From NCBI RefSeq assembly GCF_014837295.1, contig NZ_JACYHB010000006.1, forward strand, positions 124,001 through 188,000: a DNA stretch of 64,000 nucleotides, in the 5' to 3' direction. The notes under the pieces are model-generated. The model was not told where the DNA came from. It searched no databases and was given only the letters and a program-made list of their open reading frames with translations. This document shows positions 1 through 64,000 of this stretch, piece after piece. The position numbers and the translations under genes are program-made. The stretch comes from Cellulosimicrobium arenosum. GTDB taxonomy: Bacteria > Actinomycetota > Actinomycetes > Actinomycetales > Cellulomonadaceae. Within the stretch, counting starts at the first letter, position 1, and each line of letters opens with the position of its first letter.

Positions 1-1
1 G

Positions 2-880
2 GAGGTCATCCGCGCCGAGCTCGAGGAACGAGGGCTCCCGACCGGGGTGGTCAACGTCGTCCCGACGTCGAGCGCCTCGGACGTCTCGTCGCCGCTGCTC
101 GCGGACCCACGGCTCCGCAAGGTGTCGTTCACCGGCTCCACGGCGGTAGGCCGCACGCTGCTCGAGGCCTCCGCCGCGCAGGTGCTGCGCGCGTCGATGG
201 AGCTGGGCGGCAACGCCCCGTTCCTCGTCTTCCCCGACGCCGACCTGGACAAGGCCGTCGAGGGTGCCGTCGTGGCGAAGCTGCGCAACACCGGTCAGAG
301 CTGTGTCGCGGCCAACCGGTTCCTCGTGCACGACGCCGTCGCGCGCGAGTTCGCGCAGCGCCTCGCCGCCGCCTTCGCGGAGCTCCGGGTCGGTCCGGGA
401 GCGGAGGAGGGTGTGCAGGTGGGTCCGCTCATCGAGGCGACGGCGGTGGACTCGGTGGCCGGGCTCGTCGAGGCGGCCGTCGACGGCGGCGCCCAGGTCC
501 TCACGGGTACCGACCGACCGCGCTCGTCCGGGTACTTCTACTCCCCCACCGTCCTGTCCGGCGTCGCCCCGGACGCCCGCGTGGTGACCCAGGAGATCTT
601 CGGACCCGTGGCTCCCGTCGTGGCGTTCGGGGACGACGACGAGGGGATCGCGCTCGCGAACGCGACCGAGTACGGCCTGGCCGCGTACGCCTTCACGGCG
701 TCGCTCGACCGCGCCGTGCGCGTGGCCGAGGAGGTCGAGGCCGGGATGATCGGCATCAACCGCGGCATGGTCTCGGACGCGAGCGCGCCGTTCGGCGGGA
801 TGAAGCAGTCCGGCCTCGGTCGCGAGGGCGGCGAGGCAGGCCTCGAGGAGTACCTCGAGACGGTGTACGTCGCGCTCTGA
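2..880 (+). CDS. gabD: NAD(P)-dependent succinate-semialdehyde dehydrogenase (5' truncated by window)
   Basis: C-terminal 292 residues of an aldehyde dehydrogenase; the frame is open from base 2, so the N-terminal part of the Rossmann domain lies outside the window. Visible are the catalytic-base motif ELGGNAPF, the nucleophile segment GQSCVAANR with the active-site cysteine, the EIFGPVAPV block and the C-terminal GMKQSGLGREGG signature. The GQSCVAANR and GREGG combination is typical of GabD-type enzymes that oxidise succinate semialdehyde to succinate in GABA breakdown; related semialdehydes cannot be excluded. It is followed 62 bp later by azlC on the same strand. A TAnnnT box (TAGCCT, 903-908) suggests azlC has its own promoter rather than a shared operon. 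Confidence 0.88.
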   Translation, partial: EVIRAELEERGLPTGVVNVVPTSSASDVSSPLLADPRLRKVSFTGSTAVGRTLLEASAAQVLRASMELGGNAPFLVFPDADLDKAVEGAVVAKLRNTGQSCVAANRFLVHDAVAREFAQRLAAAFAELRVGPGAEEGVQVGPLIEATAVDSVAGLVEAAVDGGAQVLTGTDRPRSSGYFYSPTVLSGVAPDARVVTQEIFGPVAPVVAFGDDDEGIALANATEYGLAAYAFTASLDRAVRVAEEVEAGMIGINRGMVSDASAPFGGMKQSGLGREGGEAGLEEYLETVYVAL

Positions 881-942
881 CCGCCTGCTGCCGGCGTGCC
901 GCTAGCCTGGGGGCTCCGTCCCCGGCCCGAAGGACCCGCGCG

Positions 943-1749
943 ATGCCCGACGACGACCCCGGTACCGCACCGGACGAGGCCGCCGAGGTCGAGCAGACGG
1001 TGGAGGAGCTGGTCGAGGCCGAGGAGCGTGGCGCGGTCCGCCAGGCCGTCTCGGTGTCCGTCGCGACCGGTCTCTACGGGATCTCGTTCGGTGCGCTCGC
1101 CACCGTCGCAGGGCTCGACCTCGCCCAGACCGCCGCGCTGAGCCTGCTCATGTTCTCCGGCGGCTCGCAGTTCGCGCTCGTCGGCGTCGTCGGGTCCGGC
1201 GGCACGGCTGCCGCGGCGATCGCGACGGCGGGCCTGCTCGGCGTCCGCAACGCGCTGTACGGGGCCCAGCTCGGGCCCCTGCTCGCGCTGCGCACCTGGC
1301 AGAACGTGCTCGGCGCGCAGCTGACGATCGACGAGTCCGCGGCCGTCGCGACGGCGCAGCGCACGCGCCGGGCCGCCCGCGTCGGCTTCTGGCTCACCGG
1401 CGCGGGCGTGTTCGTGCTCTGGAACCTCATGACCGTGGTCGGGGCCGCCGCGGGCGACGCCCTCGGAGACCCGCGGCGGTGGGGTCTCGACGCCGCGGCC
1501 GCCGCGGCGTTCCTCGGCCTGCTCTGGCCACGTCTCGCGACCCGCCCGGTGCAGCTCGTGGCCGCCGGCGCCGTGGTCGTCGCCATCGGCCTGACCCCGG
1601 TCGCACCGGCCGGCGTCCCCGTGCTCGCGGCCGCGGCCGTCGCCGTCCTCGCCGGAGCGATCGACGCGCGCCGCCGCGGTCCGGTCCCGCCGACCGGCCC
1701 CCGAGCGGCGCCGGGCGTCGCGGCCCCGGCGCAGGAGGAGGACCGGTGA
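943..1749 (+). CDS. azlC: AzlC family branched-chain amino acid exporter, large subunit
   Basis: 268-residue integral membrane protein of the AzlC/YgaZ family, the large subunit of a two-component exporter of branched-chain (and related) amino acids. A charged, acidic cytoplasmic N-terminus (about residues 1-35) precedes the conserved YGISFGAL helix, the FSGGSQFALVGV segment and the GVRNALYG loop that mark the family; several further hydrophobic helices follow, and the tail from about 245 is polar and proline-rich. The ATG has the upstream purine stretch GAAGGA (929-934). The stop overlaps the GTG start of azlD (GTGA), so the two subunits are probably translationally coupled. Confidence 0.9.
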   Translation: MPDDDPGTAPDEAAEVEQTVEELVEAEERGAVRQAVSVSVATGLYGISFGALATVAGLDLAQTAALSLLMFSGGSQFALVGVVGSGGTAAAAIATAGLLGVRNALYGAQLGPLLALRTWQNVLGAQLTIDESAAVATAQRTRRAARVGFWLTGAGVFVLWNLMTVVGAAAGDALGDPRRWGLDAAAAAAFLGLLWPRLATRPVQLVAAGAVVVAIGLTPVAPAGVPVLAAAAVAVLAGAIDARRRGPVPPTGPRAAPGVAAPAQEEDR

Positions 1750-2066
1750 CGCCCGCGACCGTGTGGGCCGTCGTGCTCGTCGCGTCCGTCCTGTGCTTCG
1801 CCCTCAAGCTCGCCGGGCACCTCCTGCCCGAGCACTGGCTCGCGGACGAGCGCGTGTCCCGGACCGCCGCACTCGTCACCGCGGCCCTGCTGGCCGCGCT
1901 CGTGGCCGTGCAGACGGTGGCCACGGGCCAGACGCTGGTCGTCGACGCGCGGCTGCCCGCCCTCGCCGTCGCGGCACTCGCCCTGGCGCTGCGGGCGCCC
2001 TTCCTCGTCGTCGTCGTGCTCGCCGCCGCGACCGCGGCCGGGCTGCGGCTCCTCGGTTGGGGCTGA
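1746..2066 (+). CDS. azlD: AzlD family exporter, small subunit
   Basis: 106-residue, almost entirely hydrophobic protein of the AzlD/YgaH family with three to four predicted helices. The GTG start overlaps the azlC stop by 4 bp, the usual arrangement for this pair, and fixes the start: a longer open frame upstream is antisense-like arginine-rich noise inside azlC. The conserved LAGHLLPEHWLADERV segment between helices 1 and 2 and the LPALAVAALALALRAPFLVVV segment near the C-terminus (given here only as a landmark at about residues 70-90) fit the family. It acts with AzlC in the membrane; the exact substrate is not readable from sequence. Confidence 0.88.
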   Translation: MTPATVWAVVLVASVLCFALKLAGHLLPEHWLADERVSRTAALVTAALLAALVAVQTVATGQTLVVDARLPALAVAALALALRAPFLVVVVLAAATAAGLRLLGWG

Positions 2067-2106
2067 CCCCACGAGCCGCCGCGCCGGAGACGTCCCGGTC
2101 CGCGCA

Positions 2107-2112
2107 TAGGGT
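2107..2112 (+). promoter_or_regulatory. -10 element of a leaderless promoter for the GNAT gene
   Basis: TAGGGT ends 6 nt before the GTG start at 2119 and no ribosome binding site is present, the standard geometry of actinobacterial leaderless transcripts in which the start codon is also the transcription start. No clear -35 box is seen. Confidence 0.5.
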
Positions 2113-2118
2113 GGGCGC

Positions 2119-2628
2119 GTGAGCCTCTTCCACGAGACAGCCGACGTCTCCGTGCGACCCGCCGTCCCCGGGGACGACGTCGCCATGACCGCGATCCAGG
2201 TCGGGTCCTGGCGGGCCGCGCACGGCGAGGTCCTCGGCGACGCCGTCCTCGACGCGCTCGACACGGTCCGGATGCGCGAGCAGTGGGCCGCCGCCATCGA
2301 CGCGCCACCCGGCCCCGGCTTCGCCGTGCTCGTCGCGTGCGCCGGCCCCGACGTCGTCGGCTTCGCCGCCGTCGGGCCCGGGCAGCTCGTCGCGCTCGAG
2401 GTCGAGCCGCGGCACCAGCGCGGCGGGCACGGCTCGCGGCTGCTGTCGGCGGCCGTCGACCGGCTGCGGCGCGACGGTGCCGAGGAGATCGTCTCGTGGG
2501 TGCTCGACGGCGACACCGCGCGCGAGGAGTTCCTCGGCGGCGCGGGCCTCGGTCCAGACGGCCGCACGCGCACCCTCGCGACCGGGCCGCGGGACGTCGT
2601 CGAGCACCGGTGGTACGCAGCGCTGTGA
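2119..2628 (+). CDS. GNAT family N-acetyltransferase
   Basis: 169-residue single-domain GNAT acetyltransferase. The N-terminus VRPAVPGDDVAMTAIQ is the usual first strand and helix; strand 4 (LVALEVEPRHQRGGHGSRLL, about residues 93-112) contains the acetyl-CoA pyrophosphate-binding loop in the variant form RGGHGS. The acceptor (small molecule, antibiotic or protein N-terminus) cannot be told from sequence. The GTG start is supported by a TAGGGT box 6 nt upstream, indicating a leaderless mRNA. It stands alone between azlD and an unknown gene. Confidence 0.82.
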   Translation: MSLFHETADVSVRPAVPGDDVAMTAIQVGSWRAAHGEVLGDAVLDALDTVRMREQWAAAIDAPPGPGFAVLVACAGPDVVGFAAVGPGQLVALEVEPRHQRGGHGSRLLSAAVDRLRRDGAEEIVSWVLDGDTAREEFLGGAGLGPDGRTRTLATGPRDVVEHRWYAAL

Positions 2629-2699
2629 CCACAGCTCGTCACACACTCGTGACACGCCCGTAGCCCGCTGCGCTCCCCGCGCTGCCACGATCGGGACGC

Positions 2700-3164
2700 A
2701 TGGGGATGCTCACGCACTACTTCGCGGCCGCCGACGACGCGTCGGCCGCGATCCGTGCTACCGAACCCGCGGACCCCGTGGAGGACGACGGACCGCCGGG
2801 TGCTGCGAGCCTCGACATCGTCCGGCTCGCCGGCCTCGAGCCCTTCGTCCGGCTGGGAACGCTGACGAGCCGGCTCACCGGCCGCTCCTACGGCGAGGTC
2901 ACCCGGCACCCGCGGCACGGCACCGTGGTCGGTTCCGGCGGGGACGACGGCCCCTGGGTCGTGACCGTCTCCGACGAGCTCGTCCGAGCGCTCGCCGCGA
3001 GCACGCGCACCGTGCTGGAGGGCGTGGTCGACGACTGGCCGGAACCGCCGGCACGGACCGGGGCGGAACCGCAGTGGCCGGCCGCTGCGCTGCACGAGCT
3101 CGCCGAGCTGTGCGCGCGTGCCCGGGACACCGGGCACCGGGTCTACTGCTGGGCGTGCCTGTGA
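2700..3164 (+). CDS. Hypothetical protein with C-terminal CxxC
   Basis: 154-residue soluble protein that I do not recognise. It starts MGMLTHYFAAADD, contains a central region rich in Thr/Arg/Gly (GTLTSRLTGRSYGEV) followed by an acidic/helical part (SDELVRALAASTR) and ends VYCWACL, so a Cys-X-X-Cys pair is the last recognisable element three residues from the C-terminus. No signal peptide or membrane segment. Codon use is like its neighbours. Its last 22 bp overlap the 3' end of the convergent minus-strand gene at 3143. Upstream is only the 71-bp gap after the GNAT gene, with an imperfect box ACGATC 7 nt before the ATG. Confidence 0.6.
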   Translation: MGMLTHYFAAADDASAAIRATEPADPVEDDGPPGAASLDIVRLAGLEPFVRLGTLTSRLTGRSYGEVTRHPRHGTVVGSGGDDGPWVVTVSDELVRALAASTRTVLEGVVDDWPEPPARTGAEPQWPAAALHELAELCARARDTGHRVYCWACL

Positions 3165-3670
3165 CCGCGGTACAGCGCGGCCGCCCTGCGCAGCGCGCCG
3201 CGGGCACGACGGCGGTCGCGCGACGCGTCGTAGGCGAAGGCGAGGTTGTACCAGGCCTCCCAGCTCTGCGGATCGGCGTCGGCCGCGTCGCGGTACGCGC
3301 CGAAGGCGTCGTCCGCGGCCGCACGGTCGATCCGCCCTCCCGGTGAGCGCGGGAGGTCGTCGACCGGGAGACGGTCGCGCCCCGCGAGGTCGTCGGCCAT
3401 CCGCTGAACCGTCCCGGCGAGCAGGAACTCGCGGGCGACGAGCCCGACGACGAGCACGGGCAGGACGAGGACGCCTACGCCGATCACGACGGCGACCGGC
3501 TCGCCCGTGCGGACGAGCGCCGCGGCGCGTCCTGCTACCTGCCACACGTACAGCGCGAGCAGGAGCGTGACGAGCACCGCGCCGAGGATCGCGCCCCAGG
3601 GGCGCCGAGCCCGGGCCCGCGGAGCCGCGGGTCCGGGGTCGTCCTGCTCGTCGGGGGTCCCGCCGCTCAC
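3143..3670 (-). CDS. Small membrane protein with C-terminal TPR-like motif
   Basis: 175-residue protein with a basic cytoplasmic N-terminus, two transmembrane helices (about residues 27-45, ending LYVWQVAG, and 57-82, around VVIGVGVLVLPVLVVGL), and a soluble C-terminal half containing one tetratricopeptide-like unit (YRDAADADPQSWEAWYNLAF, about 127-146). A single TPR suggests a protein-interaction role at the membrane; no enzymatic motif is visible. Its ATG overlaps the stop of dapB by 4 bp (ATGA), so it is co-translated with dapB, and its 3' end overlaps the convergent gene at 2700 by 22 bp. Function unknown. Confidence 0.65.
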   Translation of the reverse strand: MSGGTPDEQDDPGPAAPRARARRPWGAILGAVLVTLLLALYVWQVAGRAAALVRTGEPVAVVIGVGVLVLPVLVVGLVAREFLLAGTVQRMADDLAGRDRLPVDDLPRSPGGRIDRAAADDAFGAYRDAADADPQSWEAWYNLAFAYDASRDRRRARGALRRAAALYRGHRHAQQ

Positions 3671-4488
3671 GCCAGGTCCAGCACGTTCTCGAGGCCGACC
3701 GTCAGCCCGGGACGCGAGACGACCTCCCGCACGGCGAGCAGCACGCCCGGCATGAACGAGACCCGGTCGAACGAGTCCTGCCGGATCACGAGCTGCTCAC
3801 CCGCGTTGCCGAAGAGGATCTCCTCGTGCGCAACCAGACCGCGCAGCCGGACGGCGTGCACCCGGACGCCCTCGACGTCGGCGCCGCGAGCCTCCCAGCC
3901 GGTCTCGGTCGAGTCCGGGCCCTGTCCCACGCCGGCCTCGGCGCGCGCGGCCGCGATCGCGGCCGCCGTGTGCCGTGCCGTGCCCGACGGCGCGTCGACC
4001 TTGTCCGGGTGGTGCAGCTCGATGACCTCGACCGACTCGAAGTAGCGTGCCGCACGTGCGGCGAAGGTCATGGCGAGCACCGCGGACAGCCCGAAGTTGG
4101 GCGCGATCAGCACGCCGAGACCAGGCGTCCCGGCGGTCGCCGCGCCGTCCAGGTGCTCGGCGACGCGGCCACGGCTCTCGTCCGTCCAGCCCGTCGTCCC
4201 GACGACCGCGTGCACCCCGGCGTCGATCAGGGCGTGGACGTTGGTCTCGGTCGCGGCCGGGACGGTGAAGTCGACCGCCACGTCCGCGCCACCGAGGGTC
4301 GCCGCCGACACGTCGTCCCCCGCGTCCAGCCGCGCGACGAGCTCGAGGTCTGGAGCGCCGTCGACGGCCGCGCACACCGTCGTGCCCATGCGGCCCGCGG
4401 CGCCGAGCACGGCGACCCTGATCGGTGCCGCCGCGTGCGACGCGCTCGGCTGGCTGGCGGGGTCCGGGGATGCGTTCTGCTCGCTCAC
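3667..4488 (-). CDS. dapB: 4-hydroxy-tetrahydrodipicolinate reductase
   Basis: 273 residues. Cytosolic NAD(P)H-dependent reductase of the lysine/diaminopimelate pathway. A disordered 20-residue Ser/Ala leader precedes the nucleotide-binding loop VLGAAGRMG; the central VVGTTGW segment, PNFGLSAV, and the substrate/catalytic motif ELHHPDKVDAPSGTA (His-His and Lys) are all present, followed by the FGNAGEQLVIRQDSFDR tetramer-arm region. The GTG start lies 7 nt after a TAGGCT box (4496-4501), indicating a leaderless transcript. The downstream membrane gene overlaps its stop. The M16 protease gene ends only 28 bp upstream on the same strand. Confidence 0.95.
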   Translation of the reverse strand: MSEQNASPDPASQPSASHAAAPIRVAVLGAAGRMGTTVCAAVDGAPDLELVARLDAGDDVSAATLGGADVAVDFTVPAATETNVHALIDAGVHAVVGTTGWTDESRGRVAEHLDGAATAGTPGLGVLIAPNFGLSAVLAMTFAARAARYFESVEVIELHHPDKVDAPSGTARHTAAAIAAARAEAGVGQGPDSTETGWEARGADVEGVRVHAVRLRGLVAHEEILFGNAGEQLVIRQDSFDRVSFMPGVLLAVREVVSRPGLTVGLENVLDLA

Positions 4489-4495
4489 GACCGCC

Positions 4496-4501
4496 AGCCT
4501 A
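4496..4501 (-). promoter_or_regulatory. -10 element of leaderless dapB promoter
   Basis: On the minus strand TAGGCT is followed by 7 nt and the dapB GTG, with no Shine-Dalgarno sequence; same spacing as at proS, smc and ndk in this window. Confidence 0.5.
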
Positions 4502-4516
4502 ACCGGGCCGGCCGGG

Positions 4517-5848
4517 TCAGTCCCCGAAGGGTCCGACGCGCACGACGGAGCGGGGACGCGACGCGAGATCTGCTGCGAGCTCGCGCACGTCGTCGGCGGT
4601 GACGGCCCGGATCGCCTCGAGCGACTCCTCGAGGCTCAGCAGCTCGCCGTAGACCAGCTCGGCCTTGCCCAGCCGGCTCATGCGCGACCCCGAGTCCTCG
4701 AGCCCGAGGACGAGCCCGCCCGTGAGCTGGCCGATGCTGCGGTCGAGCTCGGGCCCCGTGATCCCGTCGGCCGCGAGCCGGTCGAGCTCGGCGTGCAGCA
4801 GCGCCGTGACGTCGTCGACCTTCGACGGCGCGCAGCCCGCGTAGAGACCGAACGTGCCGATGCCGCCGTGGCCGGAGGCGAAGGAGTACGTCGAGTACGC
4901 GAGCCCGCGCTTCTCCCGGATCTCCTGGAACAGCCGCGAGCTCATCCCGCCGCCGAGCGCGGCGCTCAGCACCGACAGGACGAAGCGACGCTCGTCCGTG
5001 GCCGCGAGGCCGGTACCGCCGACGATGACGTTGGCCTGCTCGACGGCGCGTCGCACGGTGAGCTCGACGCCCGTCGCGGCCGTCCCGTCGAGCGTCGGCG
5101 GACGCTCGTCCCGCCGCGACCGGGGTGTCCGGGCGGGGTCGAGGTCCCACCCGCCGTCGTGCAGCGCGCGGGTCACCTCGCCCACGAGGGCGTCGTGGTC
5201 GACGCCGCCGGCGGCCGCCACGACGAGCGTCTCGGGACGGTAGTGCCAGCGGTAGTGCTCCCAGACGGCGTCGCGCGGGACCGCGCGGATCGTGTCCGGG
5301 GTCCCGCCGATGGGGCGTCCGAGCGCCTGCCCGTCCAGGACGGCGGCGGAGAACTCCTCGTGCACGACGTCGGTCGGGTCGTCGTCGTTCATCGCGAGCT
5401 CTTCGAGGATGACGCCGCGCTCGGTCTCGAGCTCGTCCGTGTCGAGACGGGCCGAGGTGACCATGTCACCGATGACGTCGACCGCCATGGGCAGGTCGGT
5501 GTCGAGCACCCGCGCGTAGTAGCACGTGTGCTCCTTGCCGGTGGCGGCGTTGGCCTCACCGCCGACGGCGTCGAACGCCTCGGCGATGTCCATGGCCGTC
5601 CGGCGGTCCGTGCCCTTGAAGAGCAGGTGCTCGAGGAAGTGCGTGGAGCCGAAGTGCCCGTCGGTCTCGTCGCGCGAGCCGACGCCGACCCACGCGCCCA
5701 TCGTCGCCGAGCGCAGGCCCGGCATCGACTCGGTGAGCACCCGGACCCCGCCGGGCAGGACGGAACGACGGATCGTCGCGCCGTCCTGCCCGGCGGTCAG
5801 CTCGGCCCCGGCCTGACCGGCCGGGACGAGCGGGAGGTCCCAGGGCAC
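4517..5848 (-). CDS. M16 family zinc metallopeptidase (insulinase/processing-peptidase type)
   Basis: 443 residues when started at the GTG at 5848, which begins 2 nt after the pnp stop; a longer open frame upstream runs antisense-like through pnp and is rejected. The inverted zinc motif HFLEH (residues 70-74) and the distal EANAATGKEHTCYYARV segment supply the catalytic glutamate and metal ligands. The C-terminal half has the GMSSRLFQEIREKRGLAYS substrate-binding motif with the Arg/Tyr pair typical of one-domain bacterial M16B peptidases. Location directly downstream of pnp is a conserved arrangement across actinobacteria and many Gram-positives. Physiological substrate unknown. Confidence 0.92.
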   Translation of the reverse strand: MPWDLPLVPAGQAGAELTAGQDGATIRRSVLPGGVRVLTESMPGLRSATMGAWVGVGSRDETDGHFGSTHFLEHLLFKGTDRRTAMDIAEAFDAVGGEANAATGKEHTCYYARVLDTDLPMAVDVIGDMVTSARLDTDELETERGVILEELAMNDDDPTDVVHEEFSAAVLDGQALGRPIGGTPDTIRAVPRDAVWEHYRWHYRPETLVVAAAGGVDHDALVGEVTRALHDGGWDLDPARTPRSRRDERPPTLDGTAATGVELTVRRAVEQANVIVGGTGLAATDERRFVLSVLSAALGGGMSSRLFQEIREKRGLAYSTYSFASGHGGIGTFGLYAGCAPSKVDDVTALLHAELDRLAADGITGPELDRSIGQLTGGLVLGLEDSGSRMSRLGKAELVYGELLSLEESLEAIRAVTADDVRELAADLASRPRSVVRVGPFGD

Positions 5849-5849
5849 G

Positions 5850-8090
5850 TCAGGCGTCGCCGCCCTCGGCGGGAGCAGCGGAGTCCTCCGCAGCGTCTTC
5901 GACCACGGCGTGCAGCGACAGCTTGCCGCGCGGGTCGATCTCGCCGATCTCGACCTGGACCTTCTGGCCGATCCCGAGCACGTCCTCGACGTTCTCGACG
6001 CGCTTGCCGCCCACGAGCTTGCGGATCTGGCTGATGTGGAGCAGCCCGTCCTTGCCCGGCGAGAGCGAGATGAACGCACCGAACGACGTCGTCTTGACGA
6101 CGGTGCCGACGAAGCGCTCGCCGATCTCCGGCATGTGCGGGTTGGCGATCGCGTTGATCGCCGCGCGGGCGGCCTCTGCCGAGGGGCCGTCGGTGGCGCC
6201 GATGTACACGGTGCCGTCGTCCTCGATGGAGATGTCCGCGCCCGTCTCCTCCTGGATCTGGTTGATCATCTTGCCCTTCGGGCCGATGACCTCGCCGATC
6301 TTGTCGACCGGCACCTTCACCGCGATGACGCGCGGGGCGTTCGGGGACATCTCGTCCGGCACGTCGATGGCCTCGGCGAGGACGTCGAGGATCGTCAGGC
6401 GCGCGTCGCGCGCCTGCGCCAGCGCACCGGCGAGCACCGAGGCGGGGATGCCCTCGAGCTTGGTGTCGAGCTGGATGGCCGTGACGAACTCGCGCGTGCC
6501 GGCGACCTTGAAGTCCATGTCGCCGAACGCGTCCTCGGCTCCGAGGATGTCGGTCAGAGCCGCGTACCGGGTCTCACCGTCGACGGTGTCCGAGATGAGG
6601 CCCATCGCGATGCCCGCGACGGCCGCGCGCAGCGGCACGCCTGCGTTGAGCAGCGAGAGCGTCGAGGCGCACACGGAGCCCATGGACGTCGAGCCGTTGG
6701 AACCGAGGGCCTCGGACACCTGGCGGATCGCGTACGGGAACTCCTCGCGGCTGGGCAGCACCGGCACCAGCGCGCGCTCGGCGAGCGCGCCGTGGCCGAT
6801 CTCGCGGCGCTTGGGGCTGCCCACGCGGCCGGTCTCACCGGTCGAGTAGGGCGGGAAGTTGTAGTTGTGCATGTAGCGCTTGCGCGTCTCGGGGCCGAGC
6901 GAGTCGATCTGCTGCTCCATGCGGAGCATGTTGAGCGTCGTGACGCCCATGATCTGCGTCTCGCCGCGCTCGAACAGCGCGGAGCCGTGCACGCGCGGCA
7001 GGACCTCGACCTCGGCGGACAGGGTGCGGATGTCCGCGAGCCCACGGCCGTCGATGCGCACGCCGTCCGTCAGGACGCGCTGGCGCACGAGCTTCTTCTG
7101 CAGCGAGCGGTAGGCGGCGGAGAGCTCCTTCTCGCGGCCGTCGAACCCGGGCTGGAGCTTGCCGACCATCTCGTTCTTGATCTCGTCGAGACGGTTCTCG
7201 CGGTCCTGCTTGTCGGCGATCGCGAGCGCGTCGCGCAGGTCCGAGGTGACCTCGACCTCGACGGCGGCGAACGCGTCGTCCTGGTACTCGGGGAAGACCG
7301 GGAACTCCTTCACCGGCTTCGCGGCCTGGGCGGCGAGCGAGGCCTGCGCGTCGCACAGCGCCTTGATGAACGGCTTGGCCGCCTCGATGCCCTCGGCGAC
7401 CACGTCCTCGGTCGGGGCGGCGACGCCCTCGTCCTTGATGAGGCCCCAGGCACCGTCGGTGGCCTCGGCCTCGATCATCGCGATGGCGACGTCGGTCGAG
7501 CCGTCCGCCGCGACGACGTTGCGGCCGGAGACGACCATGTCGAAGACGGCGCGCTCCTTGTCGGAGTACTTGGGGAACGCGACCCACTGGCCGTCGATCA
7601 GCGCGATGCGGACCGCGCCGACCGGGCCGGAGAACGGCAGGCCGGAGATCTGCGTGGACAGCGACGCGGCGTTGATCGCGAGCGTGTCGTACGCGTCGTC
7701 CGGGTGCAGCGCGAGGACGGTCACGACGACCTGGACCTCGTTGCGCAGACCCTTGACGAACAGCGGGCGCAGCGGGCGGTCGATGAGGCGGCACGCGAGG
7801 ATGGCGTCGGTCGAGGGACGGCCCTCGCGACGGAAGAACGAGCCGGGGATGCGGCCCGCTGCGTACATGCGCTCCTCGACGTCCACCGTCAGGGGGAAGA
7901 AGTCGAAGTGGTCCTTGGGGTGCTTGCCGGCCGTCGTGGCCGACAGCAGCATGGTCTCGTCGTCGAGGTACGCGGCGACGGAGCCGGCGGCCTGGCGCGC
8001 GAGGCGCCCCGTCTCGAACCGGACGGTGCGGGTGCCGAAACGACCGTTGTCGATCGTTGCTTCGGCGAACTGGATCTCGGGACCCTCCAC
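5850..8090 (-). CDS. pnp: Polyribonucleotide nucleotidyltransferase (PNPase)
   Basis: 746 residues from the GTG at 8090, chosen because AAAGGGAGG lies just upstream and the protein then begins [15 protein letters not shown] as in actinobacterial PNPases. Two RNase PH-like cores are visible ([20 protein letters not shown] in the first; [19 protein letters not shown] in the second), then a KH domain ([16 protein letters not shown], about 590-640) and an S1 domain ([20 protein letters not shown], about 655-725) and an acidic tail. It degrades RNA 3' to 5' by phosphorolysis in the cytosol. It follows rpsO, the usual pair; a 300-bp leader with stem structures suggests post-transcriptional control, a known property of pnp in other bacteria. 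Confidence 0.96.
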
Positions 8091-8237
8091 GGGTGCCCTC
8101 CCTTTCTCGAGGCGCCGCCCGGTGTGCCCTGTCGAGCAGATCCGGTTCCGTGCCCGGTGCGCGCGTGGCGCGCTGGGGCTCCGGTCGCACTCGACGCTCG
8201 GCGGTCTTCGATCGAGGTCCACGGCCGTACCGCGTGG

Positions 8238-8256
8238 CCCGCGACCAGGTCGCGGG
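8238..8256 (-). promoter_or_regulatory. Palindromic stem in the pnp leader
   Basis: CCCGCGACC-A-GGTCGCGGG is a perfect inverted repeat (stem of about 7 bp when a loop is allowed) 150 nt upstream of pnp. A stem between rpsO and pnp is the known target of RNase III/PNPase autocontrol in enterobacteria; the same role here is an inference. Confidence 0.4.
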
Positions 8257-8355
8257 ACGCACGGCTCCGTGAGCCACTACCGAGGACCGAACGAGAGGCC
8301 GGCGGCGCGTAGGTGAGTCGTGTGCTGGTGTGGTGTGACGGCTAGATCAGACCAG

Positions 8356-8387
8356 ACCAGCCCGGCCCCCGCAGGGACCGGGCTGGT
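8356..8387 (-). terminator. rpsO intrinsic terminator
   Basis: ACCAGCCCGG and CCGGGCTGGT form a perfect 10-bp stem with a 12-nt loop, 10 nt after the rpsO stop. The following minus-strand sequence is only mildly T-rich, as is usual for high-GC actinobacteria. Confidence 0.7.
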
Positions 8388-8396
8388 GGTGGGGCG

Positions 8397-8666
8397 TCAG
8401 CGACGCAGACCGAGGCGCTCGATGAGGCTCCGGTAGCGCGCGATGTCGATCCTCTGCAGGTAGCCGAGGAGACGGCGACGCTGGCCGACGAGGAGGAGCA
8501 GACCACGACGGCTGTGGTGGTCGTGCTTGTGCTCCTTGAGGTGCTCGGTCAGGTCCTTGATGCGCTGCGTGAGCATCGCGACCTGGACCTCGGGCGAACC
8601 GGTGTCGCCCTCGCTCGTCGCGTACTCGGTCATGATGCGCTGCTTCGTGGCAGTGTCGAGCGGCAC
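8397..8666 (-). CDS. rpsO: 30S ribosomal protein S15
   Basis: 89 residues, the standard length. The sequence carries the S15 landmarks [11 protein letters not shown], the three-helix region with [19 protein letters not shown], the [13 protein letters not shown] helix and the C-terminal IERLGLRR. It binds 16S rRNA at the central domain junction and nucleates 30S platform assembly. GTG start with GGAGAACC directly upstream. A TAAGAT -10 box lies about 85 bp upstream, and a strong stem terminates the gene before pnp. Confidence 0.97.
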
Positions 8667-8750
8667 GGTTCTCCTTCGGGTTCGTTGCGCGGCGCACCAG
8701 GACGACGTTCCTGGGCTCTCTGTGTCCGCGGCCGTTCTGACGGCGCACCG

Positions 8751-8756
8751 ATCTTA
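8751..8756 (-). promoter_or_regulatory. Candidate -10 box for rpsO
   Basis: TAAGAT on the minus strand, 85 nt before the rpsO GTG, in the 98-bp gap after the peroxidase gene. The -35 region (GACGGC at 17 nt) is a poor match, so this is a candidate only. Confidence 0.4.
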
Positions 8757-8764
8757 CCAGCCGC

Positions 8765-10708
8765 TCAGGGTCGGCCGTCGTGCCCGGCGGTCCCACCGCC
8801 TCGGAACGCACCTGCCGGGTCCGCGAGGACACCGGCGAACCGCATCATGTCCGGGAGCGTGAGGACCAGCGAGCCGTCCTCGAAGTGCACGCCCTGTGCG
8901 GGCGACCAACGGTTGGTCGCCCGGAGGTAGGAGCGGTCGTCCTGGCGCAGGAGGTAGACGAACGTCTCCGCGAGGACGCGGCTGCCCACGTCGCCGAGGA
9001 AGCTGCCGTCGCCCTGCAGCTCCGCCTCCTTGAGGACGTAGTACCACAGCGGGGTCCCGCCCCCGCCGTCGGCGCGCAGTGCGGCCATCGCGTCGACCAC
9101 GGTCTGCGGGGCGTCCTGCACGAGCCGGTCGGGCGAGAGCGGCTCGAGCCCGAAGGCCCGGGCCACCGCCTCCCCCGTGGGCAGCGCGAGCATGTAGCCG
9201 CGCAGCAGGTTGCGCTGCGCGAGCTGCTTCTGCAGGAGGCTCGCAGTCTGCTGCGCGGGCGTGGGCTCCTGCCCGGGCTCGGTCCCGATCGCGCCCTGGT
9301 TCGTCATCGAGCCGAGCGTGGGCGCGAGGAACGTGTCGATCTTCTCCGCCGAGTGGAACGCGTCGGCATCGCCCTTGTCCACGAACTTCGACCAGTCGAT
9401 CGGCCAGTTCGACGGGAGCACCGGGTTCGGTGGACCGCCCAGGGTCAGCCCGCCGCCGCCCGTGAACCGGAAGAGCTGCTCGAGCGTCGCGAGCCCTGCC
9501 GGTGCGCCCGGCGTGAAGTTGACGTTGAAGTCGTAGGAGTCGCGCACCATCGAGTGGCCGAACCGGAACGCCGCGACCGCGAACTCGAGCGGCATCGCGA
9601 TCGGGTAGCGGGGACGGAAGAACGAGGTGTCCCCGAGGAGCACCGCGTCGAGCACGCCGGGCTTGGTGAGCGTGCGCAGGTAGTCGTTGACGACGAGCCA
9701 CTGGTAGTGCCACCGGACCAGCTGGTTCGCCCGCTCGTACAACCCGCGCTCTCCCGCTGCGCGTTCCCACGGCTCGAACTCGGCGACCCAGTCGACGACG
9801 GCGTTGTGGAACCGGATCATCGCGACGTGGAGCTGCGCGACGACGAGGTTCTCGTCGTTGCGGCCGTCCGGGATCAGGGGACCGCGGTCGGCCCCGCGCG
9901 GCAGGTCTCGCTGCAGGTCGCCCTCGGGAGGGCACAGGACGAACGCCGGACCACCCCCCGGCACGACGAACGGCTCGACCGGGATCCGCCCGAGCCGCAG
10001 CTTCGCCGAGCCCTCGACGAAAGCGGCCTCGCTGCGTGTCGTGCCGCAGTCGGGCTCACCCTCGAACTTCGGGCCGCTGCCGTAGAGCGAGTCGAGGTCG
10101 AGGGCCGGGTGGCGTGCGTTGCGCAGGCTCCGGACGACGACCTTCGGGTCGAAGACCCGGAACGGCACCCGGTCGATGTCGCCGAGCGCCTGGTCGCCGC
10201 CCGGGCCCTCGACGTCGTCGGGCCCGTTGGTGTTGAGCGTGATGTCGTGGTCGATGAACTGGCCCCAGTACGTGTACACCGCCGGCACGTGCGAGTTGCG
10301 GACCGCCGGACCGCCACCGGGCGGTGACGGCGGCGGGGCGACCATCGCGGTACCGAGGGCCTTGAGGTGCTCGACGACGGTCGCGGTCGTGCCGTCGCCG
10401 GCGGCCAGGTGGCCGGCCGGGAAGGTCGACGCGAGCTCGGGGAACAGGTAGTCGAACGCGGTGGTCGAGTCGTAGCGGTGCTCGCGCAGGTCGCGGTAGA
10501 CCGCGGCCTGTGCGGGGCCGAGCAGCGGCGCCTTCGACGACAGGGGGTCGTCCGCCCCGCCGTCCGGGTCGGGGACGTAGGTCGAGCCGTGACCCGTGCT
10601 GCGCACGGTCCGTCCGATCGGGGTCGATGCCTCGTCGACGGCGTCGGGGGCGACGTCGTCGACCACTGCCTCTGCGACTGCCGCCGCCGGGTCCTGGGGA
10701 GCCTCCAT
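8765..10708 (-). CDS. Animal-type heme peroxidase family protein
   Basis: 647 residues from the ATG at 10708 (preceded by AGAGAGG); a longer frame to 10816 runs into the regulatory region. The protein belongs to the animal heme-dependent peroxidase superfamily: distal motif YWGQFIDHD (Trp148-Asp155, distal His154), the region DLDSLYGSG (about 205-212), the helix GRNDENLVVAQLH, and the proximal motif FRFGHSM with the candidate heme-ligand His385. The N-terminal 60 residues are acidic and disordered; no signal peptide, so it is probably cytosolic. Bacterial members (peroxicins) oxidise halides or organic substrates with H2O2; the substrate here is unknown. It sits between rpsO and ribF, outside the usual gene order, with a perfect Crp/GlxR-type palindrome 100 bp upstream. 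Confidence 0.9.
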   Translation of the reverse strand: MEAPQDPAAAVAEAVVDDVAPDAVDEASTPIGRTVRSTGHGSTYVPDPDGGADDPLSSKAPLLGPAQAAVYRDLREHRYDSTTAFDYLFPELASTFPAGHLAAGDGTTATVVEHLKALGTAMVAPPPSPPGGGPAVRNSHVPAVYTYWGQFIDHDITLNTNGPDDVEGPGGDQALGDIDRVPFRVFDPKVVVRSLRNARHPALDLDSLYGSGPKFEGEPDCGTTRSEAAFVEGSAKLRLGRIPVEPFVVPGGGPAFVLCPPEGDLQRDLPRGADRGPLIPDGRNDENLVVAQLHVAMIRFHNAVVDWVAEFEPWERAAGERGLYERANQLVRWHYQWLVVNDYLRTLTKPGVLDAVLLGDTSFFRPRYPIAMPLEFAVAAFRFGHSMVRDSYDFNVNFTPGAPAGLATLEQLFRFTGGGGLTLGGPPNPVLPSNWPIDWSKFVDKGDADAFHSAEKIDTFLAPTLGSMTNQGAIGTEPGQEPTPAQQTASLLQKQLAQRNLLRGYMLALPTGEAVARAFGLEPLSPDRLVQDAPQTVVDAMAALRADGGGGTPLWYYVLKEAELQGDGSFLGDVGSRVLAETFVYLLRQDDRSYLRATNRWSPAQGVHFEDGSLVLTLPDMMRFAGVLADPAGAFRGGGTAGHDGRP

Positions 10709-10807
10709 GGCTCTGCCTCTCTGTGAGAGCGGGGGTGGTGGGAACGCGTGCGAGCGGGGCCACCCGGAGGTACTGGGAGTCACGACCGCGACGGGCACGC
10801 CACGCGG

Positions 10808-10825
10808 GTGTGACACGCCTCACAC
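10808..10825 (-). promoter_or_regulatory. Crp/GlxR-type palindromic operator upstream of the heme peroxidase
   Basis: GTGTGA-CACGCC-TCACAC is a perfect inverted repeat containing the exact TGTGA-N6-TCACA consensus of Crp-family regulators (Crp of Enterobacteria and Mycobacterium, GlxR of Corynebacterium). It lies 100 bp upstream of the peroxidase ATG in a 175-bp gap, facing no other start. Regulation by cAMP-Crp is an inference. Confidence 0.6.
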
Positions 10826-10883
10826 GAGGAGTGAGCGGCCGCGCGCCCGTCCGTGACACGCGCGAGCAGTCCGCCCGGGTGTC

Positions 10884-12476
10884 CTAGCCGCGGCGCGGGA
10901 CGCGCGTCGCGATCGCCACCGCCGCAGCCGCGGCGAGCGCCTGCACGACCACGAGGACCGGGGTGACGGCACCCAGCAGCGCGGCGATCGTGAACGGCAG
11001 GAGGCTCAGCAGCAGGAGGTCGGGGCCCTGACGTGCGACCGCAGCGGCGTTCACCGGTAGCGCGCCCATGGGCGTCGCGAGCAGCGGGCCCGACCAGTCC
11101 GGCTCGGGCCGCAGCGCGCCACGGACCGCGCTCGCGCCGCACCCGACCCCGCCGAGCGCGGCGAGCACGAGCCACCCGGCGGAGCCCGTGGCCAGGGCGA
11201 CCGGGACGATGCCGGCGACGAGCGCGAGGGCACCGGTGGCCGCCGGGACGACGAGCCGTACCGCCCGGACCGCGCGAGCGGACAGCGGCAGGGAGGCGTC
11301 CAGGGCCGGGACCATCTCGGCGTGGCGCGCGCCGCCGGCGCCGAGCCCCGCGGCGCGCATGCCGGCGAGGGCGACGACGAGCGCGAGCCCGGGCCCCGCC
11401 GCGAGGACGGGGACCTGGTGCGCGAGCACGAGCAGCGCGACGACCCCGAGCAGCTGCGTCCACGACGACGACGTGCGGACGAGGAGCACGGCGTCGGCGG
11501 CGACGAGCGCACCACGGGGGCCGCGCACGGCCCGGAACGTCCGGCCGTGCAGCGGCCTGCGCGGGTGCGCACCGGCGTCGAGCGCGCGCCCGAGGTCGCG
11601 CGGGTCCACCGACAGCAACGCCGCGCCCAGCCGGTCGGAGCCACTGCTGCGGGCCGCGAGGACCGGGAGGCGGAGCCGGTCGACGCGCGTCCACCAGACC
11701 ACGACCAGCACGACGGCGAGCACCGCGAGCGCGACGACGAGGGCCGTCACCGTCGGTGACGGTGCCGGGACGGGCAGGTGCCACCCGGTCGCGACGAGCG
11801 CGAGCCCGAGGACCGGGACGCACGCCACGAGCGCGTCACCGACGACCACGGCCGCGCGAGAGCCACGGTGCTGGGCGAGTCCGGTGAGGGCCACCACGGC
11901 GACGGCGGCGGGAGCACCGACGAGGGCGCCGGTGAGCACGCCGGTGGGACCGGCCGCGGCCAGCAGACCCGCGGCAGCACCACCCACGGCGCCCGCGACG
12001 ACGCCCCCACCGGTCGCGCGACCGATCGACACGACGAGCAGTCCGTGGCGGTCGGCGGGCGTCGGCAACCACCAGTGCACCCCGGCGGTGCCGACGCCCG
12101 CGGGGCCGAGCCGTGCCGCGGTCGAGGCCACCAGCCCGAGGAGGACGCACAGCACGAGCAGGAGCACCAGACCCGGGGACAGCGGTCGGGCACCTCCGGT
12201 CCAGGGGTCGGGGTCGCCGCCGAGCACGGCACCGAGGGTCCAGGCCTGCTCGCTCGTCAGTGCCCCACCGACCGCGGTCACGGTGCCGCCGACGAGCAGT
12301 GCGGCGAGCACGACGGACACGACGACGTAGGCGACGTCGGTCACGAGCCGGCCCGCCCCGTGGCCCGCGCGTCGCGCGTGCCACGTCGCGACCCGGGCGG
12401 TGAGGCGACGCAGCTCGCGGCCGGTGAGCTGCTCGTCGGCGTCCGTGCCCACGTCCGGGGCGGCCGTCGACGTCAT
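10884..12476 (-). CDS. DUF6297-like polytopic membrane protein (putative ABC exporter permease)
   Basis: 530 residues from the ATG at 12476, which overlaps the stop of the ABC ATPase gene (ATGA). About a dozen hydrophobic helices are visible, starting with VTDVAYVVVSVVLAALLVGG after a basic 45-residue N-terminus; the protein ends ATRVPRRG. Length, composition and coupling to an ABC ATPase fit the DUF6297 family of actinobacterial membrane proteins, assigned from memory of the family rather than a search. Together with the ATPase it would form an ABC transporter, most likely an exporter because no substrate-binding protein is encoded. Substrate unknown. Confidence 0.68.
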   Translation of the reverse strand: MTSTAAPDVGTDADEQLTGRELRRLTARVATWHARRAGHGAGRLVTDVAYVVVSVVLAALLVGGTVTAVGGALTSEQAWTLGAVLGGDPDPWTGGARPLSPGLVLLLVLCVLLGLVASTAARLGPAGVGTAGVHWWLPTPADRHGLLVVSIGRATGGGVVAGAVGGAAAGLLAAAGPTGVLTGALVGAPAAVAVVALTGLAQHRGSRAAVVVGDALVACVPVLGLALVATGWHLPVPAPSPTVTALVVALAVLAVVLVVVWWTRVDRLRLPVLAARSSGSDRLGAALLSVDPRDLGRALDAGAHPRRPLHGRTFRAVRGPRGALVAADAVLLVRTSSSWTQLLGVVALLVLAHQVPVLAAGPGLALVVALAGMRAAGLGAGGARHAEMVPALDASLPLSARAVRAVRLVVPAATGALALVAGIVPVALATGSAGWLVLAALGGVGCGASAVRGALRPEPDWSGPLLATPMGALPVNAAAVARQGPDLLLLSLLPFTIAALLGAVTPVLVVVQALAAAAAVAIATRVPRRG

Positions 12477-13186
12477 CGGACCGCCGCGAGGACTCCGGCG
12501 AGGTCGTCGCGCGCGACGTCGGTGCACGCGTCCTCGCCGACGAGCAGCCCGCGGGCGCCCGTGCGGGCCGCGACCTCGGGGTCGTGGGTCGCGAGGAGCA
12601 CGGCGACGCCGCGCGCCGCCTCCGCGGCGATCAGGTCGGCCACGAGCCGGCGCGTGCCGGGGTCGAGGCGCTGCTCCGGCTCGTCGAGCACGAGGACGTC
12701 GCGGGGGCGCACGAACGCGGTCGCGAGCAGGAGGCGCCGACGCTGGCCGGACGACAGCTCCGTCGGCGCGGCGTCGGCGCGCGACGTGATGCCGAACATC
12801 GCCATGACCTCGTCGACGACCGTCCCGGCCTGGTCCACACCGTGCCCGCGCGCGAGGAGCACGAGGTGCTCGCGCACGCTCAGACCGGGGAAGTACGCGT
12901 CGTCGTCCCCCACCCCGGCGACGCGCGCGCGGAAAGCGCGCTCGCGCTCGTCGACCGGGCGTTCGAGGACCTCGACGATCCCGCCGAGCGCGTCGAGTCG
13001 GCCGAGCACCGTCTTCAGCACGGTCGACTTGCCGCTCCCGTTCGGCCCGACGACCGCGAGCACCTCTCCCGGCGCGAGCGCGAGGTCGACGGGTCCGCAG
13101 ACGGCGACGTCCCCGTACCCCACCCGCAGGCCGCGCGCGACGACCACGGGACCGGCCGCGCCGTCGGTCCCTCCGGGCCCGGTCAC
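12473..13186 (-). CDS. ABC transporter ATP-binding protein
   Basis: 237 residues from a GTG at 13186; an upstream extension of the frame lies antisense-like inside ribF and is rejected. A complete ATPase: Walker A GPNGSGKST (about residues 49-57), Q-loop region around VGDDDAYFPGL (Gln replaced by Asp-rich sequence), ABC signature LSSGQRRRLLLA, Walker B DVLVLDEPE, D-loop and H-loop ATHDPE. It ends 3 nt inside the start of the membrane protein gene, so the two are translationally coupled. The start region lies in a 15-bp tandem repeat shared with the ribF stop. No substrate clue. Confidence 0.87.
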   Translation of the reverse strand: MTGPGGTDGAAGPVVVARGLRVGYGDVAVCGPVDLALAPGEVLAVVGPNGSGKSTVLKTVLGRLDALGGIVEVLERPVDERERAFRARVAGVGDDDAYFPGLSVREHLVLLARGHGVDQAGTVVDEVMAMFGITSRADAAPTELSSGQRRRLLLATAFVRPRDVLVLDEPEQRLDPGTRRLVADLIAAEAARGVAVLLATHDPEVAARTGARGLLVGEDACTDVARDDLAGVLAAVR

Positions 13187-13216
13187 GACGACCGCCCGGT
13201 CGACGACCGCCCGGTC
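13187..13216. repeat. 15-bp perfect tandem duplication at the ribF/ABC ATPase junction
   Basis: GACGACCGCCCGGTC occurs twice head to tail (13187-13201 and 13202-13216). It spans the ribF stop codon (13215-13217) and the gap before the ATPase start, and is in frame (five codons) with the ATPase reading frame upstream of the chosen GTG. Confidence 0.8.
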
Positions 13217-14228
13217 ACGACGACGGCCCGTCCGCGGCGAGCACCGCCCGGGCACGCGCGACGTCGTCGTGCATCTGCGCCACGAGCGGTTCGATCCCGT
13301 CGAACCGCAGCGTGGGACGCAGCCGGTCGACGAGCTCGAGCACGACGTCCTCGTCGTACAGGTCGAGGTCGGTCCGGTCGAGCACGTAGGCCTCGACACG
13401 TCGCTCGTGGCCGTCGAACGTCGGGTTGGTGCCGATCGAGATGGCGGCGGGAAGGCGCAGGTCGGCGTGGTCCGGGTCGGCCGCGAGGAGCTGCGGCCGC
13501 GAGAGCCATCCCGCGTAGACGCCGTCCGCGGGGACCATGCCCGTGATGTCGCCGAGGTTCGCGGTCGGGAACCCGAGGTCGCGACCGCGCGCGTCCCCGT
13601 GCACGACCGTGCCCCGGACGTGGTGGTGCCGGCCGAGGATGCGCGCGGCCTCGCGCACGTCACCGGCTGCGAGCAGGGCGCGCACCCCCGTGGAGGACCA
13701 GCGCGCGTCGTGCGTCACGCCGGGCTCGCCGTCGGTGACCGGCACACCCTGGTGCTGCCCGACGTCCTCGATCGCGACGACCTCGAACCCGTACCGCTCC
13801 CCCAGCGCGACCATGGTCGCGAGCGTGCCCGCGTTGTCCCGCCCGAACCGCACGTCGTGACCGACGACGACCGTCCCGGCGTGCAGCCCGTCCACGAGGT
13901 AGGTGCGGACGAACTCCTCGGGCGTCTGGCGCGCGAACTCGAGCGTGTACTCGACGAGCAGCACCGCGTCCAGGCCTGTCTCGGCGAGCAGCCCGACGCG
14001 GTCCGCGATGCCCGTGATCAGCTCGGGTGCCTCGTCGGGGCGGTGGACGACCGACGGGTGCGGGTGGAAGGTCACCGCGACGGAGCGCGCGCGCCTGCCC
14101 CGTGCGAGGTCGGCGATGCGGCCGAGCACCTGCGCGTGGCCGCGGTGCACGCCGTCGAAGTTGCCGATCGTCACGACCGACGGGCCGAATCCCCGGGGAA
14201 CCTGGCTCAGGTCCGTCCACAGGTGCAC
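13215..14228 (-). CDS. ribF: Bifunctional riboflavin kinase / FMN adenylyltransferase
   Basis: 337 residues. The N-terminal adenylyltransferase domain begins with VVTIGNFDGVHRGH (nucleotidyltransferase HxGH-type motif, about 18-31) and contains the VGHDVRFGRDN loop; the C-terminal riboflavin kinase domain shows GRDLGFPTANL and the YAGWL and SIGTNPTFDG motifs. It converts riboflavin to FMN and then FAD in the cytosol. GTG start preceded by GAGGAGCTCAC. It lies 130 bp downstream of truB as in most actinobacteria, but its usual partner rpsO is displaced by three accessory genes. Confidence 0.96.
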   Translation of the reverse strand: MHLWTDLSQVPRGFGPSVVTIGNFDGVHRGHAQVLGRIADLARGRRARSVAVTFHPHPSVVHRPDEAPELITGIADRVGLLAETGLDAVLLVEYTLEFARQTPEEFVRTYLVDGLHAGTVVVGHDVRFGRDNAGTLATMVALGERYGFEVVAIEDVGQHQGVPVTDGEPGVTHDARWSSTGVRALLAAGDVREAARILGRHHHVRGTVVHGDARGRDLGFPTANLGDITGMVPADGVYAGWLSRPQLLAADPDHADLRLPAAISIGTNPTFDGHERRVEAYVLDRTDLDLYDEDVVLELVDRLRPTLRFDGIEPLVAQMHDDVARARAVLAADGPSS

Positions 14229-14358
14229 GCGTGAGCTCCTCGATCTGGTCTCGATGATGTCGCCGGCGGCAGGTGCCGCGAGGACCTAGCCTGCCACGAG
14301 CCGCGGGCGCGATCGACGCCGACGGCTCACCGGCCGGCGGCCGGACGTGTGCTCCCGG

Positions 14359-15384
14359 TCACGCCGGGGCGAGCACGAGCACGGGGCGTGCCACGTCCTG
14401 CCCCGCCCGACGGGTGTCCTCGACGAGCGCGACGAGCGTCCCGTCGGGCGCCAGCGCGGCCGTGGTCCCGGGCGTGCCCGACGCCGCGACCCACTGCCCG
14501 TAGGACAGCGCGGTCGTCTCGGGGCCGGTGAGGTCGCGCACGGGAAACGTCGCGCGCGCGGCGGCCGCGAGCGGGAGCGTCGCGAGGACGCCGTCGGCGT
14601 CGGCCTGCGCCTCCGCCTCCTCGAGCGTGACGGCGACGTCGAGGCCGTAGCCCCCGACGCGCGTGCGGCGCAGCGCGGTGAGGTGGCCGCCGACGCCGAG
14701 CGCGGCACCGAGGTCGCGCGCGAGCGCACGGACGTACGTGCCCGACGACACGGTGACGGACACGTCGAGGTCGAGAGCGGGCGGGACGTCGTCGGGCAGG
14801 CCGTGCGTGCCGGGCGCGACCGGCCGTACGTCCAGGACGTCGAAGCGCGAGACGACGACGGGCCGCGCCGCGAGCGCGACGTCCTCGCCCGCACGGGCGA
14901 GGGCGTAGGCGCGCTTGCCGTCGACCTTGATCGCACTGACCGTGCTCGGGACCTGCTGGATCTCGCCCGTGAGCCGCGCGACCTCGGCACGCAGCGCGTC
15001 GGCGCCCACCGCGGACGCGTCCGCGCGCGCGACGGGCTCGCCCTCGGCGTCGTCGGTCGTGGTGGAGGCCCCGAGCCGGACGGTCGCGTCGTAGTCCTTG
15101 TCGGCCCCCACCACGTAGGTGAGGAGCTTCGTGGCCCGGCCGACGCCGAGCACGAGCACGCCGGTCGCCATGGGGTCGAGCGTCCCGGCGTGCCCCACCT
15201 TGCGGGTGCCGGCCAGACGGCGACCGCGCGCGACGACGTCGTGGCTGGTCCAGCCGCCGGGCTTGTCGACGATCACGAGCCCGTCGGGCGCCGTCGGGCG
15301 CCTGGGCGGGCGAGCGCGGTCCGTGGCGTCGGCGTCCGCGGCAGGGTCACGGTCGGGCTCGGGCGTCCGGGTGACGGACGTCAC
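14359..15384 (-). CDS. truB: tRNA pseudouridine(55) synthase
   Basis: 341 residues from the GTG at 15384, which overlaps the rbfA stop (GTGA); the larger open frame upstream crosses rbfA in another frame. A 35-residue charged N-terminal extension precedes the family core [18 protein letters not shown], then [19 protein letters not shown] with the catalytic aspartate in the GTLDP loop, [10 protein letters not shown], and the [14 protein letters not shown] motif. The C-terminal PUA-like part follows from about 260. It makes pseudouridine 55 in the T-loop of tRNAs. Part of the infB-rbfA-truB group. Confidence 0.95.
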
Positions 15385-15821
15385 GCGCCCGCTTCCTCGT
15401 CGTCCTCCGGGTGACGGTACGGGTCCGCGTCGCCCGCGAAGTTCTTGCCCTCGCGCAGCGCCGCGAGCTCGGCATCGCGCCGCCGAGCCTCCAGCAGCGC
15501 CGCGTCCAGATGAGCGGCGGTCTCCGGGACGGAGTCGAGGTGGAACTCGATGGTCGGCGTCAGCCGGATGCCGGTCTGCTTGCCGACCTCGGACCGGATG
15601 ACGCCCTTGGCGCTCTCGAGCGCCGCAGCAGTACCGGTGCGCTCCTCGTCCGTCCCGTACACCGTGTAGAACACGGACGCGTTCTGCAGGTCTCCGGTCA
15701 CGCGCACGTCGGTGATCGTCACGAACCCGAGCCGCGGGTCCTTGATCCGGGTGTCGAGCATCTGCGCGACGATGACCTTGATCCGGTCGGCGAGCTTCCT
15801 CGCCCGGGGGTGGTCGACCAT
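15381..15821 (-). CDS. rbfA: 30S ribosome-binding factor A
   Basis: 146 residues from the ATG at 15821, chosen because AAGGAAG lies upstream and the start [18 protein letters not shown] is canonical; the frame continues upstream into the inverted-repeat region and is rejected there. RbfA hallmarks: [18 protein letters not shown] and the [22 protein letters not shown]-like region, ending in a charged acidic tail. It helps mature the 5' end of 16S rRNA in late 30S assembly and cold adaptation. Its stop overlaps the truB start. Confidence 0.95.
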
Positions 15822-15914
15822 GGTGATTCTTCCTTTCGTTCCGTACCACCCTGCCCCGACCACCGCGGTCGCGTCCGGTCGAGGTCGCAGCGCGGGCAGG
15901 GGACGGATGGACGA

Positions 15915-16021
15915 GGTCTGTGTCTCCGCGGGTGGCGGCGGTCGTGGAGGGTCTGGCGGGAGCCCGCGAGGTACGAGCGGGCGGACGGTAGGCCCGCCGC
16001 CACCCCGCGGAGACACAGACC
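15915..16021. repeat. Long inverted repeat between infB and rbfA
   Basis: Arms 15915-15941 (GGTCTGTGTCTCCGCGGGTG...) and 15994-16021 are reverse complements over 27 of 28 positions, differing by one extra C, with a 52-nt spacer that itself contains GCGGG/CCCGC pairs. In the minus-strand transcript it would form a very stable stem between infB and rbfA. No coding frame with start signals crosses it. Confidence 0.8.
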
Positions 16022-16051
16022 GGGGGTGAGCCGCACGGCCCACCCCCGGTC
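16018..16051 (-). terminator. Terminator-like stem after infB
   Basis: GACCGGGGGTG and CACCCCCGGTC form a perfect 11-bp stem with a 12-nt loop, 9 nt after the infB stop, followed on the minus strand by TCTGTGTCTCC. Four bases of its distal arm are shared with the adjacent long inverted repeat. Confidence 0.7.
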
Positions 16052-16059
16052 ACCTGACG

Positions 16060-18933
16060 TCAGGAACGCGGCTTCTCCCGCATCTCGAACGTCTGGATCG
16101 TGTCACCGATCTGCAGGTCGTTGAAGGACCCGAGCCCGATACCGCACTCGTAGCCCTCGCGGACCTCGGTCGCGTCGTCCTTGAACCGCTTGAGCGACTC
16201 GACCGTGAGGTTGTCCCCCACGATCTTGCCGTCGCGCAGGACGCGCGCCTTGGCGTTGCGGCGGATCTCGCCGGACCGGACGATCGTGCCGGCGATGTTG
16301 CCGAACTTCGAGGACCGGAAGATCTCGCGGATCTCCGCGGCGCCCAGCTGGGCCTCCTCGTACTCCGGCTTGAGCATGCCCTTGAGCGCTGCCTCGACGT
16401 CGTCGATCGCCTGGTAGATGACCGAGTAGAACTTGACCTCGACGCCTTCGCGCTCGGCCAGGTCCTCGACGCGCTCGCCGTACTTCACGTTGAAGCCGAT
16501 GATGATCGCGTTGTCGACCGTCGCCAGGTTGACGTCGTTCTGCGTGATCGAACCGACACCGCGGTGGATGACACGCAGCTCGACCTCGTCACCGACGTCG
16601 ATCTTGAGCAGTGCGTCCTCGAGCGCCTCCACGACACCGGAGACATCACCCTTGAGGACCAGGTTGAGCGTCTCGACCTTGCCCTGCTGCAGCGCCTGGG
16701 TGAAGTCCTCGAGGCTGATGCGCTTGCGGCGCTTGGCCAGGAGGGCGGCACGCTCGGCGGCCTCACGCTTCTCGGCGATCTGCCGCGCGGTGCGCTCGTC
16801 GGGCGCGACGAGGAACGTGTCCCCCGCGCTCGGCACCGAGGCGAGACCGAGGACGAGGACCGGTCGGGCCGGGTCGGCCTGCTTGAGCGAGTTGCCGTGC
16901 TCGTCGAACATCGCACGGACCCGGCCGTGAGCCGTCCCCGCGACGATGGCGTCGCCGACGCGCAGCGTGCCGGACTGGACGAGGACGGTCGCGACGGCGC
17001 CGCGGCCCTTGTCCAGGTTGGCCTCGATGGCGACACCGCGGGCGTCCTTGTCGGGGTTGGCCCGCAGGTCGAGCGAGGCGTCGGCCGTGAGCAGGACGGC
17101 CTCGAGGAGCGCGTCGATGCCCTTGTTCTGCTTCGCGGACACCTCGACGAACATGGTCTCGCCGCCGTACTCCTCGGCCACCAGGTTGTACTCGGTGAGC
17201 TGCTGGCGGATCTTGTCGGGGTTGGCCCCCTCCTTGTCCACCTTGTTCACCGCCACGACGATCGGCACGTTCGCCGCCTGGGCGTGGTTGAGCGCCTCGA
17301 TGGTCTGCGGCATGACGCCGTCGTCGGCGGCCACGACGAGGATCGCGATGTCCGTCACCTGGGCACCACGGGCACGCATCGCGGTGAACGCCTCGTGACC
17401 CGGGGTGTCGATGAAGGTGATGGCACGGTCGTTGCCCTCGTGCTCGTGGCGCACCTGGTAGGCACCGATGTGCTGCGTGATGCCGCCGGCCTCGCCGGAG
17501 ATGACGTCGGTCTGGCGGATCGCGTCGAGCAGACGCGTCTTTCCGTGGTCGACGTGACCCATGACGGTCACGACCGGCGGACGCGCCTGGAGCACGTCGT
17601 CCGACTCCGCGGCCTCCTCGGCCTCGAGGTCGATGTCGAAGGCCCCGAGCAGCTCGCGGTCCTCCTCCTCGGCCGACACCATCTCGATGACGTAGCCGAG
17701 CTCGGACGCGAGCGTGCCGAACGTGTCCTCGTCGAGCGACTGCGTGGCCGTGGCCATCTCGCCGAGGTGCAGCAGCACGGTGACGAGGCTCGCCGGGTTG
17801 GCGTCGATCTTGTCGGCGAGGTCGTTGAGCGAGGAGCCGTGACGCAGTCGCACGACGGTCGAGCCGTTCCCACGGGGAACCTGCACGCCACCGAGCGACG
17901 GCGCCTGCATCTGCTCGAACTCCTGGCGCTTCGCCCGCTTCGACTTGCGGCCTCGCACGGGACGACCGCCGGCGCGCCCGAAGGCACCCTGCGTCGACCC
18001 ACGACCGGCACCACCGCGGCCGCCGCCACCGGGACGACCGCCGAAGCCGCCGCCACCACCGGGACGACCGCCGAAGCCGCCGCCACCACCACCGGCACCC
18101 GGTCGGCCTCCGCCGCGGCCGCCGGGAGCCGGGCGCTCGCCCGGACGCCCGACGGACGTCTGCTTCCCGGGCATCATGCCGGGGTTCGGACGCGCACCGG
18201 CACCACCGGGGCGCGGTGCGGGACGCGGGCCGCCGGGACGGGGCCCGCCGGAGCGCTCAGCACTCCCGCTGCCGGTCTCGGCGCGGTCGGCACGGTCCGG
18301 ACGCTGGCCGGGCCGGGGCATGCCCTGGCTCGACGCGAACGGGTTGTTCCCGGGTCGCGACGCACCGGGGCGGGGGCCGCCCTGGCGCGGCATTCCCTGG
18401 CTCGACGCGAACGGGTTGTTCCCGGGACGCGACGCACCCGGACGTGCCGCAGGGCGCGGTCCGGGGGTGGGCGCGTTCCCGCCACCGGCGGGCTTCGGCG
18501 AGGCCGACGGCTTCGACTGCCCGGAGGACGGACCCTGCCCCGTGCCCGCGCTCTGCGCGGCGTCGTCGGACGGGGTGGGCGCGCTCGGCGGCGTCGGCGT
18601 GCCGGACGGCTTCTCGCGCGGTGCCGACGGCTCGGGAGCCTTCGGCTCGGCCGCCGACGTCTGCTCCACGGGCTTCGCCGCGGCAGGCTTGGGGCCTGCG
18701 GGCCTGGGCCCTGCGGGCTTGGCGCCGGCGGGCTTCGGTCCGGACGTCGTGGACGCTCCGGACGTGTCCGCTCCCCCTGCGGGGAAGGCGTCACGCAGCT
18801 TGCGGACGACCGGCGGTTCGATGGTCGAGGATGCCGAGCGGACGAACTCACCGAGCTCCGTCAGCTTGGTCATGATGGACTTGCTCTCCACCCCGAGCTC
18901 CTTGGCGAGCTCGTAGACGCGGACCTTAGCCAC
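16060..18933 (-). CDS. infB: Translation initiation factor IF-2
   Basis: 957 residues. The N-terminal helical domain starts [18 protein letters not shown]; a long Pro/Gly/Ala-rich linker (about 55-320) carries duplicated segments and runs of [11 protein letters not shown]; a second N-domain ([17 protein letters not shown]) is followed by the G domain with G1 [10 protein letters not shown]3 DTPGHEAF and G4 NKVDKE, then domains II-IV ending at the fMet-tRNA-binding C2 region. This GTPase delivers initiator tRNA to the 30S subunit. ATG start with AGGAGAG upstream. It lies downstream of nusA and ylxR, and a terminator-like stem separates it from rbfA. Confidence 0.97.
18317..18460. repeat. infB: 72-bp tandem duplication inside infB
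   Basis: A 32-bp core (18323-18354 and 18395-18426) is identical at an offset of 72 bp (24 codons) and flanking bases match imperfectly, so the IF-2 linker contains two copies of [18 protein letters not shown]. In frame, hence tolerated in the flexible linker. Confidence 0.8.
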
Positions 18934-18979
18934 AACTCTCCTGTCTCGGCCCGCCCGGACAGGGAGGACCGTCGTTAGT

Positions 18980-19007
18980 GCTGGGTGCTCATCGCTGGGT
19001 ACTCATC
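18980..19007. repeat. 14-bp tandem repeat upstream of infB
   Basis: GCTGGGTGCTCATC is followed directly by GCTGGGTACTCATC (one mismatch), with a third degenerate CGTGCCCATC after it, in the 190-bp gap between ylxR and infB. No coding role is seen. Confidence 0.6.
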
Positions 19008-19123
19008 GCGTGCCCATCGGCTTCTAACCCGCTTCCTTGTCGACGTGTCGTGCGGTGCGGCCGGCCACGAACGCGTCGTGCCCGGTCGGATCTCGTACCC
19101 GTCCCGCGGTCGGGACGGACAGC

Positions 19124-19444
19124 TCAGCGGCGCTCTCCCCGGTGGGCCTCGACGACGGCGTGCACGTGCGTGAGGTCGAGCGGACCTGCGATACGCAGGG
19201 CCCGCGGGACCGACCGCCGACGCTCAGCCGCCTCGAGGCACCGCGGCTCGGGATGGAGCCACGCACCGCGACCGGGCAACGAGCCGCGGACGTCGACGAC
19301 GAGACGAGGCTCATCGTTCCCGTCCGAGCGGTCGAGGACCAGTCGGAGAAGAACTGACCTCAGGTCACGACCCCGGCACCCGACGCACGTACGAACCGGT
19401 CCAACCTGCTGCGGTTCGCGCAGCGCAGAAGGGTCGGTAGGCAT
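19124..19444 (-). CDS. ylxR: YlxR (DUF448) family RNA-binding protein
   Basis: 106 residues from the ATG at 19444. The core [20 protein letters not shown] and the motif [19 protein letters not shown] are diagnostic of YlxR, a small basic protein encoded between nusA and infB in Gram-positive bacteria. In other bacteria it has been linked to RNA binding and, as RnpM, to RNase P regulation. Normal length. It lies 88 bp after the nusA stop and 190 bp before infB on the same strand, so it is probably part of the rimP-nusA-ylxR-infB transcript. Confidence 0.9.
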
Positions 19445-19532
19445 GCTGGGGATGACGGATCGTGGCCCGGTCCCTGACAGTCTACCGCGCCCGCCCAGCG
19501 CGTGTGACCGGTTCACGGCGCGGAGCTCCTGC

Positions 19533-20591
19533 TCACCGCGCCGCCCCACCCGCGTCCGCGTCCGCGTCCGCGGCGGTTCCGGGCTCCGTGGCACCGCCCT
19601 CGTCGGACCGGATGTCGATCCGCCAACCGGTGAGCTTCGCGGCGAGACGGGCGTTCTGCCCCTCCTTGCCGATGGCGAGCGAGAGCTGGAAGTCGGGCAC
19701 CACGACGCGCGCGGCGCGCGCGACCTCGTCCACGACGGTGACCGACGACACACGCGCCGGGGACAGCGCGTTGGCCACGAACCGCGCGGGGTCGTCCGCG
19801 TGGTCCACGATGTCGATCTTCTCGCCGTGCAGCTCCGCCATCACCGCCCGGACGCGCGAGCCCATCGGGCCGATGCAGGCGCCCTTGGCACCGAGACCCG
19901 GCACGGTCGAACGCACGGCGACCTTGGAGCGGTGGCCCGCCTCCCGTGCGATCGCCGTGATCTCCACCGAACCGTCCGCGATCTCCGGGACCTCGAGCTC
20001 GAACAGCTTGCGCACGAGGTTCGGGTGCGTTCGGCTCAACGTGATCTGCGCGCCCTTCATCCCACGGGCCACCTCGAGCACGTAGGCGCGCAGCCGCTCG
20101 CCGTGCACGTACTCCTCGGTCGGCACCTGCTCGTGCGGTGGCAGGACCGCCTCGGTGCCGCCGACCTCCACCAGCACCGTGCGGGGGTCGCGCCCCTGCT
20201 GGATGACACCCGCGAGGACCTCGCCCTCCTTGCCGCGGAACGTGCCGAGGATCTGGTCGTCCTCCGCGTCGCGGAGCCGCTGCACGATCACCTGGCGGGC
20301 TGTCGCGGTCGCGATGCGACCGAAGTCAGCAGGGGTGTGGTCGAACTCGGGTCCGAGCTCGACCGGCCCTGGGGCAGCTTCCTCGTCCTGGTCGGGAGCG
20401 GCGATCGCCTCGCGCGCCCAGACCGTCACGTGCCCGGACTTGCGGTCGAGCTCGACGCGCGCCCGCGCGTACGCCTCCGGCGTGCGGTGGTAGGCCGAGA
20501 GCAGGGCCTGCTCGATCGCGCCGACGAGCACGTCGAGACTGAGGTCCCGCTCGCGCTCCAGCAGGCGCAGGGTCGTCATGTCGATGTCCAT
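19533..20591 (-). CDS. nusA: Transcription termination/antitermination protein NusA
   Basis: 352 residues from the ATG at 20591, preceded by GAGGAGG; a longer frame upstream overlaps rimP and is rejected. Domain order: N-terminal RNA-polymerase-binding domain ([17 protein letters not shown]), S1 domain (about 130-205, around [17 protein letters not shown]), KH1 ([19 protein letters not shown]) and KH2 ([20 protein letters not shown]). The C-terminal acidic repeats of proteobacterial NusA are absent, as usual in actinobacteria; instead there is a short Ala/Asp-rich tail. It acts with RNA polymerase in pausing, termination and rRNA antitermination. 4-bp gap after rimP. Confidence 0.96.
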
Positions 20592-20595
20592 CAGG

Positions 20596-21219
20596 TCAAG
20601 CCTCCTCGTCGTCGGTGCCGCGGCCGGCGGCGGTCGTGCCGGTGCTCTCGCCGTCGAGCTCGGGCAGCGCCGCGTCGAGCGCGCGCCGCAGCTCCACCTG
20701 CACCTGCCCGCGCACGACGTCGGCGAGCGGGACGCTGCACGAGCGCACCCGGCCGCGTGCGTCCTTGACGTCGAGAGCGAGGTCGACGCGTTCTGCGTCA
20801 CCCGGCGCGGGCGTCGTGACGTCGACCAGCCGGCCCTCCACGTCACCGCCGTCGACGAGCCGGAGCCTCACCACGCGCCCGCGGGCGCGGCGGAAGTGGC
20901 GTGCCTGCGTCAGCGCGCGGTCGGTACCCGGCGTGGAGACCTCGAGCGTGTAGGCACCGCGCAGAGCGCCCACGTCGTCCAGCGCGGCCGACACCGGTCG
21001 TGACACCTCGGCGACCGTGTCGAGGTCGAGACTCCCCAGCACGTCGTCGGGGAGGTCGACCACGATCCGCACCACCGACCGGGAGCCCGCGCGAGAGACC
21101 GTGACGTCCTCGAGCACGAGACCCTCGGTCTCGACCACCGGTCGCACGACTCGTCGAACGCTCGCGCTCAGCGTGTCCTCGCCTCGCTTCGAGGGCTGAT
21201 CGCCCGCCTGCCCTGCCAT
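20596..21219 (-). CDS. rimP: Ribosome maturation factor RimP
   Basis: 207 residues. The N-terminal domain has [19 protein letters not shown] and the [21 protein letters not shown] segment, followed by the landmark [18 protein letters not shown] (family consensus EVSSPG-DR-L) and the Sm-like C-terminal domain with [12 protein letters not shown]. The C-terminus is extended by about 25 Gly/Thr/Glu-rich residues. RimP assists 30S maturation. It is the first gene of the nusA-infB block; the 121-bp region before it is shared with a divergent lipoprotein gene. Confidence 0.93.
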
Positions 21220-21340
21220 GAAACTCAGCTCCCGTCGGCTCGCACGCCGGGCACGGATACGACCGGTGTGTTGTTGTCCTGCCTCGACCAGTGCTCAGCG
21301 TAACGACTCACCTGCCCGGAACGTGACATCATCGCCCCTG

Positions 21341-22435
21341 ATGAGTGCGCACGCGACCGCGGCACCCCCCGCCGCTCCCGACGACCCGCCCCGAGGGCGC
21401 CGCCGTCCGTCCGCGGTCCCGGCGGCCGGCGCGGCGCTCGCGCTCGCGGTCCTGCTCGGCGGATGCGGCCTCCGGATCGAGACCCCGACACCCACGGAAC
21501 CGGTCCCGGACGCCCGCGAGCTCGTCCGCGAGACCGCCGTCCTCGACGCCCGCACCGTGAGCGAGCTGGTGAGCGAGGTCACGCCGACGGTGAAAGACGC
21601 CGACGTCCTCGCGCTGCTCGCCGAGGTGGACGATTTCGCCACGGAGCACGTCGACGCGCTCGGGGGCGTCTACGACTCCGGGCTCCCGTCCGGGCTCGGA
21701 TCCACCGACGACCAACCCCGTCCCGCCGTGACCACGACGGCACCGCGCACGGACGACGAGGCGGCCGAGAGCTCGTCCGAGGACACGGGGTCCGCGTCCG
21801 CGACCACCGAGCCGGCCACCACCGACGACGTCGTGACCGCGCTCGTCGAGGCGTCCCAACGCACGGGCGCCTCCGCGGACGCGACGCAGGACGGGGAGCT
21901 CGCACGTCTGCTGGCCTCGGTGGCGACGTCGGAGGACCTGTCCGCCCGTCGGCTCGCCGCGGCCACCGGCTCGGAGGCCGCGGACGTCCTGGTGACCGCC
22001 GTCCCCGTCGTGGACGAGGCCCCCTCGGGGGTCGGTGCAGCAGACCTTGCGACCCTGGTCGCCTCCGAGGACTCGGCGGGGTACGCCTACGAGGTCCGGG
22101 CCGCGCAGACCGACGGCAAGGTCCGCACGCGCGCGGTGGAGCGGGCCGCGCAGCACCGTGCACGCGCGCAGGCCTGGGCACTGGCCGCAGGCACCGGGGG
22201 GACCGACCAGGATCCGCGCCGAGTCGCATACGTCCTGCCCGACGACGACGTCCGGGCCCTCGCCCAGCTGCTCGAGACCGACCTGGCGGTCTCCTACGCG
22301 TCCCTCGTCGCGACGGCGACGCCCCAGTCCCGGGCGACGTCCGTCGGGCTGCTCGAGGACGCGTGGTCCGCGGCCGTCTCGTGGGGCGCCGCACCCTCGG
22401 CCTTCCCCGGCATGCCGGAGCAGGCCGAGGGCTGA
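21341..22435 (+). CDS. Putative lipoprotein with C-terminal DUF4439 (ferritin-like) domain
   Basis: 364 residues from the ATG at 21341. A proline-rich basic N-terminus, a hydrophobic stretch (AAGALALAVLLGG-like, about 30-43) and the lipobox LLGGC predict a lipid-anchored secreted protein. The middle (about 120-160) is Ser/Thr/Asp-rich linker. The C-terminal 140 residues (AQAWALAAG, LAQLLETDLAVSYA, LEDAWSAAVSW) match the all-helical DUF4439 ferritin-like domain found in actinobacterial lipoproteins next to rimP. No obvious metal-binding Glu/His set, so a ferritin activity is not claimed. Divergent from rimP; the next gene, proS, converges on it. Confidence 0.8.
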   Translation: MSAHATAAPPAAPDDPPRGRRRPSAVPAAGAALALAVLLGGCGLRIETPTPTEPVPDARELVRETAVLDARTVSELVSEVTPTVKDADVLALLAEVDDFATEHVDALGGVYDSGLPSGLGSTDDQPRPAVTTTAPRTDDEAAESSSEDTGSASATTEPATTDDVVTALVEASQRTGASADATQDGELARLLASVATSEDLSARRLAAATGSEAADVLVTAVPVVDEAPSGVGAADLATLVASEDSAGYAYEVRAAQTDGKVRTRAVERAAQHRARAQAWALAAGTGGTDQDPRRVAYVLPDDDVRALAQLLETDLAVSYASLVATATPQSRATSVGLLEDAWSAAVSWGAAPSAFPGMPEQAEG

Positions 22436-22493
22436 GCCCCCGCCCACGGCGGCCCGACCCGGCCGCAGTCCCCGCAGCGGCCCGGGCGACGGC

Positions 22494-24320
22494 TCAGCCC
22501 AGCAGCTGCTGGACGCGTTCCACGGCCCGGTCGACGGCGTCGGCCACCGGGGCCTGTTCGGCCTCGCCCATCCGCGCCCGGAGCTCGACGACCCCGTCGG
22601 CCAGGCCGCGGCCCACGACGAGCAGCACCGGGACCCCGAGCAGCTCGGCGTCCTTGAACTTCACGCCGGGCGAGACCTTGGGACGGTCGTCGTAGATCAC
22701 CTCGACGCCCCGCGCCACCAGCTCGCCGGAGATCCTCTCGGCCTCCTCGAACACCGCCGCGTCCTTGCCCGTCGCGACGACGTGCACGTGTGCCGGCGCG
22801 ACGTGCGCGGGCCACGCGAGCCCGGCGTCGTCGTGGTTGGCCTCCGCGAGCGCCGCGAGCACCCGGGTGACGCCGATGCCGTACGAGCCCATGGTCACCA
22901 CGACCTGCTTGCCGTTCTCGTCGAGGACCGTCAGTCCCAGCGCCTGGGCGTACTTGCGCCCGAGCTGGAAGATGTGACCGATCTCGATACCTCGCGCGAG
23001 CTCCAGCGGACCGGAACCGTCGGGCGCAGGGTCCCCGGCGCGGACCTCCGCCGCCTCGATGGCCCCGTCGGCGCTGAAGTCCCGACCGGCGACGAGGTCG
23101 AACACGTGCCGACCGTCCTCGTCGGCACCGGTGATCCAGCGGGTCCCGGACACGACCCGAGGGTCGAGCAGGTACCGGACCGGCTGCCGCGCCGTCACGT
23201 TGTCGGCCACGCTCTCGTCGACCTGCGGTCGTTCGTCGGCGACGCTCGGGCCGAAGGCCCGCGGGCCGATGTAGCCCTTGACGAGCTCGGGGTGCGCTGC
23301 GAAGTCCGCGTCCGTGGCGGGCTCGACCTCTGCGGGCTCGAACGCGGCACCGGCACGCTTCAGGTCGACCCCGCGGTCGCCCGGCAGACCCACGACGACG
23401 ATCTCGCGGCGACCGTCCGGGTGCGTGACGGCCAGCACGACGTTCTTGAGCGTGTCGGCTGCGGTCCATGGCCGGTCGTCGCGCGCGTGGTGCGCGTTGG
23501 CGAAGGCGACGAGGGAGTCGATCGTGGGTGTGCCGGGCGTCTCCTCGACGTGCGCGGCGGGCGCGTCGGTGGCGTCGATCGCCTCGGGCACGGGCGTGAC
23601 CACGGCCTCGACGTTCGCCGCGTAGCCGCCGGGAGAGCGCACGAACGTGTCCTCCCCGATCGGCGTCGGCGTGAGGAACTCCTCCGAGCGCGAGCCGCCC
23701 ATGGCGCCCGACGTGGCCGCGACGACCACGTACTCGAGACCGAGCCGGTCGAAGATGCGCTGGTACGCGGCGCGCTGTGCCGCGTAGGACGCGTCCAGTC
23801 CCGCGTCGGTGGTGTCGAACGAGTAGGCGTCCTTCATCACGAACTCACGACCGCGGATGAGCCCCGCGCGAGGACGCGCCTCGTCCCGGTACTTCGTCTG
23901 GATCTGGAACAGCGTCACCGGCAGGTCCTTGTACGACGAGTACAGGTCCTTGACCAGGAGCGTGAACATCTCCTCGTGCGTCGGCGCGAGGAGGTAGTCG
24001 CCGTCCTTGCGGTCGGTGAGCCGGAACAGGTTGGGTCCGTACTCGGTCCAGCGCCCGGTCGTCTCGTACGGCTCGCGCGGCAGCAGCGCAGGGAAGTGCA
24101 CCTCCTGCGCGCCCGCTGCGGTCATCTCCTCGCGGACGACGGCCTCGACCTTGGCGAGCACGCGCAGGCCGAGCGGCAGCCACGTGTAGATGCCGGGGGC
24201 CGCGCGACGGATGTACCCGGCACGCACGAGGAGGCGGTGGCTGGCGACCTCGGCATCGGCCGGGTCCTCGCGCAGCGTCCGGACGAAGAGGGAGGACAGG
24301 CGCAGGAGGTCGGATGACAT
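22494..24320 (-). CDS. proS: Proline-tRNA ligase (bacterial type)
   Basis: 608 residues from the ATG at 24320. Class II synthetase: motif 1 around [19 protein letters not shown], motif 2 [23 protein letters not shown], motif 3 [14 protein letters not shown]; an editing (INS) domain of about 180 residues lies between motifs 2 and 3 ([17 protein letters not shown] to [11 protein letters not shown]), and the anticodon-binding domain is at the C-terminus. It charges tRNA-Pro and edits Ala-tRNA-Pro. A TAGGGT box 7 nt before the ATG indicates a leaderless mRNA, divergent from the glycosylase gene 33 bp away. Confidence 0.97.
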
Positions 24321-24327
24321 GCGCCCA

Positions 24328-24333
24328 ACCCTA
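24328..24333 (-). promoter_or_regulatory. -10 element of leaderless proS promoter
   Basis: TAGGGT on the minus strand is followed by 7 nt and the proS ATG, without a Shine-Dalgarno sequence. Confidence 0.5.
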
Positions 24334-24341
24334 CCGGCGGC

Positions 24342-24347
24342 GAGGAT
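24342..24347 (+). promoter_or_regulatory. Candidate -10 element of leaderless Fpg/Nei promoter
   Basis: GAGGAT lies 6 nt before the ATG at 24354; the box overlaps the divergent proS promoter region. It could instead act as a weak ribosome binding site. Confidence 0.3.
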
Positions 24348-24353
24348 GGCTCC

Positions 24354-25241
24354 ATGCCCGAGCTCCCCGAGGTCGAGGCCCTCGTCCGGTTCCTCGACGA
24401 CCGCGCCGCAGGGCGGTCGGTCGTCGCCGCGGACGTGGCCCAGATCGCCGCGCTCAAGACGTTCGACCCGCCGGTCACCGCCCTGGTCGGCGGGACGGTC
24501 ACCGGTGCCCGTCGGCACGGCAAGTGGTTGGACCTCGTGGTCGACGACGGCCTCCACCTCGTCTTCCACCTCGCCCGTGGTGGCTGGCTGCGGTGGTCGG
24601 AGAAGTCGCCGACCACCCCCGTCCGACCACGGCTCGGCGGCGGTGGGGGCGGCAAGATCGCCGCTCTCGCGCTCCGGGTCCGGTTCGACGACGGCGCGGG
24701 CTTCGACCTCACCGAGGCGGGCACGCGCAAGCGGCTCGCGGTGCACGTCGTACGGCACCCGGCCGAGGTCCGCGCGATCGAGACGCTGGGCGTCGAGCCG
24801 CTGGACCCGGCGTTCACGGCCGACGTGCTCGGGGAGCTCATGGCCGCCCGGAACCAGCAGGTCAAGGGCCTCCTGCGCGACCAGTCGTCGATCGCGGGCA
24901 TCGGCAACGCGTACTCCGACGAGATCCTGCACGCCGCGCGCACGAGCCCGTTCAAGCTCACCCGGTCGTTCGCGCCGGACGAGGTGGCCAGGCTGCACGC
25001 CGCCGTGGGCGAGGTGCTCGCAGCGGCGGTCGCCACGTCGTCGGGCCGGCCCGCGGCGGAGCTGAAGGACGCGAAGCGCTCCGGGATGCGCGTGCACGGC
25101 CGCGCGGGTCAGAAGTGCCCCGTGTGCGGGGACACGGTGCGCGAGGTGAGCTTCGCGGACCGGAGCCTGCAGTACTGCGCGACGTGCCAGACCGGCGGGC
25201 AGGTGCTCGCGGACCGCCGCATGTCCCGCCTGCTGCGGTAG
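24354..25241 (+). CDS. Fpg/Nei family DNA glycosylase / AP lyase
   Basis: 295 residues. Starts [11 protein letters not shown], so the catalytic Pro1-Glu2 after Met removal is intact. Lys in [11 protein letters not shown] (about 57) matches the conserved strand lysine; the helix-two-turn-helix [20 protein letters not shown] (about 172-191) and the C-terminal zinc finger with CPVC and CATC pairs (about 254-280) are complete. It removes oxidised bases in DNA and cleaves the abasic site. An eight-residue Gly-rich loop (LGGGGGGK, about 94-101) separates it from classical MutM, so I call the family only. It is a lone plus-strand gene between proS and a convergent GNAT gene. Confidence 0.9.
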
Positions 25242-25244
25242 GGC

Positions 25245-26201
25245 TCAGAACAGGACGGTCGCGTAGCTGCCGACCTGCTCGAAGCCGACCCGCCGGTAGG
25301 TCGCGAGGGCACGGGCGTTGTAGTCGTTGACGTAGAGGGAGACCACCGGCGGGCTCGCCGCGGCACCGCCGGGCAGGGCGCGCGTCTGCCGGACGACCGC
25401 CGCCATCCCCGGCGCGGCGAACCCCCGGCCCCGGTAGCGCGGGTCCACCCACACGCCCTGGACCTGGGCCACCCGGTCCGTCACGGCGCCCAGCTCCGCC
25501 TTGAAGACGACGTGCGCCCCCTGGCCGGGAGCGCCGTCCGGGCCCGTCTCGTCGATCCGGACGAACGACCTGCCGGCACTGACGAGCGCGCGCACCCGAT
25601 CGGCGTAGGCGCGGCCGCCGCCCTGCACGGGCGAGTAGCCGACCTCCTCGGTGAACATGCTCACGCACGCCGGCAGCACCACCGGCACCTCGGCGAGGAC
25701 GGAGCGGCGCACGAGCGGGTCGGGCTCGACGTCGGGCTCGCGGTCGATCGCCAGCGAGGGCTGCTCCGACCGGACCTCGCGGGGTACCGGCCACGACGCC
25801 GAGAGCAGGTCCCACAGCGCGAGCACGCCGGCACGCTCCCCCACGACCGACGACGACCGGCGCCCGGACCGCATCGCGAGCACCGCGAACCCCGCGACGG
25901 CCGCGTCGCGGTCGGCGGCGGAGAGGGTCACCGGGACCACCGGGACCAGGTTGGCGCCCGACCAGCACACGGCCTCGAGGGCGCCCTCGGCGGGGAACCC
26001 CCACGCCTGGCCGCCCGCGGCACGCAGGCCCACGCGCCGCGCGACCTCGAGCCGCGAGGCGGCGAGCGCGGACGCGACCGGATCGCCCGCACACACGGCC
26101 AGGGCCTCGGCCACGTCGACGTCTCGCAGCTCGCGTGCCCGGGGGCGAGGACGCCCGCGCCGCGACGGGTCCGACGAGACCGCCGGGCGCCAGCGTGCCA
26201 C
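25245..26201 (-). CDS. GNAT acetyltransferase with N-terminal DUF4081-type domain
   Basis: 318 residues from the GTG at 26201, 5 nt after the ispG stop; the open frame continues far upstream through ispG in another frame and is rejected. The N-terminal half (about 1-150) resembles the DUF4081 domain of actinobacterial two-part GNAT proteins; the C-terminal half is the catalytic GNAT fold with VQGVWVDPRYRGRGFAAPGM (acetyl-CoA loop RGRGFA) and LYVNDYNARALATYRRVGF. Position directly after ispG is conserved in many actinobacteria. Acceptor unknown. Confidence 0.86.
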   Translation of the reverse strand: MARWRPAVSSDPSRRGRPRPRARELRDVDVAEALAVCAGDPVASALAASRLEVARRVGLRAAGGQAWGFPAEGALEAVCWSGANLVPVVPVTLSAADRDAAVAGFAVLAMRSGRRSSSVVGERAGVLALWDLLSASWPVPREVRSEQPSLAIDREPDVEPDPLVRRSVLAEVPVVLPACVSMFTEEVGYSPVQGGGRAYADRVRALVSAGRSFVRIDETGPDGAPGQGAHVVFKAELGAVTDRVAQVQGVWVDPRYRGRGFAAPGMAAVVRQTRALPGGAAASPPVVSLYVNDYNARALATYRRVGFEQVGSYATVLF

Positions 26202-26206
26202 CGAGG

Positions 26207-27370
26207 TCAGCCGACGGTGACGACCGGCGAGCCGGCCTGCGCGTCGTTCTCCGGGGTCATCGTGTCCGCGATGCGCAGCGCCTCCTCGATGAGGGTCTCG
26301 ACGATCATCGCCTCCGGGACCGTCTTGACGACCTCGCCCTTGACGAAGATCTGGCCCTTGCCGTTGCCGGACGCGACGCCGAGGTCCGCCTCGCGCGCCT
26401 CGCCCGGACCGTTGACGACGCAGCCCATGACAGCGACGCGCAGCGGGACCTCCATGCCCTCGAGGCCGGCGGTCACCTTCTCCGCGAGCGTGTAGACGTC
26501 GACCTGGGCCCGGCCGCACGACGGGCACGAGACGATCTCGAGCTTGCGCGGGCGCAGGTTGAGCGCCTGGAGGATCTGGTTGCCGACCTTGACCTCCTCG
26601 ACCGGCGGGGCCGAGAGGGACACGCGGATCGTGTCGCCGATGCCCTGGCTGAGCAGCGCGCCGAACGCGGTCGCGGACTTGATCGTGCCCTGGAACGCGG
26701 GCCCGGCCTCGGTGACACCGAGGTGCAGGGGCCAGTCCCCCGCCTGCGAGAGCAGCTCGTAGGCCCGGACCATGACGACGGGGTCGTTGTGCTTGACGGA
26801 GATCTTGAAGTCGTGGAAGTCGTGCTCCTCGAACAGCGACGCCTCCCACACCGCGGACTCGACGAGTGCCTCCGGCGTGGCCTTGCCGTACTTGGCGAGC
26901 AGGCGCTTGTCGAGGGAGCCGGCGTTGACGCCGATCCGCAGGGACGTGCCGTGGTCCTTCGCCGCCTGGGCGATCTCCTTGACCTGGTCGTCGAACTGGC
27001 GGATGTTGCCCGGGTTGACGCGCACGGCGGCGCACCCGGCCTCGATCGCCGCGAAGACGTACTTGGGCTGGAAGTGGATGTCCGCGATGACGGGGATCTG
27101 CGACTTCCTCGCGATCGCGGGCAGCGCGTCCGCGTCGTCCTGCGTCGGGCACGCGACGCGCACGATGTCGCAGCCCGACGCCGTCAGCTCCGCGATCTGC
27201 TGCAGGGTCGCGTTGATGTCCGTCGTCTTGGTCGTCGTCATCGACTGGACGCTGATCGGCGCGTCGCCGCCGACCTCCACCTTGCCGACGTGGATCTTGC
27301 GCGTCTTGCGGCGCGGCGCGAGGACCGGCGGTGGTGCGGCAGGCATTCCGAGGCTGATAGGTACGCTCAC
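26207..27370 (-). CDS. ispG: 4-hydroxy-3-methylbut-2-enyl-diphosphate synthase (flavodoxin)
   Basis: 387 residues. Penultimate step of the MEP isoprenoid pathway, converting MEcPP to HMBPP with a [4Fe-4S] cluster. The TIM-barrel starts [16 protein letters not shown]; cluster cysteines are in [10 protein letters not shown] and CVVNGPGEA, followed by an acidic residue-containing C-terminal part. Start: GTG at 27370 with AGGAGG 1-2 nt upstream and a GATACT box 7 nt upstream, so leadered or leaderless initiation are both possible. Together with dxr two genes upstream it makes this a partial MEP cluster around rseP. Confidence 0.96.
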
Positions 27371-27495
27371 GCCTCCTAGTATCCCCCGACCCGTGCCCGA
27401 CGCCGCATCGGCTCACGACACGCCCACGCACCTTCGCGGTCGCTGCGACACATCGTCGCGGAACCTCCACGCGGCGAGACGCGTGGGCGGGCCGG

Positions 27496-28806
27496 CTACG
27501 TCAGGCGGACGGGGTCGATGATGTCGGCGAGGATGAGCAGACCGCCGACGCCGATCAGCACGACGAACATCACGTACGCGACCGGCATCATCCGCGCGAC
27601 GTCGGCGGGCCCCGGGCGCGGGAGGCCGCGCACCCGGGCCACGGTGCGCTTGCCGCCCTCGTAGAGCGCGTTGACGACGTGCCCGCCGTCGAGCGGCAGG
27701 AGCGGGACGAGGTTGAACACGAACAGCGCGACGTTCAGGGCTGCGAGCAGCAGCAGCATGGTCACCACCCGGTCCAGCACCGGGTTGTCCGCGCCGGCCA
27801 CGTCGACCGCGACCCGGCCCACCCCGACGACGCTCATCACGGAGTCCTGGCCGCGCGGCGCATCGGTGAAGGCCGCCTCCACCGCCTCGCCGACCTTGAC
27901 GGGGAGCGTGACGATCATCGCCGCCGTGCCGCTGACCTGCTGCCACGTCGCCTCGACCGCGGTGCCGACCCCCGCCGAGCTCCGCTCGACGGTCGGCGTG
28001 AAACCGACGACCCCGGCGGGCTCGGTGACCGGCTCCCCCGCGTCGTCGACCACGGGTGTGCCATCGTCGGCGACGACCTGCCGTTGCGCCTCGGTGGGCG
28101 TGATCGTCAGGTCGACTCGCTGGCCGTCGCGCTCGACCACGAGCGGGACGGTCGCGTCCGCCGCACCCCGGATCATGCCGGCGAGCTGGTCCCACGACGA
28201 CACGTCCTGGCCGTCGAACGACACGATCGTGTCGCCCGGCTCGAGACCCGCCGCGGTCGCGGGCGACGGCGCCGCGTCCGGGGCGCACTCCTCGTCCGCG
28301 GTGGTCACGGTCTCGGCGACGCACGGGGCGACGGACCCGACCGTCGTCGTGACCGCGGGCAGCCCGATGCCCACGCACACGACGAGCATGAGCACGAACG
28401 CGATGACGAGGTTCATGAACGGCCCGCCGAGCATCACGACGACCTTCTTGGGGGCCGAGAGGTGGTAGAAGGCCCGGCCCTCCTCACCCGGGCGGATCTC
28501 CTCGGTGCTGGCGTCGCGCGCGTCGGCGACGACCTGCGAGAACAACCCGCCGCCCCGCTGCCGGACTCCCGCCGGGGCGGGGGGGTACATGCCGACCATG
28601 CGCACGTACCCTCCGAGCGGGATGGCCTTGAACCCGTACTCGGTCTCGCCCTTCCGGCGCGACCAGAGCGTGGGGCCGAAGCCGACCATGTACTGGCTCA
28701 CCCGCACCCCGAACGCCTTCGCGGGCACCATGTGCCCGACCTCGTGCAGCGCGATCGAGACGACGATCCCGACCACGACCACGAGGATGCCGATCACCAG
28801 CGCCAT
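27496..28806 (-). CDS. rseP: Site-2 protease family M50 zinc metalloprotease (RseP/Rip1-like)
   Basis: 436-residue membrane protease. HEVGH (residues 21-25) in the first helix supplies two zinc ligands and the catalytic Glu; the third ligand is in the LPLDGGHVV motif of a late helix. A PDZ domain lies between (about 195-265, GDTIVSFDGQDVSSW), and four hydrophobic segments are clear. Such enzymes cut membrane-spanning anti-sigma factors and other proteins during envelope stress. The position between dxr and ispG is conserved in actinobacteria. ATG start; 75-bp gap after dxr. Confidence 0.94.
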   Translation of the reverse strand: MALVIGILVVVVGIVVSIALHEVGHMVPAKAFGVRVSQYMVGFGPTLWSRRKGETEYGFKAIPLGGYVRMVGMYPPAPAGVRQRGGGLFSQVVADARDASTEEIRPGEEGRAFYHLSAPKKVVVMLGGPFMNLVIAFVLMLVVCVGIGLPAVTTTVGSVAPCVAETVTTADEECAPDAAPSPATAAGLEPGDTIVSFDGQDVSSWDQLAGMIRGAADATVPLVVERDGQRVDLTITPTEAQRQVVADDGTPVVDDAGEPVTEPAGVVGFTPTVERSSAGVGTAVEATWQQVSGTAAMIVTLPVKVGEAVEAAFTDAPRGQDSVMSVVGVGRVAVDVAGADNPVLDRVVTMLLLLAALNVALFVFNLVPLLPLDGGHVVNALYEGGKRTVARVRGLPRPGPADVARMMPVAYVMFVVLIGVGGLLILADIIDPVRLT

Positions 28807-28881
28807 GCGTTCGTCCTCACAGAGTTCTCCTGGCTCGATCTTCCCGCGCGGGGCTCCGACGCGCAGACCGGGCGTCCTGGT

Positions 28882-30108
28882 CTAGCGGCGGTCGAGCAGC
28901 TCGTGCGCGCGGGCGCGCGCCCACTCCTCGGCGTCCGCCACGTGGTCCAACGTCACGGACGCCGCATCCGTTCCGTCGTGCGCCGCGAGGACGCGCTCGA
29001 CCGTGGTCACGATGTCACCGAAACCTGCGTGCCCGCTGAGGAACGCCTGGACCGCCTCCTCGTTGGCCGCGTTGTACACCGCCGGGTGGGTCGCGCTCGC
29101 CGCGACTGCCGCCCGGGCCAGGCCGACGGCGGGGAAGGCGACCTCGTCGAGCGGCTCGAACGTCCACGACGCGGCCCGCGACCAGTCGCACGGCGGCGTC
29201 ACGACGTCGAGACGCTCGGGCCAGCTCAGGCCGAGCGCGATGGGCAGGCGCATGTCGGGGGGCGAGGCCTGGGCGATCGTCGAGCCGTCGACGAACTCCA
29301 CCATCGAGTGCACGACCGACTGCGGGTGCACGACCACGGTGATGTCCTCGACCGGCACGTCGAAGAGCAGGTGCGCCTCGATGAGCTCGAGACCCTTGTT
29401 CATGAGGCTCGCGGAGTTCACCGTGACCACGGGCCCCATGGCCCAGGTCGGGTGCGCGAGCGCCTGGTCGACGGTCGCAGCCTTGACGGCGTCCGCCGCC
29501 CAGCCGCGGAACGGCCCGCCCGACGCCGTGAGGATCAGCCGCCGCACCTCGGCGCGTGCGCCGGAGCGCAGGCACTGGGCGAGAGCGGAGTGCTCCGAGT
29601 CCACGGGGACGATCTGGTCCGCACGCCGCTGCGCGGCCCGGACGAGCGCGCCGCCGGCGACGAGCGACTCCTTGTTGGCGAGGGCGAGCGTCGACCCGCC
29701 CCGCAGGGCCGCGAGCGTGGGCGCGAGACCCACGGACCCGGTGACGCCGTTGAGCACGACGTCGCTCCCCCGCCCCGCGAGCTCGGCCGCGGCCTCCGGG
29801 CCGGCGAACACCTCGGGCGCCGTGCCGCGACCGGCGAACGCCTCGGCCAGGGCCCCCTCGAGGGCGCGGACCCGTGTGTCGTCCGCGACCGCGACGGCCC
29901 GGGCACCGACCTCCGCGGCCTGGCGGGCCAGCAGCCCGACGTCGCTCCCGCCCGCGGACAGCGCGTCGACCCGGAACCGGCCCGGGTGGGAGCGCACGAC
30001 GTCGAGCGCCTGGGTCCCGATCGACCCGGTCGAGCCGAGGATCGTGACCGTGCGAGGCGCGGTGGATCCTGGCGGGGCCGGGCGGGCGGGTGCGGTGCGG
30101 TCGGGCAT
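28882..30108 (-). CDS. dxr: 1-deoxy-D-xylulose-5-phosphate reductoisomerase
   Basis: About 408 residues from the ATG at 30108, favoured over the ATG at 30117 because GGGAGG or GAGGAT then lies at proper spacing. NADPH loop [16 protein letters not shown], the adenine-side [12 protein letters not shown], substrate-binding [13 protein letters not shown], and the [10 protein letters not shown] and [20 protein letters not shown] motifs are all intact. It catalyses the first committed step of the MEP pathway, DXP to MEP, in the cytosol. The gap of 126-135 bp to the upstream DivIVA-like gene shows nothing else recognisable. Confidence 0.95.
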
Positions 30109-30243
30109 GGGCACCATCCTCCCAGTTGGCCGAGGTGGAACGGCAGTCGCCGAGGCAGGGACACGGGCCGCGACGCCGAGACCGGGTCCGCCGGCGCTAC
30201 CGCGTCCGGGCGGGCCCTGCGCAGCCGACCGTGCCCGAGGCCG

Positions 30244-30795
30244 TCACTCGACCCCGAGCAGCACCTCGATGGCTCGCGCGAAGAACGCGTCCACCGGTCC
30301 CTCCGCATACCCGTCGCGACCGCGGGCCCGACCGTAGGTCGCCGCACGGACCTCCGCGGCCGTGATGGGCTCCTGGCGATCGAAGTAGGCGACGAGGCGG
30401 TCGCACATGTCGTCGACGTCGTCGGTGTCGTACGCCGGCTTCCCCCGCTCCGCAGGGGCGAACTTCTCGCCGTCGGGCCGTCCCAGCCGCCCGTACAGGG
30501 TCCTGGCACGCTCGGCCAGCGCCGTCATCCACGCCTGCTGGCCGTGCGCGGCGACGTACTGAGCACGCTGGCGCGCGATGAAAGCCCCCTCCAGCCGGTC
30601 GAGCGCCGCGTCGACCTCGTGGGTGTCGTAGCCGCCGCGGACGAGGTCGAAGACCGACGTCTGGATGTCGGTGCTGGTCAACCGCTCGGCGGCCTTGCCC
30701 TCGTAGACCTCGCGGGCGTGCTCGAAGAAGTCGTCCACCTCTTCCGGGTCGTACCCGTTCCGCGTCCTCGAGACCTCGGTGAACAGCGAACTCAC
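30244..30795 (-). CDS. DivIVA domain-containing protein
   Basis: 183 residues. The N-terminus [19 protein letters not shown] is the DivIVA membrane-binding motif, and the pattern YD-x-x-(E/D)VD recurs: [14 protein letters not shown] (about 57-70), [17 protein letters not shown] (about 122-138) and [17 protein letters not shown] at the C-terminus. Such multi-repeat short DivIVA-like proteins occur in actinobacteria and are thought to sense curved membrane or poles, but no long coiled coil typical of Wag31 is present, so it is not the main DivIVA. Its start overlaps the rlmN stop by 4 bp. Confidence 0.82.
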
Positions 30796-31964
30796 TCGTC
30801 CTCCTCTGCAGCGAGCTGCCCGCAGGCGCCGTCGATGTCGCTGCCGCGGGTGTCACGGATCGTCGTCGGGATCCCGTGCCCGCGCAATCGTGCCACGAAC
30901 TCGGTCTCGACGGCAGGGTCGCTCGCGGTCCAGATGGAGCCGGGCGTGGGGTTGAGCGGGATCGGGTTGACGTGCACCCAGCCGCTGCCGCGCGCGTTGA
31001 GCTTCTCGCCCAGCAGGTCGGCACGCCAGCCGTGGTCGTTCATGTCCTTGATCAGCGCGTACTCGATGCTCACGCGCCGCCCGGTGACCTCGAAGTAGTG
31101 CCGCGCGGCGTCGAGCGTCTCGTCGACGCTCCACCGCGTGTTGATGGGGACGAGCTCGCTGCGCAGGTCGTCGTCGGGGGCGTGCAGCGACAGCGCCAGC
31201 GTCACGGGGATCCCCTCGTCGGCGAGCTTGCGCATCGCCGGGACGAGACCGACGGTCGAGACCGTGATGTTGCGCGCCGACATCCCCAGCCCGTCCGGGG
31301 CAGGGGCGACCAGCCGCCGGACCGTCCCCATGACCGCCTTGTAGTTCGCCAGCGGCTCACCCATGCCCATGAACACGAGGTTGTTGAGCCGAGCCGGTCC
31401 ACCGGGGATCTCCCCGTCCGCGAGCGAGCGGGCGGCGGAGCGGACCTGCTCGACGATCTCGGCGATCGACAGGTTGCGGGTCAGGCCCAGCTGTCCGGTG
31501 GCGCAGAACGGGCAGGCCATGCCACAGCCCGCCTGGCTCGAGACGCACAGCGTCGTGCGCTTGGGGTAGCGCATCAGCACGGACTCGACCTTCGCCCCGT
31601 CGAACAGGTGCCACAAGGTCTTGACCGTGGTGCCCCCGTCCGCCTCCATGCGCCTCGCGGACGTGAGCAGCGGCGGGAAGAGCGCGTCGGTGAGCACGTC
31701 GCGCGATGCCTTCGGCAGGTCCGTCATGGCCTCGGGGTCGCGGGTGAGGTGCGCGTAGTAGTGCGTCGCGAGCTGCTTGGCGCGGAACGGCTTCTCACCG
31801 AGCTCGACGACCGCCGCGCGGACCTCCTCGGGCGCGAGGTCCGCGAAGTGCCGCGGCGGCTTGCCGCGCCGCGGCGCGGTCATGACGAGCGGGAGGGGCT
31901 TCGACTCCGCCGAGGGGCGGACGGACTGGGCCGAGGATGCCGAGGATGCGGGCGGGACGGTCAT
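30792..31964 (-). CDS. rlmN: 23S rRNA (adenine(2503)-C(2))-methyltransferase, radical SAM
   Basis: About 390 residues from the ATG at 31964; a GTG at 31991 would add nine residues and neither has a clear ribosome binding site. The radical-SAM cluster motif [11 protein letters not shown] is present, with the RlmN landmarks [32 protein letters not shown] and [11 protein letters not shown], and the substrate-linked cysteine near the C-terminus ([10 protein letters not shown]). It methylates A2503 in 23S rRNA and A37 in some tRNAs. Its stop overlaps the DivIVA-like gene. A homologous activity (Cfr) gives drug resistance, but the sequence here is the housekeeping type. Confidence 0.94.
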
Positions 31965-32012
31965 GAGGTGGGTCCAAGCGGTGGGGGTCACGGCGGGTCT
32001 CGCCGTCGGGCG

Positions 32013-32858
32013 TCAGACGGCCAGCGTCAGCAGCACGTACACGAACGGGGCGGTCAGCAGCATGGAGTCGAGCCGGTCGAGGATGCCCCCGTGGCCGGGA
32101 AGGAGCGACCCCATGTCCTTCAATTCTAGGTCCCGCTTGATCATCGACTCGGCGAGGTCGCCGACGGTCGCGGTGAGCGGGGCGAGCACGCCGAGCGCGA
32201 CACCGACCCAGGGGCTCGCCCCGAGGCCCACGACCATTCCGACGACGCCGACCGCGGTCGCCAGGACGAACGAACCGGCGAGGCCCTCCCAGGACTTCTT
32301 CGGGCTGATCGACGGAGCGAGCGGGTGCCGCCCGTAGAGCACACCGGCGACGTAGCCGCCGACGTCGTTCGCCACCGCCAGCAGGATGAACAGCAGCACC
32401 TTGACCCGGCCGTCGTCCTGCGCGAGCAGCAGCATGACGAACCCCGCCATGAACGGCAGGTACGCGGTCGCGAACGTGCCCGCCGCGGCGTCGCGCACCG
32501 CGGACACGCCCGAACCGTCGATCGTCCGCCACACCACCACGCCCGCGACGGTGAGCATGAACGACACGAGCAGGGCCTCTGGGCCCGAGTAGAACGAGGA
32601 CACGAGGATCCCCACCGTGCCGACGAGCAGCGGCAGGAGCGGGATGTGCAGGTCGCGGCGGCTCAACGCCTGCCGGAGCTCCCACAGCGCCGCACCGACC
32701 GCGGCGACGGCGAGCAGCACGAACGGCTCCGGGCGGAACGCGAGGCTCGCCGCGACCACCACCAGCAACCCGACGCCGACGGCGATCGCGGCCGGCAGGT
32801 TGCGTCCGGCCCGTGGACCACGACGCGCTCCGGACGCGGTGAGTGATTCGTCAGTCAT
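32013..32858 (-). CDS. cdsA: Phosphatidate cytidylyltransferase
   Basis: 281-residue membrane enzyme with about eight helices that makes CDP-diacylglycerol for phospholipid synthesis. A short charged N-terminus is followed by LPAAIAVGVGLLVVVAA; the catalytic signature is VANDVGGYVAGVLYGRHPLAPSISPKKSWEGLAGS split here as NDVGGYVAG...SPKKSWEG, and the cytoplasmic GDLAESMIKRDLELKDMG motif near the C-terminus is complete. ATG start 18 bp after frr, so it is in the pyrH-frr-cdsA transcript. Confidence 0.94.
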   Translation of the reverse strand: MTDESLTASGARRGPRAGRNLPAAIAVGVGLLVVVAASLAFRPEPFVLLAVAAVGAALWELRQALSRRDLHIPLLPLLVGTVGILVSSFYSGPEALLVSFMLTVAGVVVWRTIDGSGVSAVRDAAAGTFATAYLPFMAGFVMLLLAQDDGRVKVLLFILLAVANDVGGYVAGVLYGRHPLAPSISPKKSWEGLAGSFVLATAVGVVGMVVGLGASPWVGVALGVLAPLTATVGDLAESMIKRDLELKDMGSLLPGHGGILDRLDSMLLTAPFVYVLLTLAV

Positions 32859-32876
32859 AGAAGCGGTGCAGGGGTC

Positions 32877-33434
32877 TCAGACCTCCAGCAGCTCGCTCTC
32901 CTTGCCTGCGAGCAGCGCGTCGATCTGCTCGACGTGCTGCTTGGTCAGCGACTCGAGCTCCTTCTCGGCCCGGGTCACCTCGTCCTCGCCCGCCTCGCCG
33001 TCACGCACGATGCGGTCCAGCTCCTCCTTCGCGCGGCGGCGGACGCTGCGCACCGACACGCGACCGTCCTCGGCCTTCGCCTTCGCGAGCTTGACGAAGT
33101 CACGCCGACGCTCCTCCGTGAGGGCGGGCAGCACGACGCGGATGACGTTGCCGTCGTTCGACGGGTTCACCCCGAGGTCCGACTCGCGCAGCGACTTCTC
33201 GACCGCTGTGAGCGAGCTCTTGTCGAACGGGGAGACCAGGATCGTGCGGGCCTCGGTCACCGTGAACGATGCGAGCTGCTGCAGCGGCGTGGGCGCCCCG
33301 TAGTACTCGACGGTGATCTTGTTGAACATCGCGGCGTTCGCACGCCCGGTGCGGATCGCGGCGAAGTCGTCCTTCGCCACCTCGACCGCCTTGTCCATCT
33401 TCTCCTCGGCCTCGAGGAGGGTCTCGTCGATCAC
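32877..33434 (-). CDS. frr: Ribosome recycling factor
   Basis: 185 residues, standard length, two-domain tRNA-mimicking protein that splits post-termination ribosomes with EF-G. Landmarks: [20 protein letters not shown] at the N-terminus, [14 protein letters not shown] in the small domain, [20 protein letters not shown], and the helix-rich C-terminus [25 protein letters not shown] start at 33434, with TTAGGAGCACCGG upstream. Lies 29 bp after pyrH. Confidence 0.96.
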
Positions 33435-33463
33435 CCGGTGCTCCTAACGTGTCGTGCGACGGA

Positions 33464-34228
33464 TCAGTCCGTCGTGACCAGTGTGCCAATAGTGTCCCCC
33501 ACCAGCGCCCGGGTCACGTTCCCGGACTCGCCCATGCCGAACACGCGCATGCGCACGTGGTTGTCCCGGCACAGGCTCAGGGCCGTGGCGTCCATGACGC
33601 CGAGGTCCCGCACCAGCGCCTCGGTGTAGGTGAGGTGGTCGAGCTTGACCGCGTCGGGGTCGGTCCGCGGGTCGGCGGTGTAGACACCGTCCACGCCGTT
33701 CTTGCCCATCAGGACCTCCTGGCAGTGCGTCTCGAGAGCGCGCTGCACGGAGACCGTGTCGGTCGAGAAGTACGGCATGCCAGCACCGGCCCCGAAGATC
33801 ACGACGCGCCCCTTCTCGAGGTGGCGGATCGCGCGCAGCGGGATGTACGGCTCGGCGACCTGGCCCATCGTGATCGCGGTCTGCACGCGGGTCTTCACCC
33901 CGGCCTGCTCCAGGAAGTCCTGGAGCGCCAGGCAGTTCATGACGGTGCCGAGCATGCCCATGTAGTCGGCACGCGCCCGGTCCAGCCCGCGCTGCGACAG
34001 CTCGGCACCCCGGAAGAAGTTGCCACCGCCCACGACGATCGCGACCTGGACGCCCTGGACGACCGCGTCGGCGATCTCCTGCGCCACCCGCTGCACGACG
34101 TCCGGGGCGAGCCCGATCTGTCCGCCGCCGAAGGTCTCCCCGGAGAGCTTCAGGAGCACCCGCCGGGGCCTCGCCTCCTCGACCGGAACCGCTGCCTGCG
34201 CCTCGTCGACTGCCGTCACTCTCGCCAC
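33464..34228 (-). CDS. pyrH: UMP kinase
   Basis: 254 residues from the GTG at 34228 (AAGGA upstream); a second GTG at 34219 gives 251. Amino-acid-kinase fold: [14 protein letters not shown], the [13 protein letters not shown] nucleotide/UMP loop, [24 protein letters not shown] and [12 protein letters not shown]. It phosphorylates UMP to UDP in the cytosol, typically as a GTP-activated hexamer. Follows tsf after a 130-bp gap that contains a strong stem-loop, so it may be transcribed by read-through or from its own signal; frr is 29 bp downstream. Confidence 0.95.
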
Positions 34229-34318
34229 CTGTCCTTCGTCGTCTCGCGGTCCTGGCTGCGCCAGGGTGCGGGGTGCGCGCCGACCGACGTCGTCGGCGGC
34301 AGGCTCCGGGTGTACGCG

Positions 34319-34347
34319 GGCCCGGCACCCCGTCGGGGTGCCGGGCC
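34319..34347 (-). terminator. Strong stem-loop after tsf
   Basis: GGCCCGGCACCCC-GTC-GGGGTGCCGGGCC, a perfect 13-bp stem with a 3-nt loop, starts 12 nt after the tsf stop on the minus strand. No T-run follows; it may terminate, attenuate or protect the rpsB-tsf mRNA. Confidence 0.75.
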
Positions 34348-34358
34348 TGCGTCGTGGG

Positions 34359-35198
34359 TCAGGAGCCGACGCGGAACCGCACGAACGCGGTCAGCGTGCC
34401 GCCGACGCCCGACAGGGTCTGCGCCACGGACTGCTTCGGGTCCTTGGCGAGCGGCTGGTCGAGCAGGACCGCCGACTTGAAGTAGCCGTTGAGGCGGCCC
34501 TCGACGATCTTCGGCAGCGCGGCCTCCGGCTTGCCCTCGTTGCGCGAGGTCTCCTCGGCGATCCGGCGCTCGTTCTCGACGGTCTCCGCCGGGACGTCGT
34601 CGCGGCCGAGGAACTCGGGAGCCATCGCCGCGATGTGCTGCGCGACGTCCTTGGCGACCGCCTCGCCAGCGGCGTCGGTCACGACGACCGCTGCGATCGA
34701 CGGCGGAAGGTCCTTGGCCGTGCGGTGGAGGTAGGCGGTGATCTTCTCGCCCTCGAGGCGGGCGACACGACGCAGGACGATCTTCTCGCCCATCGTCGCG
34801 GCCGCGCCGTTGACGGCGTCCTGGACGGTGCCGTCACCGAGCGGGGCGACGAGCGCCGCGTCGAGGTCGGCGGCACCGGCCGCTGCGACCGCGTCGAGGA
34901 CCTCGTTGGCGAAGCCGATGAACGTGTCGTTCTTCGCGACGAAGTCGGTCTCGGAGTTGATCTCGACGACCGTGGCGACCTGGCCGCCGTCGACGTCGGT
35001 CACCTTGACGGCGACGAGTCCCTCCGAGGTCGTGTTGCCCTCGCGCTTGGCCACGCCCTTCAGGCCCTTGACGCGGATGATCTCCAACGCCTTCTCGGCG
35101 TTGCCGTCCGCCTCGTCGAGCGCCTTCTTGACGTCGAGCATGCCGGCGCCGGTGCGCTCGCGCAGCGCCTTGATGTCAGCGGCGGTGTAGTTCGCCAT
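34359..35198 (-). CDS. tsf: Elongation factor Ts
   Basis: 279 residues. N-terminal UBA-like domain [20 protein letters not shown], the EF-Tu-contacting motif [18 protein letters not shown], and the core subdomains with [16 protein letters not shown] and [19 protein letters not shown]. It recycles EF-Tu-GDP. ATG start with GAGGA upstream. Located after rpsB as in nearly all bacteria, but here separated from it by a 17-bp GC stem and from pyrH by a 13-bp stem. Confidence 0.97.
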
Positions 35199-35282
35199 GG
35201 TGGGGAGTCCTCACTCGTGTGTCGTCACGGGTACGTGCTGGTAGGTGCCGGGCGCCCTCAGGCCGCCGGGTCACCGACGACG

Positions 35283-35318
35283 CGGGGCGCGCGGCGGCGT
35301 TCGCCGCCGCGCGCCCCG
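35283..35318 (-). terminator. Very strong stem-loop between rpsB and tsf
   Basis: CGGGGCGCGCGGCGGCG-TT-CGCCGCCGCGCGCCCCG is a 17-bp perfect stem beginning 5 nt after the rpsB stop. No T-tract follows. Because tsf has no evident promoter of its own, partial termination (attenuation) or RNA processing is as likely as full termination. Confidence 0.75.
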
Positions 35319-35322
35319 TACG

Positions 35323-36360
35323 TCACTTGCTGTCGTCAGCGACCTCTGCGGCCTCGGCGGGAGCCTCGGCAGCGTCGTCCTGCGCGGCAGCGTCCTCGGC
35401 CGGAGCGGCAGCAGCGTCCTCGGCCGGGGCCTCGGCGGCAGCAGCGTCCTCGGCGGCGGCAGCGTCCTCGGCCGGGGCCTCAGCGGCCGGAGCCTCAGCG
35501 GTCTCGGCGGCCGGAGCCTCAGCGGCAGCGTCGTCCTGCGCAGGGGCGGCCTCGGCAGCGGCCTCGGCAGGCTTCTCGCCCTGCTCGGCGCCGGCGAGGA
35601 GCTCGCGCTCCCACTCGGCGAGCGGCTCGGCCGCGGCCTCGTCGCCCGCCTCGTCACCCGAGCGACCCGAGTGACGCTGGAGCAGGCCCTCGGCCACTGC
35701 GTCCGCGACGACACGCGTGAGGAGCGTGACGGAACGGATGGCGTCGTCGTTGCCGGGGATCTTGTAGTCCACGACGTCGGGGTCGCAGTTGGTGTCCAGG
35801 ATCGCGACGATCGGGATGCGCAGCTTGCGCGCCTCGTCGACCGCGAGGTGCTCCTTGTTCGTGTCGACGATCCACACGGCGGAGGGGACCTTCGCCATGT
35901 CGCGGATGCCGCCGAGCGTGCGGGCGAGCTTGTCCTTCTCGCGACGCAGGACGAGGAGCTCCTTCTTGGTGAGCCCCGAGCCGGCGACGTCGTCGAAGTC
36001 GAGCTCCTCGAGCTCCTTGAGGCGCTGCAGACGCTTGTGCACCGTCGTGAAGTTGGTGAGCATGCCACCGAGCCAGCGGTGGTTGACGTACGGCATGCCG
36101 ACGCGCGCGGCCTGCTCGGCGACGGGCTCCTGGGCCTGCTTCTTGGTACCGACGAACAGGATGGTGCCGCCGTGGGCGACGGTCTCCTTGACGAACTCGT
36201 AGGCGCGGTCGATGTACGACAGCGACTGCTGGAGGTCGACGATGTAGATGCCGTTGCGCTCGGTGAAGATGAAGCGCTTCATCTTCGGGTTCCAACGGCG
36301 GGTCTGGTGCCCGAAGTGGACACCGCTCTCGAGGAGCTGGCGCATGGTCACGACGGCCAT
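35323..36360 (-). CDS. rpsB: 30S ribosomal protein S2 with long C-terminal extension
   Basis: 345 residues from the ATG at 36360; the upstream open frame lacks a start signal. The S2 core (residues 1 to about 250) has [51 protein letters not shown] and [11 protein letters not shown]. The following 95 residues are a low-complexity Ala/Glu/Pro/Asp tail built from repeated [10 protein letters not shown] units, mirrored by GCAGCGTCCTCGGCC-type DNA repeats (35390-35480). S2 lengths of about 250-300 are usual, so the tail is an extension. RBS AAAGG lies 7-8 nt upstream. First gene of the rpsB-tsf unit. Confidence 0.96.
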
Positions 36361-36797
36361 GACACGACCTTTCACCGTGCGGCCCGGGATCCACCCGGTG
36401 CGCGCACGCGTCAGGTGGCCGCCCTGAGCGGCCACGTTGCGGTTGTCGGTGCGGACCCTGGCAGTACGCACCCCTGGCGCCACCCGGTCCAGCACCCACC
36501 CGCACGAGGTGCGAGCGAGACCGATGCCGGACGCGGCCCCGGGCACCCGGACGGACCGGGAGGGGAGGGGACGTGACGCGCGATGTCGACGGGCGACGCG
36601 ACCTCACCTCGGAGAAGGAAGGGCGCGGACCAGTCGCGGCACAGAGTCTACCCGACGCATGCCCGACGACGTGACGTCGCACCTGGAGCCGCACCTGGCC
36701 GCACCGGGGGCCGCAGGTGGGGGCCGCAGGTGGGGCCGTCGTCCACAGGTTGGCGGGCTCGCTCCCGCCGTCGGTGCCGACGGTGCAGGATCGACGG
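36361..36797. other. Divergent intergenic region between rpsB and the M23 peptidase (437 bp)
   Basis: No gene is supported. It contains a candidate rpsB -10 box (36645-36650), giving a leader of about 280 nt, and GGCCGCAGGTGGG direct repeats at 36708-36736 with inverted partners of the type CCGCACCTGG at 36678-36700. The leader may carry S2 autoregulatory structure as in other bacteria, but no specific fold was identified by eye. Confidence 0.55.
36645..36650 (-). promoter_or_regulatory. rpsB: Candidate -10 box for rpsB
   Basis: GGGTAGACTCTG on the minus strand contains a TAnnnT hexamer; no good -35 is visible 16-18 nt upstream. It is the best promoter-like sequence in the rpsB upstream region. 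Confidence 0.35.
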
Positions 36798-37442
36798 GTG
36801 CACACCTCGACGAGCGGCCACGAGGTCGCACCCGAGGCGGAGCGGGCCTCGACCTCCCGGACCCGCCGTCGCACCCGGGCGGCTGCCGTCCTGGTCGTCG
36901 CTGCCGTCGCGCTGTCCCTGCCCGCCGGCGCGGCAGTGCTGCCCAGTGCGACGGGCGCGGCCGCCCCGCGAGCGACCGACGCCGCGCCGTCCGTCGCCGC
37001 GGGCGGGTGGTCGGCCCCGGTCGGCGATCCCGCTGCCCCGGACGTCCTCGCCCCGTTCGACCCGCCCGCGCAGGACTGGCTGCCCGGGCACCGGGGGGTC
37101 GACCTGACCGCCCCACCCGGCGACACGGTCCGCTCGCCCGCCGGCGGCACGGTGACCTTCGCCGGGCCGGTCGCCGGCCGCGACGTCCTCGTCGTGACGC
37201 ACGACGACGGACTGCGCACCTCGCTCGAACCGGTCACCTCCAGCGTCTCCGCAGGCACACGCGTGCGACGCGGCGACGTCGTCGGGCACGTCCAGGATCC
37301 GGTGGGGACGGCCGGGAGCCACTGTGCCGGGACGTGCGTGCACTGGGGCGTGCGCCGGGAGCGGACGTACCTCGACCCGCTCGGGCTGCTCGGCGGCCGT
37401 CCGCCGATCGTGCTGCTGCCGCTCCGGGAGCGCGGTCCTTAG
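36798..37442 (+). CDS. M23 family peptidoglycan endopeptidase (LytM-like), secreted
   Basis: 214 residues from the GTG at 36798, which puts a basic region (SRTRRRTRAAA) before a hydrophobic signal segment (VLVVAAVALSLPAGAAVL, about 38-55). The LytM fold follows: HRGVDLTAPPGDTVRSPA gives zinc ligands His and Asp, and the GTCVHWGV segment gives the second His of the HxH motif, the first being replaced by Cys, a form I recall as common in short actinobacterial M23 proteins (CLHWG). It would trim or remodel peptidoglycan outside the membrane, or be catalytically altered. Plus-strand gene between xerC and rpsB, a conserved position in actinobacteria. Confidence 0.87.
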   Translation: MHTSTSGHEVAPEAERASTSRTRRRTRAAAVLVVAAVALSLPAGAAVLPSATGAAAPRATDAAPSVAAGGWSAPVGDPAAPDVLAPFDPPAQDWLPGHRGVDLTAPPGDTVRSPAGGTVTFAGPVAGRDVLVVTHDDGLRTSLEPVTSSVSAGTRVRRGDVVGHVQDPVGTAGSHCAGTCVHWGVRRERTYLDPLGLLGGRPPIVLLPLRERGP

Positions 37443-37500
37443 GCGCCTGCGACTCGCCCGGGACGACGTCGAACCGCCCCGACAAACGGCAGGAACGCGA

Positions 37501-38508
37501 TCAGGCGCGCGGGAACGCCTGCTCGTAGGAGCTCCGCAGGCGCTCGGCCGTCACGTGCGTGTAGCGCTGCGTCGTGGCGAGCGAGGAGTGCCCGAGGATC
37601 TCCTGCACGCTGCGCAGGTCCGACCCACCGGCGAGCAGGTGCGTCGCCGCGCTGTGACGCAGATCGTGAGGCGCGACGTCCTCGACCCCTGCTGCACGCG
37701 CGAGCCGGTGCACGGCGTCGCGCACCTGTCGCTGCCCCCAGCGTCCGCCACGGTCCCCGAGGAGCAGGGCAGCACCGGACCGCACCCCGACGAGCGCGGG
37801 GCGGCCTCGCTCGAGCCATGCCGCCGCGGCCCGCGCGGCCGGCACGCCGAACGGCACGACGCGCTCCTTGTCCCCCTTGCCGACGACCCGCACGGTGCGC
37901 GCGTCGGGGTCCAGGCTGTCCACGTCCGCGCCGACGAGCTCGCCGACGCGCACGCCCGCACCGTAGAGCAGCTCCGCCGCCGCCCATTCACGCAGCCGTG
38001 CGGGCTCGTCCTCGGCCGCGGCGTCGCGTGCGGCGTCCCGGGCGATGTCGAGCATGCGCGCCGCAGCGTCCTCCGCGAGCACGGTCGGCAGCGCACGGAC
38101 GACGCGCGGGCTCGCCAGTCGGGCGGCGGGGTCGGCGGCGACGCGTCCGTCGTGGCGGGCCCACGAGAAGAACACCCGCACCGCGGCGCCCCGGCGCGCA
38201 AGGGTCGAGCGGGCAAGGCCCTGCTCGGACAGCGTGGTCAACCAGGACCGCAGTCTCGCGAGGTCGACGTCGTCGAGCTCGCCGACCCCGTCACGTGCAG
38301 CGTGCTGCAGCATCGAGGCGACATCCCCCCGGTACGCGCGCGCGGTGTGCCGCGAGACGCCCCGAGACACCTCGAGGTGTCCCACGAAGTCGTCGAGCGC
38401 ACGCGCCAGCGCCGGGGGCAGCCGGGCGAGCTCCTCGCCTCGGACCGCCGGCCCCGTGGTGCCGTCTCCGGACTCCGCCGGAGGCACGGGACGACTCGGC
38501 AGGCTCAT
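37501..38508 (-). CDS. xerC: Tyrosine recombinase XerC
   Basis: 335 residues from the ATG at 38508, which overlaps the dprA stop (ATGA). The SAM-like N-terminal domain (DDFVGHLEVSRGVSRHTARAY) precedes the catalytic domain with all key residues: Arg in YGAGVRVGELVG, Lys in GKGDKERVVPF, HDLRHSAATHLL (His-x-x-Arg), LGHSSLATTQRYTHV (His and the nucleophile Tyr). It acts at dif to resolve chromosome dimers together with XerD. An N-terminal extension of about 35 residues is present. Genomic setting next to dprA and absence of phage genes argue for the housekeeping recombinase rather than an integrase. Confidence 0.93.
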   Translation of the reverse strand: MSLPSRPVPPAESGDGTTGPAVRGEELARLPPALARALDDFVGHLEVSRGVSRHTARAYRGDVASMLQHAARDGVGELDDVDLARLRSWLTTLSEQGLARSTLARRGAAVRVFFSWARHDGRVAADPAARLASPRVVRALPTVLAEDAAARMLDIARDAARDAAAEDEPARLREWAAAELLYGAGVRVGELVGADVDSLDPDARTVRVVGKGDKERVVPFGVPAARAAAAWLERGRPALVGVRSGAALLLGDRGGRWGQRQVRDAVHRLARAAGVEDVAPHDLRHSAATHLLAGGSDLRSVQEILGHSSLATTQRYTHVTAERLRSSYEQAFPRA

Positions 38509-39956
38509 CACGACAGTCTGTCGGCTCTGCGCGCCCGTCGCCACCCTCCGCCCTCCGGACGGGCGAGCCCGAGCAGCTCGAGCCGACCGAGCGCCGCCAA
38601 GGACTCCGGCACCGACAGACCCGCGGCCCGCGCGACCGACCCGACCTCGACCGAGCGGCGCAGGGGCAGCGCCTCCCACGCGCGCTTCTCGGCGCCGTCG
38701 AGGTCGTCGTAGGCACGCAGCGGGCCCGGAGGCGGGGCGGGCGCGGCGTCGACCGACAGCGCGCCCGCGAGCTCGGCCACCTCGGCGGCGTCCGTCACGC
38801 AGACCGCGGTCCCCTCGCGCAGGAGCCGGTGGCACCCGCTCGAGGCCATCGAGGTCACCGGTCCCGGCACCGCGCCGACCGGCCGGGAGAGCTCGGCGGC
38901 GCGTGCCGCGGTGCTGAGCGAGCCCGAGCGCCACGCGGCCTCGACCACGACCGTCGCCCGGCCGAACGCCGCGATCAGCCTGTTGCGCTGGAGGAAGCGG
39001 ACCCGGCTCGGCACGGACCCGGGTGGCACCTCCGAGACCACCGTGCCACCGGTGTCGATCACGGTGCGCAGCAGGTCGGTGTTCCCGGCGGGATAGAGCC
39101 GGTCCACGCCGCCCGCGAGGAAGGCGACCGTGGGGCCGTCCGCGGCGAGCGCCCCCCGGTGCGCGGCCGCGTCGATGCCGTAGGCCCCGCCCGAGACCAC
39201 GGTGAACCCGCGGGCACCGATGCCGGTGGCGATCTCGTGCGTCACGCGTCGTCCATAGTCCGTGCAGGCGCGCGCTCCCACCACCGAGACCGCGCGACCG
39301 GCGGCGTCGGCCAGGTCGAGCGGTCCACGCACCCACAGGCACAGCGGTGCGTTGGGGGCGAGATCGTCGAGCACCCCCGGCCAGCCGGGGTCCCCCGGGA
39401 CGACCAGCCGTCCGCCCCACCGCTCCAGCACGCGCAGCTCCCGCCGCGGGTCGAGGCCGTCGAGCCGCGGCGACCACCGCGCCACCGCCCGCATGAGCCG
39501 TACGGCCGGCGTCGGGGGCCGGCCCGCGGGCCTCGACGGCCCGGCTGCGCCGACCGCGGTGACGCGGCCGGCACACGGGGGCGACCCGCCGGGCACGGCC
39601 GCCGCGCCGAGGACGGTCGCCGCGACCTCGGGGTCACCGCCCCCGCCCGGCGACCGCGCGCTCCGCTCGTCGGCGGACGTGCCGTCACCGAGAAGTCCTT
39701 CGGGCGCACGCCTCTCACCGAGCGCGACGAGCTCGCGGTGCGCGGCCGCCGGGCCGCGCGCGGCGGCATAGACCCACGCGAGCGCCTGTGCGGCGCCGAG
39801 GTGGGAGACGAGCGTGCGGGCCAGCTCGTCACCGGGTTCGGCGACACGGGACCACGCAGCGCGCGCGAGCCGCTCGTCCGTCAGGTCGAACGCGGGCTCG
39901 GCCGGTGGCCCGCCCGTGGCGGGACGGGCGGAGGCCCCGGACCGTGGCTCAACCAT
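38508..39956 (-). CDS. dprA: DNA-processing protein DprA
   Basis: 482 residues, longer than the usual 280-400. The N-terminal region (about 1-160) has an extended SAM-like part with Gly/Pro-rich linker; the Rossmann-like core has VVGARACTDYGRRVT, GFTVVSGGAYGIDAAAHRGAL (ssDNA-binding loop), VAFLAGGVDRLYP and RNRLIAAFGRATVVVEA; a winged-helix-like C-terminal domain ends RRARRADRLS. DprA loads RecA on incoming ssDNA during transformation and is widely kept in non-competent bacteria. Its start overlaps comM by 8 bp and its stop overlaps xerC. Confidence 0.94.
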   Translation of the reverse strand: MVEPRSGASARPATGGPPAEPAFDLTDERLARAAWSRVAEPGDELARTLVSHLGAAQALAWVYAAARGPAAAHRELVALGERRAPEGLLGDGTSADERSARSPGGGGDPEVAATVLGAAAVPGGSPPCAGRVTAVGAAGPSRPAGRPPTPAVRLMRAVARWSPRLDGLDPRRELRVLERWGGRLVVPGDPGWPGVLDDLAPNAPLCLWVRGPLDLADAAGRAVSVVGARACTDYGRRVTHEIATGIGARGFTVVSGGAYGIDAAAHRGALAADGPTVAFLAGGVDRLYPAGNTDLLRTVIDTGGTVVSEVPPGSVPSRVRFLQRNRLIAAFGRATVVVEAAWRSGSLSTAARAAELSRPVGAVPGPVTSMASSGCHRLLREGTAVCVTDAAEVAELAGALSVDAAPAPPPGPLRAYDDLDGAEKRAWEALPLRRSVEVGSVARAAGLSVPESLAALGRLELLGLARPEGGGWRRARRADRLS

Positions 39957-41487
39957 GCTGGCCCCGCGTCCGCAGCGCCAGACCGAGGCCGATGTCGCCT
40001 CGCGTCGGGGCGTCGCGGCCGGCGAGGTCCGCGACGGTCCACGCGAGCCGCAGCACGCGGTCGGCGCCCCGCAGGCTCAGGGTGCCCCGGTCGAGCGCGG
40101 CGTCCACGTCCCGCAGGAGACCGTGGTCGGCGCCGAGCCGGCTGCGGAGCCACGCGCCCGACACCTCGGCGTTCGTCCGCCACGGGGTCGAACGCAGGCG
40201 CACGGACGCCGCCTCGCGTGCGGCCCGCACGCGCGCTGCCACGACGGCGCTGGACTCCGGCGGCGTCGTGGCCGCCCGCTCGACCCGGGTGACGGGACGC
40301 ACCTCGACCTGGACGTCCACCCGGTCGAGCAGCGGTCCGGAGAGCCGACCGAGGTAGCGGCGCCGGGCGAGCGCTGTGCACGAGCAGTCCAGCCCCTTGC
40401 CCACGCCCTGTCCGCACGGGCACGGGTTCGCCGCGAGGACGAGCTGGAACCGGGCGGGGTACCGGGCGCTGCCGGCGGCCCGGTGGATCACGAGCTCACC
40501 GTGCTCGAGCGGCTGACGCAACGTCTGCAGGACGCACCCCCCGAACTCCGGTGCCTCGTCCATGAACAGCACACCGCGGTGGGCGCGCGAGGCCGCACCG
40601 GGTCGTGGGAGACCTGAGCCACCGCCGACGATCGACGCGGGGGTGGCGGTGTGGTGCGGGTCCTCGTAGGGCGGACGTCGCAGCAGCCCTCCTCCCGGGT
40701 CGAACACGCCCGCGACGGAGTGGACCGCGGTGACCTCCACCGCCTCGCGCTCGGTGAGGTCGGGCAGGATGCCGGGCAGCCGCGAGGCGAGCATCGTCTT
40801 GCCCGCGCCCGGTGCCCCGACGAGCAGCAGGTGGTGCCCGCCGGCGGCGGCCACCTCGATCGCGTGCCGTGCCTCGTCCTGACCCAGCACGTCGGCGAGG
40901 TCTCCGTCGCGCCGTCGGACCTCCCCCGTGCGCGCGGGGGCCACCGCTCCGTCGACTCCCGACGCACGCTCGACCGACGCGCCGTAGGACTGCGCGACCT
41001 GGGCGAGGTCGACGGCCCCCACGACGCGAGCGCCCGGGACGAGCCGCGCCTCGGCGGCGTCGGCGGCTGGCACCACCACGTCGCGGAATCCCGCGGCGAC
41101 CGCGGCCGCGACCGCGGGCAGCACGCCGCGCCCCGGGTGCAGGCGTCCGTCGAGGCCCAGCTCGCCGACGTGCACGACGCCTGCCACGTCGGCGGCACGC
41201 AGCACTCCTGCGCCGGCCAGGGTGGCGACCGCGATGGCGAGATCGAACCCGGTGCCCGTCTTGGGCAGCGCGGCAGGTGAGAGGTTGACGGTGATCTTGC
41301 GCTGGGGCCAGGTCAGGCCCGTCGACGCGACGGCCGCGCGGACCCGGTCGCGCGACTCGCTGAGCGCCGTGTCCGGCAGACCCACGAGGGTGAAGCCCGG
41401 GACCGACGCCGCGAGGTGCGCCTGGACCTCGACGACGTGCCCGGTGAACCCGACCAGCGCGACCGCACGTGTCATGCCCAGGCCCAT
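39949..41487 (-). CDS. comM: YifB/ComM family Mg-chelatase-like AAA ATPase
   Basis: 512 residues from the ATG at 41487, adjacent to the yraN stop; a GTG one codon upstream is equivalent. The N-terminal Lon-like domain has ALVGFTGHVVEVQAHLA and LVGLPDTALSESRDRVRAA; the AAA+ core has Walker A VGAPGAGKTMLASRLPGILP, the HSVAG and PPYEDPHHTATPASIVGGG motifs, and Walker B GVLFMDEAPEF; the C-terminal Cys-containing NPCPCGQG segment and Arg finger region complete it. ComM is a branch-migration helicase in natural transformation of Gram-negatives; the actinobacterial role is not established. Part of the yraN-comM-dprA-xerC unit. Confidence 0.93.
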   Translation of the reverse strand: MGLGMTRAVALVGFTGHVVEVQAHLAASVPGFTLVGLPDTALSESRDRVRAAVASTGLTWPQRKITVNLSPAALPKTGTGFDLAIAVATLAGAGVLRAADVAGVVHVGELGLDGRLHPGRGVLPAVAAAVAAGFRDVVVPAADAAEARLVPGARVVGAVDLAQVAQSYGASVERASGVDGAVAPARTGEVRRRDGDLADVLGQDEARHAIEVAAAGGHHLLLVGAPGAGKTMLASRLPGILPDLTEREAVEVTAVHSVAGVFDPGGGLLRRPPYEDPHHTATPASIVGGGSGLPRPGAASRAHRGVLFMDEAPEFGGCVLQTLRQPLEHGELVIHRAAGSARYPARFQLVLAANPCPCGQGVGKGLDCSCTALARRRYLGRLSGPLLDRVDVQVEVRPVTRVERAATTPPESSAVVAARVRAAREAASVRLRSTPWRTNAEVSGAWLRSRLGADHGLLRDVDAALDRGTLSLRGADRVLRLAWTVADLAGRDAPTRGDIGLGLALRTRGQHG

Positions 41488-41846
41488 CACGCGCTCACGC
41501 CCACGAGGTGCTCGACCTGCGCGGCCCCGGCTCGCGGCAGCACGACCGCGACGACGTCGATGCGCACGGAGCGGGCCTGCACGTCGTGGTCCGCGAGCCA
41601 CTGCCCGGTCAGTCGGCGCAGCCTCGCGAGCTTCTGGGCCGTCACCGCCTGCGCAGGGTGCCCGAACGCCGTCCCCCGCCGAGTCTTGACCTCGACGGCG
41701 ACCAGGACGTCGCCGTCTAGCGCGACGACGTCGAGCTCGCCGCCTCGGCCCCGCCAGTTCCTGTCGAGCACGTCCCAGCCCGCCTCGACCAGGTGGCTCG
41801 CAGCCACCTTCTCCCCGTACCGCCCGACCGCGTCCTTCGCCCTCAT
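41487..41846 (-). CDS. yraN: YraN family (UPF0102) nuclease-fold protein
   Basis: 119 residues. The fold of Holliday-junction-resolvase-like endonucleases is visible in RYGEKVAASHLVEAGWDVLD (family YGExxAxxxL), GGELDVVALDGDVLVAVEVK (catalytic Asp and Glu-x-Lys), and the RRLTGQWLADHDVQARSVRIDVVAV C-terminus. Function in the cell is unknown, but the gene is constantly linked to comM and dprA. Its stop adjoins the comM start. The 141-bp gap upstream of it, towards the DUF2469 gene, shows nothing recognisable. Confidence 0.9.
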   Translation of the reverse strand: MRAKDAVGRYGEKVAASHLVEAGWDVLDRNWRGRGGELDVVALDGDVLVAVEVKTRRGTAFGHPAQAVTAQKLARLRRLTGQWLADHDVQARSVRIDVVAVVLPRAGAAQVEHLVGVSA

Positions 41847-41987
41847 GGCTCACCTCCGCGGCACACCCTGCCGGGTGGACGGGAGACGGGCGTCGACGGG
41901 CGCCGGTCGCTGGGGACGAAGCTCCGTCGAACGGTCCTGTGGAAGCGCAGAACGCCTGCCCTGAGCCGATCCGGCCCGGGCACGGAG

Positions 41988-42287
41988 TCAGAGCTGCAGC
42001 TCTGCCTTGGCGAGCTCCTCGACGTTGACGTCCTTGAACGTCACGACCCGCACCGACTTCACGAAGCGCGCCGAGCGGTAGACGTCCCACACCCAGGCGT
42101 CCGCGAGGCGCAGCTCGAAGTAGACCTCACCGGCCGCGGAGCGCACCTGCAGGTCGACCTGGTTCGCCAGGTAGAAGCGACGTTCGGTCTCCACCACGTA
42201 CGAGAACAGCCCGACGACGTCGCGGTACTCGCGATAGAGCGCGAGCTCCATCTCGGTCTCGTAGTTCTCCAGGTCTTCGGCACTCAC
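41988..42287 (-). CDS. DUF2469 family protein
   Basis: 99 residues from the GTG at 42287. The sequence SAEDLENYETEMELALYREY and the C-terminal KSVRVVTFKDVNVEELAKAE are very characteristic of DUF2469, a small conserved actinobacterial family of unknown function located next to rnhB and yraN. Acidic N-terminus, central beta-strands (YFELRLADAWVWDVYR). No catalytic motif is known. A CATGAT box 6 nt before the GTG suggests a leaderless mRNA, and a perfect 11-bp palindrome overlaps this box. Confidence 0.9.
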   Translation of the reverse strand: MSAEDLENYETEMELALYREYRDVVGLFSYVVETERRFYLANQVDLQVRSAAGEVYFELRLADAWVWDVYRSARFVKSVRVVTFKDVNVEELAKAELQL

Positions 42288-42292
42288 GCGAC

Positions 42293-42322
42293 CATCATGG
42301 ACCATCACGTCGGTCCATGATG
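42293..42322. promoter_or_regulatory. Perfect palindrome between rnhB and DUF2469 gene
   Basis: CATCATGGACC-N8-GGTCCATGATG is an 11-bp perfect inverted repeat, 10 bp after the rnhB stop and 5 bp before the DUF2469 start, overlapping the candidate -10 box CATGAT (42294-42299). It could be an operator, or the transcript stem ending rnhB; its AT content is higher than that of the other stems in the window. Confidence 0.6.
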
Positions 42323-42331
42323 CCGGGAGCC

Positions 42332-43198
42332 TCAGGTGGCCGGGAGTGTCGCGACCCGCTCGGGGTCGAGCAACGTCCCCGGTCCGCCGAGAAGATCGGC
42401 GCGGTCCGCGGCCTCGACGGACCCGGACGTGCCGTCGACCTCCTGCGCCGTCGTGGCGACCTCGCCGGTGTGCTCGGGGAGCCGCCAGCTGCGGCGGTGC
42501 TGTGACGTGGGGCCGTGCTCGCGCAGCGCGGCGAGGTGCGCCGCAGCCCCGTACCCCTTGTTCTGGTCCCAGCCGTAGCCCGGGTACTGCCGGGCGAGAC
42601 CGGTCATGAGACCGTCGCGCTCGCACTTGGCGAGCACGCTCGCCGCGGCGACCGACGCGCACTGCAGGTCCGCCTTGACCAGCGTGCGCACGCGCGGCTC
42701 GACGAGCCGGTCGGCCCCCATCGGGTCGAGGTCGAACGCCTCGAAGAGGTCGACGGCCCGCGGCCTGCTCAACCAGTCGTGCTTGCCGTCGAGCAGGACG
42801 GCGTCCACGTCCCCGACGCTCCGCCGGGCCTGTGCGAGAGCGCGACGGCCGGCGAGACGCAGCGCGCCCACGATGCCGTGCGCGTCGATCTCGGCCGACC
42901 CGGCGTGACCCACCGCCCACGCGAGGCACCAACGGCGCGCGAGCGGGACGAGAGCTTCCCGGGCGGCCGGGGTGAGCAGCTTGGAGTCCGTCAGACCCGG
43001 CGGGCAGGGTCGCGTCGACAGGTCGACCACGACCACACCGACCGAGACCGGTCCCGCCAGGGCGCCCCGTCCCACCTCGTCCATCCCGGCGACGAGGGTG
43101 GACCCCTCGCGCAGGAGGGCCCGCTCGTGGCGCAGGTCAGGACGCCGCCGGGTACGACCCGAGGCCGGGGCGGCTCGACGCCGGGCCGTCACCGTCAC
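42332..43198 (-). CDS. rnhB: Ribonuclease HII
   Basis: 288 residues from the GTG at 43198, which overlaps the lepB stop. Family core: [19 protein letters not shown] with the catalytic Asp-Glu pair, [23 protein letters not shown] (third acidic residue) and [20 protein letters not shown]. It removes ribonucleotides and RNA primers from DNA hybrids. An Arg-rich N-terminal extension (about 35 residues) and a 45-residue acidic C-terminal tail ([20 protein letters not shown]...) make it longer than the usual 200-250. Confidence 0.94.
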
Positions 43199-44034
43199 GG
43201 AGCGGCGTCCGGCACGTCGGCGAACACGTCGCCGGGGTTGCGCAGCAGCTCGAAGCGGGACAGCGGCCAGACCTTGACGAACGCGGTGCCGACGACGTTG
43301 CCCATCGGCACGTAGCCCCCGCCGGGCTTGCCGGTGTTGTACCGCGAGTCCTGCGAGTCCTGCCGGTTGTCGCCCATCACGAACAGCATGTCGGCGGGCA
43401 CGGTGCGGTCGAACGGGTCCTGGCTCGGGATCGAGCCCGGCTTGATGTACGACTCCTCGTCGAGCGGCTCGTCGTTGACGCTGACCCGGCCCTCGGCGTC
43501 GCAGCACACGACGTGGTCGCCGGGCAGCCCGATGACCCGCTTGATGAGGTGCTCCCCGGTGTCCTGGGGCAGGAGGCCGATGAACGTCAGCGCCGCCCGC
43601 ACACCCTCGGCGAGAGGGCCGTCGTCCTGCTCCGCGGGCGGCGGGAGCCAGCCGCCCGGGTCCTTGAAGACGACGATGTCCCCGTGGTGCACGTCGAAGG
43701 CCCCGGGCACCAGCCGCGAGACCATGACCCGGTCGCCGACCAGGAGCGTGTCCTCCATGGACTCGCTCGGGATGAAGAACGCCTGCACGAGGAACGTCTT
43801 GATGAGCAACGACAGCACGAGCGCGCTGACGACGATGATCGCGGTCTCGCGCAGGAACGAGGACCGGCGTGCCGGCGGGCCGTCGTCCGCGGGGTCCCCC
43901 GCCGGCCGGGCGTGGCGAGGTGCGGCGCCGGGCTCGACCGGGGCGTCCCCGCCGCCGGGCTCCCCCGACCCGGTCGCAGCGAAGGGTTCTGGTCGCGAGC
44001 CACGGGGCGCAGCGCTGTCGGTCACGCGGCTCAC
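43195..44034 (-). CDS. lepB: Signal peptidase I
   Basis: 279 residues. A disordered, Pro/Gly/Asp-rich 60-residue N-terminus precedes one transmembrane helix ([20 protein letters not shown]) and the catalytic domain outside the membrane: nucleophile Ser in [20 protein letters not shown], general-base Lys in [12 protein letters not shown], and the box E motif [12 protein letters not shown]. It cleaves signal peptides of exported proteins. GTG start with GGAGGTG upstream. It lies after rplS and before rnhB, as in most actinobacteria. Confidence 0.95.
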
Positions 44035-44094
44035 AATGCCACCTCCGGGGACGATCGGTGAAACGGGCCCGGACTGCGGACCACCGGACGCACG

Positions 44095-44128
44095 ACGGGC
44101 GGCCGTCCCCGGAGGGACGACCGCCCGT
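44095..44128 (-). terminator. rplS terminator stem
   Basis: ACGGGCGGcCGTCCC-CGGA-GGGACGaCCGCCCGT: a 15-position stem with one C-A mismatch and a tetraloop, 20 nt after the rplS stop on the minus strand. Confidence 0.7.
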
Positions 44129-44148
44129 GCGACGCGATCAGGTGGCGA

Positions 44149-44508
44149 TCAGCGGGTCGGCGCGTTCTGGCGCTTCTCCTTGATCTTCGCCTTCTTGCCG
44201 CGCAGCGCGCGGAGGTAGTAGAGCTTGGCGCGACGCACGTCACCGCGGGTGACGACGTCGACGGAGTCGATCGTCGGCGAGTTCACCGGGAAGGTGCGCT
44301 CGACGCCGACGCCGAACGAGATCTTGCGGACCGTGAAGGTCTCACGGACGCCGAAGCCCTGGCGCGCGATGACGACGCCCTGGAACGCCTGGACGCGGGA
44401 GCGGGTGCCCTCGACGACCTTGACGTTGACCTTGAGGGTGTCGCCCGGGCGGAACTCCGGGATGTCGGTGCGCAGCGATGCTGCGTCGACGCTGTCCAGC
44501 GTGTGCAT
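44149..44508 (-). CDS. rplS: 50S ribosomal protein L19
   Basis: 119 residues from the ATG at 44508 (GAGGAGACCAAC upstream). L19 landmarks: [52 protein letters not shown] and the basic C-terminus [19 protein letters not shown]. It lies at the 30S-50S interface. A CATAAT -10 box 143 bp upstream and a stem terminator show it can be transcribed alone from the preceding trmD group. Confidence 0.97.
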
Positions 44509-44650
44509 GTTGGTCTCCTCGTCCGCCACGGGTCGGGCGCGTGCTCGTGGCCCAGGCAGGCCTGGGCGTGATGTCGTCAGGGTGGTGCGATCAGCCATGG
44601 TGCCCGGTCGTCCCCCGTGGCAGAGACCGGTCGGCGCACACCAGCGCACC

Positions 44651-44656
44651 ATTATG
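44651..44656 (-). promoter_or_regulatory. rplS: -10 box of a candidate rplS promoter
   Basis: Minus strand GTCTGGCATAATGG, with an extended TG-type -10 CATAAT. The same GTCTGGCAyAAT string occurs in the rpsP promoter. No good -35 was found, and the leader would be about 135 nt. Confidence 0.5.
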
Positions 44657-44671
44657 CCAGACGACCCGCCC

Positions 44672-45511
44672 TCACCCCGCACTCCGGTCGTCGTGCACCG
44701 GTGTCGCGGTCCGGTCGGCCGCGACCAGCCGGCCGTCACGGACCGTCCAGCCCGCGGCGTCGAGTACCTGCAGGTCGTGCGCGTCGAGCCCTGCGACGTC
44801 GAGCGCCTCGACCATGTCGGGCCGCCGCACGACGGTGCGGCGCAGCGCCTCGTCGCGACGCCAGCGCTCGATCCGTGCGTGGTGCCCGGAGAGCAGCACG
44901 TCGGGGACGTCGTGCTCCGCCCAGGTGGGGGGCTTGGTGTACACGGGATACTCCAGCAGCCCTGCCGCCCCGTGGGACTCCTCGACGAGCGAGTGCGGGT
45001 TGCCGACGACGCCCGGCAGCAGCCGTGCGACGGCCTCGATCATGACGAGCGCCGCGACCTCTCCCCCGTTCAGGACGTAGTCCCCGATGGACAGCTCGCT
45101 GACGGTGGTTCCCGTCGCGCGGTAGTGCTCCGCGACCCGCGCGTCGATGCCCTCGTACCGCCCGCACGCGACGACCAGGTGGTCCGCCTCGGCCAGCCGC
45201 TCGGCCGTGCGCTGCGTGAACGTGTCGCCCGACGGCGTCGGCAGCAGCAGGTGCGCGCCCTGGTCGGCACCCCTTTCGCTCCCGCGGCCCGAGACGTCGT
45301 CGATCGCACGCCCCCACACGTCGGGCCGCATGACCATGCCCGCGCCACCGCCGAACGGTGTGTCGTCCACGGTGCGGTGACGATCCGTCGTCCAGTCGCG
45401 CAGGTCGTGGACCCGCAGGTCGAGGATGCCCGACGCGCGGGCCTTGCCGACCAGCGACAGGTCGAGTGCCGAGAGGTAGTCCGGGAAGATGGTGACGACG
45501 TCGATCCGCAC
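44672..45511 (-). CDS. trmD: tRNA (guanine(37)-N(1))-methyltransferase
   Basis: 279 residues from the GTG at 45511, 1 nt after the rimM stop region. SPOUT trefoil-knot enzyme that makes m1G37 in tRNAs: [50 protein letters not shown], then the knot motifs [14 protein letters not shown] and [18 protein letters not shown], and the [23 protein letters not shown] loop region. A short insertion ([13 protein letters not shown]) lies before the knot, and the C-terminus is extended by about 25 residues. Part of rpsP-khpA-rimM-trmD. Confidence 0.95.
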
Positions 45512-45512
45512 G

Positions 45513-46088
45513 TCAGGCCCCGCCGTCCGCCGGCTCGTCCCCCGCGTCGTGCGATCCCTCGGGCAGGTCGACGTCGAGCCGTCCGGCGTCGGACGCGAGC
45601 AGACCACCCGGCGGGTCGAGCACGACGAACCCGCCGGGGACGTCCACGACGGGCACGATCTGCCGGACGAACGGGACGAGGGTCCGCGCGCCGTCGGGCT
45701 CGCGCAGGACGAGCGCGTCGTGCGCGGGCAGGTGCTCGAGGCCCTCGACCCTGCCCAGGTCACGTCCGTCCCGGTCCCGGGCGCGCAGGCCGGCGAGCTC
45801 GTGGGGGTACCAGGCGTCCTCCTCGTCGGAGGCCTCTGCCTCGACGACGAGCTCGACGCCGCGCAGGCCCTCGGCCGCGGAGCGGTCGTCGACGCCGTCG
45901 AACCGGACGAGCAGACGGCCCTGGTGCTCGCGACTCGTCAGCACGGTCAGCGGACCGCGCTCGGCAGGGCGCGTCGTGAGCACGGTGCCCGCGGAGAGCC
46001 GCCCCGTGGGGTCGTCCGTGCGCACGTCCAGCGCGACCTCGCCGCGCAGACCGTGAGCCCTGCCGACGCGTGCGACCGTCAGCTCCAT
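45513..46088 (-). CDS. rimM: 16S rRNA processing protein RimM
   Basis: 191 residues from the ATG at 46088 with GAGGAG upstream; the frame upstream crosses the hairpin and is rejected. N-terminal domain: [25 protein letters not shown]-barrel domain: [21 protein letters not shown], then the [21 protein letters not shown]-terminal motif. It assists assembly of the 30S head with S19. Preceded in the transcript by a 19-bp perfect stem that separates it from khpA; trmD follows immediately. Confidence 0.94.
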
Positions 46089-46106
46089 CGTGTGCTCCTC
46101 GCTCGG

Positions 46107-46124
46107 GATGTGGCAGATGTGGCA
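46107..46124. repeat. 9-bp tandem repeat before rimM
   Basis: GATGTGGCA occurs twice without spacer (46107-46115, 46116-46124), abutting the 19-bp stem upstream of rimM. Confidence 0.6.
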
Positions 46125-46163
46125 CGAGACCCGGCCCACCGGGTGGTGGGCCGGGTCTCGTGC
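46122..46163 (-). promoter_or_regulatory. 19-bp perfect stem-loop between khpA and rimM
   Basis: GCACGAGACCCGGCCCACC-GGGT-GGTGGGCCGGGTCTCGTGC: 19 consecutive pairs with a tetraloop, 34 nt after the khpA stop and 34 nt before the rimM ATG. No T-tract on either side. Within the rpsP-khpA-rimM-trmD transcript it could attenuate, or be a processing site for a double-strand-specific RNase. Confidence 0.8.
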
Positions 46164-46197
46164 GTGTCCCCGCAGGGACGAGGTCGTGCAGACGGGC

Positions 46198-46437
46198 TCA
46201 GCGGCGGTCCACGTCCACGACGTCGACACGCACGGGTCCGTCGGTGGCGAGCGCCCCGACGACGGTGCGCAGCGCCCGAGCGGTACGCCCGCCTCGGCCG
46301 ATCACCCGGCCGAGGTCGTCCGGGTGCACACGCACCTCGAGCAGGTCACCGCGGCGCAGCGTTCGCGAGGCGACCCGGACGTCGTCCGGGTGGTCGACGA
46401 TCCCGCGGACGAGGTGCTCGAGGGCGTCGCCGAGCAT
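46198..46437 (-). CDS. khpA: KH domain RNA-binding protein KhpA
   Basis: 79 residues, a single KH domain: LVRGIVDHPDDVRVASR, then the GxxG-type motif VHPDDLGRVIGRGGRTARALR (here read around GRVIGRGGRTA) and a C-terminal strand VRVDVVDVDRR. KhpA proteins bind RNA with KhpB/Jag and affect cell envelope and division gene expression in Gram-positives. Always between rpsP and rimM in actinobacteria; its start overlaps the rpsP stop region by 1 nt. Confidence 0.92.
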   Translation of the reverse strand: MLGDALEHLVRGIVDHPDDVRVASRTLRRGDLLEVRVHPDDLGRVIGRGGRTARALRTVVGALATDGPVRVDVVDVDRR

Positions 46438-46868
46438 CAGGCCTGCTCGTCGCCGGCGTCGTCGGCGTCGGCCGACTTCTCGGCGGGCGCCTCGGACTGC
46501 TTCTCGGCGGCCTTGGCCTTGGCCTTCTCCGCGTCGGCGGAGACCGCCTCGACGGCGGCGGCCGCGTCACCCTTGGCCGCCTTGACCTTCAGGGTGCCCT
46601 CGGCACCCGGGAGGCCCTTGAACTTCTGCCAGTCGCCCGTGATCTTGAGGAGCGCGAGGACCTGCTCGGACGGCTGCGCGCCGACACCGAGCCAGTACTG
46701 CGCGCGCTCGGAGGTGATCTCGATGAACGAGGGCTCCTCCGTGGGGTGGTACTTGCCGATCTCCTCGATCACCCGACCGTCGCGCTTGGTGCGCGAGTCG
46801 GCGACGACGACACGGTAGTACGGTGCTCGGATCTTGCCGAGACGCTTCAGACGAATCTTGACGGCCAC
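46437..46868 (-). CDS. rpsP: 30S ribosomal protein S16 with C-terminal extension
   Basis: 143 residues against about 80-90 for the usual protein. Core: [42 protein letters not shown] and [17 protein letters not shown] (cited in part: [20 protein letters not shown]). From about residue 88 there is an Ala/Glu/Lys/Asp tail ([20 protein letters not shown]) of low complexity, similar in style to the S2 tail in this window. GTG start. First gene of the rpsP-khpA-rimM-trmD group, with a recognisable promoter 130 bp upstream. Confidence 0.96.
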
Positions 46869-46993
46869 TTGGGTGGTCTCTCCTGGTTCTGGTCCGGTCG
46901 AACCCGCGCACCGCCCGGTGGGGTCCGCGCAGGTGGGGGTTCAGGAACGCGGCACGCACGGTGAGAGGGGCCGGGCATACCGAGTACCGCCCT

Positions 46994-47022
46994 ATTGTGC
47001 CAGACCGACGGCACCCGTCCAA
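46994..47022 (-). promoter_or_regulatory. rpsP operon promoter
   Basis: Minus strand TTGGAC (47017-47022), 17-nt spacer, CACAAT (46994-46999) preceded by TGG: a good housekeeping-sigma match. Leader of about 120 nt to the rpsP start. Confidence 0.65.
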
Positions 47023-47098
47023 CCCGGCGAACGGCGCCACGGGGCGAGGGCGACCGGGCGGTGCGCAGGTCTCGCACGGTGCGTGGCGTGCGGCGTCC

Positions 47099-48223
47099 TC
47101 ACACCGTGGTGCCCGCGACGACCTGGCCCCGGAGCACGACCGCCTCCGGTGCGCGCAGCACCTCCACGTCGAGGCGCGGGTCCGCCGGGTAGACTACGAA
47201 GTCCGCGGAGGCGCCCTCGACGAGCGAGCCGAACCCGAGGTACTCACGACCCTGCCAGCCCGCGGCCGCGACGACCGCGGCCGGCGGGATGCCGGCGGCG
47301 ACCAGCTCCGCGCACTCGTCCGCGAGGCGTCCGTGGCCGATCGTGCCACCCGCGTCCGTGCCCACGAGGATCTGGATGCCCGCCTCGTACAGCGCACGCG
47401 CCTGGTCGTACCGCCGCGCGTGCAGCCGTCGCATCCGGTCGGCGAACCGCGGGTACTTCCCCTCGGCCTGCCGCGCGATCGCGTCGAACCGGCCGACCTG
47501 CAGGAGCGTGGGCGTCACCGCGATCCCCCGCTCGGAGATCTCGTACATCAGGTCGGCGTCGATGCCCGTGCCGTGCTCGATGCAGTCGACGCCCGCCGCG
47601 AGCAACGAGGGGATCACCTCGTCGGAGAACGCGTGCACCGTGACGCGCGCAGCCTCGGCGTGCGCGGCGGCCACCGCCTCTGCGAGCAGGTCGTCGGGCC
47701 ACAGCGGCCGCAGGTCGGCGTCGGCCCCCAGGTCGCGGTCGATCCAGTCGCCGACCAGCTTGACCCAGCCGTCGCCGCCGCGCGCCTCGCGTGTCACGGC
47801 CGCGGGCAGCTGCGCGATGTCGTCCAGCTCGAGCCCGTAGTGACGCAGGTAGCGCTTGGGGCGCGCGACGTGCCGGCCCGCGCGCACGAGCCGCGGCAGG
47901 TCCGGCCGCGACCGGACCCAGCGCGTGTCGAGCGGCGAGCCGGCGTCGCGGACGAGGAGCACGCCGCTGTCCCGGTCGGCGATCGCCTGCTCCTGGGCGG
48001 TCGCCGGGTCGACCGCACCGTCCGCGCCCAGACCGATATGACAGTGCACGTCGACGAGGCCGGGCAGCACCCAGCCCTCGAGGGAGACCATGTTGGTCCC
48101 GTGGGCGGACGGACGCGTGAGCGTGACGTTGCCGTCCTTCACCCACAGGTCGCCGACCTCACGGTCGTCGCCGACCAGGACGTGACCGCGCACGTGCAGC
48201 GTGGGGCCTGCCAGAGCGGACAT
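47099..48223 (-). CDS. Amidohydrolase family protein
   Basis: 374 residues, metal-dependent hydrolase of the imidazolonepropionase/prolidase-like amidohydrolase group. A small beta-sandwich (LHVRGHVLVGDDREVGDLWV) flanks the TIM barrel; metal ligands: VDVHCHIGLG (His60, His62), a Lys/His region at GDGWVKLVGDW (the lysine may be carboxylated), VHAFSDE and CIEHGTGI histidines, and Asp in GTDAGGTIGHG. C-terminal EGASADFVVYPADPR is the usual closing motif. Substrate unknown. It lies between ffh and rpsP; ATG start 30 bp after the ffh stop. Confidence 0.87.
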   Translation of the reverse strand: MSALAGPTLHVRGHVLVGDDREVGDLWVKDGNVTLTRPSAHGTNMVSLEGWVLPGLVDVHCHIGLGADGAVDPATAQEQAIADRDSGVLLVRDAGSPLDTRWVRSRPDLPRLVRAGRHVARPKRYLRHYGLELDDIAQLPAAVTREARGGDGWVKLVGDWIDRDLGADADLRPLWPDDLLAEAVAAAHAEAARVTVHAFSDEVIPSLLAAGVDCIEHGTGIDADLMYEISERGIAVTPTLLQVGRFDAIARQAEGKYPRFADRMRRLHARRYDQARALYEAGIQILVGTDAGGTIGHGRLADECAELVAAGIPPAAVVAAAGWQGREYLGFGSLVEGASADFVVYPADPRLDVEVLRAPEAVVLRGQVVAGTTV

Positions 48224-48253
48224 GCGTCTCCTGGGTGGGTGCGACGGGGACGG

Positions 48254-49861
48254 TCAGCGGCCGAGCAGCTTGTCGAACCCCGGCGGGAGCTGGACCTCCT
48301 CGGCCGGCGTCTGCGGGGCGTCCGGGCGTCCGACGCCGAATGCCGACCCCGTGGGCGCGGCGGTGGACCGCTCGCCGGCGGCGCGGGCCGCCGCGGCGCG
48401 CTCCTGCTGGGCCCGCTTCGCCGGGTTGCCGGACTTGCCGCGCACCTTGCGCTGCGGGGCCTGCTTGCCGCGCGACTTCTTGCCGCCCATGCCGGGCAGG
48501 CTCCCCATCCCGGGCATCCCGGGCATGGAGCCCCCGCCCTTGTTCATCTGCCGCATCATCTTCTGCGCCCCGGCGAACCGCTCGAGGAGCTGGTTCACGT
48601 CGGCGGTCGTCACGCCGGAGCCGCGGGCGATGCGCGCGCGACGCGAGCCGTTGATGATCTTCGGGTTGTCCCGCTCCCCCGGTGTCATCGACCGGATGAT
48701 GGCCTCGATGCGGTCGACCTCGCGCTCGTCGAAGTTCTCGAGAGCCTCGCGCATCTGACCCATGCCGGGCAGCATGCCCAGCATCTTCTTCATCGAGCCC
48801 ATGTTCTTCATCTGCTGCATCTGCACCAGGAAGTCCGCGAGCGTGAAGTCCTGGCCCGACTCGAGCTTCTGGGCCATCTTCGCGGCCTCGTCGGCGTCGA
48901 ACGCCTTCTCGGCCTGCTCGATGAGCGTCAGGACGTCGCCCATGTCGAGGATGCGCGACGCCATCCGGTCGGGGTGGAACGCCTCGAGGTCGGTGAGCTT
49001 CTCGCCCGTCGACGCGAACAGGATCGGCCGGCCCGTGACGCCGGTGACGGACAGTGCCGCACCACCGCGCGCGTCGCCGTCGAGCTTGGTGAGCACGACC
49101 CCGGTGAAGTCGACCCCCTCCTCGAACGCCTTCGCGGTCGTGACCGCGTCCTGTCCGATCATCGCGTCGATGACGAAGAGGATCTCGTCGGGCGTCACGG
49201 CGTCGCGGATGTCCGCGGCCTGCTGCATGAGCACCGAGTCGAGACCGAGACGGCCCGCGGTGTCGACGATGAGCACGTCGTGCTGGCGCTGGCGCGCGGT
49301 CTCGAGCCCGTCGCGCGCGACGGCGACCGGGTCGCCGATGACGTCGTCGACCTCGGTCCCGCTCTGGTTCCCCGGGTGGGGTGCGAAGACCGGGACGCCT
49401 GCGCGCTCTCCCACGACCGAGAGCTGCGTGACGGCGTTCGGGCGCTGGAGGTCGGCGGCGACGAGGAGCGGCGTGTGCCCCTGCTCGCGCAGGTGCAGCG
49501 CCAGCTTGCCCGCGAGCGTCGTCTTGCCCGCGCCCTGCAGGCCGGCGAGCATGATGACGGTCGGGCCGGTCTTCGCGAACCGCAGGCCGCGGCTCTCGCC
49601 GCCGAGGATCGCGACGAGCTCCTCGTTGACGATCTTGACGACCTGCTGTGCCGGGTTGAGCGCTCCGGACACCTCGGCCGAGAGCGCGCGGTCGCGCACG
49701 CTGGCGGTGAACTCGCGCACGACGGGCACGGCGACGTCGGCGTCGAGCAGCGCGCGACGGATCTCCCGGATCGTCGCGTCGATGTCCGCCTCCGACAACC
49801 GACCCTTCGAACGCAGGTTCTTGAAGGTCGAAGTCAGTCGGTCCGACAGCGTGCTGAACAC
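48254..49861 (-). CDS. ffh: Signal recognition particle protein Ffh
   Basis: 535 residues. N domain (FSTLSDRLTSTFKNLRSKG), G domain with G1 GLQGAGKTTLAGKLA, DTAGRLGLD and TKLDGDARGG, and a Met-rich M domain (MKNMGSMKKMLGMLPGMG, RGSGVTTADVNQLL) that binds 4.5S RNA and signal sequences. A basic, Gly/Pro tail follows (MPGMPGMGSLPGMGGKKSRGK). It targets nascent membrane and secreted proteins to FtsY. GTG start with GGTGAGGATG upstream. Its receptor gene ftsY is four genes upstream on the same strand. Confidence 0.97.
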   Translation of the reverse strand: MFSTLSDRLTSTFKNLRSKGRLSEADIDATIREIRRALLDADVAVPVVREFTASVRDRALSAEVSGALNPAQQVVKIVNEELVAILGGESRGLRFAKTGPTVIMLAGLQGAGKTTLAGKLALHLREQGHTPLLVAADLQRPNAVTQLSVVGERAGVPVFAPHPGNQSGTEVDDVIGDPVAVARDGLETARQRQHDVLIVDTAGRLGLDSVLMQQAADIRDAVTPDEILFVIDAMIGQDAVTTAKAFEEGVDFTGVVLTKLDGDARGGAALSVTGVTGRPILFASTGEKLTDLEAFHPDRMASRILDMGDVLTLIEQAEKAFDADEAAKMAQKLESGQDFTLADFLVQMQQMKNMGSMKKMLGMLPGMGQMREALENFDEREVDRIEAIIRSMTPGERDNPKIINGSRRARIARGSGVTTADVNQLLERFAGAQKMMRQMNKGGGSMPGMPGMGSLPGMGGKKSRGKQAPQRKVRGKSGNPAKRAQQERAAAARAAGERSTAAPTGSAFGVGRPDAPQTPAEEVQLPPGFDKLLGR

Positions 49862-50000
49862 CGCGTCATCCTCACCATTCGTCGGTCGTCTCGGGGACGG
49901 CGCGCGGGACCTCCACCGACCCTGGCCGGCTCCGGTCGTGCCCTGGTCACGCTCTGGCAGGGCTCGCCGGTGCGATCACGCGCATCCGCGAGGGTCCAGC

Positions 50001-51869
50001 CTACCCGGCGTCTCCCGGCGCACCGTCCGCGACCGCGGCCGTGCCGCCGTGACGGTCCGCCCCGGCGCCCGCGACCTCGGGCTGCAGGGCTCGCCGAGCT
50101 CCGTCGACGAGGCCGTCGACGAGCCGGGCACGCCAGGCGGTCCAGGCGCTCGGGCCCAGCGACGAGGAGTCGGCCTCGGTGAGTGCGCGCAGCACCTCGA
50201 GCAGCTCGACCCGGTGGTCGACGGCGTCCAGCAGCGCGGCGAGCGTGGCCGGGTCGTCCGGGTCCTCGCTCACCGCGAGACGCGACAGCGTGAGGTGGTG
50301 ACGCACCAGGCGCTCGACGTCGGCCGCGACGTCCGCGGGGAAGCCCATGCGACCCAGCACGGCGGGGACGATCCGCGCACCCTCCACGGAGTGGTCGGCC
50401 GCCCCGGCGCGCTTGCCGATGTCGTGCAGGATCGCCGCGAGCAGCAGCAGGTCGCCGCGTGCGACGTCCTTGCGGTCCCTCGCGGCGCGGGCCGCGACCT
50501 CGACCAGGTGCCGGTCCACGGTGTGCCGGTGGATCGCGGCTCGCTGCGGCCGGTTGCGCACGCCGGCCCACTCGGGGATCCAGGTCGTGACGACCCCGGC
50601 GAGGTCGAGCGCCTCCCACACCGCGATCTGCGCCTGCCCCGTCCCGAGCAGCGCGAGGAAGGACGAGCGGGCAGCGCTCGGCCACGGCTCGGGCAGCGGC
50701 GGGCACTGCGCGAGGCTCGCGACGGACACCGGAGACAGGGTGAGCCCGGTGCGTGCCGCCGTGGCAGCCGCCCGCAGGGACAGGAGCGGGTCGTGCTCAG
50801 GGTGCGCGTCCACGGCGAGCACCAGCTCGCCGTCGTGCTCCACGAGCCCGTCGCCGACCGGGCGCAGCCGCGGCGCCGCGCGCCTGCCCCGGATGAACAC
50901 CGGCCGTCGCGAGACGGGCCGCTGCAGCGCCTGGCGTGCACGACGCACCGTGGTGTCGAGCGCGTACGTGATCTCCCGGCCCGCCGCGGCTAGGCTCGCG
51001 AGAAGCTCGTCCGGGTCGTCGTACCCGGAGAGGTCGGCGACCTCCTCCAGGTCGGCGAGCACGAGTCGGCTCGTGTGGCGCCCGGTCACGACCTGCACCG
51101 TGTCGCGCACGTCCAGCAGGTGGGCGTACGCACCGTCGACGGAGCCGTGCGGACGGTCCGTCAGCCAGGTGGCGGCGAGCGCCGAGAGCACGACGGCGTC
51201 CCGGATGCCGCCCCGCGCCTCCTTGAGGTCCGGCTCGATGAGATAGGCGAGCTCGCCCGACCGTTCCGCCCGCTCGCGCGTGGACGCGAGCAGCTCGGGC
51301 AGCCGCCGCCGGGACGCGGACCGCCAGTCGGTCAGGACCGCCGACGACGCGCGGTGGACCACCAGCGCGTCCCCCGCGACAGCCCGCACGTCGAGCCACC
51401 CGACCGCGGCGGGGACGTCCTTGGACGCGACCTGCCGGCACTGGGCGAGGGAACGCACCGCGTGGTCGAGGTCCACCCCGGCGTCCCACAGCGGGTACCA
51501 GAGCCGCTGCGCCACCTGGCCGATCTCGTCGGTCGAGTGCGTGCGCCCGTCGTGGACGAGGACCAGGTCGAGGTCGCTCGCCGGTCCCATGTCGCCGCGG
51601 CCGAGGCTCCCGACGGCGGCGAGCGCGATGCCGGTGGGCGCGACGTCGGCGGTCGCCTCCGCCCAGAGCGTGGCCAGGCTGCTCGTGGCGAGGTCCACGA
51701 CGGCCGCCCGGCGGGCGACGCCGCTACGGCCCCGACCGCTCATCGATCGTGCGAGGTCGAGCGTCCGCGCGCGGAGGTCCCGCACCCCGTCCGGGTGCGG
51801 GACCTCCACGCCGTCCGCCGATCCCCCTGCGCCCCCGTGCGTCGACGGGGTTCCGGCGTTCTCGCTCAT
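50001..51869 (-). CDS. glnD: [Protein-PII] uridylyl/adenylyltransferase GlnD, lacking ACT domains
   Basis: 622 residues from the ATG at 51869. The nucleotidyltransferase domain has [20 protein letters not shown] (about 88-107), followed by a helical linker ([20 protein letters not shown], typical of GlnD) and an HD hydrolase domain ([13 protein letters not shown] and [25 protein letters not shown], about 455-510). The protein stops about 115 residues after the HD motif with a Gly/Ala tail; the two C-terminal ACT domains of longer homologues do not fit before ffh, 139 bp away. It modifies PII in response to nitrogen status. Follows glnK directly. Confidence 0.92.
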
Positions 51870-51885
51870 GCGCTGGTCGACCGCC

Positions 51886-53495
<1,610 letters not shown>

Positions 53496-53573
53496 GTCAT
53501 TCTCCCATCGCCAGCCGGGCGGCCGGTCGGGGACAACGTTGGTGGTCCGGGGTTTCCAGGGGTGTGTCTTCGT

Positions 53574-53620
53574 GTTACAGCCGTGTGACAGGGCCCGCAG
53601 CCACGTAAACGTTGCGTTAC
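53574..53620 (-). promoter_or_regulatory. Tandem GlnR-type binding sites upstream of amt
   Basis: On the minus strand GTAAC-N6-TTTAC (53605-53620) is followed by GTCAC-N6-GTAAC (53574-53589), centres 31 bp apart, i.e. about three helical turns. The second matches the gTnAC-n6-GnAAC pattern of actinobacterial GlnR boxes known upstream of amtB operons; the first is weaker. About 80 bp upstream of the amt start. Confidence 0.55.
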
Positions 53621-53647
53621 CCCGGGTGTGCCCGGGGTCACCCCGGG
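53619..53647 (-). terminator. ftsY terminator: two overlapping alternative stems
   Basis: ACCCCGGG-TGTG-CCCGGGGT (53619-53640) and CCCGGGG-TCA-CCCCGGG (53631-53647) share the middle arm, so only one can form at a time. They lie 23-50 nt after the ftsY stop and touch the distal GlnR-like site of amt. Confidence 0.6.
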
Positions 53648-53669
53648 CGTGCCCCCCGTCCCGGGAGGC

Positions 53670-54839
53670 TCAGTCGCCGAGCAGCCCGTCGACGAACTGC
53701 GTGGGCTCGAACGGGGCCAGGTCGTCGGGTCCCTCGCCGAGGCCGACGAGCTTGACGGGCACCCCGAGCTCGCGCTGCACGGCCACGACGATGCCACCGC
53801 GCGCCGTCCCGTCGAGCTTGGTCAGCACGATGCCCGTGACGCCGACGACCTCGCCGAAGACCCGCGCCTGGGCGAGCCCGTTCTGGCCGGTCGTCGCGTC
53901 CAGGACGAGCAGCACCTCCGACAGCGGCGCCTCCTTGGTGATGACGCGCCGGATCTTGCCCAGCTCGTCCATCAGGCCCGCCTTGTTCTGCAGACGCCCC
54001 GCGGTGTCGACCAGCACGACGTCGGCGCCGTCCTCGCGGCCGCGCCGGACGGCGTCGAACGCGACGGCGGCCGGGTCGGCGCCGTCCCGGTCAGAGCGCA
54101 CCGTCGGCACGCCGACCCGGGCTCCCCAGGTCTGGAGCTGGTCGGCCGCCGCGGCGCGGAACGTGTCGGCGGCGCCGAGGACGACGTCGCGGTCCTCCGC
54201 CACGAGGACCCGCGCGAGCTTGCCGACGGTCGTCGTCTTGCCCGTCCCGTTCACGCCCACGACCAGCACGACGGCGGGGAGGGTCGCGCCGTCGTCGGCC
54301 GTGTGCGGGGTCGTGGCGAGCGAGCGGTCCAGCGACGGGTCGACCAGCGCGACGAGCTCGTCGCGCAGGAGCGTCCGCACGCTCGCGGCGTCACGGACCC
54401 CGAGCACGCGAACCTTGGTCTGGAGGGAGGCGATGAGCTCCTCGGACGCGCTCGCGCCGACGTCGGCGACGAGCAGCGCCTCCTCGAGCTCGTCCCAGTC
54501 GTCCTGCGTGAGGTGGTCGCGCGAGAGCACGGACAGCAGCCGCGCGCCGAAGGGGGATCCCGAGCGCGCGAGCCGCTCGCGCAGCCGGACGAGGCGCCCG
54601 CCGACGGGTTCCGGCCGCTCGACGGTCGGGGTCGCCGGTGCCGCCGGCTCGACCACCTCGGTGCCGGCTGCGGTGGACGACGCCGGAGGTGCCGCGCCGT
54701 CGTCCGTCTCGACCGGGGGCGGCTCGAGGGTGCTCGTGCCGCCACCCCGCCGGCCGCGGACGCCGAGCGTGATCGCGGTGGTCAGGGCGCCCACGAGGAC
54801 GACGCCGAGAAGTATCCAGATCCAGAGGAGATCGCTCAC
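53670..54839 (-). CDS. ftsY: Signal recognition particle receptor FtsY
   Basis: 389 residues. An N-terminal hydrophobic helix (LLWIWILLGVVLVGALTTAI) gives a membrane anchor, as usual in actinobacteria; an acidic/Pro linker follows (about 45-95), then the NG domain: RERLARSGSPFGARLLSVLS, G1 GVNGTGKTTTVGKLAR, DTAGRLQNKAGLMDELGKI, TKLDGTARGGIVVAV and GLGEGPDDLAPF. It is the GTPase receptor for Ffh-ribosome complexes. GTG start with GAGACT 6 nt upstream, so leaderless initiation is possible. Confidence 0.96.
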   Translation of the reverse strand: MSDLLWIWILLGVVLVGALTTAITLGVRGRRGGGTSTLEPPPVETDDGAAPPASSTAAGTEVVEPAAPATPTVERPEPVGGRLVRLRERLARSGSPFGARLLSVLSRDHLTQDDWDELEEALLVADVGASASEELIASLQTKVRVLGVRDAASVRTLLRDELVALVDPSLDRSLATTPHTADDGATLPAVVLVVGVNGTGKTTTVGKLARVLVAEDRDVVLGAADTFRAAAADQLQTWGARVGVPTVRSDRDGADPAAVAFDAVRRGREDGADVVLVDTAGRLQNKAGLMDELGKIRRVITKEAPLSEVLLVLDATTGQNGLAQARVFGEVVGVTGIVLTKLDGTARGGIVVAVQRELGVPVKLVGLGEGPDDLAPFEPTQFVDGLLGD

Positions 54840-54918
54840 CGGGGCAGTCTCTCAGAACACGCCGCTCGTGGCGCCGGGTCGGCGGCGACGGCGACCGGAG
54901 CGCACGCCCGCCCGCGGC

Positions 54919-55287
54919 TCAGGAGCGGTGCCGGTTGCCGTGCAGGTGCAGCGGACGGGCCGCGCGCTCGCGCGCCCGGTGCAGGACGTCGGTCAGCTCC
55001 TCTGCGTCGACGTACGCCGGTGTGCTCACCTCGGTGGCGGCGAAGAAGTCGTCCATGCTCGTCTCGACCGGCCTCGGCCGCCGGACCGTCCCGACGTACA
55101 GCGCGCGCTCCTCGCGGCGCGCACGCCGGCCACCCAGCCGCAGGCCCGAGCGGAAGTCGCGCCAGAAGGCCCGGAGCCCCTGGTCGTCGGTCGTGTCCGA
55201 CTCCGAGCGCGCGACGACGCTCGCGAGCAGGAACACCACCGCGGCAGCGCCGAGCGCCAGCCCGAGCCACACGAACATCCAGACCAT
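54919..55287 (-). CDS. Hypothetical protein with N-terminal membrane helix
   Basis: 122 residues. One N-terminal transmembrane segment (VWLGLALGAAAVVFLLASVV, about 5-24), then a basic region (RDFRSGLRLGGRRARREERA), an acidic segment (VETSMDDFFAATEVSTPAYV) and a His/Arg-rich tail (RPLHLHGNRHRS). No family recognised. The ATG lies 6 nt after a GATACT box, suggesting a leaderless mRNA. It sits between smc and ftsY on the same strand with gaps of about 80 and 150 bp; role unknown. Confidence 0.62.
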   Translation of the reverse strand: MVWMFVWLGLALGAAAVVFLLASVVARSESDTTDDQGLRAFWRDFRSGLRLGGRRARREERALYVGTVRRPRPVETSMDDFFAATEVSTPAYVDAEELTDVLHRARERAARPLHLHGNRHRS

Positions 55288-55436
55288 GGCACAAGTATCG
55301 CCGCGCGGGAGGATCGCGCGCGCCGATTCGCGGCGCGCCGCGCAGTCACCACCAGACCTTCACAAGCCGCGGGATTGCAACGATCCTGGACGATCGTCCA
55401 GCCAGGGCCACGGCACGGCACGGGCGGGGTCGCACG

Positions 55437-58400
55437 TCACACGACGGCAGGGTCGCGGGAGTCGTCCGTGCCGTGGGCGCCCCGCGCGTCGCGCGTCTCG
55501 CGCAGCCGCTGGCTGATGACCGTCGTCACGCCGTCCCCCCGCATGGTGACCCCGTACAGCGCGTCCGCGATCTCCATCGTGCGCTTCTGGTGCGTGATGA
55601 CGATGAGCTGGGAGTCCTCCTGCAGCTCGCGGAAGATCTCGAGCAGGCGACCGAGGTTGACGTCGTCGAGGGCCGCCTCGACCTCGTCCATCACGTAGAA
55701 CGGCGACGGCCGCGCCTTGAAGATGGCCACGAGCAGCGCCACGGCCGTCAGCGAGCGCTCCCCCCCGGACAGCAGCGAGAGCCTCTTGACCTTCTTCCCG
55801 GCGGGGCGCGCCTCGACCTCGACCCCGGTCGCGAGCATGTCGTCGGGCTCCGTCAGCACGAGGCGCCCTTCGCCACCGGGGAACATGCGGGCGAAGACAC
55901 GCTCGAACTGGACGGCGGTGTCCCGGTAGGCCTCGGAGAACACCTGCTCGACACGCTCGTCGATCTCGCGGACGATCTCCAGCAGGTCCGCGCGCGACCT
56001 CTTCAGATCGGACAGCTGCGTCGCGAGGAACGTGTGCCGCTCCTCGAGCGCCGCGAACTCCTCGAGCGCCAGGGGGTTGACCTTTCCCAGGCGCGCCAGG
56101 TCGCGCTCGGCCTCGCGCAGCCGCTTCTCCTGCGTCACCCGGTCGTAGGGCACGCCGGCCGGGGCCCGGTCGTGTTCGCCCGCCTCCGCACCCGGTCTGG
56201 AGTCCGACCCGCGGGTGCGCGTCTCGGCGCTCCCGTCCCGTCCGTCCTCCTCGTCCGCGCGGTCGACCGGCACCGGCACCGGCACGTGCGGTCCGTACTC
56301 CTCGACCAGGACCTCGGGGTCGATCCCGAGCTCGTCCACGCTGCGCGCCTGGAGCTGCTCGACCCGCAGCTGCTGCTGCGCGCGTGCGACCTCGTCGCGG
56401 TGCGCGGCGTCCGTGAGCTCGCGCGCCCTCGCGGCGAGCTCGTCGGTGCGCGCGCGGGCGGCGACGAGCTCGCCGTCACGCTCGGCCCGGGCCGACTCGG
56501 CGGCGTCGCGCTCGGCAGCAGCCGCCGCGAGGGAGCGCTCCAGGACCTCCAGGGCGCGTGCGGCACCGTCGTGCACGACGCGGGCGCGGGCCGACTGCCG
56601 GACCCGTACCGCCTCGCGGCGTGCAGCCCGCGCCCGCGCGTCGCGTTCCGCCTGCGCCGCACGCGCGAGCGACTGCGCCCGGCCGGCGACGGCGCGAGCA
56701 CGCTCCTCGGCGGTGCGCAGGCCGAGCCGGACCTCGGTCTCGCGCGCCCGCGCGGCACGTGCGTCCTCGAGCGCCCGGTCGCGCTCGCCGGTCGCCTCGG
56801 CGACGGCGTCCTCCGTCTGCTCGGGGGACGCCTCTGCCACCTCGAGCCGGTCCGTGAGCCCGGCGAGCTCCTCACGCGCCTCCTGCAGGCCCTGCGTCGC
56901 CCGGCCGAGCGACGCCCGGACGCGGTCTGCCTCCGCCGCGGCGGAGCGCGCGCTCGCCCCCAGGTGGCCGAGCTGCTCGGCCACTGCCGCGAGCCGCGCG
57001 TCGGACTCGTTGAGCCGCTCCAGCGAGTCGTCGTAGCGCTCCTGCGCCGCGGTCCGTGCCTCACGTGCGCCTACCAGGCCGAAACGCGCGCGCTCGACGC
57101 GGGCCTCCGCCGCCGCCTGCTCCTCACGGGCTTCATCGAGCGCCGCCTGCAGGTGCAGCACCCCCGGTGCCGACGCCGAACCGCCCCACGCACGCGTCGC
57201 GCCGAGCAGGTCGCCCCCGCGCGTGACGGCGACGACGTCCGGCCTCGTCACGACGAGCGCGCGCGCCGCGGCGAGGTCGTCCACCACGACGACACCGCCG
57301 AGCAGCACCCGCACCGCCCCGCCGAGGCCCTGGGACGCCGTCACCACGTCCGCGGCCCAGCACGCGCCGTCGGGCAGTGCCGCACGAACGGTCGGCTCCC
57401 GGTCGGCGTCGCCGCCCGCGACGAGCAGGCCCGCCCGGCCGGCGTCCTGCGACCGCAGGAAGCGCAGGGCGTCCACCGCGGCGTCGACGGACTCGACCGC
57501 GACCGCGTCGACGGCGGACCCGAGCGCCGTCGCGACCGCGTCCTCGAACCCGGGCTCGATACCCAGCATCGCCGCGAGGGAGCCGAGCGTCCCCGGGCCG
57601 TCCGCGGCGAGCAGCGCCCCGGCGCCGTCCTTGCGGTCGAGGCCGAGCGCGAGCGCCTCGACGCGCGCCCTCCAGGTCGCGCGGTCGCGTTCGGCCCCGG
57701 CCTCCTCCGCGGTGAGCGCGGTGAGCGCGGTGGTCGTGCGCTCGAGGTCGTCGGCCGCGGCCTCGTGCTCCGCGTCGAGACCCTCCTCGCCCTCCTCGAC
57801 CCCCACGACCTGCGTCTCGAGCGCCGTGAACTCCGTGCTCGCAGCCGTCCCGCGGCACTCGGCCTCGGCCAGCGACTCCCGCAGCCGACCGATCTCGGAC
57901 TCCGCGGCCTCGACGCGGCTGCGCTGTGCCGCGACCTGGCCGGCGAGCCGCGCGAGTCCCTCGCGCCGGTCTGCGGCACCGCGCAGCAACGTCGCGACGT
58001 CGCGCTCGGCCTCGCCCGCGCGCTCCTCCAGGTGCTCGCGGTCCGCGACCGCCGTGGTCAGCGCCTGGCGCGCGTGCGCGACGTCCGACTCGAGCTCCGC
58101 CTCGGTCGCGCGCACGCGCTCGGCCTGGGCCTCCAGGTCGTCGGGATCCGCCCCGCGAGGCGCCTCCGCGGGCGTGCCGAGGTGCCGCATCCGCTCCTCG
58201 GCGAGGGTACGGGTCCCCCGCAACCGCTCGCGCAACGACGAGAGCCGGTACCAGACGTCCGCAGCGGCGGCCGACGCCGGTGCCGCCTGCGTGGCGGCGC
58301 GCTCGGCCGCGCCGAGCCGCTCCCGCGCCGCCACGAGCGCTCGCTCGACCTCGTCCTGCTGCTCGCGGACCGCGGACTCGTCCGCGATCTCCTGCTCGAG

Positions 58401-59120
58401 CGTCGCCGTGAGCCGTGCGAGGTCGTCCGCGAGGAGCCGGGCACGTGCGTCGCGCACGTCGGCCTGGATCGTCGCCGCACGCCGTGCGACCTTCGCCTGC
58501 CGGCCGAGCGGTCCGAGCTGGCGACGGATCTCGTCGGTCAGGTCCGACAGCCGGGTGAGGTTGGCCTGCATCGCGTCGAGCTTGCGCAGCGCCTTGTCCT
58601 TGCGCTTGCGGTGCTTCAGGACGCCCGCGGCCTCCTCGATGAACCCGCGCCGGTCCTCGGGGGTCGCGCGCAGGACGGCGTCGAGCTGCCCCTGACCGAC
58701 GATCACGTGCATCTCGCGCCCGAGACCGGAGTCGGACAGCAGGTCCTGGATGTCGAGCAACCGGCACGACGACCCGTTGATCGCATACTCCGAGCCGCCG
58801 TTGCGGAACAGCGTGCGAGAGATGGTGACCTCGGTGTACTCGATCGGCAGCGCGCCGTCGGCGTTGTCGATCGTCAGCGTCACCTCGGCGCGTCCGAGCG
58901 GTGGCCGGCCCGACGTCCCGGCGAAGATGACGTCCTCCATCTTGCCGCCGCGCAGCGTCTTGGCGCCCTGCTCCCCCATCACCCACGCGAGCGCGTCGAC
59001 GACGTTGGACTTCCCGGACCCGTTCGGACCGACGACGCACGTCACGCCCGGCTCGAAGCTCAGCGTCGTCGCCGAGGCGAACGACTTGAAGCCCCGGAGC
59101 GTCAGCGTCTTGAGGTGCAC
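55437..59120 (-). CDS. smc: Chromosome segregation protein SMC
   Basis: 1227 residues. N-terminal ATPase half: LTLRGFKSFASATTLSFEPG and Walker A GPNGSGKSNVVDALAWVMGE; long coiled coils (about 170-500 and 680-990) rich in Ala/Glu/Arg flank a hinge (about 515-660, around LAAMLGIEPGFEDAVATALG); an acidic/Arg insert (VPVDRADEEDGRDGSAETR) interrupts the second coil near the head; C-terminal head has the ABC signature LSGGERSLTAVALL and Walker B FYVMDEVEAALDD. Cytosolic condensin ATPase working with ScpA and ScpB. The GTG start is 6 nt after a TAGGCT box, so leaderless. Confidence 0.97.
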   Translation of the reverse strand: MHLKTLTLRGFKSFASATTLSFEPGVTCVVGPNGSGKSNVVDALAWVMGEQGAKTLRGGKMEDVIFAGTSGRPPLGRAEVTLTIDNADGALPIEYTEVTISRTLFRNGGSEYAINGSSCRLLDIQDLLSDSGLGREMHVIVGQGQLDAVLRATPEDRRGFIEEAAGVLKHRKRKDKALRKLDAMQANLTRLSDLTDEIRRQLGPLGRQAKVARRAATIQADVRDARARLLADDLARLTATLEQEIADESAVREQQDEVERALVAARERLGAAERAATQAAPASAAAADVWYRLSSLRERLRGTRTLAEERMRHLGTPAEAPRGADPDDLEAQAERVRATEAELESDVAHARQALTTAVADREHLEERAGEAERDVATLLRGAADRREGLARLAGQVAAQRSRVEAAESEIGRLRESLAEAECRGTAASTEFTALETQVVGVEEGEEGLDAEHEAAADDLERTTTALTALTAEEAGAERDRATWRARVEALALGLDRKDGAGALLAADGPGTLGSLAAMLGIEPGFEDAVATALGSAVDAVAVESVDAAVDALRFLRSQDAGRAGLLVAGGDADREPTVRAALPDGACWAADVVTASQGLGGAVRVLLGGVVVVDDLAAARALVVTRPDVVAVTRGGDLLGATRAWGGSASAPGVLHLQAALDEAREEQAAAEARVERARFGLVGAREARTAAQERYDDSLERLNESDARLAAVAEQLGHLGASARSAAAEADRVRASLGRATQGLQEAREELAGLTDRLEVAEASPEQTEDAVAEATGERDRALEDARAARARETEVRLGLRTAEERARAVAGRAQSLARAAQAERDARARAARREAVRVRQSARARVVHDGAARALEVLERSLAAAAAERDAAESARAERDGELVAARARTDELAARARELTDAAHRDEVARAQQQLRVEQLQARSVDELGIDPEVLVEEYGPHVPVPVPVDRADEEDGRDGSAETRTRGSDSRPGAEAGEHDRAPAGVPYDRVTQEKRLREAERDLARLGKVNPLALEEFAALEERHTFLATQLSDLKRSRADLLEIVREIDERVEQVFSEAYRDTAVQFERVFARMFPGGEGRLVLTEPDDMLATGVEVEARPAGKKVKRLSLLSGGERSLTAVALLVAIFKARPSPFYVMDEVEAALDDVNLGRLLEIFRELQEDSQLIVITHQKRTMEIADALYGVTMRGDGVTTVISQRLRETRDARGAHGTDDSRDPAVV

Positions 59121-59126
59121 GCCCCG

Positions 59127-59132
59127 AGCCTA
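59127..59132 (-). promoter_or_regulatory. -10 element of leaderless smc promoter
   Basis: TAGGCT on the minus strand, 6 nt before the smc GTG, no Shine-Dalgarno sequence. Confidence 0.5.
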
Positions 59133-59240
59133 GTGCGGGGCGTGCACGATCCAGCGCATCTCGCACGCGCGGCCAGGTCCGCTTCCTCCACGCCCGCGTC
59201 AGCCCTCGCGGCGGCGGAGGTCACCGGGAGACGAGCAGGC

Positions 59241-59696
59241 TCAGAGACCGAGCCCAGGGAACCAGAGCGCGATCTCGCGCGCCGCGGACTCGTCGGAGTC
59301 CGACCCGTGCACGAGGTTCTGCTGGACCTTCAGACCCCAGTCACGGCCGAGGTCGCCGCGGATCGTGCCGGGAGCGGCCTCGGTCGGGTTCGTCGCGCCC
59401 GCGAGCGAGCGGAAGCCGGGGACGACGCCCTGGCCCTCGGCGACGACGGCGAGGATCTTGCCGGACAGCATGAAGTCGACGAGGGGCTGGTAGAACGGCT
59501 TGCCCTCGTGCTCGGCGTAGTGCGCGGCGAGGAGCTCAGGAGTGGCGTCGAGCAGGTGGGCGGCGGCGAGGGTGTAGCCCTTGGCCTCGATACGGCGCAG
59601 GATCTCGCCGGAGAGCCCGCGGCGGACGCCGTCGGGCTTGACGAGGACGAGGGTCCGCTCGATGGTCTCGGTGGCTGCGGGTGCGACATCGGTCAT
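59241..59696 (-). CDS. ndk: Nucleoside diphosphate kinase
   Basis: 151 residues from the ATG at 59696. Motifs: [60 protein letters not shown] and the catalytic-histidine segment [20 protein letters not shown]. It equilibrates NTP pools using ATP. A TAGGCT box 7 nt before the ATG marks a leaderless promoter. Upstream is a DUF4233 gene, its usual partner; the 120 bp between ndk and smc hold only the smc promoter. Confidence 0.96.
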
Positions 59697-59703
59697 GGCC
59701 GCG

Positions 59704-59709
59704 AGCCTA
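59704..59709 (-). promoter_or_regulatory. -10 element of leaderless ndk promoter
   Basis: TAGGCT on the minus strand followed by 7 nt and the ndk ATG; identical hexamer to those of smc and dapB. Confidence 0.5.
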
Positions 59710-59728
59710 CCGGCCGGCGCGGCGCCGC

Positions 59729-60229
59729 TCAGCCGATGTTGGGCGCGGTGTCCGGGTGCTCGGCGTCGTAGGCGGCGCGTTCGCGGTCGATGCGCCCTCC
59801 GAGCCGGAGCGAGACGAACCACAGGACGACGAAGATGCCGCCCACGACGAACATCATCGGCACGACGAACCCGACAGCGAGCACGGGGAGCTGGACGACC
59901 GACCCCGCGACATAGCCCCCGGGCGAGCCGACCGCGCGCGACAGGATGATCAGCACGAGGGTCAGGACCCCGCCGACGAGCCAGATCGACCCGGCGCCGG
60001 GGAGCTCGTACGGCCCGCCCGCGGACGGCACACCGCGCAGCCCGTACGCGGCGAGCGTGGCGAACACCACGACGAACGCCTCGAGCAGGAGCGTCGTCGA
60101 GGCGAACTGCGACCGTGCCGACTTCTTCGGCGCGATGCGGTCACCTGGCGAGGGGCGCACCGGGCCCGACGAGCGGCCGTGACGTGACGGCTGCGCGGCG
60201 GGTCCCGGGGTCGGGGTGGTCGAGCTCAC
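59729..60229 (-). CDS. DUF4233 family membrane protein
   Basis: 166 residues from the GTG at 60229. A 45-residue basic/Pro-rich N-terminus (ending [20 protein letters not shown]) is followed by four hydrophobic helices ([68 protein letters not shown] partly overlapping the last) and the tail [13 protein letters not shown], which together fit DUF4233, an actinobacterial family usually encoded between folC and ndk. Here folC is missing and an MFS gene ends 4 bp upstream. A TATCCT box (60236-60241) 6 nt before the GTG suggests independent leaderless transcription. Confidence 0.85.
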
Positions 60230-60233
60230 CCGG

Positions 60234-62715
<2,482 letters not shown>

Positions 62716-62721
62716 GGATAC

Positions 62722-62727
62722 ATTCTT
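62722..62727 (-). promoter_or_regulatory. Candidate -10 element of the TetR gene
   Basis: AAGAAT on the minus strand, 6 nt before the ATG at 62715 and preceded by TGC. Confidence 0.4.
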
Positions 62728-62741
62728 GCAGTCCACGCAAT

Positions 62742-62758
62742 AATGCACCAGATGCATT
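62742..62758. promoter_or_regulatory. Candidate TetR-family operator
   Basis: AATGCA-CCAGA-TGCATT, a perfect 6-bp dyad with a 5-bp centre, about 15 bp upstream of the presumed -10 box of the TetR gene. Its AT-rich arms stand out from the surrounding GC-rich DNA. Confidence 0.5.
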
Positions 62759-62815
62759 GTCGGGTGATACCGGTCACACCCGCTCGTCGGACCGGACCAC
62801 CGGTGCGGAGCGGGC

Positions 62816-63628
62816 TCAGACCTCCCCGAAGCCCTCGGTGATGGCCGCGACGACGGCGTCGACCGCGGCGTCGGCCTGCCGCCCCTCACCGGCCACGACG
62901 AGCTCCTGCCCCTGCGTCGCCCCGAGCTTCATGAGCTCGAGCACGCTCGCACCGTTCACCCCACCGATGGTGACGCTCGCGTCGTAGCCTGCGACGAGAC
63001 GTGCGAGCACCGCCGCCGGTCGCGCGTGCAGACCGAGCGGGTTCGTCACGACGACGGTCGCACCCGGCGTCGCGCCCTGCCCCTCGCTCACCCTGTCCCC
63101 CTCCCGGGGCGCAGTGCTGCCCGCGCCCTCCTGCCCCCCCGCGCCGCCCGCGACGGCGAACGTCCCACCTGCGTGCTCCGCGGAGGTCAGCACCTCGAGC
63201 AGGTCCCCGCCGCCGTGGGCCGTGACCGCTGCGGCGACCGCACCCTCGACGAACGGGGCGTCGGCGAGACGCACCCGGCCGTCGAACCCGTCCTCCATGT
63301 CGAGCACGGACTCCACGGTCATCACCGCGGAACCGAGGTCGGCGAGCACCACGACGCCCTCGGCCTCCGCGAGCGCGTCGCCCACCGCCGTCGACACCCG
63401 CTCGAAGCTGGTCCCCAGACCGTCGTCGTCCGTCCCGCCCGCGGCGTGCAGCGCCACGCCGGGCGCCATCTGCGCAGCGAGCTCGACGGCCCCGCGGGCG
63501 AGCTGCTGGGAGTGCGACACGAGCACGAGCGCGATCCGGGCCCGACGGCGCGGGGCCGCGACCTCGTCCCCCGCGGCGCCGTCCACGCCGGGCTCGGCCC
63601 CGGCGTCGTGCACCGGCTGATCGCTCAC
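62816..63628 (-). CDS. dhaM: Dihydroxyacetone kinase phosphotransfer subunit DhaM fused to HPr
   Basis: 270 residues from the GTG at 63628, which overlaps the dhaL stop by 4 bp. The N-terminal EIIA-Man-like DhaM domain (about 30-150) has IALVLVSHSQQLARGAVELA with the phospho-His in VSHS, and LADLGSAVMTVESVLD. A Gly/Ala linker (AGGAGGQEGAG) leads to an HPr domain (about 185-270) with the phospho-His in NPLGLHARPAAVLARLV and SVLELMKLGATQGQELVV. It relays phosphate from PEP via EI to DhaL-bound ADP for dihydroxyacetone phosphorylation. The EI-like domain of the E. coli protein is absent. Confidence 0.92.
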   Translation of the reverse strand: MSDQPVHDAGAEPGVDGAAGDEVAAPRRRARIALVLVSHSQQLARGAVELAAQMAPGVALHAAGGTDDDGLGTSFERVSTAVGDALAEAEGVVVLADLGSAVMTVESVLDMEDGFDGRVRLADAPFVEGAVAAAVTAHGGGDLLEVLTSAEHAGGTFAVAGGAGGQEGAGSTAPREGDRVSEGQGATPGATVVVTNPLGLHARPAAVLARLVAGYDASVTIGGVNGASVLELMKLGATQGQELVVAGEGRQADAAVDAVVAAITEGFGEV

Positions 63629-64000
63629 CTGCCGTCCCCGACGTCGACTGCCGCCGCGTCCCGCGCGGCAGCGAGGAGGATGGCCGTCGACGTCGCGCCG
63701 GGGTCCTGGTGACCCACGCTGCGCTCCCCCAGGTAGCTGGCGCGTCCCTTGGTCGCCACGAGCGGGACGGTCGCCCGTGCGGCCGCGTCGGCTGCGGACG
63801 CCGCTGCGGCGAGCACGTCGACCGGCGAGCCGCCGTCGTTCGCGGCGGCCTCGGCGGCGTCGACCGCGGGCTGCCACGCGTCGACCATCGTCTTCTCGCC
63901 CACGACGGCCTTGCCGCGTGCGGTGATGCCCTCCAGGGCACCCTCGAGGAGCGCGACGACGGCGTGCGCGTCGAGCGTCTCGAGGCCGGTCACCTTCGCC
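63625..64000 (-). CDS. dhaL: Dihydroxyacetone kinase ADP-binding subunit DhaL (5' truncated by window)
   Basis: C-terminal about 124 residues; the frame is open to the window end. The nucleotide-binding DhaL motifs GEKTMVDAWQPA and ATKGRASYLGERSVGHQDPG are present. In PTS-dependent dihydroxyacetone kinases DhaL holds ADP that is phosphorylated by DhaM and passes the phosphate to substrate on DhaK, which is expected just outside the window. Overlap with dhaM (GTGA) implies translational coupling. Confidence 0.92.
   Translation of the reverse strand, partial: AKVTGLETLDAHAVVALLEGALEGITARGKAVVGEKTMVDAWQPAVDAAEAAANDGGSPVDVLAAAASAADAAARATVPLVATKGRASYLGERSVGHQDPGATSTAILLAAARDAAAVDVGDGR

Follow-up and report, generated by a model that had tools for sequence, protein, structure and literature searches.

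A predicted Crp/GlxR operator beside a promoter-like element upstream of an animal-type haem peroxidase gene in Cellulosimicrobium arenosum

The gap upstream of an animal-type haem peroxidase gene of Cellulosimicrobium arenosum contains a dyad of the form GTGTGA-N6-TCACAC, and the locus thus raises the question whether a Crp-type regulator controls this gene and, if so, in which direction. We analyzed the dyad and its surroundings in the window (the whole stretch of 64 kb), in the genome (3.95 Mb, 33 contigs), and in the peroxidase upstream regions of the genus, the family and more distant bacteria. The coordinates of the features discussed are given in Table 1.

Table 1. Features of the peroxidase gene and its upstream gap (window positions).
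Feature	Position	Strand	Basis
Gene for an animal-type haem peroxidase (647 aa and a stop codon)	8765..10708	-	Pfam PF03098, translation, genus matches
Probable ribosome-binding site GAGAGG	10716..10721	-	Sequence; aligned orthologues have a comparable AG-rich stretch ahead of the ATG
Crp/GlxR-type dyad GTGTGACACGCCTCACAC, GTGTGA-N6-TCACAC	10808..10825	.	Motif search, shuffles, genome count, congener alignment
-10-like block CTCACTCC (CTCCCTCC in most congeners)	10828..10835	-	2 bp upstream of the dyad; alignment, pattern counts
-35-like block TGTCACG	10852..10858	-	16 bp from the -10-like block; alignment, pattern counts

The encoded protein matches the An_peroxidase profile (PF03098) over residues 279-394 with E=6e-15 and 55.2 bits against a cut-off of 25, and has this domain in common with the bacterial animal peroxidase (peroxidase-cyclooxygenase) superfamily, e.g. 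PepA, MopA and CyanoPOX. The unaligned translation (P0001) contains the segments WGQFIDHDIT and AFRFGHSMV, which may contain the distal and proximal haem histidines. No secretion signal was evident on inspection of the translation by eye, and a sequence search of the PDB at 1e-3 matched no chain. The gene order on the minus strand is ribF (14228-13215), an ABC-type ATPase, a DUF6297 membrane protein, the gap, the peroxidase, rpsO (identified by eye) and pnp. The gap measures 175 bp from the peroxidase to the DUF6297 stop codon at 10884-10886, and the distance of about 100 bp from the dyad to the peroxidase ATG at 10708 likewise agrees with the first-pass annotation of this DNA. A TAAGAT box precedes rpsO (by eye) and an Actino-pnp RNA (RF01688; 8200-8291 of the window, minus strand; 51.3 bits against a gathering threshold of 47.7) precedes pnp; therefore, an operator in the gap would probably concern the peroxidase alone.

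The perfect TGTGA-N6-TCACA core of the dyad (10809-10824) is the only such site in the window, which bears out the full consensus dyad described at 10808-10825 by the first-pass annotation, and none of 100 dinucleotide shuffles contained one. At up to two mismatches the window possesses 11 sites versus 10.3 expected, a number close to chance, thus only near-perfect matches are informative. The second-best Crp-type site of the window, GGTGATACCGGTCACA at 62763-62778, has one mismatch. Genome-wide, we identified five perfect sites, the peroxidase dyad among them, and 27 sites with at most one mismatch, compared with 0 and 2, respectively, for the motif read backwards as a control. Each of the 17 analyzed genomes of the genus contains four to eight perfect sites and none for the control motif.

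The other four perfect sites of the C. arenosum genome precede genes for cytochrome bd oxidase subunit I (cydA; PF01654, 1e-151), citrate synthase (gltA; PF00285, 1.6e-133), a geranylgeranyl-reductase-family protein (TIGR02032 over its cut-off, with a MenJ model match below the cut-off of that model) and a DUF7933 protein. Two of these four companion genes, cydA and gltA, have precedent as known Crp/GlxR targets in relatives: control of cydAB by Crp1 is described for Mycobacterium smegmatis (extract of PMC7739888), and known GlxR sites are described for gltA of Corynebacterium glutamicum (extract of PMC7026483). The 16 letters of the site before the DUF7933 gene (L002:1501-1516) are those of the peroxidase site of Cellulosimicrobium sp. 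Marseille-Q4280 on one strand.

A search of the genome with the cNMP_binding profile (PF00027, E <= 0.001) found a single protein, encoded at L001:1174-1890; the lack of any Crp-family protein, which the first-pass annotation had named as grounds against its proposal, is not the case. The best PDB matches of this protein are Crp/Fnr-family regulators, 3i54 and 3d0s at 4e-81 and 3r6s, 4byy and 4cyd at about 1e-79, presumably M. tuberculosis CRP and C. glutamicum GlxR. The recognition-helix letters ASRETVNKALADFA are identical in the two alignments inspected. The genome also encodes one class III cyclase (PF00211). Given the rarity of the site, its companion targets, and the presence of a single Crp-type protein and a cyclase, the prediction of the dyad as a Crp/GlxR operator is well supported. 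It has the full TGTGA-N6-TCACA in common with operators of M. tuberculosis CRP (Rv3676), C. glutamicum GlxR and M. smegmatis Crp1, and the genome resembles actinobacterial Crp/GlxR systems in its one Crp with identical recognition-helix letters and in the companion sites at cydA and gltA. Unlike in these systems, the target is an animal-type haem peroxidase and the site adjoins a promoter-like element without sigma-70 hexamers. With the dyad, the peroxidase thus joins the likely targets of a regulator that is already well known; no new kind of system is involved.

The remainder of the gap had been regarded as featureless. This does not hold, as the dyad is immediately preceded by a promoter-like element that has counterparts in congeners. 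In the genus alignment, conserved islands stand in diverged sequence: (T/G)GTCAC(A/G), then 16 freer bases, then CTCC(C/T)TCC or, in C. arenosum, CTCACTCC. The -35-like box of congeners is TGTCACA, TGTCACG or GGTCACG, and the -10-like block of most other element carriers is CTCC or CTCT. The pattern [TG]GTCAC-N17-CTC occurs in 19 of the 33 distinct peroxidase upstream regions of the family, with a mean of 0.19 and a maximum of 3 in 100 shuffles. When the spacing between GTCAC and CTC is varied from 10 to 25, counts above 4 are obtained at two values alone, 17 (19 rows) and 21 (17 rows), and the count at 21 arises from the CTC repeat within CTCCCTC. Since the spacing is fixed while the intervening sequence is free, the element has the appearance of two promoter boxes and, judged by its letters, looks like an ECF-type promoter.

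Promoters of the ECF41 group are described with a -35 TGTCACA, a spacer of 16 +/- 1 and a -10 CGTC (PMC3426412, in part). The C. arenosum element is similar to them in its -35-like TGTCACG, which has 6 of the 7 bases, and in its 16-bp spacer, whereas its -10-like CTCA differs from CGTC; in addition, unlike in ECF41 systems, none of the identified neighbours is a COE gene or a sigma gene. Membership in ECF41 was rejected because of the mismatched -10, and the element is therefore called ECF-like. Two SigJ/ECF41-type sigma factors are encoded in the genome (L145 and L147), both over the SigJ cut-off (NF007214) and both with the WLPEP motif, and TGTCACA-N16-TGTC is found about 680 bp before one of these genes. 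We do not name a cognate sigma factor, as a genome search with the full C. arenosum pattern hit, apart from the peroxidase, a single place that seems to lie within a sigma-factor gene, and thus yielded no regulon.

We propose, with a probability of about 0.5, that Crp represses an ECF-type promoter of the peroxidase gene from an operator at the start site. The promoter would drive the peroxidase gene, and transcription would start at about 10823-10826, 6-8 bp beyond the -10 box and at the first half of the dyad. Crp, its binding favoured by cAMP, would occupy the dyad at about the start site and would block initiation or early elongation. While cAMP is high the peroxidase would be kept low, and a fall in cAMP or strong activity of the sigma factor would release it. 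The first-pass annotation had given no direction. Repression is expected because the dyad lies over the likely start site and because, for the subset of M. tuberculosis CRP sites that act classically, a place near the start is associated with repression and an upstream one with activation (extract of PMC4117774). The same extract gives +6.5 and +9.5 as the centres of two of the strongest M. tuberculosis CRP ChIP sites, which are taken here for their positions only. More tentatively, it can be speculated that the promoter has two inputs, an ECF-type sigma factor (possibly ECF41-related) that would switch the peroxidase on and an overlaid repression by cAMP-Crp at the start site. In that case, a sigma element recurring in the family (19 of 33) would carry a Crp overlay that varies between close species, and the locus would offer a natural series for carbon-status control gained by, or stripped from, a stress promoter.

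It is also conceivable, if rather unlikely, that Crp is an activator here and, in a class I or class II position, turns on the peroxidase through a second promoter that lies downstream of the dyad. The approximately 100 bp between the end of the dyad and the ATG leave room for such a promoter, and M. smegmatis Crp1 is described as a positive regulator of ahpC (extract of PMC12713383) and of cydA, the latter from two sites between -58 and -101 (extract of PMC7739888). However, a consensus scan of 10600-10950, which expects no hit by chance and is insensitive in GC-rich DNA, found no sigma-70-type promoter, no TANNNT is seen by eye at the expected distance downstream of the dyad, and the element with the fixed spacing stands upstream of the dyad.

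Matches to the peroxidase were found in 14 of 17 genomes of the genus and in 63 of 221 genomes of the family. Three of the 14 Cellulosimicrobium orthologues are preceded by the dyad with at most one mismatch at the aligned place: it is perfect in C. arenosum and in sp. Marseille-Q4280, and C. terreum shows a single mismatch. In C. marinum, the nearest species, the dyad is decayed, with four mismatches in the slot, and the remaining ten orthologues have a GGTGAGCGGCGCCGTCG-like sequence there. Orthologous upstream regions without the dyad had been named as evidence against the initial proposal, and 11 of the 14 lack it at this threshold. Crp control would therefore be dispensable, and these 11 include the nearest species. 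The proposed cAMP/Crp control thus receives a mixed answer: the Crp-type protein, the cyclase and the rank of the dyad as one of the five perfect sites of the genome speak for it, and the lack of the dyad from most orthologous upstream regions speaks against it.

The CTC block is followed after 2 bp by the dyad in all three carriers of the genus, and from the shared slot and this offset we favour common descent of the dyad within the genus. In the peroxidase tree (supports starred), C. arenosum and C. marinum form a group, and the branches of C. terreum and Marseille-Q4280 come before those of nine species that lack the dyad. The notion that the tree favours inheritance from the genus ancestor was rejected, since one gain on the stem plus two losses costs the same as three separate gains.

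In the family, the dyad with at most one mismatch occurs in 7 of the 33 distinct upstream regions (C. arenosum, Marseille-Q4280, C. terreum, Antribacter and three Promicromonospora), compared with a mean of 0.065 and a maximum of 1 in 200 shuffles; these shuffle controls ignore relatedness, and the seven carriers occupy five separate places on the tree. The dyad label needs five changes on the family tree and clusters weakly (37 of 500 shuffles were as low). The strict promoter element accompanies the dyad in the three Cellulosimicrobium carriers and is absent in Antribacter and the three Promicromonospora. A likeness to it, TGTCCTG-N16-CTCCCTC, is seen by eye in Antribacter, where the dyad again lies 2 bp beyond the CTCCCTC block. 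Because four of the seven carriers are without the strict element, the geometry of dyad and promoter is drawn from one genus and this by-eye likeness.

The family count started from 58 loci with 34 distinct upstream regions, of which that of P. kroppenstedtii (L058/L078, consisting of Ns) was dropped, leaving 33. Loci were taken for 30 matches of the family-genome search, more distant family members being covered where a second search supplied them, and the start of the Antribacter peroxidase was set by hand at an upstream ATG. Two upstream regions are short, namely 163 bp in a record named Sphaerisporangium cinnabarinum, which reaches a contig end so that the absence of the element is uninformative, and 234 bp in C. 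composti. The second search also supplied a set of 47 loci beyond the family (50 minus L095, L113 and L124, whose upstream regions are short), with 1 perfect dyad, 3 sites when one mismatch was allowed and 11 when two were, compared with means of 0.0, 0.36 and 7.68, respectively, in 50 shuffles. Among these loci, the dyad of L122 overlaps a possible upstream start codon in an open frame, that of L112 lies just behind an apparent tRNA end, and that of L107 lacks one half-site base; we base no conclusion on these sites.

The patchiness of the dyad (3 of 14 in the genus) and its decay in the nearest relative speak for an improbable alternative, namely that the dyad binds Crp with little transcriptional effect, as most M. 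tuberculosis CRP sites seem to do, and is drifting; in the available text of PMC4117774, only a subset of those sites are classical regulatory sites. Against such drift, three species that have diverged in spacer and flanks retain the letters of the half-sites (0, 0 and 1 mismatch), and the dyad is the sole perfect site in 64 kb and lies within a promoter region. The least credible alternative by far is a chance palindrome or an RNA hairpin or terminator of the upstream transporter genes, of which the hairpin and terminator readings were rejected: the 18-mer as RNA folds alone at -6.7 kcal/mol, but the fold of the whole gap is no better than shuffles (z -0.14), its minimum-energy structure lacks half-site to half-site pairing, no terminator-like site or T-run is found in the gap, the letters are kept in congeners beyond mere pairing, and the genome and window controls give no perfect sites.

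Repression by Crp, if true, would provide a bacterial animal-type haem peroxidase with a testable regulator and a direction of control, would offer a natural comparison of species with and without the operator, and would extend the actinobacterial Crp regulon from genes of respiration and central metabolism to a haem peroxidase; if not, the dyad is one more Crp site. The first-pass annotation had called the link unexpected. Our literature searches, which were few and partly judged by title, found nothing linking Crp or GlxR to an animal-type haem peroxidase, and a search for Crp in the genera compared here gave no title on the subject among those listed. The surprise is nevertheless milder than claimed, as M. 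smegmatis Crp1 already controls ahpC (PMC12713383, in part). Both cases tie Crp to a peroxide-consuming enzyme; the same extract describes positive control of the unrelated AhpC, whereas repression of a haem peroxidase is probable here.

Several further observations concern the compared loci. The peroxidase of C. composti (L020/L111) is about 55-61% identical to the genus proteins and groups with Isoptericola on the tree, yet upstream of the gene C. composti hardly differs from the C. cellulans group, which suggests that the coding part of the gene may have been replaced below a conserved promoter. The locus L066, recorded as S. cinnabarinum ATCC 31213, has a peroxidase and an upstream region of the Cellulosimicrobium type, and the matching genome (G008) was placed in Cellulosimicrobium by the genome search; the record name looks wrong. 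The peroxidase of L118, named C. cellulans DE0111, is at 44% unlike those of the genus, and this record may be misnamed. The upstream regions of L079, L081, L085 and L115 (Isoptericola/Krasilnikoviella) have long leaders with GC-rich inverted repeats and an additional common GAGCGGGTGAAA block before the GTCAC box (both by eye). Finally, in L073 and L075 of Promicromonospora a dyad resembling GGTGAAGGCCTTCACC follows a CTCTC block and adjoins the ribosome-binding site; it has two mismatches in P. panici and is possibly another operator.
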